A stretch of DNA of 24,787 nucleotides from Nitrospirae bacterium CG2_30_53_67 (GCA_001873285.1 MNYV01000122.1:1-24787), one strand, 5' to 3'. Counted from the first letter of the stretch, positions 1 through 24,787 are shown. The notes: generated by a model from the sequence alone, not told the origin. Translations and numbers: made by a program.

Positions 1-2702
1 CGCTGAAGGTGGAAGAGGCGGTCAAAAAATTAAAAGGGATTCCTGAAGTGAAGTTCAGCGAACCCAACTTCATCGTTCATACCACAGCCGTTCCGAATGA
101 TGCTTCCTTTTCGAGCCAGTGGGGCCTCCAGAACACAGGGGATAACGGAGGGACCGTGGACGCGGATATCGACGCCCCGGAGGCCTGGGATCAAGCAACC
201 GGGTCTTCATCGGTGATTGTGGCCCTCGTGGATGAAGGGATCGACCTTGCTCATCCGGATCTTGCCGGCAATATATGGGTCAATCCCAATGAAATCCCCG
301 GAAACGGCGTTGACGACGACGGGAACGGATTCATCGATGATGTGAATGGTTGGGATTTCAAGCATGGGGATGCAACGGTATATGACAGCGCCGGAGAAGA
401 CCGGCACGGGACCGAGGTGGCAGGCATCATAGGCGCCGAGGGGAACAACAGCGTAGGAACGGCCGGGATATGCTGGCATGTGCGCATCATGCCGGTAAAA
501 TTTATTGCCTCCGGAAGCGGAACCGTGGCGAATGCCATTCTGGCCCTCAACTATGCAGTGAGTCAAGGCGCCAAGGTCATCAACTGCAGTTGGGGAGGGA
601 CCTCGTATTCAGCGGCCCTGGAGAGCGCCTTTCAGTCTGTCCTGAATGCCGGGATCCTGGTGGTTACGTCTGCAGGGAACAGCGGCAAGGATACGGATAC
701 CAATGCCCATTATCCCTCAAATTATGACTTATCTAATATCCTGTCCGTGGCGGCCACGGACAAGAACGACAATCTGAGTTATTTTTCCAATTACGGACAG
801 ACCAGCGTGGACCTGGCGGCGCCGGGTTCCTCCATCTATACAACCATTCCGGGCGGAGGATATGCCTCTTTCAGCGGGACTTCGGCATCCACACCCTTTG
901 TCACCGGTGCGGCCGCCTTGGCCCTCTCCGTGACGCCCGGTCTTTCCTATTCGGAACTCAAGGCCAGGATTCTGAATGCCGTAGATCCGATCGCTGATCT
1001 TGCCGCAAAGACCGTCTCAGGCGGCAGGCTTAATCTGAATAATCTCATCAGCAGCCTGAGCGTCGGCGACACGGACGGAGACGGCATGCCGGACAGCTTT
1101 GAGAATCAATATGGATTGAATCCCAACGACCCCGAGGATACCGATGCAGACCCGGATGGCGATGGGCTTACCAATCTCCAGGAGTACCAGCATGGAACCG
1201 ACCCTACGAGTCCCGACACGGACGGAGACGGAATTTCGGACGGCTTTGAGGTCGCCTACCTTTTGAATCCCAAGTCCGCCTCAGATGCCTCTTCAGACCT
1301 GGATGGTGATGGGCTTTCCAACCTCGTGGAGTATCAAACAGGAACGAGAATAGACTTGGCGGATTCGGACGGTGACGGCATGGACGATTTTACCGAGTTC
1401 GGGAATCGGGCAGCGCCGGCTGATTCGGATGGGGATGGGGTGATTGACGCCCTGGACCTCGATTCGGACAATGACGGCAAACCCGATGCGATTGAGGGTA
1501 TAGGAGACGATGACGGGGATGGCATCCCGAACTATGTGGACATGAATGATGCAGACGGCCCGAATGCGGATCAGGACGGAGATGGGATTGCCAACTCCGT
1601 TGAGGCAACCTTCATGCTTTATCCGAATCTGCCGGACAGCGATGGAGACGGCATCGGGGATCTCACGGAATTCGGTCCGAGCCCGGCTCCGAGGGATTCG
1701 GACGGCGATGGGATCATTGATGCCCTGGATCTGGATTCGGACAATGACGGCAAAACCGATGCGGTCGAAGGGGCCGGAGACCGTGATGGAGACGGCATCC
1801 CGAATTACCGGGACGCCGATGACGATGACGGCCCTCTGGGAGATACCGATGGGGATGGTCTGATCAACCAGGTCGAAGCGCTCTATGGTATGAATGCCAA
1901 TCTTGCAGACAGCGACGGGGACGGGATCGATGATCCGACGGAGTTCGGATCGGGGACCACACCGCTCGACACGGATAAAGACGGGGTGATTGATGCCCTG
2001 GACCTGGACTCGGACAACGACGGATCACCAGATCAAAGTGAGGGAACTTCGGACACAAACAGCGAAGGCGTGCCGGACCGGTTGGACAACAGTATATCCA
2101 TCGTGTCAACGGATTACGGGAAATTATCGCTTGTTCTTCAGGGAGGGCAAGGAGCGTTTGAAGGGGTGGTCTTTCTGGCCCAGCCCTTATCCGAAGACTC
2201 CAGGCCTAAACTCGACTTCAAATACGGAGGGGTGCAATATAAGGTGACCGGTCTGGATACTGGAGGGAGCATCGTCCTATCCATCCATATGCCTGTTGCT
2301 CTTCCTGCGGATGCGGAGTTCTGGAAGTATGAAAACGATCGTGGATATTACCAATATCCTGCCGTGGTCGGCGGGGAAACGCTTCAGTTCACACTCACCG
2401 ACGGCGCGCTCGGGGATGATGACCGGCTTGCCGATGGCACGATCGTTGATCCAGGTTACATCGGCCTACCCGTGGTCAGCGATCAAAACGGAGCTGCGAC
2501 CACACCAACACCCGCCGCTGCAGGAGACAGTGGAGGAGGCGGCGGCGGCGGAGGGTGTTCGCTTTCCTCCGGTGACGGCCGGTTCCAACAGGGGGTGACG
2601 GATCTGATGATTCTTTTATTCCCCCTTGGTGTTCTTTTGGCGCTCAGGATTTCCACCTATTTGATGCATAAGAGGTTCCGGTCCAGGGAAAGGGTTCTCT
2701 GA
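1..2702 (+). CDS. Subtilisin-like (S8) secreted protease with TSP3-type calcium repeats, 5' truncated by window edge
   Basis: The reading frame is open to the window edge, so the signal peptide and most of the propeptide are missing; the first visible residues ([19 protein letters not shown]) look like a propeptide tail. Residue numbers count from the GTG at 9. The S8 catalytic triad is visible as Asp75 (ALVDEGID), His133 (RHGTEVAG) and Ser292 (GTSASTP), with oxyanion Asn224 (SAGNSG). Residues about 355-690 are Asp-rich DxDGDGxxD calcium-binding repeats, including 91-residue tandem units starting at 452, 543 and 634. Residues about 697-820 resemble the choice-of-anchor U domain ([23 protein letters not shown]). 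The C-terminus has eight glycines, Cys850, one hydrophobic segment and a basic tail, as in Gly-Cys C-terminal sorting signals such as JDVT-CTERM. Inference: an exported, calcium-stabilised, envelope-anchored protease. Its substrate is unknown. Confidence 0.9.
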
Positions 2703-2725
2703 CCGGCAGCCACCCTCAACAAGGG

Positions 2726-2759
2726 CCCCGTTCACTTGACGTGAACGGGGTTTTTTTTT
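2726..2759 (+). terminator. Strong rho-independent terminator after the protease gene
   Basis: A perfect 10-bp stem (CCCCGTTCAC paired with GTGAACGGGG, 2726-2735 and 2741-2750) with a 5-nt loop is followed by nine T residues (2751-2759). It starts 24 nt after the protease stop codon, so it should separate this gene from the rimP-nusA operon. Confidence 0.93.
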
Positions 2760-2794
2760 GTGCCGTGCGATAGGTTGTTAGGGTTAATTTTTAC

Positions 2795-2823
2795 TTGATT
2801 TTGCTTTTTTGATGTGGTAAGTT
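2795..2823 (+). promoter_or_regulatory. Candidate sigma70-type promoter for the rimP-nusA-infB operon
   Basis: TTGATT (2795-2800) and TAAGTT (2818-2823) are 17 bp apart, and the -10-like hexamer is preceded by TGG, an extended -10 feature. The -10 itself is a weak match. It lies downstream of the protease terminator and upstream of the leader hairpin, in an AT-rich stretch. This is pattern inference only. Confidence 0.45.
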
Positions 2824-2854
2824 GTAAAAAATTTAAAGTTCACTAATAAAAAGT

Positions 2855-2879
2855 GGGCTCAAAAGAGCCCTTTTTTTTT
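2855..2879 (+). terminator. Leader terminator/attenuator hairpin just upstream of rimP
   Basis: A 6-bp GC-rich stem (GGGCTC at 2855-2860, GAGCCC at 2865-2870) with an AAAA loop is followed by nine T residues. The T-run ends two bases before the rimP Shine-Dalgarno sequence. It could be a second terminator of the protease transcript, but the candidate promoter at 2795-2823 would place it inside the rimP-nusA leader, where it would act as an attenuator. NusA-stimulated termination in the leader of its own operon is known from Bacillus subtilis. Confidence 0.75.
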
Positions 2880-2890
2880 ACAGGAGGTTC

Positions 2891-3358
2891 ATGTCCATCA
2901 CCGAGAAAGTAAGAGATCTGGCGATCCCGATTCTCGATTCTTTTGATCTTGAACTTTTCGATATAGAGCTTCAGAAGGGAGGGAACCGGCGGATTCTTCG
3001 TATATTCATAGACAAGAAAGAAGGAGGAGTGACGCTCGATGATTGTCAGAGGGCAAGCCGGGAGATCGAGGTCCTGCTCGACGTCAAGGATGTCGTCCCC
3101 GGCAGTTATGTTCTGGAGGTCTCCTCTCCTGGAATCAACCGGCCGATACGCAGCGAATATGAGTTTCAGAAATACGCGGGAAGTCAAATCAAGGTTAAAC
3201 TCTTGACGAAGATATCGGATCAAAAAATATTCATCGGAATAGACAGGGGGGTGGATGCCGAAAGCTTAAGACTCGAGATCGAGCCGGGCAAGGAAATGCT
3301 TATCCCGATGAAACAAATTGTTAAAGCCAACTTGGAAGCGGATTTCCGACGGCTGTGA
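2891..3358 (+). CDS. rimP: Ribosome maturation factor RimP
   Basis: The product has 155 residues, the usual RimP length, and assists maturation of the 30S subunit in the cytoplasm. The N-terminal alpha/beta domain is recognisable (KVRDLAIPILDSFDLELFDIEL, shown by its key pattern of a helix followed by an acidic strand), as are LDDCQRASREIEVLLD, the family hallmark region around VSSPGINRPI, and a C-terminal beta-rich domain ending near residue 155. The start at 2891 follows AGGAGG (2882-2887) with a short 3-nt spacer, directly after the leader hairpin T-run. It is the first gene of the operon and lies 45 nt before nusA, the standard pairing. Confidence 0.95.
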   Translation: MSITEKVRDLAIPILDSFDLELFDIELQKGGNRRILRIFIDKKEGGVTLDDCQRASREIEVLLDVKDVVPGSYVLEVSSPGINRPIRSEYEFQKYAGSQIKVKLLTKISDQKIFIGIDRGVDAESLRLEIEPGKEMLIPMKQIVKANLEADFRRL

Positions 3359-3403
3359 TTCGGGAGGCAACCTGAATCAGGAAAAATCCTGAAGGAGAAA
3401 AAC

Positions 3404-4795
3404 ATGGAACCCAATTTAATCCAGGTGATCAATGCTCTCGGGAAAGAGAAGAATATCCCGAAAGAGACGATCGTCGAGGCTATACAGGCCGCCATTTTGA
3501 CCGCCTCGAGAAAGAAGTACGGAACCGAGGAAAATATTGAGGTGGAGATCAACATGCAGACCGGGGAGATAGAGGCCTATCTCTATCGTGAGGTGGTGGA
3601 AAACGTTGAAGATGCAAGCCGGCAGATCTTGCTGAAAGAGGCGCTCGAATATGACGAGACCATTGAGCTGGGCGATGAGTTTGCCATCCGGCTGGATGTC
3701 GCCGAACTGGGGCGAATCGCCGCTCAGACAGCGAAACAAGTCATCGTTCAACGGGTACGCGAGGCCGAACGGGCTATTATTCTAAAGGAATTCGGAGGGA
3801 GGATCGGAGAGACGATCAACGGCATCGTGATGCGCATGGAAAGAGGGGATCTCATCGTGGATCTGGGAAAGGCCGAAGGGGTTCTTCCCCAGCGTCAGAA
3901 GATCCCAGGCGAGCGTTATAACCGGGGTGAACGGGTCCGGGCTCTCATCAAGAACGTTGTGGATTCCTCCAAGATGCCTCAGGTGATTTTATCGAGGACG
4001 GACCCGCTGTTTGTCGCCAAACTCTTTGAGACCGAAGTCCCCGAGATTTATGAAGGCGTGGTCAAGATCATCAAGGTTGTCCGGGAACCCGGCCAGAGGT
4101 CCAAGCTCGCCGTGGTATCCAGGGATTCCAATGTGGATCCTGTGGGGGCTTGCGTGGGGATCAAAGGGATCCGTGTTCAGGCCGTGGTGCAGGAACTCCG
4201 GGGAGAGAAGATCGACATCATATCGCATACGGACGTGGTCCGGGATTATATTGAGAAGGCGCTTTCTCCGGCGGCCATCTCCAGGATTGCAGTGAATGAA
4301 GAAGAAAAGTCCGCCTGGGTTGTGGTGGAAGAGAGCCAGCTTTCCCTGGCCATCGGGAAGAAAGGGCAGAATGTCCGCCTGGGGTCCGAGCTCACCGGGT
4401 ATCAGATCAATATCATGAGTGAAGAGGAGTACCAGAGGACGCTGAAAGAACAGCAGGAAGAGGCCGAAACCGAGAAAGAGAGCTACAGCAAAAGTCTGGA
4501 GGAGATTTCAAAGATTCGCGGCGTTGGGGAGAAGACGGCCAGTGCGATCCTGAATGCCGGGTATCGCTCGATTGCCGATCTGGCATCTGCGACTTCCGAT
4601 GCCCTTTCGGCCATACCCGGAGTTGGAGTCAAGACGGCGGAGAAGATCCTACAAAGCGCTGCAGAACTCTTGAAAGAGGCGGCGGAAAAACAAGCCGAGG
4701 CCGATGCCTTGCAGGAATCCGCTGAATCTGAGGAAAACCATGAGACCGGGAACCCGGACGGCAGTGAAATGCATCAAGAGAGCGACCCGGCATAA
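3404..4795 (+). CDS. nusA: Transcription termination/antitermination factor NusA
   Basis: NusA binds RNA polymerase and nascent RNA, influencing pausing, intrinsic termination and antitermination. The 463-residue product has the N-terminal polymerase-binding domain (about 1-125), an S1 domain (about 133-200), KH1 (around VGIKGIRVQAVVQEL), KH2 (LAIGKKGQNVRLGSEL) and a C-terminal helix-hairpin-helix region (IRGVGEKTASAIL and IPGVGVKTAEKIL, about 365-425). An acidic/Gln-rich tail follows. The start at 3404 has GAAGGAG (3391-3397) 6 nt upstream. NusA may act on the hairpin ahead of rimP as feedback. No ylxR gene, often found next, fits in the 134 bp before infB. Confidence 0.97.
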   Translation: MEPNLIQVINALGKEKNIPKETIVEAIQAAILTASRKKYGTEENIEVEINMQTGEIEAYLYREVVENVEDASRQILLKEALEYDETIELGDEFAIRLDVAELGRIAAQTAKQVIVQRVREAERAIILKEFGGRIGETINGIVMRMERGDLIVDLGKAEGVLPQRQKIPGERYNRGERVRALIKNVVDSSKMPQVILSRTDPLFVAKLFETEVPEIYEGVVKIIKVVREPGQRSKLAVVSRDSNVDPVGACVGIKGIRVQAVVQELRGEKIDIISHTDVVRDYIEKALSPAAISRIAVNEEEKSAWVVVEESQLSLAIGKKGQNVRLGSELTGYQINIMSEEEYQRTLKEQQEEAETEKESYSKSLEEISKIRGVGEKTASAILNAGYRSIADLASATSDALSAIPGVGVKTAEKILQSAAELLKEAAEKQAEADALQESAESEENHETGNPDGSEMHQESDPA

Positions 4796-4929
4796 AGTGA
4801 CGGCATGAGCCCTTGAGAGGAATGCAAAGCCTTCCGAGTTAAAACTGCCCGGGCAGAAAATCCGGAATCTTCTTGAGGAACGGATCGATATAAAAAACAG
4901 GCTTGAGCAGGGTAGGGGTGAAAAGATTT

Positions 4930-7485
4930 ATGGTGAAACTCAGAGTACATAACCTGGCCAAGGAAATAGGGATCAGCACCAAAGAGCTTTTAAAATATTT
5001 TGAGAAGATCGATCCCAAGATCAAGAGCAATCTATCCGTGGTGCCGGATGACATCGCTGATGATGTGCGTGCAAAATTTTCCGGAAAAGCGGTCTCACCC
5101 AAGGCCAAGGAAAAAAAGAAACCTCGGCCCAAGGCAGAATTCAAGGTCCGGAAGAAAAGAGTTGAACCCCCGCCGGAGGAGACCAAGGCAGAGGTGCCGG
5201 AAGTCTCTGAAGCCGAGACCAAAAAAGAAAAACCGGCTGCAAAAACCGGAAAAGAACCCGCAGAAGTTTTGCCTGGGCCGGTCACGGAAGAAACGCCATC
5301 CCAAGAAACAGCGGCGCCGGAACCGGTTTCGGCAGAAAAACCCTCAGGAGTTCAAGAAGCTCCTTCCGCCGTGCTGCCGGTTGCCAAGGTCCCCATGACG
5401 ACCGAGCCGATTCCCGCCGCAAAAGAAGGTGAGGCAAAACCAAAGCTGAAGAAAAAAGAAAAGAAAAAAGGGAAAAAGGCCGAAGTCGAAGAGAAAGTCG
5501 AGGTCGTCGGCCATGAGTTTAAAGACAAGGGGAAGGGGAAGAAGGGCAAAATCACTATCCGGGCGGATAAGATTGAACGTCCGATCAGGAAATCCAAGAA
5601 GATCCTTCCAGTCCAGCTCCTGGAACTCCAGGTCCGCAGAACCCCTAAAAAGCTGAGGACCAAGGCCAAGAAAAAACCCCCCAGGCAGGAGAGAGAAAAA
5701 ATCGTTCAGGAGACGGCTCCTGCAGAGGCGAGAAAGAACGTCATCCGGTGGGATGAGACCACAACCGTTAAGGACGTGGCTGAAAGACTCAATATCCCAG
5801 TAAACAATCTGATCCTTAAATTCATGGAAATGGGGGTTATGGTTACGGTGAACAAACTTGTGGATCCTGAAGAACTGACTGTCATAGCCCATGATTATGG
5901 ATATGAGGTTGACCAGGTATCGTTGGAAACGGCCGAGACCCTCTTGGAGGAGATCAAGGACAATCCGGAACACCTGGTCATCAGGCCGCCGGTCGTAACC
6001 ATCATGGGGCATGTGGACCATGGCAAAACCTCCCTGCTCGACGTGATCCGTCAGAGCAAGGTGGTGGAAGGCGAGGCGGGCGGAATCACCCAGCATATAG
6101 GGGCTTACACGGTGCATCTGAATGATCGGAGCATCACCTTCCTTGACACGCCGGGCCATGAGGCCTTTACCTCGATGCGCGCAAGAGGAGCCAAGGTCAC
6201 GGATATCGTCATTCTTGTTGTGGCCGCAGATGACGGTGTCATGCCGCAGACCGTCGAGGCGATCAACCATGCGGCCGCAGCCAAAGTGCCCGTCGTCGTC
6301 GCGATCAACAAGATTGATAAACCGGACGCGAAGCCGGAAAAAGTCAAACAGGAACTGTCGGAACACAACCTGATCTCTGAAGAATGGGGAGGGAAGACCA
6401 TCTTCGTCGAGGTCTCCGCGAAAAAGAAGATCCATATTGATCGTCTCCTGGAGATGATCCTCTTGCAATCGGAGATTATGGAACTCAGAGCGGACCCGGA
6501 TCGTCCGGCCAGGGGAACCATTATTGAGGCGAGACTGGACAAGAGCAAGGGGCCCGTTGCCACGGTGCTTGTCCAGACCGGTACGGTGAAGGTGGGGGAT
6601 CCTTTTGTCAGCGGCGTCTATCACGGCAAGGTCCGGGCCATGCTCAACGACCTGGGGAAAAAGATCTCGTCCGCAGGGCCGTCCATGCCCGTGGAAATTA
6701 CAGGCCTTTCCGGCGTGCCCATGGCCGGCGAGACCTTCGTCGTGGTTTCCGATGAGCGCAAGGCGCGCCAGATCGGGATGGCCAGGTCCATCCGCATGCG
6801 GGAGGCCGCCCTGGCAAAAGGGCATCGAGTGACACTGGACGACCTCTTCCAGAGGATACAGAAAGGAGAGGTCAAGGAACTCCCCATTATCATCAAAGGG
6901 GACGTTCAGGGCTCCGTAGAGGCCCTGTCCGACACTCTTGAAAGACTGAGCACCCAGGCGGTGGAGTTGAAAGTGATTCACGGCTCCGTTGGAGGAATCA
7001 CCGAAACCGATGTCAACCTGGCTGCCGCATCTAATGCCATTATCATCGGTTTTAATGTCCGGCCTGAACCCAAGGCTGCGCTCCTTGCAGAGGCCGAGGC
7101 GGTGGATATCAGGCTCTATAATGTCATCTATGATGCATCCAATGATGTGAGAAAGGCCATGGAAGGGCTTCTGGAGCCGACCCTCAAGGAGCGCAGCCTT
7201 GGACGAGCCGAAATCCGGGATGTGATTCCCGTGCCTAAAGTGGGAAACGTCGCCGGATGTTACGTCATGGATGGGAAGGTGCAGCGTGACGCCCATGTCC
7301 GGTTGATCCGAGACAACGTGGTGGTCTATGAAGGTAAAATTTCCTCATTGAGACGTTTCAAGGATGACGTCAAGGAAGTTGCGGCGGGATTCGAGTGCGG
7401 GATCGGAATCGAGAATTACAACGATATCAAGCTCAAGGATATTATTGAGATCTATACATTCGACAAGGTGGCGACAAAACTTTAA
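4930..7485 (+). CDS. infB: Translation initiation factor IF-2
   Basis: This is the GTPase that brings initiator tRNA to the 30S subunit and promotes subunit joining. I start it at ATG 4930 ([14 protein letters not shown], the normal IF2 N-terminus), which has AGGGGTG at 4914-4920 nine bases upstream; an in-frame TTG at 4903 would add nine atypical residues. The product has 851 residues: an N-terminal IF2_N motif, a long Lys/Glu/Pro/Ala-rich linker (about 55-260), a second IF2_N region ([14 protein letters not shown]), then the G domain with GHVDHGKT at 360-367, DTPGHE at 406 and NKID at 460, followed by SAKK. Domains II to IV complete it. The stop codon directly abuts the next ATG. Confidence 0.97.
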
Positions 7486-7767
7486 ATGCGGATCGGTATC
7501 TGTGTCGTAGAACTCCATCTTCCGGGGATCACATCTTTGAAGGGGAAGCGGAGTGTGGTCCAATCCGTCAAGGAACGGGTGAAAAACCGGTTTAATGTAT
7601 CCGTGGCTGAGATCGATTCGCTGGATCTGCGCCAGCGCGCCTCGCTTGGGATCGCCATGGTTGGGAATGATTCAAGAAAGCTGAACAGCGAACTGGACAA
7701 GATCGTGGATTACATAGAGGGGATGCATGTCGCTGACCTGATCCACCATCAAATCGAGATGATCTGA
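7486..7767 (+). CDS. DUF503 (YlxP-like) family protein
   Basis: A 93-residue protein of the DUF503/YlxP family. It shows the conserved N-terminal strand (MRIGICVVELHLPG), the SLKGKRSVVQSVKERVKNRFNVSVAEID pattern and the later LGIAMVGND segment, giving a small alpha/beta fold. YlxP-like genes commonly sit between infB and rbfA; the molecular function is not firmly established, though ribosome assembly roles have been proposed from context. The ATG immediately follows the infB TAA with no spacer, so translational coupling is likely. rbfA starts 14 bp downstream. Confidence 0.9.
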   Translation: MRIGICVVELHLPGITSLKGKRSVVQSVKERVKNRFNVSVAEIDSLDLRQRASLGIAMVGNDSRKLNSELDKIVDYIEGMHVADLIHHQIEMI

Positions 7768-7781
7768 TCCGGAGGACAAGC

Positions 7782-8153
7782 ATGCGATCGAAAAGGCTGG
7801 AGAGGGTATCGGACGTGATGATCGCCGAGATTTCGAGAATCCTGCTGAGGAAAGTCAAGGATCCACGGGTCAGATATGTCACGGTCACGGATGTCGAGAT
7901 CAGCAAAGACCTGAAGTCGGCAACGGTCTTTTTTAGTGTTTTTGATGACAAACTGGACAAAGAAGATGTTCTATCCGGTTTGAACCATGCGGCCGGTTTT
8001 ATACACAAGGAACTGTTCCACGCCCTGGATATCCGGACCATTCCCAGTCTATCCTTCAAAATCGATCCCTCAATAGAGTACGGGGCCCATATACAGAAAC
8101 TTCTCAATACCATACAGGAAGGAAAAAAAGAGGATGAAAAAGGGGAACCTTAG
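7782..8153 (+). CDS. rbfA: 30S ribosome-binding factor RbfA
   Basis: RbfA is a single KH-like domain protein that binds immature 30S subunits and aids 16S rRNA 5' end maturation. The 123-residue product has the typical opening (MRSKRLERVSDVMIAEIS), the hallmark DPRVRYVTVTDVEISKDL segment, and the VFFSVF and LNHAAGFIHKEL regions. The family's SLSFKIDPSIEYG pattern is also present. An AGGA-containing Shine-Dalgarno (GGAGGA) lies 9 nt upstream of the start. Its 3' end overlaps nrnA by 20 bp in another frame. It belongs to the same transcription unit as infB and truB, consistent with a ribosome biogenesis operon. Confidence 0.95.
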   Translation: MRSKRLERVSDVMIAEISRILLRKVKDPRVRYVTVTDVEISKDLKSATVFFSVFDDKLDKEDVLSGLNHAAGFIHKELFHALDIRTIPSLSFKIDPSIEYGAHIQKLLNTIQEGKKEDEKGEP

Positions 8154-9150
8154 CCGGGTCAAAGAGGCGCTTTTGAAAAGCCGGAATATCCTGATTACCA
8201 CCCATGTCAACCCTGACGGGGACGGCATCAGTTCCGAAGCGGCCCTTTGCCTGTACCTGAAAAAGCTTGGAAAGCATGTCGTGGTCATCAACAAGGACCC
8301 CTTGCCGGAGATGTTCGCTTTTCTTCCCGGCGTTGATGAGATCCATGTCTCCGGGCAGCCGACGTTTGATCCGGATCTCATCATCGTGACGGATTGCGGA
8401 GGCCTGGAGCGGACCGGATTGAAGATCCCAGGGGAATTTACTCCCAAGGTGATCGTCATCGATCATCATCTGACCCACGACCAGAACGGCGAGATCAATC
8501 TGCTTGATCATGAGGCCTCGGCCACGGGAGAACTGGTCTATCAACTGATCAAGGAAATGGAAAAGGACTCTCCGGCCAAGATGGACTATCCCATTGCCTT
8601 ATGTCTCTATACCTCCATCTTCACCGATACCGGTTCATTCAGGTATTCCAATACCACGCCGAAGGCATTGGAGATCGCCTCAAAACTCGTCGCATACGGG
8701 ATCAATTCCTGGACCGTCGCGGAACAGGTCTACGAGTCCAAGCCCTACGCCTTATTGAAACTGACCGGCCGTTTTCTGCGGACCCTTGAAATCAGCCGCA
8801 AGGGACGTTTCGCCTGGGGATCCATTGTCAAAGAGGATTTTAAAAAGACCGGGACACGGGAGGAACATACCGAAGGTTTAGTGAACTATCCGAGATCCAT
8901 CAAGGGAGTGGAAGTGGCGGTTTTTTTCCGCGAGATGAATTCGGAGCAGATCAAGATCAGCATGCGGTCCAAGGGCGAGGTGAACGTGGCGGCCATCGCA
9001 GAGAAGTTTGAAGGAGGCGGGCACCACAATGCAGCCGGGTGCATCATGAAAGGATCCCTGAAGGATGTCATGAAGAAAGTTCTCCGTATGGTGGCCGAAT
9101 CCTTGCAGGATGAAGTGCCTGAGGAAGAAGGCGTTGAAGTTCATGGTTGA
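8134..9150 (+). CDS. nrnA: DHH-family oligoribonuclease/pAp phosphatase NrnA
   Basis: NrnA-type enzymes degrade 2-5 nt RNA oligomers (nanoRNA) and dephosphorylate 3'-phosphoadenosine 5'-phosphate. The 338-residue protein has the DHH metal motifs in order: THVNPDGDG (His24, Asp28, Asp30), TDCGG, VIDHH and FTDTGSFRY, then a C-terminal DHHA1 domain with GGGHHNAAG that binds substrate. The start lies inside the rbfA end with a purine-rich GGAAGG stretch upstream. Position between rbfA and truB is standard in many bacteria, linking it to RNA turnover with pnp further downstream. Paralogous DHH proteins such as RecJ are longer, so NrnA is the best call. Confidence 0.93.
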   Translation: MKKGNLSRVKEALLKSRNILITTHVNPDGDGISSEAALCLYLKKLGKHVVVINKDPLPEMFAFLPGVDEIHVSGQPTFDPDLIIVTDCGGLERTGLKIPGEFTPKVIVIDHHLTHDQNGEINLLDHEASATGELVYQLIKEMEKDSPAKMDYPIALCLYTSIFTDTGSFRYSNTTPKALEIASKLVAYGINSWTVAEQVYESKPYALLKLTGRFLRTLEISRKGRFAWGSIVKEDFKKTGTREEHTEGLVNYPRSIKGVEVAVFFREMNSEQIKISMRSKGEVNVAAIAEKFEGGGHHNAAGCIMKGSLKDVMKKVLRMVAESLQDEVPEEEGVEVHG

Positions 9151-10162
9151 GGTGATAAGAGAAGAAGAGAAGAAACTTCGGTCCTGCCGCAGAACCAGCG
9201 GCCTTCTGATCGTGGACAAACCCGCCGGATGGACATCCCATGACATTGTAGCAAAATTGCGCAGGCATCTTGGTGTTCGGAAGATCGGGCATGCAGGGAC
9301 TCTCGATCCCGATGCGACCGGGCTTCTCCCTCTCTGCGTGGGGCAGGCCGCACGGATTACGGAATACCTGATGGACATCCCCAAGGCGTACCGAGTCCGG
9401 CTGAAATTCGGAGAAGAGACCGATACGGACGATGCCTCCGGCCGGGTCATCCGGAAGACGGAGATCAGCGGAATCACCGAGGAACAGGTCCGGTCGGCGT
9501 TGAACCTTTTTTCAGGCGAAATCCAGCAGGTTCCTCCACTGTTTTCGGCCGTCAGGAAACACGGGCGCAGGCTCTACGAATATGCCAGAAAGGGAGAGGA
9601 TGTCTGTCGAGAGCCCCGTGCCGTGACGATTTACGAAATCCGTGAAGTGGAATGCCGCCTTCCTGAGATATCCTTTTGGGTGCGATGTTCACGGGGAACC
9701 TATATGCGTTCGCTTTGCCGGGATATCGGCAGGGTCATGGGCATGAGCGCCCATATGAGCCGGCTCCGCCGCACTGAGAGCGCCTCATTTACCGAGAAGG
9801 ATGCGCACCCCCTGTCCGAGATCACGGCCATGAACCCGGATGACGTGACGGCCCTTCTGGTCCCCATGGACGTTCCGTTGTCTCACTTTATACCCGTAGT
9901 GGTTCGTTCCGACCGAATACAAAAGATCCGATACGGGCAGCCTTTGGACCAGGAAGACCTTGCCGGGATGCCGGACTCCTGGCAGACAGGCCGGCTATGC
10001 CGCCTCTATGGAGAGGACGGTGATTTCTTGTCCATCGGCAGGCTGGATCGTTCTCCGTCCGGAGTTCCCAACGTCCATCCGAAGAAGGTCTTCTGCCAGG
10101 ATGAAAAAATAGCTTTACTTGATTCGTCCGATATGTTAAAAAGTAACAGGCAGAAAGAATAA
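9143..10162 (+). CDS. truB: tRNA pseudouridine(55) synthase TruB
   Basis: TruB makes pseudouridine 55 in the T-loop of tRNAs. With the ATG at 9143 the product has 339 residues and overlaps nrnA by 8 bp (ATGGTTGA); an in-frame ATG at 9110 would add 11 residues not typical of the family. The N-terminal GLLIVDKPAGWTSHD and catalytic GTLDPDATG (Asp55) motifs are clear, followed by PPLFSAVRKHGRRLYEYAR and VRCSRGTYMRSLCRDIG. The C-terminal 70 or so residues (GQPLDQED, RLYGEDGDFLSIGRL) look like a PUA domain. It sits directly upstream of rpsO, the classic order. Confidence 0.95.
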   Translation: MVEVIREEEKKLRSCRRTSGLLIVDKPAGWTSHDIVAKLRRHLGVRKIGHAGTLDPDATGLLPLCVGQAARITEYLMDIPKAYRVRLKFGEETDTDDASGRVIRKTEISGITEEQVRSALNLFSGEIQQVPPLFSAVRKHGRRLYEYARKGEDVCREPRAVTIYEIREVECRLPEISFWVRCSRGTYMRSLCRDIGRVMGMSAHMSRLRRTESASFTEKDAHPLSEITAMNPDDVTALLVPMDVPLSHFIPVVVRSDRIQKIRYGQPLDQEDLAGMPDSWQTGRLCRLYGEDGDFLSIGRLDRSPSGVPNVHPKKVFCQDEKIALLDSSDMLKSNRQKE

Positions 10163-10221
10163 AGAGAAGGATTTTTTTATTCATGTGAAGAGGTCTAATC
10201 CAAGAGGAGGTGAGCAGACAT

Positions 10222-10491
10222 ATGACTATGGTCAAGGAGCAGAAACAAAAGATTATTGATTCATATAAAAAGCATGAGGGCGATACCGGATCTCCTGAGG
10301 TCCAAGTCGCCATCATCTCGGAGAGAATCAATTATCTTACGGAACACTTCAAGGTCCATAAAAAGGACCACCATTCACGCAGGGGTTTGCTGAAAATGGT
10401 CGGTCAAAGGCGTAAGCTCCTGGACTATTTGATAAAGAAAGACATTAACAGATACCGCCAATTGATTGACAAATTAGGGATCCGTAAGTAA
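10222..10491 (+). CDS. rpsO: 30S ribosomal protein S15
   Basis: S15 is a primary 16S rRNA binding protein of the small-subunit platform. The 89-residue length from ATG 10222 is exactly the family norm, and a perfect AGGAGGTG Shine-Dalgarno (10205-10212) lies 9 nt upstream; the in-frame GTG at 10210 falls within that site and is rejected. Conserved segments include [35 protein letters not shown] and RRKLLDYL. The C-terminal [12 protein letters not shown] is typical. In Escherichia coli S15 represses its own translation through a leader structure; nothing equivalent is obvious in the short 59-bp spacer here. pnp follows after a palindrome-rich gap. Confidence 0.96.
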
Positions 10492-10501
10492 CTCAACAAC
10501 A

Positions 10502-10609
10502 GGCCTGCAGCTTTTAGCCACAGATGGACACAGATAAGGAACGGCAGAATCATCGAGTTTAAATTGTTCGTTCCTTAACTGCGTTTATCTGTGGTCCGTA
10601 TTGCAGGCC
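10502..10609. repeat. 108-bp imperfect palindrome between rpsO and pnp
   Basis: Nested arms pair over the whole element: GGCCTGCA with TGCAGGCC (10502-10509/10602-10609), CCACAGAT with ATCTGTGG (10518-10525/10587-10594), and AAGGAAC with GTTCCTT (10536-10542/10570-10576). Imperfect pairing joins the last two blocks and the central loop is 27 nt. The CACAGATgnACACAGATAA wording resembles dispersed repeats seen in many environmental genomes. As RNA it would form a long stem just upstream of pnp, a place where E. coli has an RNase III-processed stem. It may be a MITE/REP-like insertion, a processing site, or both. Confidence 0.85.
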
Positions 10610-10658
10610 CCAAAGCGATACCCTGCGCGGGTCATCGCATAGGAGCGCAGATATAACG

Positions 10659-12761
10659 ATGATACATAAACTTGAAACCATGGTGGGGGGGCGCCTCCTT
10701 TCCATAGAGACGGGAAACGTGGCCAAACAGGCATCAGGCGCCGTGATGGCGCGCTACGGAGACACCATGGTCCTGGTGACCGCGGTCTCCGATCATAACG
10801 AACGGCAGGGTGTGGATTTCCTCCCGCTCACCATTCAATACCAGGAAAAGTTTTATGCCGCAGGAAAGATTCCCGGCGGTTTTTTCAAGAGAGAGGGAAG
10901 ACCCACTGAGTTCGAAACCTTATCCTCAAGACTGATCGACCGGCCCCTCCGTCCCCTTTTTCCTAAAAACTATTTCTTTGAAACCCAGGTGATTGCCACC
11001 GTCCTCTCTGCGGATCAGCAGAATTATCCGGATACGATTGCCCTGATCGGGGCTTCGGCTGCCCTTGCGATATCCGACGTTCCTTTCAAAGGACCGGTGG
11101 GAGGGGTGCGCGTGGGCAGGATCAATGGTGAATTCGTGATCAACCCCACATACAGCCGGATGGCAGACAGCGAACTCAACCTGATTGTGGCCGGGACACG
11201 CGAGGCCGTGACCATGGTCGAGGCCGGCGCCAGGGAACTTCCCGAAGAGGTCATGGCCGAAGCCATCGAGTTCGGCCATAGAGAAATCATCCGGATTGTG
11301 GAGATTCAGGAGGAACTTCAGCGCCGTGTCAATCCGGTGAAAAGGGTCCTTGAAACACCCGTCCCTGATGAAGCCGGGAAACAACTTGAAGCGGAGATTC
11401 GCTCCGCTGCCGCGGAGATGATCCGGTCTGTGAATGCCACACCGGGGAAACATGCCCGTCAGAAGGAGCTCGACGACGTCCTTCAGGAAATGATCAAAAG
11501 GTTCGATGATGAAACCGGGTCGAAGAAGGCCTTCATCAGCGGAGTCTGTTCCGAAATAGAGAGGGAAGACTTAAGAAGGCTGATCATACAAGAGAAGAAG
11601 CGGGTGGACGGACGCTCATTCAATGAGGTGCGTCCCATTAGCTGCCGGGTTGGTTTTCTTCCCAGGACACACGGATCCGCCCTGTTCACTCGAGGGGAGA
11701 CGCAGTCCATCGTGGTCACGACCCTGGGAACCTCCTCGGATGAACAGCGCATCGACGCCCTGGAGGGCGAATCGACCAAACGCTTCATGCTTCATTACAA
11801 TTTCCCGCCCTATAGCGTGGGAGAGGCCAAGATGCTTCGCGGACCCGGCAGGCGGGAAGTCGGACACGGCGCCCTGGCCGAACGGGCATTGACCCCGGTC
11901 ATCCCTGATGAAGAAAAATTTCCATATACCATACGGATCGTCTCGGAGATCACCGAATCCAACGGGTCGTCCTCCATGGCCACGGTCTGCGGCGGCACAT
12001 TATCCCTCATGGATGCAGGGGTCCCGATCGCCTCACCGGTTTCAGGTATCGCCATGGGGTTGATCAAGGAGGGTGACGACGTCATCATCCTCTCGGACAT
12101 CCTCGGCGCTGAGGACCATTTCGGAGATATGGACTTCAAGGTGACAGGGACGGAAAAAGGCGTGACGGCCCTACAGATGGATATCAAGATATCCGGAGTG
12201 GACAGGGAAATCATGTCCAGGGCCCTGGCACAGGCCAGGGAAGGACGGATCTTTATCCTGAAGAAGATGCTTGAGGCCCTCCCTGTACCCAGGGAAAATA
12301 TTTCGGTTCTCGCTCCGAGAATCGTGACCATCAAGATTCATCCGGACAAGATCCGGGAGGTGATCGGCCCCGGAGGCAAGATGATCCGGAGCATTGTGGA
12401 GCAGACCGGCGCGAAAATCGACATCGAGGACGATGGAACCGTCAAGATCGCCTCTGCGGATTCTGAGGCATGCGAGAATGCCATCAAGATCATCCGGGAC
12501 CTGACCCAGGAGGCCCAGGTAGGGAAGATCTATCTTGGGACGGTCAGGAAGATCATGGATTTCGGGGCCTTTGTGGAGATCTTTCCGGGCACAGACGGCC
12601 TGGTGCACATCTCGCAGCTGGCTGATTTCCGGGTCAACCGGGTGGAAGACGTGCTCAAGGAAGGCGATCAGACCCTGGTCAAGGTTCTGGAAATCGACCG
12701 GCAGGGAAAGATACGGCTGAGCCGCAAGGAAGCCATGCCCGAGAAGGAAAAGAAAAAATAA
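10659..12761 (+). CDS. pnp: Polyribonucleotide nucleotidyltransferase (PNPase)
   Basis: PNPase degrades RNA 3' to 5' by phosphorolysis and can add tails. The 700-residue protein has the full domain set: first RNase PH-like domain (about 1-215, [10 protein letters not shown]), helical linker (about 235-305), second catalytic RNase PH-like domain (about 310-530, with [25 protein letters not shown], and [20 protein letters not shown]), a KH domain ([16 protein letters not shown]) and a C-terminal S1 domain ([26 protein letters not shown]). The start has AGGAG at 10641-10645 with a rather long 13-nt spacer. The preceding long stem could serve RNase III-dependent autoregulation, as known in E. coli. 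Confidence 0.97.
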
Positions 12762-12772
12762 AAACATCCTTG

Positions 12773-12809
12773 CGACAACAAGAGGGGGGGATACCCACTC
12801 TTGTTGTCG
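12773..12809. repeat. Large hairpin between pnp and dut
   Basis: A perfect 12-bp stem (CGACAACAAGAG with CTCTTGTTGTCG, 12773-12784 and 12798-12809) has a 13-nt loop with a run of seven G. No T-run follows, so it is not a canonical intrinsic terminator. A 3'-end stability or processing structure, or partial termination, is more likely. dut begins 49 bp later without its own obvious promoter. Confidence 0.8.
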
Positions 12810-12858
12810 TAAGAATCATGCCTTTAAAAACGGCGCAAGACGTCTTAGAACTGACCTC

Positions 12859-13335
12859 ATGAAGATCATTCAGGTCCAGATATGTAAGAGAGAAAACTGC
12901 CGCGACCTTCAGATGCCCGCGTATATGTCCGAACATGCCTCAGGAATGGATCTTCTCGCAGCCATACAGGAACAAGAGATCATAGAGCCCGGTGAGTGCA
13001 AGCGGATTCCTACAGGAATTTTTATTGCGCTGCCGGAAGGCGTTGAGGCTCAGATCAGGCCCAGGAGCGGTCTGGCCTTGAAGCATGGGATCACCCTCCT
13101 CAACTCACCAGGCACCATAGATTCGGATTACCGTGGAGAAATCGGGGTACTGATGATCAATCACGGCCCGGAACCATTCACCGTACGCAGGGGAGACCGG
13201 ATCGCACAGATGGTGATCGTTCCGGTGTTCAGGGCCGAGTGGGTCCAGGTGCAGGTCCTTCCGGAGACCGGAAGGGCTTCAGGCGGATTCGGGCATACGG
13301 GAATTCGAGAGGGCGATTTCAAGGGGATCGATTGA
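12859..13335 (+). CDS. dut: Deoxyuridine 5'-triphosphate nucleotidohydrolase (dUTPase)
   Basis: Trimeric dUTPase hydrolyses dUTP to dUMP and pyrophosphate, keeping uracil out of DNA and feeding thymidylate synthesis. All five family motifs are present in 158 residues: [45 protein letters not shown] and, at the C-terminal arm, [10 protein letters not shown]. The last differs slightly from the common GGFGSTG. No Shine-Dalgarno is visible ahead of the ATG at 12859, which is unusual among its neighbours. It follows pnp as in related genomes, but the M16 peptidase gene often found between them is absent. Its TGA shares one base with the kdsC ATG. Confidence 0.95.
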
Positions 13336-13862
13336 TGGACGACGCTATCCGGGAAAAAGCCTTGAAGATCCGTTGGATCATACTCGACGTGGACGGGGTC
13401 ATGACCGACGGCGGCATCACCTATGACGCACATGGGCTGGAGACCAAAACTTTTCATGTCCGTGACGGCCATGGGATCAAGCTTGCCCAACGGGCAGGCC
13501 TCCGTTTTGCGATCATCACCGGAAGGGAGTCCCCGGTTGTGAATCTGAGGGCCAGGGAACTGGGGATCGAAGAGGTCCGCCAGGGGGCAAAGAGAAAAAT
13601 CGAGGCCTATGACGAAATTATCGGAAAATGGGATCTGACAGATGAGGAGGCTGCCTATATCGGGGATGATCTCATCGATCTTCCGATTTTTCGGCGTGCC
13701 GGTCTTTCCGCCGCGGTGGCCGATGCCGACCTGGAGACCAGGGGACAGGCCGATCTTATTCTCTCGCATCCGGGCGGCCGCGGCGCCGTACGTGAATTCA
13801 TCGAGATCATCCTCCAAGCCCAGAACAAATGGAAAGAGGTTACGGAGAGATACTATTCGTAA
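13335..13862 (+). CDS. kdsC: 3-deoxy-D-manno-octulosonate 8-phosphate phosphatase (KdsC)
   Basis: KdsC removes phosphate from KDO-8-phosphate, giving KDO for lipopolysaccharide; this supports a Gram-negative envelope. The 175-residue protein is a capless HAD phosphatase: LDVDGVMTDG (nucleophile Asp18 and acid Asp20), VRDGHGIKLAQRAGL, IITGRES (motif II), the Lys of VRQGAKRK (motif III) and YIGDDLIDLP (motif IV). I place the start at 13335 because it overlaps the dut stop by one base (TGATG) and fits the usual N-terminus; a longer in-frame ORF starts inside dut. It appears to be the last gene of the operon. Other KDO genes are not in the window. Confidence 0.92.
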   Translation: MDDAIREKALKIRWIILDVDGVMTDGGITYDAHGLETKTFHVRDGHGIKLAQRAGLRFAIITGRESPVVNLRARELGIEEVRQGAKRKIEAYDEIIGKWDLTDEEAAYIGDDLIDLPIFRRAGLSAAVADADLETRGQADLILSHPGGRGAVREFIEIILQAQNKWKEVTERYYS

Positions 13863-13998
13863 TTCCGGTGAAGGAAATTGGGCTCTTCGCGTAAGAGTGT
13901 GGGTTGATTCCAATAAAAAAAACACTATACGGCCAACATGTCTTCAGATGCTCATGATCCATTAGCCAGTCCGAAAGCCCCCTGAATTCTTCTTCAGT

Positions 13999-14037
13999 AA
14001 TCACTTTACCCCCGGCAAAGCCGGGAGTAAAGTGATT
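13999..14037. repeat. 18-bp-arm hairpin, possible bidirectional terminator
   Basis: AATCACTTTACCCCCGGC pairs with GCCGGGAGTAAAGTGATT around a 3-nt AAA loop, with one mismatch. The stem would be very stable from either strand. Downstream of it the plus strand reads CTTTC rather than a clean T-run, so termination is only a possibility. Confidence 0.75.
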
Positions 14038-14127
14038 CTTTCGATGAAGACACCAGAGGGGATAAGAGCGGTATATTTTTATTAGTCGGGCAGGAAAGAA
14101 TAGAGATGGTTCAAAAAATCTCCCCTT

Positions 14128-14199
14128 GCCTGCCTGCTGTGTCGGTAGACAGGTGGCCCCGCGCGCCTGTCTGCGTGCTACCACACAGCACAGGCAGGC
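14128..14199. repeat. Nested cruciform-type inverted repeat
   Basis: The outer arms GCCTGCCTGCTGTGT and ACACAGCACAGGCAGGC pair with a 2-nt bulge, and an inner stem pairs AGACAGG (14147-14153) with CCTGTCT (14166-14172). The multi-level palindrome and its CAGGCAGG wording are typical of dispersed intergenic repeats rather than of coding DNA. Confidence 0.75.
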
Positions 14200-14227
14200 G
14201 CATTAAAAAGCTGATCCACCCTATTCG

Positions 14228-14308
14228 CCTCCCCTTTGTAAGGGGAGGATAGGTGGGGTAGATCCAGGGGGGGGCTACCTCCCCATTCCCCTCCTTACAA
14301 AGGAGGGG
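14228..14308. repeat. Pair of mirror-image C/G-rich hairpins
   Basis: Two hairpins, CCTCCCCTT-tgt-AAGGGGAGG (14228-14248) and CCCCTCCTT-aca-AAGGAGGGG (14288-14308), are themselves inverted relative to one another, with similar flanks (GGTGGGGTAG and CTACCTCCCC). The pair resembles the C-run/G-run intergenic repeats common in deltaproteobacteria-like genomes. Confidence 0.75.
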
Positions 14309-14333
14309 GAAATGAAATTCCTCCCGTCGCCTG

Positions 14334-14353
14334 CCCTGAGCGCAGTCGAAGGG
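14334..14353. repeat. Short dispersed repeat motif CCCTGAGCGCAGTCGAAGGG
   Basis: This 20-bp imperfect palindrome matches a wording I recognise as a widespread intergenic repeat in environmental bacterial genomes. There is only one copy in this window, so its repetitive nature is from general recognition and not shown here. Confidence 0.45.
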
Positions 14354-14425
14354 GCAAAGGGAGGTTAGATCCTGCCCTCGAATGGGTTGATCGGCCGATG
14401 GCTCGTAGAGGGGAGGGATTCTCTA

Positions 14426-14458
14426 CATGATGTCGTTTCTATTATGAGAACCTTAATA
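14426..14458 (+). repeat. 33-bp repeat, copy 1 (downstream of the act operon)
   Basis: The core GTCGTTTCTATTATGAGAAC, followed by CTTAATA, matches copy 2 (20595-20627) over 33 bp with one mismatch, in the same orientation. A degenerate inverted copy lies at 17699-17727. This copy is preceded by a small GTAGAG/CTCTAC hairpin (14405-14426). It lies 128 bp beyond the actE stop. Confidence 0.85.
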
Positions 14459-14474
14459 TATGAGGAGTGAATAT

Positions 14475-14504
14475 CTGGATTCCCCGATCAAGTCGGGGAA
14501 TGAC
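14475..14504. repeat. 30-bp hairpin repeat, copy 1 (CTGGATTCCCCGAT family)
   Basis: TTCCCCGA pairs with TCGGGGAA around a 5-nt loop, and the flanks read CTGGA and TGAC. The same 30 bp recurs at 21587-21616 with one difference. Two partial copies of the right half (GGGGAATGACGGG and GGGGAATGACAGGG) follow at about 14517-14553. From the minus strand it lies downstream of actE and could stabilise or end that transcript. Confidence 0.85.
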
Positions 14505-14585
14505 GGGGTTGGCTGTGGGGAATGACGGGACTGGCTGTCGGGGAATGACAGGGTTTGTTAGGGAGGGATTCCCCTCTTGTCCGGA

Positions 14586-15071
14586 TCAAGACCCAGAAGG
14601 CCTTTCTCTGAAAACCCGCAGATAATTAACCAGGTTCCATCGCTCCTGAGGGGAAATCCTTTTCTGAAAGGAGGGCATGGTCCCGAAGCCGAAGGTGATC
14701 CGGATAAAGATGTCCGCATCCTTCATCTGCTGTATTCTTTGCTCATGGAGATTGGCCGGCTGAGGCAGAAACTTTTTTCCTACAGGACCGTCTCCAAACC
14801 CCTGCTTCCCGTGGCACATGGCGCAGTTGATCTCGAAGAGGGTCTCCCCCCGCTGAACCGATGCATCATTCACCGGTACAGGATTGATCAGCGTCTCTCC
14901 GGGGATCAAGACTTCCTTCCCTTGAATGGGCATGGATTCATCCGGTGATGAGAGCCTCGGCCCCTCCTGGGCCTTGAAGGACGGCTGATCTTCCATGTCA
15001 TGGCATCCCACAATGCCGAACAGGAATTCCGTTATGAGCAGAAACCGGATAGAGAAAATGAAGCGCCTCAT
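14586..15071 (-). CDS. actE: ActE-like monoheme cytochrome c lipoprotein of the ACIII-like complex
   Basis: A 161-residue exported protein with an N-terminal signal ending in a lipobox (GIVGC, Cys23), so it is predicted to be a lipoprotein. One c-type heme site, CAMCH (Cys83 to His87), and a likely distal Met in GTMPSF (Met132) give a class I cytochrome fold; LVNYLRVF is the usual C-terminal helix. In ACIII, ActE is the monoheme cytochrome that may pass electrons to soluble or oxidase-bound carriers. The start overlaps the actD stop by 4 bp (ATGA) with GGGGAGG 7 nt upstream. It is the last gene of the operon; no actF follows. Confidence 0.88.
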   Translation of the reverse strand: MRRFIFSIRFLLITEFLFGIVGCHDMEDQPSFKAQEGPRLSSPDESMPIQGKEVLIPGETLINPVPVNDASVQRGETLFEINCAMCHGKQGFGDGPVGKKFLPQPANLHEQRIQQMKDADIFIRITFGFGTMPSFQKRISPQERWNLVNYLRVFRERPSGS

Positions 15072-15595
15072 TTCTCGTCCTCCCCATACGTGCCTTCGGC
15101 AAGCCGGACCCTCACGGCCCCGGCCTTCTGCATGATCTCCCTGGCCTTGTCCTGCTGGTTCCGGTCCCTGCAGTCAACCAAGATCCCGATCAGTCCCCGT
15201 GATATCTCCGGATCATACAGGCGTTTTTTGAATTTAGGGAGCCCCATCTCCAGAAACATGCCGCCGATGGTTCCAAGAATGGCGAAGAGCATCATGAATT
15301 CATAGGTAATGATCCCTACGGGGAAAAGCGATATGATGGGCTTGTCCCCAGTATAAAGGGGATAGAGCCAGGCCGTAAGGACCGACAGGGAGAAACCAAG
15401 AATTATTCCCACCGCTCCGCCGGTTAGGGAGATCCAGCGGAAATAGGAGCGCCTCTCCTCCTTGACGATCACACCGTTCGGATACGGGGCGGAAGAGAGC
15501 GAGGTCATGGCCTTTTCATCCATGCCGCTCTGGATCAGGGCCTCCACGGCCCCGGCTGCGGTCTGCGGGTCTTTAAAAAGTCCCAGGGTTTCCAT
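15068..15595 (-). CDS. actD: ActD-like DUF3341 membrane subunit
   Basis: This 175-residue protein matches the DUF3341/ActD pattern: a soluble N-terminal part beginning METLGLFKDPQTAAGAVEAL, two transmembrane helices (about residues 55-80 and 95-120, GGAVGIILGFSLSVLTAW and GIITYEFMMLFAILGTIGG) and a short C-terminal domain. ActD has no cofactor; it packs against ActC at the membrane in known ACIII structures. It overlaps actC by 23 bp and actE by 4 bp, implying coupled translation. Its presence argues for ACIII rather than the related Qrc complex, which lacks this subunit. Confidence 0.88.
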   Translation of the reverse strand: METLGLFKDPQTAAGAVEALIQSGMDEKAMTSLSSAPYPNGVIVKEERRSYFRWISLTGGAVGIILGFSLSVLTAWLYPLYTGDKPIISLFPVGIITYEFMMLFAILGTIGGMFLEMGLPKFKKRLYDPEISRGLIGILVDCRDRNQQDKAREIMQKAGAVRVRLAEGTYGEDEK

Positions 15596-16970
15596 CCTGC
15601 TGTTCCTCCGTAATATGTGTATTCAAGGTCGTCCGGCCAAGCTGAGTCTTTGACCGCAAGATTTCGCCCTCCATCACATCGTTGATGGAGACAATGGGAA
15701 AGAACTTGGAAAAGAGTGTGTACAGGAGGGCGAATCCTGCAAATGCAGCAGCCATGATCGAGATCTCCACCCATGTGGGGTGGTAGACCCCCCAGATGAA
15801 AGGGACGTTCCTGTGAGAGAGGGTCGGGACCACAATCAGGAACCGCTCGATGAACATCCCCACGTTCACAAAAAGAGAGATGATCAGTATGGCCGGAATG
15901 GATCTTCGCACCTTTTTGAAGCAGAGCGCAGGAATCGTGATGCAGGAGTTCCCGAGCACCATGAGGCCGAGAAGATACCAGTACCGCTCTGCGATGAAGG
16001 TAAAGACCTCCCACTCGATGGGCTTGTGCCCGTACCAGGTCGTCAGAACCTCGGAAAAATAGAAATAGGTCCATAAGAGGGAGACGACGAGGAGGATCTT
16101 CCCCATATTGTCGAAATGGATCGGACGCAGATACGCCTCCAGATGAAAGGCCTTGCGGATCACCACCATGACCGTGATCACGGCGGCCACGCCCGAGAAG
16201 ATAGCCCCGATCACGAAATACGGAGCGAAGATGGTGCTGTGCCAACCCGGCACCAGGGTCATGGCGAAGTCCCAGGAGACGATGGAATGGACCGAGACGG
16301 CCACCGGGATGATCAGGACCGCCATGAGTGTGGATGCCTTGGCGAAGACGCGCCACTCGTGTGCCGATCCTCGCCATCCCATGGCAAGGACCGAATAGAG
16401 CTGCTTCCTCCAGCCCGAAGACCGGTCCCGTACGATAGCAAGATCAGGGAGCATCCCAAGGTAGAGAAAGAGCGAACTCCCGATGATATAGGTGGTAATG
16501 GCTATGATATCCCAGAGCAGGGGCGAGCGGAAGTTGGGCCAGAGGCCCCGCTGATTGGGGATGGGGAGAAAGTAGAGGAGCTTCCAGGGACGGCCCAGAT
16601 GGATCATGGGGAAGGTCCCGGCCACCAGGATCGTAAAAACGGTCAAGGCCTCGGCCCCCCGCAGGATCGGCCTTCGCCAGTTGGCCTTGGCAAGGCGGAG
16701 AATCGCGGAGACCATGGTCCCGGAGTGCGAGAGCCCAACCCAGAAGACAAAGCTGACGATATAGAACCCCCACATCACCGGAAGGTTGATCCCGGCCGCA
16801 CCCATTCCGACTTTGATCTGATAACCCCAGGCAATCCCTCCCCAGATCACGATGAGCCCCAAAAATCCTACAAGCAGAAACCACTTCCAGGTGGGCGGGT
16901 TCATGGATGAGGTCAGCTCCTGCTGTATGGTCTTTGTATCCTTTGAAACCAGGTCCCTGTCATCGGACAT
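15573..16970 (-). CDS. actC: ActC-like NrfD/PsrC family quinone-interacting membrane subunit
   Basis: A polytopic protein of about 465 residues with roughly ten transmembrane helices, in the NrfD/PsrC family, predicted to hold the periplasm-facing quinone site. Characteristic stretches include the first helix (WFLLVGFLGLIVIWGG), MWGFYIVSFVFWVGLSHSG, HLGRPW, SVHSIVSWDFA and VGMFIERFLIV. GGGAGG-type Shine-Dalgarno GGGAGGAGG (16978-16986) lies 7 nt from ATG 16970, so I prefer this to the ATG at 16976 only 1 nt away. The start overlaps the end of actB2. Polysulfide reductase subunits belong to the same family, but the D and E neighbours favour ACIII. Confidence 0.9.
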   Translation of the reverse strand: MSDDRDLVSKDTKTIQQELTSSMNPPTWKWFLLVGFLGLIVIWGGIAWGYQIKVGMGAAGINLPVMWGFYIVSFVFWVGLSHSGTMVSAILRLAKANWRRPILRGAEALTVFTILVAGTFPMIHLGRPWKLLYFLPIPNQRGLWPNFRSPLLWDIIAITTYIIGSSLFLYLGMLPDLAIVRDRSSGWRKQLYSVLAMGWRGSAHEWRVFAKASTLMAVLIIPVAVSVHSIVSWDFAMTLVPGWHSTIFAPYFVIGAIFSGVAAVITVMVVIRKAFHLEAYLRPIHFDNMGKILLVVSLLWTYFYFSEVLTTWYGHKPIEWEVFTFIAERYWYLLGLMVLGNSCITIPALCFKKVRRSIPAILIISLFVNVGMFIERFLIVVPTLSHRNVPFIWGVYHPTWVEISIMAAAFAGFALLYTLFSKFFPIVSINDVMEGEILRSKTQLGRTTLNTHITEEQQDGNPGTF

Positions 16971-17697
16971 GCTCATGTCCTCCTCCCTTGAGGTAGATCA
17001 CCGAGGGATCGGTCCCCAGATCCTCGATCAGCCGGAACCTCCTGGTGCTTCGGGACAGCCGGAAGACGCGGCTTTCAGGATCGGCCATATTGCCGAAGAC
17101 CATGGCCTCCGGCGGGCAGGTCTGGGCGCAGGCCGGCTGAATCTCGCCGTCACGGATGACCCTCCTCTCTTGTTTTGCCGCCTCCTTGGCCCGCCGTATC
17201 CTCTGGATACAGAAGGTGCACTTCTCCATGACCCCCTTGCTCCGGACGGTCACATCCGGATTGAGCTGCTGATTCAGCGGATCTGGGAATGACGGCTCAA
17301 AAAAATTGAAGACCCGAACCGAATAGGGGCAGTTGTTTGCGCAATACCGCGTCCCCACGCACCGGTTATAAACCTGTGCGTTCAGCCCCTCGGCATTATG
17401 GTAACTGGCATAGACCGGGCAGACCGGCTCGCACGGGGCGTTGTTGCACTGCTGGCAAAGGAGCGGGATGAACCTCGCCCGGACATTCGGATACTCCCCC
17501 TCCCAGTAGCGTTCAATCCGGATCCAGTGCATGGCGCGGCCGTAACCGCTCTTTTTCTTCCCCACGAAGGGGACGTTATTTTCCGCATGGCAGGCCACGA
17601 CGCAGGCGCCGCACCCGGTGCATCGGTCCAAGTCAATGATCATGCCCCATTTGTATTTCACTGTATGCCCTTTGTTGTCTGTGTCTTTCATACTCAT
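16960..17697 (-). CDS. actB2: ActB2-like iron-sulfur subunit (separate ferredoxin-type half of ActB)
   Basis: A 245-residue PsrB/ferredoxin-type protein. Its cysteines fall in the groups CTGCGACVVAC, CQQCNNAPCEPVC, CVGTRYCANNC, CTFC and CAQTC: 15 in all, which fits three [4Fe-4S] and one [3Fe-4S] cluster, the set known for ACIII. In most ACIII operons this domain is fused to the C-terminus of the molybdopterin-like ActB1; here it is a separate gene, as QrcC is in Qrc. No signal peptide is seen, so export would rely on its partner's Tat signal. The start region has no Shine-Dalgarno because the 37-bp gap before it is occupied by a repeat. An ATG at 17691 is an alternative. Confidence 0.9.
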   Translation of the reverse strand: MSMKDTDNKGHTVKYKWGMIIDLDRCTGCGACVVACHAENNVPFVGKKKSGYGRAMHWIRIERYWEGEYPNVRARFIPLLCQQCNNAPCEPVCPVYASYHNAEGLNAQVYNRCVGTRYCANNCPYSVRVFNFFEPSFPDPLNQQLNPDVTVRSKGVMEKCTFCIQRIRRAKEAAKQERRVIRDGEIQPACAQTCPPEAMVFGNMADPESRVFRLSRSTRRFRLIEDLGTDPSVIYLKGGGHEHVR

Positions 17698-17698
17698 G

Positions 17699-17727
17699 TT
17701 AAGGTTCTCGTAATAGAATGGACGTTG
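17699..17727 (-). repeat. Repeat copy 3, degenerate and inverted, in the actB1-actB2 gap
   Basis: On the plus strand the stretch TTAAGGTTCTCGTAATAGAA followed by TGGACG matches the reverse complement of copies 1 and 2 (TTAAGGTTCTCATAATAGAA then ACGACG). It fills almost all of the 37-bp gap between the actB1 stop and the actB2 start and leaves no room for a Shine-Dalgarno sequence. Confidence 0.75.
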
Positions 17728-17734
17728 ACACGGT

Positions 17735-19942
17735 TTAGATCTCCATCAGTTCTCCGCGGTAGCTCCCCTCCGGATGCCCCATGACCGTAAGATTCCCTTG
17801 GTCGGAAATCCGTGTCAGACGCACCCGGGTCGCACCCCAGGCCGGCAGCCTGTTCTCCTCATCCATGATCGGCGCAAGGAGGGCGAGCGGATTGGCGCCG
17901 ATATTCGAAGCGTAGCGCCCCATTCCCTGATGCCCCTGCCCCATGGGCACGGCCACCAGGTCCGGACGGATCGCCGGAAAGATCACGGCCGGCACGCGAA
18001 TCGCCCCCTGGGGCGACTCTACCTGGACCAGATCCCCCTGTTGAATGCCGAGGGATGCTGCGGTCTTGGGGTGGATCTCCACCCAGGAGCCCCATACGGC
18101 CGTGGTCATGGGGTCAGGGAGTTCCTGGAGCCATGGGAGATGAGCCTCACGTCCGTCATATAGAGAGGGAGAAGGAAAGACCGCAAGGTATAAGGGATAA
18201 GTCTCTTCATCCCCCTGGAAACGGGGCGGCCGCACCGGCGCCGGGCTGAATGTCCCGCTGATCTTCCGGGGGGCCGCGACCTGTTCCGGCCCGAATATCC
18301 CCCCTTTCTGCAAGATTCCGACCCAGATCCTTTCGAAAGCGGGTCCGGAAGGGGCGTTCAATTTTTTTTGCACAGACTCTTTGAGCATCTCGAGGTAATT
18401 CTTATACGGGAGAGCCTCCCGCATCTTCCCGCCGAGGGCCTGGGACGCGGTTAGGATCAGGTCCGGGACCGGCCGGGTATCATAAATCGGCCTCACCACC
18501 GGCTGCATCACCCCCGTCACAGAGGAACGGATACCGGCACGGGGGATCACATCGCCCCAGCTCTCCAGATCCGAATGGTCCGGAAGGATGAGGTCCGCGT
18601 ACCTGGATGTATCATCCATGATGGATGAAAAGCTGACTACGAAGGGGACCTTGAGGAAGGCTTCCTGAAACCGTGTGGATTTCGGGATACTGTAAACCGG
18701 GTTGCATAGATAGACCAGAGCCAGACCGATCTTCTGTGACTGCATGGCATCAATCGCCGAGACAAGGTCCGCAAAACCGCTTTGTTCCTCCGGGGCGGAT
18801 GATTCAGGCCGAAACAGAACCCCGCCCGGCTTCCCGACATTCCCGGCCAGAAGGTTTAGAAAATGGATGGCCTCAACTGCATCCCTGCCGTTGGTCTGGA
18901 AGGCCGCCGCGTCCCCGGCCATGGCAAGAGAAGGCCGGATCGTGGCAAACTCACGCGCGGTCGATGCAATCTCTTTCGGCTTGAGACCTGTAGCCTCGGC
19001 CACCTGCTGAAGGTCATATCCGGAAAGCCTTGCCTTCCATTCTTCGGGGTCTCCTCCCATGGCCTGAACCGCCTGGCGGTTATAAAGCCCCTCGTCGAGA
19101 ATCAGTTTGGCCATACCGAGCGCCAGGATACCCTCCTGCCCCGTCTTCACCGGGAGCCATCGGTCCGCGGAGGCCGCGGTCATGGAAAGCCGAGGCCCCG
19201 CGTAGGTGAACCGTCCCCGGATGGTCGGGCGGGCCTGGCGCATCTTTCCGAAGGCATTCCCGTACCGGACAGGTGAAAGGTAAGTTTCCAGGAAATCCGC
19301 CCCGAAACTCAGGAGATATTGCGTATGCTCGATGTCATAGTCCGGAAGGTCGGACCTGCCGTACACGGCAAGGCCGGCCTGTTCATCACATTCGGTCGAC
19401 AGGAACTCGTAAGAGAGGCGCCGGGGAGATCCATACGCAGTCATGAAGGTCCGGAATAATTCATGTAGAGACCCTTGCAGCCTGGGGGTCACCAGGAGGA
19501 GTTGATCGGCCCGGCCCTGATCCTTCAGTCCCTTCAACTGCTCCACCAGAATCTTCATCCCCTCTGCCCAGGAGATGGGAGCAAAGGCGCCGGACCTTTT
19601 GGCCCCAGTCCGCTTCATGGGCTGACGGATCCGGTCCGGATGGTAGAGATCCTGCAGAGCCGCCTGGCCCCTTGCACAGAGCCTGCCCTGATTGACCGGA
19701 TGAAGGGGGTTCCCTTCGATTTTCTTGGCACGCCCTTCGGCGACCTGAACCAGGGTCCCGCACCCTGCAGGGCATTGCCTGCAGGCGCTTGCGAAATAGT
19801 TCACCACGCCGGGAATGGATCCGTCATCCGGCGGGATGAGGAACGGGATCAGCTTCTCGGCCCCTTTACCGCATGATGACAGCATGGTCCCCGCGGCGGT
19901 CAACCCGGTCAATTGCAGAAACTTTCTCCGTTTGATTCCCAT
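17735..19942 (-). CDS. actB1: ActB1-like molybdopterin-oxidoreductase-fold subunit with Tat signal
   Basis: A 735-residue member of the molybdopterin oxidoreductase family, predicted as the large periplasmic subunit. I start it at ATG 19942 (MGIKRRKFLQLTGL), giving a compact Tat signal (RRKFLQ) and a possible lipobox, LSSC; an upstream in-frame TTG at 19960 lies in a repeat. An N-terminal cysteine set (CRQCPAGC, then Cys in GRLCARG about 26 residues on) looks like the proximal cluster motif of Mo enzymes. In characterised ACIII and Qrc this subunit lacks molybdenum; whether that holds here cannot be read from sequence alone. The C-terminal MopB-type domain (KTAASLGIQQGDLVQVESPQG) is complete, so the split from actB2 leaves both halves intact. 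Confidence 0.88.
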   Translation of the reverse strand: MGIKRRKFLQLTGLTAAGTMLSSCGKGAEKLIPFLIPPDDGSIPGVVNYFASACRQCPAGCGTLVQVAEGRAKKIEGNPLHPVNQGRLCARGQAALQDLYHPDRIRQPMKRTGAKRSGAFAPISWAEGMKILVEQLKGLKDQGRADQLLLVTPRLQGSLHELFRTFMTAYGSPRRLSYEFLSTECDEQAGLAVYGRSDLPDYDIEHTQYLLSFGADFLETYLSPVRYGNAFGKMRQARPTIRGRFTYAGPRLSMTAASADRWLPVKTGQEGILALGMAKLILDEGLYNRQAVQAMGGDPEEWKARLSGYDLQQVAEATGLKPKEIASTAREFATIRPSLAMAGDAAAFQTNGRDAVEAIHFLNLLAGNVGKPGGVLFRPESSAPEEQSGFADLVSAIDAMQSQKIGLALVYLCNPVYSIPKSTRFQEAFLKVPFVVSFSSIMDDTSRYADLILPDHSDLESWGDVIPRAGIRSSVTGVMQPVVRPIYDTRPVPDLILTASQALGGKMREALPYKNYLEMLKESVQKKLNAPSGPAFERIWVGILQKGGIFGPEQVAAPRKISGTFSPAPVRPPRFQGDEETYPLYLAVFPSPSLYDGREAHLPWLQELPDPMTTAVWGSWVEIHPKTAASLGIQQGDLVQVESPQGAIRVPAVIFPAIRPDLVAVPMGQGHQGMGRYASNIGANPLALLAPIMDEENRLPAWGATRVRLTRISDQGNLTVMGHPEGSYRGELMEI

Positions 19943-19950
19943 AGTCTCTT

Positions 19951-19984
19951 TCAATTTCAAATCTCAAATTTCAAATTTGAAATC
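19951..19984. repeat. AT-rich repeat between actA and actB1
   Basis: The run TCAATTTCAAATCTCAAAT continues into the perfect 14-bp palindrome TTTCAAATTTGAAA (19969-19982). The ATTTCAAAT/ATTTGAAAT wording is typical of dispersed AT-rich intergenic repeats. It fills the 45 bp between actA and the preferred actB1 start, so spacing of these coupled genes has been altered by repeat DNA. Confidence 0.7.
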
Positions 19985-19987
19985 TCT

Positions 19988-20503
19988 TTATACATGACAC
20001 GTCCAGCAATCAATACTCACCTTGTTCTTGCGGTGGCAGCCCAGGCACCATCCCATCTTGAGGCTGGAGACTCTCCGGATCCGGTCCATGGAGGCCACGT
20101 CCCCATGGCAGAAGGTACAGGCCGTTCCTGCATTGACGTGCATCTTGTGAGGAAAATAGACATGGTCCGGAAGATCATGCGCCTTGACCCAGGGGACAGG
20201 CTCCTTGTTCTTCCAGTACTCCATGAGTTTCTTGACCTCGGGATTGTCACGAGCGATGATGATATGGCAGTTTCTGCAGGTCTCCAGGTCCGGCACCCCG
20301 GCAGACCTTGAGACCTTCGCGTACCGGTGGCAGTAAAGGCAATGGATCTCATTTTCCCCGGCATGAACCTTGTGGCTGAAGGCAATGGGCTGGACCGGGG
20401 ACGGGTCCCCTGTGCTCAATGGGATCAGATAAATGCCGAAAAGAGCGGCAGCCGCTGCGAAGCCAAGAAGGACCAGGATCATCACCACCAAGGACGTTCT
20501 CAT
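19988..20503 (-). CDS. actA: ActA-like pentaheme cytochrome c subunit
   Basis: A 171-residue membrane-anchored cytochrome: an N-terminal transmembrane helix (about residues 5-26) followed by a periplasmic part with five CXXCH heme sites, CLYCH (55-59), CRNCH (76-80), CTFCH (129-133), CLGCH (153-157) and CWTCH (166-170). Extra His in FSHKVH and FPHKMH are likely distal ligands. Five hemes match ActA, while the related QrcA has six. It leads the operon; GGAG lies 6 nt before the ATG and a good promoter sits just upstream. The last heme motif ends one residue before the stop, so the C-terminus is minimal. Confidence 0.92.
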   Translation of the reverse strand: MRTSLVVMILVLLGFAAAAALFGIYLIPLSTGDPSPVQPIAFSHKVHAGENEIHCLYCHRYAKVSRSAGVPDLETCRNCHIIIARDNPEVKKLMEYWKNKEPVPWVKAHDLPDHVYFPHKMHVNAGTACTFCHGDVASMDRIRRVSSLKMGWCLGCHRKNKVSIDCWTCHV

Positions 20504-20522
20504 TCAATCTCCAGACGCCTCT

Positions 20523-20552
20523 CTTATACCAATCCCTTGGTCTTCCTGTCAA
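20523..20552 (-). promoter_or_regulatory. Sigma70-type promoter of the act operon
   Basis: Read on the minus strand, a consensus TTGACA (20547-20552) and TATAAG (20523-20528) are 18 bp apart, with TGG directly before the -10 (extended -10). The predicted transcription start leaves a leader of only about 15 nt before the actA ATG at 20503. This is the best promoter match I see in the window. Confidence 0.75.
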
Positions 20553-20562
20553 GCAGCACATT

Positions 20563-20627
20563 TATTAATAGTCTCGAAATAGAATAACATGATTCATGAC
20601 GTCGTTTCTATTATGAGAACCTTAATA
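20563..20627. repeat. 65-bp palindrome containing 33-bp repeat copy 2, just upstream of the act promoter
   Basis: The right half (20595-20627) is the 33-bp repeat shared with 14426-14458. The left half (TATTAATAGTCTCGAAATAG) is a degenerate inverted copy of it, and the centre reads ATGATTCAT. The element ends 11 bp from the -35 hexamer of the act promoter, so it may be an operator, a small mobile palindrome, or a terminator-like structure for korB. Confidence 0.75.
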
Positions 20628-20666
20628 AAAAGAGGATCTTCACAAAATCGAGCGGCTTGATTCCAA

Positions 20667-21518
20667 TTATCCATACTCTTCCATAATCGTCTTCAACCTG
20701 AGCCTGTCCACCTCCCGGCCGACCAAGGGGCCTTGATCCAAAACCGGAAATTTTGATTCATAGGGCGGCCTGCTGTTTCGGTAGATAATGCCTACAGGGA
20801 TCTTCTCGCCCCATTCCATGGACGTTGCCATGGCCTTGTCCCAGTTTTCAGGATCGTATCCCTTCGGCAATTCATAGCATCTCTTCTTGTACCAGGCAAA
20901 GGTATTGACCTTATTGAACGAGACGCAGGGCTGCAGAACATCAATCAATGACAGACCCCGGTGTGCGATCCCCTTCTGAATCATGTCCGTGAGATGGCCG
21001 GCCATTCCTGAAAAACCCCTGGCCACAAAACCGGCATGCATGGCCACGGCCAAAGCCACGGGATTGAACGGTTCAGACTTCACCCCTTCAGGCTGGGCCT
21101 TGGTCACAAAACCTGGATCCGACGTGGGGCTGGCCTGCCCCTTGGTCAGTCCGTAGACCTGATTGTCGTGCACCAGAACCGTCAGGTCCACGTTGCGCCG
21201 GATCGCCGACAGGAAATGGTTCCCCCCTTCCCCATAGGTGCATCCGTCCCCGCTTTCCGCGATCACGGTCAGCCCCGGGTTGGCGAGCTTGGCGCCTGTG
21301 GCTGCGGGAAGATGCCTCCCGTGCAGGCCGTTGAAGAGATTGGCGTTCAGGTAATGGGGCGCCTTGGCAGCCTGTCCGATGCCTGCAACAAAAAGAACTT
21401 GGTGAGGTTCGATCCCGCTTGCGGCCAGGGCCTGTTTGACTGCCTTGAGGATTGAGAAGTTCCCGCATCCCGGGCACCAGGCTGTTTCATAATCTCCATA
21501 ATCGTGCTGTGTCACCAT
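20667..21518 (-). CDS. korB: 2-oxoacid:ferredoxin oxidoreductase beta subunit (KorB-like)
   Basis: The thiamine-diphosphate-binding subunit of a 2-oxoacid:ferredoxin oxidoreductase, which interconverts 2-oxoacid plus CoA and acyl-CoA plus CO2 with ferredoxin as electron carrier. In 283 residues it shows WCPGCGNF (a Cys pair expected to help bind the [4Fe-4S] cluster), the ThDP/Mg motif ESGDGCTYGEGGNHF, then DNQVYGLTKGQASPT. The size and subunit style match KorB (2-oxoglutarate), but substrate cannot be fixed from sequence; branched-chain or other 2-oxoacids are possible. AAGGG precedes the ATG at 21518. It is downstream of korA, separated by 112 bp holding two hairpins. Confidence 0.92.
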   Translation of the reverse strand: MVTQHDYGDYETAWCPGCGNFSILKAVKQALAASGIEPHQVLFVAGIGQAAKAPHYLNANLFNGLHGRHLPAATGAKLANPGLTVIAESGDGCTYGEGGNHFLSAIRRNVDLTVLVHDNQVYGLTKGQASPTSDPGFVTKAQPEGVKSEPFNPVALAVAMHAGFVARGFSGMAGHLTDMIQKGIAHRGLSLIDVLQPCVSFNKVNTFAWYKKRCYELPKGYDPENWDKAMATSMEWGEKIPVGIIYRNSRPPYESKFPVLDQGPLVGREVDRLRLKTIMEEYG

Positions 21519-21550
21519 AGGGATTTACCCTTCTGACAGAAGTGTCTGTC

Positions 21551-21573
21551 ATTGTCCGGCTTGACCGGACAAT
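21551..21573. repeat. 9-bp perfect hairpin in the korA-korB gap
   Basis: ATTGTCCGG (21551-21559) pairs perfectly with CCGGACAAT (21565-21573) around a 5-nt loop, CTTGA. The plus strand continues CCGGTTTTATT. It sits 33 bp before the korB start as transcribed and may tune korB expression relative to korA. Confidence 0.8.
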
Positions 21574-21586
21574 CCGGTTTTATTGT

Positions 21587-21616
21587 CTGGATTCCCCGAT
21601 CGAGTCGGGGAATGAC
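21587..21616. repeat. 30-bp hairpin repeat, copy 2 (CTGGATTCCCCGAT family)
   Basis: This copy repeats the element at 14475-14504, differing by A/G in the loop (GATCG versus GATCA). TTCCCCGA (21592-21599) pairs with TCGGGGAA (21605-21612). It lies 14 bp from the korA stop, within the korA-korB gap, in the same orientation as copy 1. Confidence 0.88.
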
Positions 21617-21630
21617 ATGATGTGGTTGAC

Positions 21631-23304
21631 TTATGACGCTCTGTTTAATTCCCTTAGAATCCACTCCGGCGTGATGGGGAGTCCGTCATACCGGAGTATC
21701 TTCCTTTTAATCTCGAATCCGGTCTCCCGTCGGATCAGCCTGGCAAGCTGACCCGTGGCGTTCCCCTCTACACAGACCACCTCTCGAGCCTCCTGTAAAT
21801 ACCCGATGAACTGATCCGGCGCCATGGGCCAGACCTGCGAAAAATGCAGCGTTGCAACACGCCTCATCTCCTCCCGCAGTTTGGATGCCGCCTCCAGGAC
21901 CGACCCCATGGTCGAACCCCAGGAGACAAGCAGAAGATCCGGTCTGTCGTCTCCTTCGCAGACAGGCGGGGTGACCTCACCTCGGAGTCCGTTCAGTTTA
22001 TTCTGCCGCTTCTGAACCATGCGTGTACGTATGGAAAGATCCTCGGTAATATGCCCCTCTTCGGTATGCTCATCGCTGTCCACCATCACGAGATGCCTGC
22101 TCCTTCCGGGAAGGAGTCTGGGGGAGATGCCGGTTTCGGTCAATGCATATCGTTTGTAAGGCTCATTCACGGATACAGGGTCTGCCCCCGCATGGACCTG
22201 CGGCAAGTTCCCGATGTCAAAAGGAGCGACGGCCCTGTAGGAATCCGAGAGAAACTGGTCCGTGAGGATAAAGACCGGCCCCTGATACCGTTCCGCCAGT
22301 TCAAAGGCCTTACGTGTAAGATAGAATCCATCCTCCACGTTGGCCGGAGCAAAGATGGCCTTCGGAAATTCCCCGTGTCCGGCATGGAGCACAAACTCCA
22401 GGTCGGCCTGCTCGGTCCGTGTGGGGAGTCCGGTGGCCGGGCCAGGACGCTGCCCGACCACGATCACAACAGGGGTTTCGGTCATGGCAGCAAGACTGAC
22501 CCCCTCCACCATCAGGGCGAACCCGCCGCCCGATGTGGCGGTCATGCTCGGCGCTCCGGCAAAGGAGGCGCCAATGGCCATGTTGACGGCGGCGATTTCA
22601 TCCTCGGCCTGTTCCACAATCAGACCCATCTTCTCGGCGCTGGCCGCGAGACTGAGCGAGATCGAGGTCGAGGGAGTCATGGGATAAAAAGCGCAAAACC
22701 GGACACCGGCTGAAAGGGCGCCTAATGCAATGGCATCGTTAGCGTTGAGCATCAGCCGTTTTGGCGGATTCGACACCTTCGGGAGCTTTTGGAATGAAGT
22801 CTTCTGTCCTGCAGACCACCGAAATGCGGAACTCAAAACCTTCCGGTTCTGCTCGGCCAGATTGGGGTCCTTCTTCCCGAAGAGATCGTCCAGTAAACGG
22901 GCGATCAGATCTTCCTCAAGCCCCAAGAGGAATCCTGCAATCCCCAGGGCCGCAACATTCGAATACCGAGGCAGGGAAAGGTCTTTGTAGGGGACAGCGA
23001 GACAGCGATTTTCTGGAACATCAAATTCCTGATCCGCCGCCATGAGACCTTGAGGAGAAACTTCATCCCGGTGCAGACGGACCGTCTCCTGGTTCAGGGC
23101 GATCAGGAGATCCACGGACTCCTGCGGGGCATAGATCTCCCCGGCGCTCACCCGGACGGCAAAGGTGTTGTGACCGCCTCGAATCCTGGACTGATAGTCC
23201 TGGGTCACAACAATGGAATAACCGCTTCGGACAAGACTTCTGGAGAGCAGTTCCCCAATGGTCACGAGACCTTGTCCCGCTTCACCGCCGATGAGGATAT
23301 TCAG
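21631..23304 (-). CDS. korA: 2-oxoacid:ferredoxin oxidoreductase alpha subunit, gamma-alpha fusion (KorA-like), start uncertain
   Basis: The partner of KorB: an N-terminal gamma-type domain (IGGEAGQGLVTIGELLSRSL, SRIRGGHNTF) fused to the alpha pyrimidine-binding domain (FYPMTPSTSI, ATSGGGFALM, GPATGLPTRTEQ) and a C-terminal domain (LLLVSWGSTMG, HFSQVWPM). The family's LNILIGGEAGQG is encoded just upstream of GTG 23265, yet the frame there has no ATG, GTG or TTG back into the preceding gene. CTG at 23302-23304 would give 557 residues beginning at exactly the expected place, so I end the feature there with the caveat that 23265 is the nearest standard start. No ferredoxin-type delta subunit is nearby, as usual for KorAB. 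Confidence 0.88.
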   Translation of the reverse strand: MNILIGGEAGQGLVTIGELLSRSLVRSGYSIVVTQDYQSRIRGGHNTFAVRVSAGEIYAPQESVDLLIALNQETVRLHRDEVSPQGLMAADQEFDVPENRCLAVPYKDLSLPRYSNVAALGIAGFLLGLEEDLIARLLDDLFGKKDPNLAEQNRKVLSSAFRWSAGQKTSFQKLPKVSNPPKRLMLNANDAIALGALSAGVRFCAFYPMTPSTSISLSLAASAEKMGLIVEQAEDEIAAVNMAIGASFAGAPSMTATSGGGFALMVEGVSLAAMTETPVVIVVGQRPGPATGLPTRTEQADLEFVLHAGHGEFPKAIFAPANVEDGFYLTRKAFELAERYQGPVFILTDQFLSDSYRAVAPFDIGNLPQVHAGADPVSVNEPYKRYALTETGISPRLLPGRSRHLVMVDSDEHTEEGHITEDLSIRTRMVQKRQNKLNGLRGEVTPPVCEGDDRPDLLLVSWGSTMGSVLEAASKLREEMRRVATLHFSQVWPMAPDQFIGYLQEAREVVCVEGNATGQLARLIRRETGFEIKRKILRYDGLPITPEWILRELNRAS

Positions 23305-23317
23305 TGCCTGAGACGTC

Positions 23318-23755
23318 TTACGCGTAGGGATACATCCCTTTCTTGATGCTATTGAAATCGGAAAGGAGCTTGTCGTGTTTCCTCTCGTCTGTGAGCAGGT
23401 AGTTCAGAAGATATTCCTGAACGATCATCTTCTTTCCTTTGAGCGCGCTGAGGGCCTCTTCCACGTGTTCGACCATCTTTTTCTCGATCTGGAGATGCTT
23501 CTCTATCATGTCCCAGACCCCGCCCATCTCCTCAGGGGTCAGCGAGAGCGCCTTCTTTTCCATGCTGTCAACGATCATCTGTTGAACCCGATGGTGCGTC
23601 CTGGAGTCGTTTTGAATGATCTCCATGACGATATGAACTATCGGATTCGTGCTCTTTTTCATCACATTTCCGGTAGACTCCACCGATGAGTCTTCCACCT
23701 TCTGCCAGTTCTTCAAGGTCTTGAGAATCTTTTCCTGCAGTTCTTTGGTCGACAT
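23318..23755 (-). CDS. Predicted ferritin-like four-helix protein of unknown function
   Basis: A 145-residue, highly charged, all-helical protein without signal peptide or membrane segment. His/Glu-rich helices (VMEIIQNDSRTHHRV, MIEKHLQIEKKMVEHVEEAL, YLLTDERKHDKLL) are spaced as in ferritin-like or hemerythrin-like carboxylate diiron bundles, but I do not recognise the exact family. The start is ATG 23755, 8 nt after AAGGAGG (23764-23770); the ATG at 23761 is only 2 nt from it. Its position between rubrerythrin and korA suggests protection of the oxygen-sensitive oxidoreductase or iron handling. That role is inference. The stop lies 13 bp before the suspected korA CTG start. Confidence 0.75.
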   Translation of the reverse strand: MSTKELQEKILKTLKNWQKVEDSSVESTGNVMKKSTNPIVHIVMEIIQNDSRTHHRVQQMIVDSMEKKALSLTPEEMGGVWDMIEKHLQIEKKMVEHVEEALSALKGKKMIVQEYLLNYLLTDERKHDKLLSDFNSIKKGMYPYA

Positions 23756-23832
23756 CTTCATATCCTCCTTGCAACTTTTTTTGATGTTTATGTAACTAAC
23801 TCATGGCCTTTTCGGAAAAAAGCCCAGTAACC

Positions 23833-24405
23833 CTACCAGTTTTCACCAAGGACCTCAAAGTGCGCCTGCGGATGCGAGCACGCCGGACAGGTCTCCGGGG
23901 CTTCGGCCCCCTCATGGAGGTAGCCGCAATTACGGCAACGCCAGATCACCTTTTTGTTCTTCTTAAAGACCTGGCCTGACTGGACATTGGCAAGGAGGTC
24001 GTTGTAGCGTTTCTCATGCTGTTTTTCGGCCACCGAGATCGCCTCAAAAGCCTTGGCTGCAGCCTCGAAACCCTCCTCACGGGCGATCTTGGCAAACCCA
24101 GGGTACATCTCAGTCCATTCGCCATGTTCCCCGGCTGCCGCAGCCTTGAGATTCTCCGCGGTCGTGCCGATCTTCCCTGCTGGGAATGACCACTTTACCT
24201 CGGCCTCACCTCCCTCAAGGAACTTGAAATACCTCTTGGCATGTTCCCGTTCCTGATCGGCCGTCTCCTCGAAGATGTCCGCAATCTGAACGAAACCTTC
24301 CTTTCCGGCCTGGCCTGCGAAGTATGTATACCGGTTCCTGGCCTGTGATTCCCCTGCAAAAGCCGTCAGTAAATTTTTTTCTGTCCTTGATCCTTTGAAT
24401 TTCAT
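23833..24405 (-). CDS. rbr: Rubrerythrin
   Basis: Rubrerythrin reduces hydrogen peroxide in anaerobes using electrons from rubredoxin or NADH-linked partners. The 190-residue protein has the ferritin-like diiron domain (GESQARNRY with Glu19, EETADQEREHAKR, and EAISVAEKQHEKRY) followed by a C-terminal rubredoxin-like Fe(SCys)4 domain (CRNCGY and CPACSHPQAHFEV). ATG 24405 is chosen since AAGGAG lies 8 nt upstream and MKFKGSRTEKNLL is the normal N-terminus; the in-frame TTG at 24411 is less likely. It leads the minus-strand group with the ferritin-like gene and korAB, suggesting an anaerobic oxidative-stress context. Confidence 0.95.
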   Translation of the reverse strand: MKFKGSRTEKNLLTAFAGESQARNRYTYFAGQAGKEGFVQIADIFEETADQEREHAKRYFKFLEGGEAEVKWSFPAGKIGTTAENLKAAAAGEHGEWTEMYPGFAKIAREEGFEAAAKAFEAISVAEKQHEKRYNDLLANVQSGQVFKKNKKVIWRCRNCGYLHEGAEAPETCPACSHPQAHFEVLGENW

Positions 24406-24787
24406 CTTCAATGCTCCTTTCTACTTGTTCAGAGTCAGTTCACAACCTCTGTGATTAGTTTCACCTGAAAATGCCCCTCACCTTAATCCTCTCCCCAGCG
24501 GGGAGAGGGTGTGGTGAGGGGGATTGATTTCATATTTTTGGTTCTTCTCCCATTTAGTGGGTAAAAAGGGTTCGAGGATTCCAGGGTTCAAGGGTTCAAG
24601 TGAAATACTGATGCCGGTAAACCGAGTACAAGAACGCAAACGAAATCTCCAGAGAAAAACACTGGACCCCAAGATGCCTTAATGTAGTAGCCGTCGCAGA
24701 CGGTCCCGGCCCGGCAAGAATAGATTCAAGGAGATGCCGGGATCTAACGACAAAGATATAGAAAAGCGGGACACGCTAAGCGTAACC
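24406..24787. other. Gene-free end of window with palindromic repeats
   Basis: Upstream of rubrerythrin I see no convincing gene. The stretch has a large palindrome (24474-24521), a short direct repeat of GGGTTCAAG (about 24580-24600), a CCGTC-gca-GACGG hairpin (24691-24703) and a CCCGGC/GCCGGG pair (24705-24710 and 24736-24741). A rubrerythrin promoter is expected at 24412-24475 but no strong -35/-10 pair stands out. Confidence 0.75.
24474..24521. repeat. 48-bp two-level palindrome upstream of rubrerythrin
   Basis: Outer arms CCCCTCACC/GGTGAGGGG (24474-24482/24513-24521) and inner arms CCTCTCCCC/GGGGAGAGG (24488-24496/24500-24508) are nested around a 3-nt loop. The CCCTCACC...CTCTCCCC wording is a widely distributed intergenic repeat type in bacterial genomes. 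Confidence 0.85.

Follow-up and report, generated by a model that had tools for sequence, protein, structure and literature searches.

A six-gene ACIII-type operon with split ActB and no ActF from a Nitrospirae bacterium, and its place beside the fused ActB clade

On its minus strand, at 14586-20503, a 24,787-nucleotide stretch of DNA from Nitrospirae bacterium CG2_30_53_67 (MNYV01000122.1, here called the window) carries a six-gene respiratory operon, actA-B1-B2-C-D-E, that resembles two known complexes at once. In the textbook form of ACIII, ActB is a fused protein and an oxidase frequently adjoins (PMC5928083), whereas in Qrc the corresponding B and C proteins are separate. The initial annotation read this mixture as a possible evolutionary intermediate, or as an ACIII used with periplasmic cytochromes and a non-oxygen acceptor, possibly in reverse as a quinone reductase. 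The question raised by this locus is where such an operon belongs between the two complexes, and what it might do for its host.

Gene content and family identity

The gene order given earlier, A (five CXXCH)-B1 (Tat)-B2 (15 cysteines)-C-D-E, was confirmed throughout. The first gene, actA (19988..20503; PF14522/PF02085), encodes a five-heme cytochrome c with an N-terminal membrane helix, and a motif count gave exactly five CXXCH. After a gap of 27 nt follows actB1 (17735..19960; PF00384, PF01568 and PF04879), encoding a molybdopterin-fold subunit with a Tat signal and a lipobox, and after a gap of 37 nt actB2 (16960..17697; PF12838/PF13247), encoding a four-cluster iron-sulfur subunit with 15 Cys. 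The later junctions are overlaps of 17 nt between actB2 and actC (15573..16976; PF03916, 96 bits), the gene for an NrfD-like membrane subunit predicted to bind quinol, 23 nt between actC and actD (15068..15595; PF11821 ActD, 101 bits against a cut-off of 25.7), the gene for a membrane subunit characteristic of ACIII, and 4 nt between actD and actE (14586..15071; PF13442/PF00034), which encodes a one-heme cytochrome c lipoprotein with the lipobox IVGC. The annotated start codon of actB1 is a TTG at 19960; given the Tat motif MGIKRRKFLQ, which is followed by the lipobox LSSC (Cys30), the real start is likely an internal ATG near 19942.

Domain search found neither a second NrfD gene nor an oxidase gene within the window, as had been claimed for the neighborhood of the operon. 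To the left lies a translation/RNA operon on the opposite strand, and upstream are korB-korA and then, past a short unassigned ORF, a rubrerythrin gene. A promoter scan of the operon gave no more matches than shuffled sequences did, and terminator-like matches were weak and overlapping.

The sister species (G003) has the identical gene set in the identical order at 70-89% identity, indicating that the arrangement is not due to chance. In this species a bc-type block separates actD from actE; it encodes a small cytochrome c, an FAD/iron-sulfur protein, a Rieske protein, a cytochrome b and a nine-heme-motif cytochrome. Directly upstream of actE in this species is RTAEGPYGEDE-stop, which matches the last codons of the window actD, RLAEGTYGEDEK-stop, and the actD of the sister species itself ends differently. 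Since a match to an actD end sits in front of actE, the D-E adjacency of the window is the older arrangement and the block was inserted in the sister species. The only matching cytochrome b of the window genome is 32% identical and is encoded away from the operon, on contig C31.

Automatic labels are unsafe for this operon, as the NCBIfam models ranked first for ActA, ActB1 and ActB2 are those of QrcA, QrcB and QrcC, with no QrcD match. Among solved structures, the best relatives of ActA were ACIII ActA chains (6btm_A and 6f0k_A, E 1e-38 to 1e-36) and that of ActB2 was the C-terminal domain of ACIII ActB (6f0k_B, E 2.5e-78), while ActC matched 6f0k_C at E 8.7e-102 and ActE matched ACIII ActE chains (8k9e_E, 6lod_E and 6f0k_E) at E about 1e-12. 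ActD reached ACIII ActD chains at E 0.002-0.09 only, and the top PDB match of ActB1 was the arsenate reductase ArrA, followed by ACIII ActB. No relatives were found among phage records and viral contigs.

Canonical ACIII (ActABCDEF of R. marinus, 6F0K; Flavobacterium johnsoniae, 6BTM; and Roseiflexus castenholzii) shares with the window the five-heme ActA, the quinol site and channels of ActC, ActD, ActE and the 15-Cys iron-sulfur part, but its ActB is fused, ActF is present, and its derived fused forms no longer have the FS0 cysteines of the window. Qrc (QrcABCD) is like the window in its separate B and C proteins, its FS0 motif and its single NrfD-like subunit, but it lacks both D and E, its QrcD belongs to a distant NrfD branch, and QrcC has 16 Cys. 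The number of hemes, offered earlier as a further contrast, does not discriminate between the two complexes: the D. vulgaris QrcA is stated to be a six-heme protein, and the QrcA of five true Qrc loci have five CXXCH, or four and one CX4CH. Four-gene A-B1-B2-C complexes, found on contig C165 of the window genome and in Bacteroidetes, Zixibacteria, Desulfobacterales and Thermoanaerobaculia, have the split ActB and five-heme ActA of the window but no D, an ActC without the ACIII His and second Asp, and a 16-Cys B2; two of them (L059 and L079) carry an extra NrfD.

Split relatives and phylogenetic position

A split composition without ActF is not new. It has been described, also without ActG, for 47 Nitrospirales genomes (PMC12342949), and a passage of the same paper extends it by citation to other phyla. 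The N. marina ACIII is described as similar to the one in sulfur-reducing Acidobacteria (PMC8115632). By these descriptions, the Nitrospirales actA-B1-B2-C-D-E complexes have the subunit list of the window but, unlike it, mostly adjoin a bd-like oxidase (PMC12342949, PMC8115632), and those of neutrophilic iron oxidisers, also compared by description, have a split ActB and FS0 as in the window but also have ActF (actA-B1-B2-C-D-E-F; PMC4643136). In published NrfD trees, Qrc and ACIII are separate clades whose common precursor is unclear (PMC6303296). We found no report in the open-access literature that places a split form as sister of the fused clade, and it is this placement that is the useful part of the present analysis.

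Of 396 Acidobacteriota genomes scanned, 285 had an ActC match, and in about 40 of the 396 the protein was of the window type (~41 genomes at 559 bits or more, then a gap to 518). All 31 of the high-scoring loci examined had separate B1 and B2 and an ActD match, and no second NrfD gene (ActF) was present in the fetched stretches of any of them; ActE was detected in 16. A 32nd locus that was fetched, scoring below the gap, was of the four-gene type. These split loci (e.g., L162, L228 and L244) are like the window in their separate B1 and B2, ActD, Thr in B2 and missing ActF, and differ in branching lower and in an ActE that is often upstream of ActA or undetected. Some relatives of the window operon lie near oxidase genes, and one acidobacterial relative has a cytochrome oxidase operon close by. 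Five other loci that had seemed to combine split ActB with ActF (L030, L039, L040, L064 and L092) were dismissed, as their contigs or stretches begin inside ActB.

In concatenated trees of B1+B2+C, sampled without the Nitrospirales and iron-oxidiser split complexes and run carefully with two support values per branch, all fused ACIII formed one clade at 100/100 that excluded the window. The window lineage was sister of this clade at 100/99 in the first tree, where an acidobacterial split locus branched next below the window pair, and at 100/100 with the Acidobacteriota loci added; a faster tree with Acidobacteriota loci gave the same sister relationship (SH-aLRT 100). The 31 Acidobacteriota split loci formed a grade below the window, and Qrc was set apart from it at 100/100. 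When the B2 tree was rooted on Dsr and Mo-type outgroups, Qrc and the four-gene split types fell on one side (88), and the acidobacterial split locus, the window pair and all fused ACIII on the other (99; fused clade 98). The B1 tree rooted on molybdoenzymes had the same topology (fused clade 100), and in the ActC tree the fused forms were all to one side of a branch (90). The ActA tree had few supported branches and placed the window beside two early fused loci (L091 and L163), not outside them. AU tests, for which the groups were picked after the first tree had been viewed, rejected both the nesting of the window with its nearest fused forms (p 1.7e-59) and a single clade of all split ActD-bearing forms (p 1.66e-6). 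On these trees, a reading of the window operon as an early-branching, pre-fusion member of the ACIII lineage is well supported.

Two other accounts of the mixed gene content have to be weighed against this placement. If the operon were an ordinary canonical ACIII whose ActB had split recently and whose ActF had been lost, it should sit inside the fused clade, and its position near L091 and L163 in the ActA tree leans that way without strong support. The concatenated trees and the AU rejection of nesting speak against it, as do the Dsr and Mo-type outgroups, which put the root of both the B1 and the B2 tree outside the fused forms; recent fission, which the initial annotation had proposed to check with trees of the Act subunits, is refuted for this sampling, and we hold it to be very unlikely. 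The operon could also be a divergent QrcABCD with two extra downstream genes, since the QrcA, QrcB and QrcC models all match and QrcB and QrcC are likewise separate genes. The three scores are far under the curated cut-offs (92.7 bits against 180 for ActA, 322 against 440 for ActB1 and 253 against 400 for ActB2), whereas the five reference Qrc loci, from sulfate reducers, pass them. With a model built from ACIII loci, the window ActC scored 503 bits and true QrcD, where it was on the contig, barely matched at 30-47 bits. The separation of Qrc in the trees and the Cys that QrcC retains where the window has Thr point the same way, and a Qrc identity is so improbable that it can hardly be entertained.

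Cofactor sites, quinol site and order of assembly

The window ActB1 retains the FS0 four-Cys motif, C60-X2-C-X3-C-X27-C95. Qrc, the four-gene complexes and early fused ACIII have it too; derived fused forms do not. In ActB2, Thr116 replaces the sixteenth Cys, which is present in Qrc, Dsr and the four-gene relatives. The quinol-site residues H126, D156 and D236 of the window ActC correspond to R. marinus His139, Asp169 and Asp253, and all quinol-site and channel residues described for the R. marinus ActC (PMC5928083) are kept in the window except E450, which is Asp433. The ActC of the four-gene relatives has Asp at the position of His139 and Val or Ile at that of Asp253. Glu99 of ActD is the counterpart of R. 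marinus Glu122, the proposed coupling glutamate.

Thr116 in B2, His126 and Asp236 in ActC, and the presence of ActD are derived traits common to the window and ACIII, whereas the FS0 motif, the separate B1 and B2 and the missing ActF are ancestral traits common to the window and Qrc. Fusion can be taken as the derived state because the outgroup families have separate catalytic and iron-sulfur genes, and the Qrc-like features of the window as retained ancestral states because split, F-less loci form a grade below it. The suggestion of an evolutionary intermediate thus holds in one sense, as the window is sister of all fused ACIII sampled and stands above that grade. It fails in the other, since Qrc and the four-gene type branch further out and the traits shared with Qrc are ancestral, so that the operon does not lie midway towards Qrc. 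Together with its acidobacterial relatives, the window suggests an order of events that can be tested with trees, in which an A-B1-B2-C core would have gained ActD together with the Thr and His/Asp changes, followed by ActB fusion and ActF.

Host metabolism and proposed function

The window genome (2.36 Mb, 183 contigs, 95% complete) was compared within a phylum-level group of eight genomes. Its aprA and dsrA are over cut-off, the latter on two contigs; reading by eye placed a dsrD-like gene in a row with dsrA and dsrB on contig C147 and a DsrMKJOP-like set on contig C153. The genome thus holds the sulfate-reduction genes that had been proposed for search, and in a model search no protein passed the QrcB cut-off. 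The eight NrfD-family matches of this draft genome included none that was recognised as ActF-like, the context of the match on contig C161 having been viewed less closely. Of its heme-copper proteins just one is full-length, a NorB-like NO reductase of 443 aa encoded on contig C146 together with a NorC-like cytochrome, a NorQ-type ATPase and a NorD-like VWA protein, and no full-length O2-type oxidase was present. The sister species gave a 188-aa COX1-like fragment only and no full-length NorB match, while the six other genomes of the group have full COX1 matches of about 347-503 bits; the assemblies are 95-97% complete, and an oxidase or ActF gene may have been missed. Both window-type species carry a cytochrome c peroxidase. 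The four-gene complex occurs in 7/8 genomes of the group (partial in the window genome), and two (G004 and G005) additionally carry a fused ActB with ActF.

The non-oxygen acceptor proposed earlier has circumstantial support in the window-type species: both are without a full-length O2-type oxidase where their relatives have one, and the window genome has an NO reductase. The oxidase operon near an acidobacterial relative indicates that the type as a whole does not share this, and NorB as acceptor is not common to both species. ACIII-like clusters away from oxidases have also been described in MBNT15 (PMC9386147), and in a sulfate-reducing acidobacterium ACIII transcripts rise with oxygen (PMC10564751), which cautions against a general anaerobic role.

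Taken together, the operon probably encodes a six-subunit pre-fusion ACIII (A, B1, B2, C, D and E, no ActF) that passes electrons from quinol to periplasmic cytochromes. Menaquinol, which we infer to be the substrate, would be oxidized at the periplasmic pocket of ActC, and electrons would move through the nearest ActB2 cluster to the five-heme wire of ActA and on to ActE or a soluble cytochrome c. ActB1 would be a structural relic of a molybdoenzyme, with one cluster motif kept and no conserved Mo ligand; the sequence fits a Mo-free B1 and a four-cluster B2 with 15 cluster Cys. ActC has the residues that form the two proton half-channels, and the proposed coupling glutamate is found in ActD, so that the complex would have one ion-conducting NrfD subunit instead of two and any proton translocation would go through it. 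The acceptor in this species would most likely be a periplasmic cytochrome c feeding the NO reductase and the cytochrome c peroxidase, not an O2 reductase.

The catalytic side of this proposal has its own competitors. ActB1 has all the molybdopterin fold domains, the FS0 motif and ArrA as top PDB match, as would be expected of a true Mo/W CISM oxidoreductase with its own substrate. The Mo-ligand position is Ser in the window but Asn in the sister species and varies across the clade, a change to be expected if ActB1 is the cofactor-free subunit proposed here, and we consider an active Mo/W enzyme highly improbable. Alternatively, the same complex could run in reverse, oxidizing cytochrome c and reducing menaquinone as Qrc does in sulfate reducers. 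With aprA, dsrABD and DsrMKJOP in the genome and no QrcB over cut-off, a route from cytochrome to quinone might be needed; however, the four-gene complex in the same genome is nearer to Qrc and could fill this role, and at the positions where the four-gene relatives have Asp and Val/Ile, ActC has the His126 and Asp236 typical of ACIII. The earlier suggestion of a reversed quinone reductase gains no support from these residues, and although residues alone cannot fix direction, their match to the quinol site of ACIII favours quinol oxidation and makes the reverse reading unlikely.

A pre-fusion ACIII of this kind bears on how the family was assembled from molybdoenzyme, cytochrome and NrfD modules. 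As a natural complex with one NrfD subunit, not two, it would also allow a direct check of whether proton translocation depends on ActF. More tentatively, and as a possibility on which we would not yet rely, the operon may represent the nearest surviving pre-fusion relative of all canonical ACIII, acting as a single-channel quinol:cytochrome c oxidoreductase in sulfate reducers without an O2-type oxidase. If so, ACIII would have originated in an anaerobic metabolism based on cytochromes and would have acquired its fused ActB and ActF only afterwards, with aerobic chains.

Fused and pre-fusion complexes among relatives

Two relatives from another genus, G004 and G005, carry a fused ActB together with ActF (locus L120 on contig C35 and locus L121 on contig C115, respectively), so that fused and pre-fusion ACIII are split by genus within this small group. 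Both genomes encode a full COX1 elsewhere. In the window genome, G000, one full-length heme-copper protein alone was found, a NorB-like protein on contig C146, where NorB-like, NorC-like, NorQ-type and NorD-like genes lie at 5522-10698 of locus L128. At a fused ActB locus on a Gemmatimonadota chromosome (L031), neither ActF nor ActE was detected within 8 kb.

Surroundings of actE

The sister species G003 has a bc-type operon between actD and actE (L119:1264-7973, contig C14), with genes for a Rieske protein, a cytochrome b, a cytochrome with nine heme motifs, an FAD/Fe-S protein and a small cytochrome c; part of the 3′ end of actD has stayed behind next to actE as a trace of this insertion. 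The gap past actE in the window contains a repeat-bearing stretch (13999-14561) with an 18-nt near-perfect inverted repeat (13999-14037), a 39-nt inverted repeat (14223-14313) and three imperfect 22-nt direct repeats (14495-14561).

Four-gene complexes and NrfD-like genes

Besides the window operon, G000 has a second complex, of the four-gene type, on contig C165 (L007:3-4124), with a partial B1, B2 and C; B1 is cut by the edge of this short contig, which stops shortly past C. This second complex is nearer to Qrc in the B2 and B1 trees and has Asp where ACIII has the quinol-site His. Contig C37 (L130) carries a second dsrA over the cut-off, a dsrB-like match and an NrfD-like gene; ORFs matching a molybdopterin subunit adjoin this group. 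Contig C147 has the other dsr set. On contig C161 (L144), a NrfD-like frame of 381 aa, possibly DsrP-like, lies near an iron-sulfur protein of 317 aa. The four-gene complexes of L243, L057 and L164 adjoin multiheme cytochromes with 4, 14 and 6 heme motifs, respectively, and together with these cytochromes are possibly part of electron export chains.
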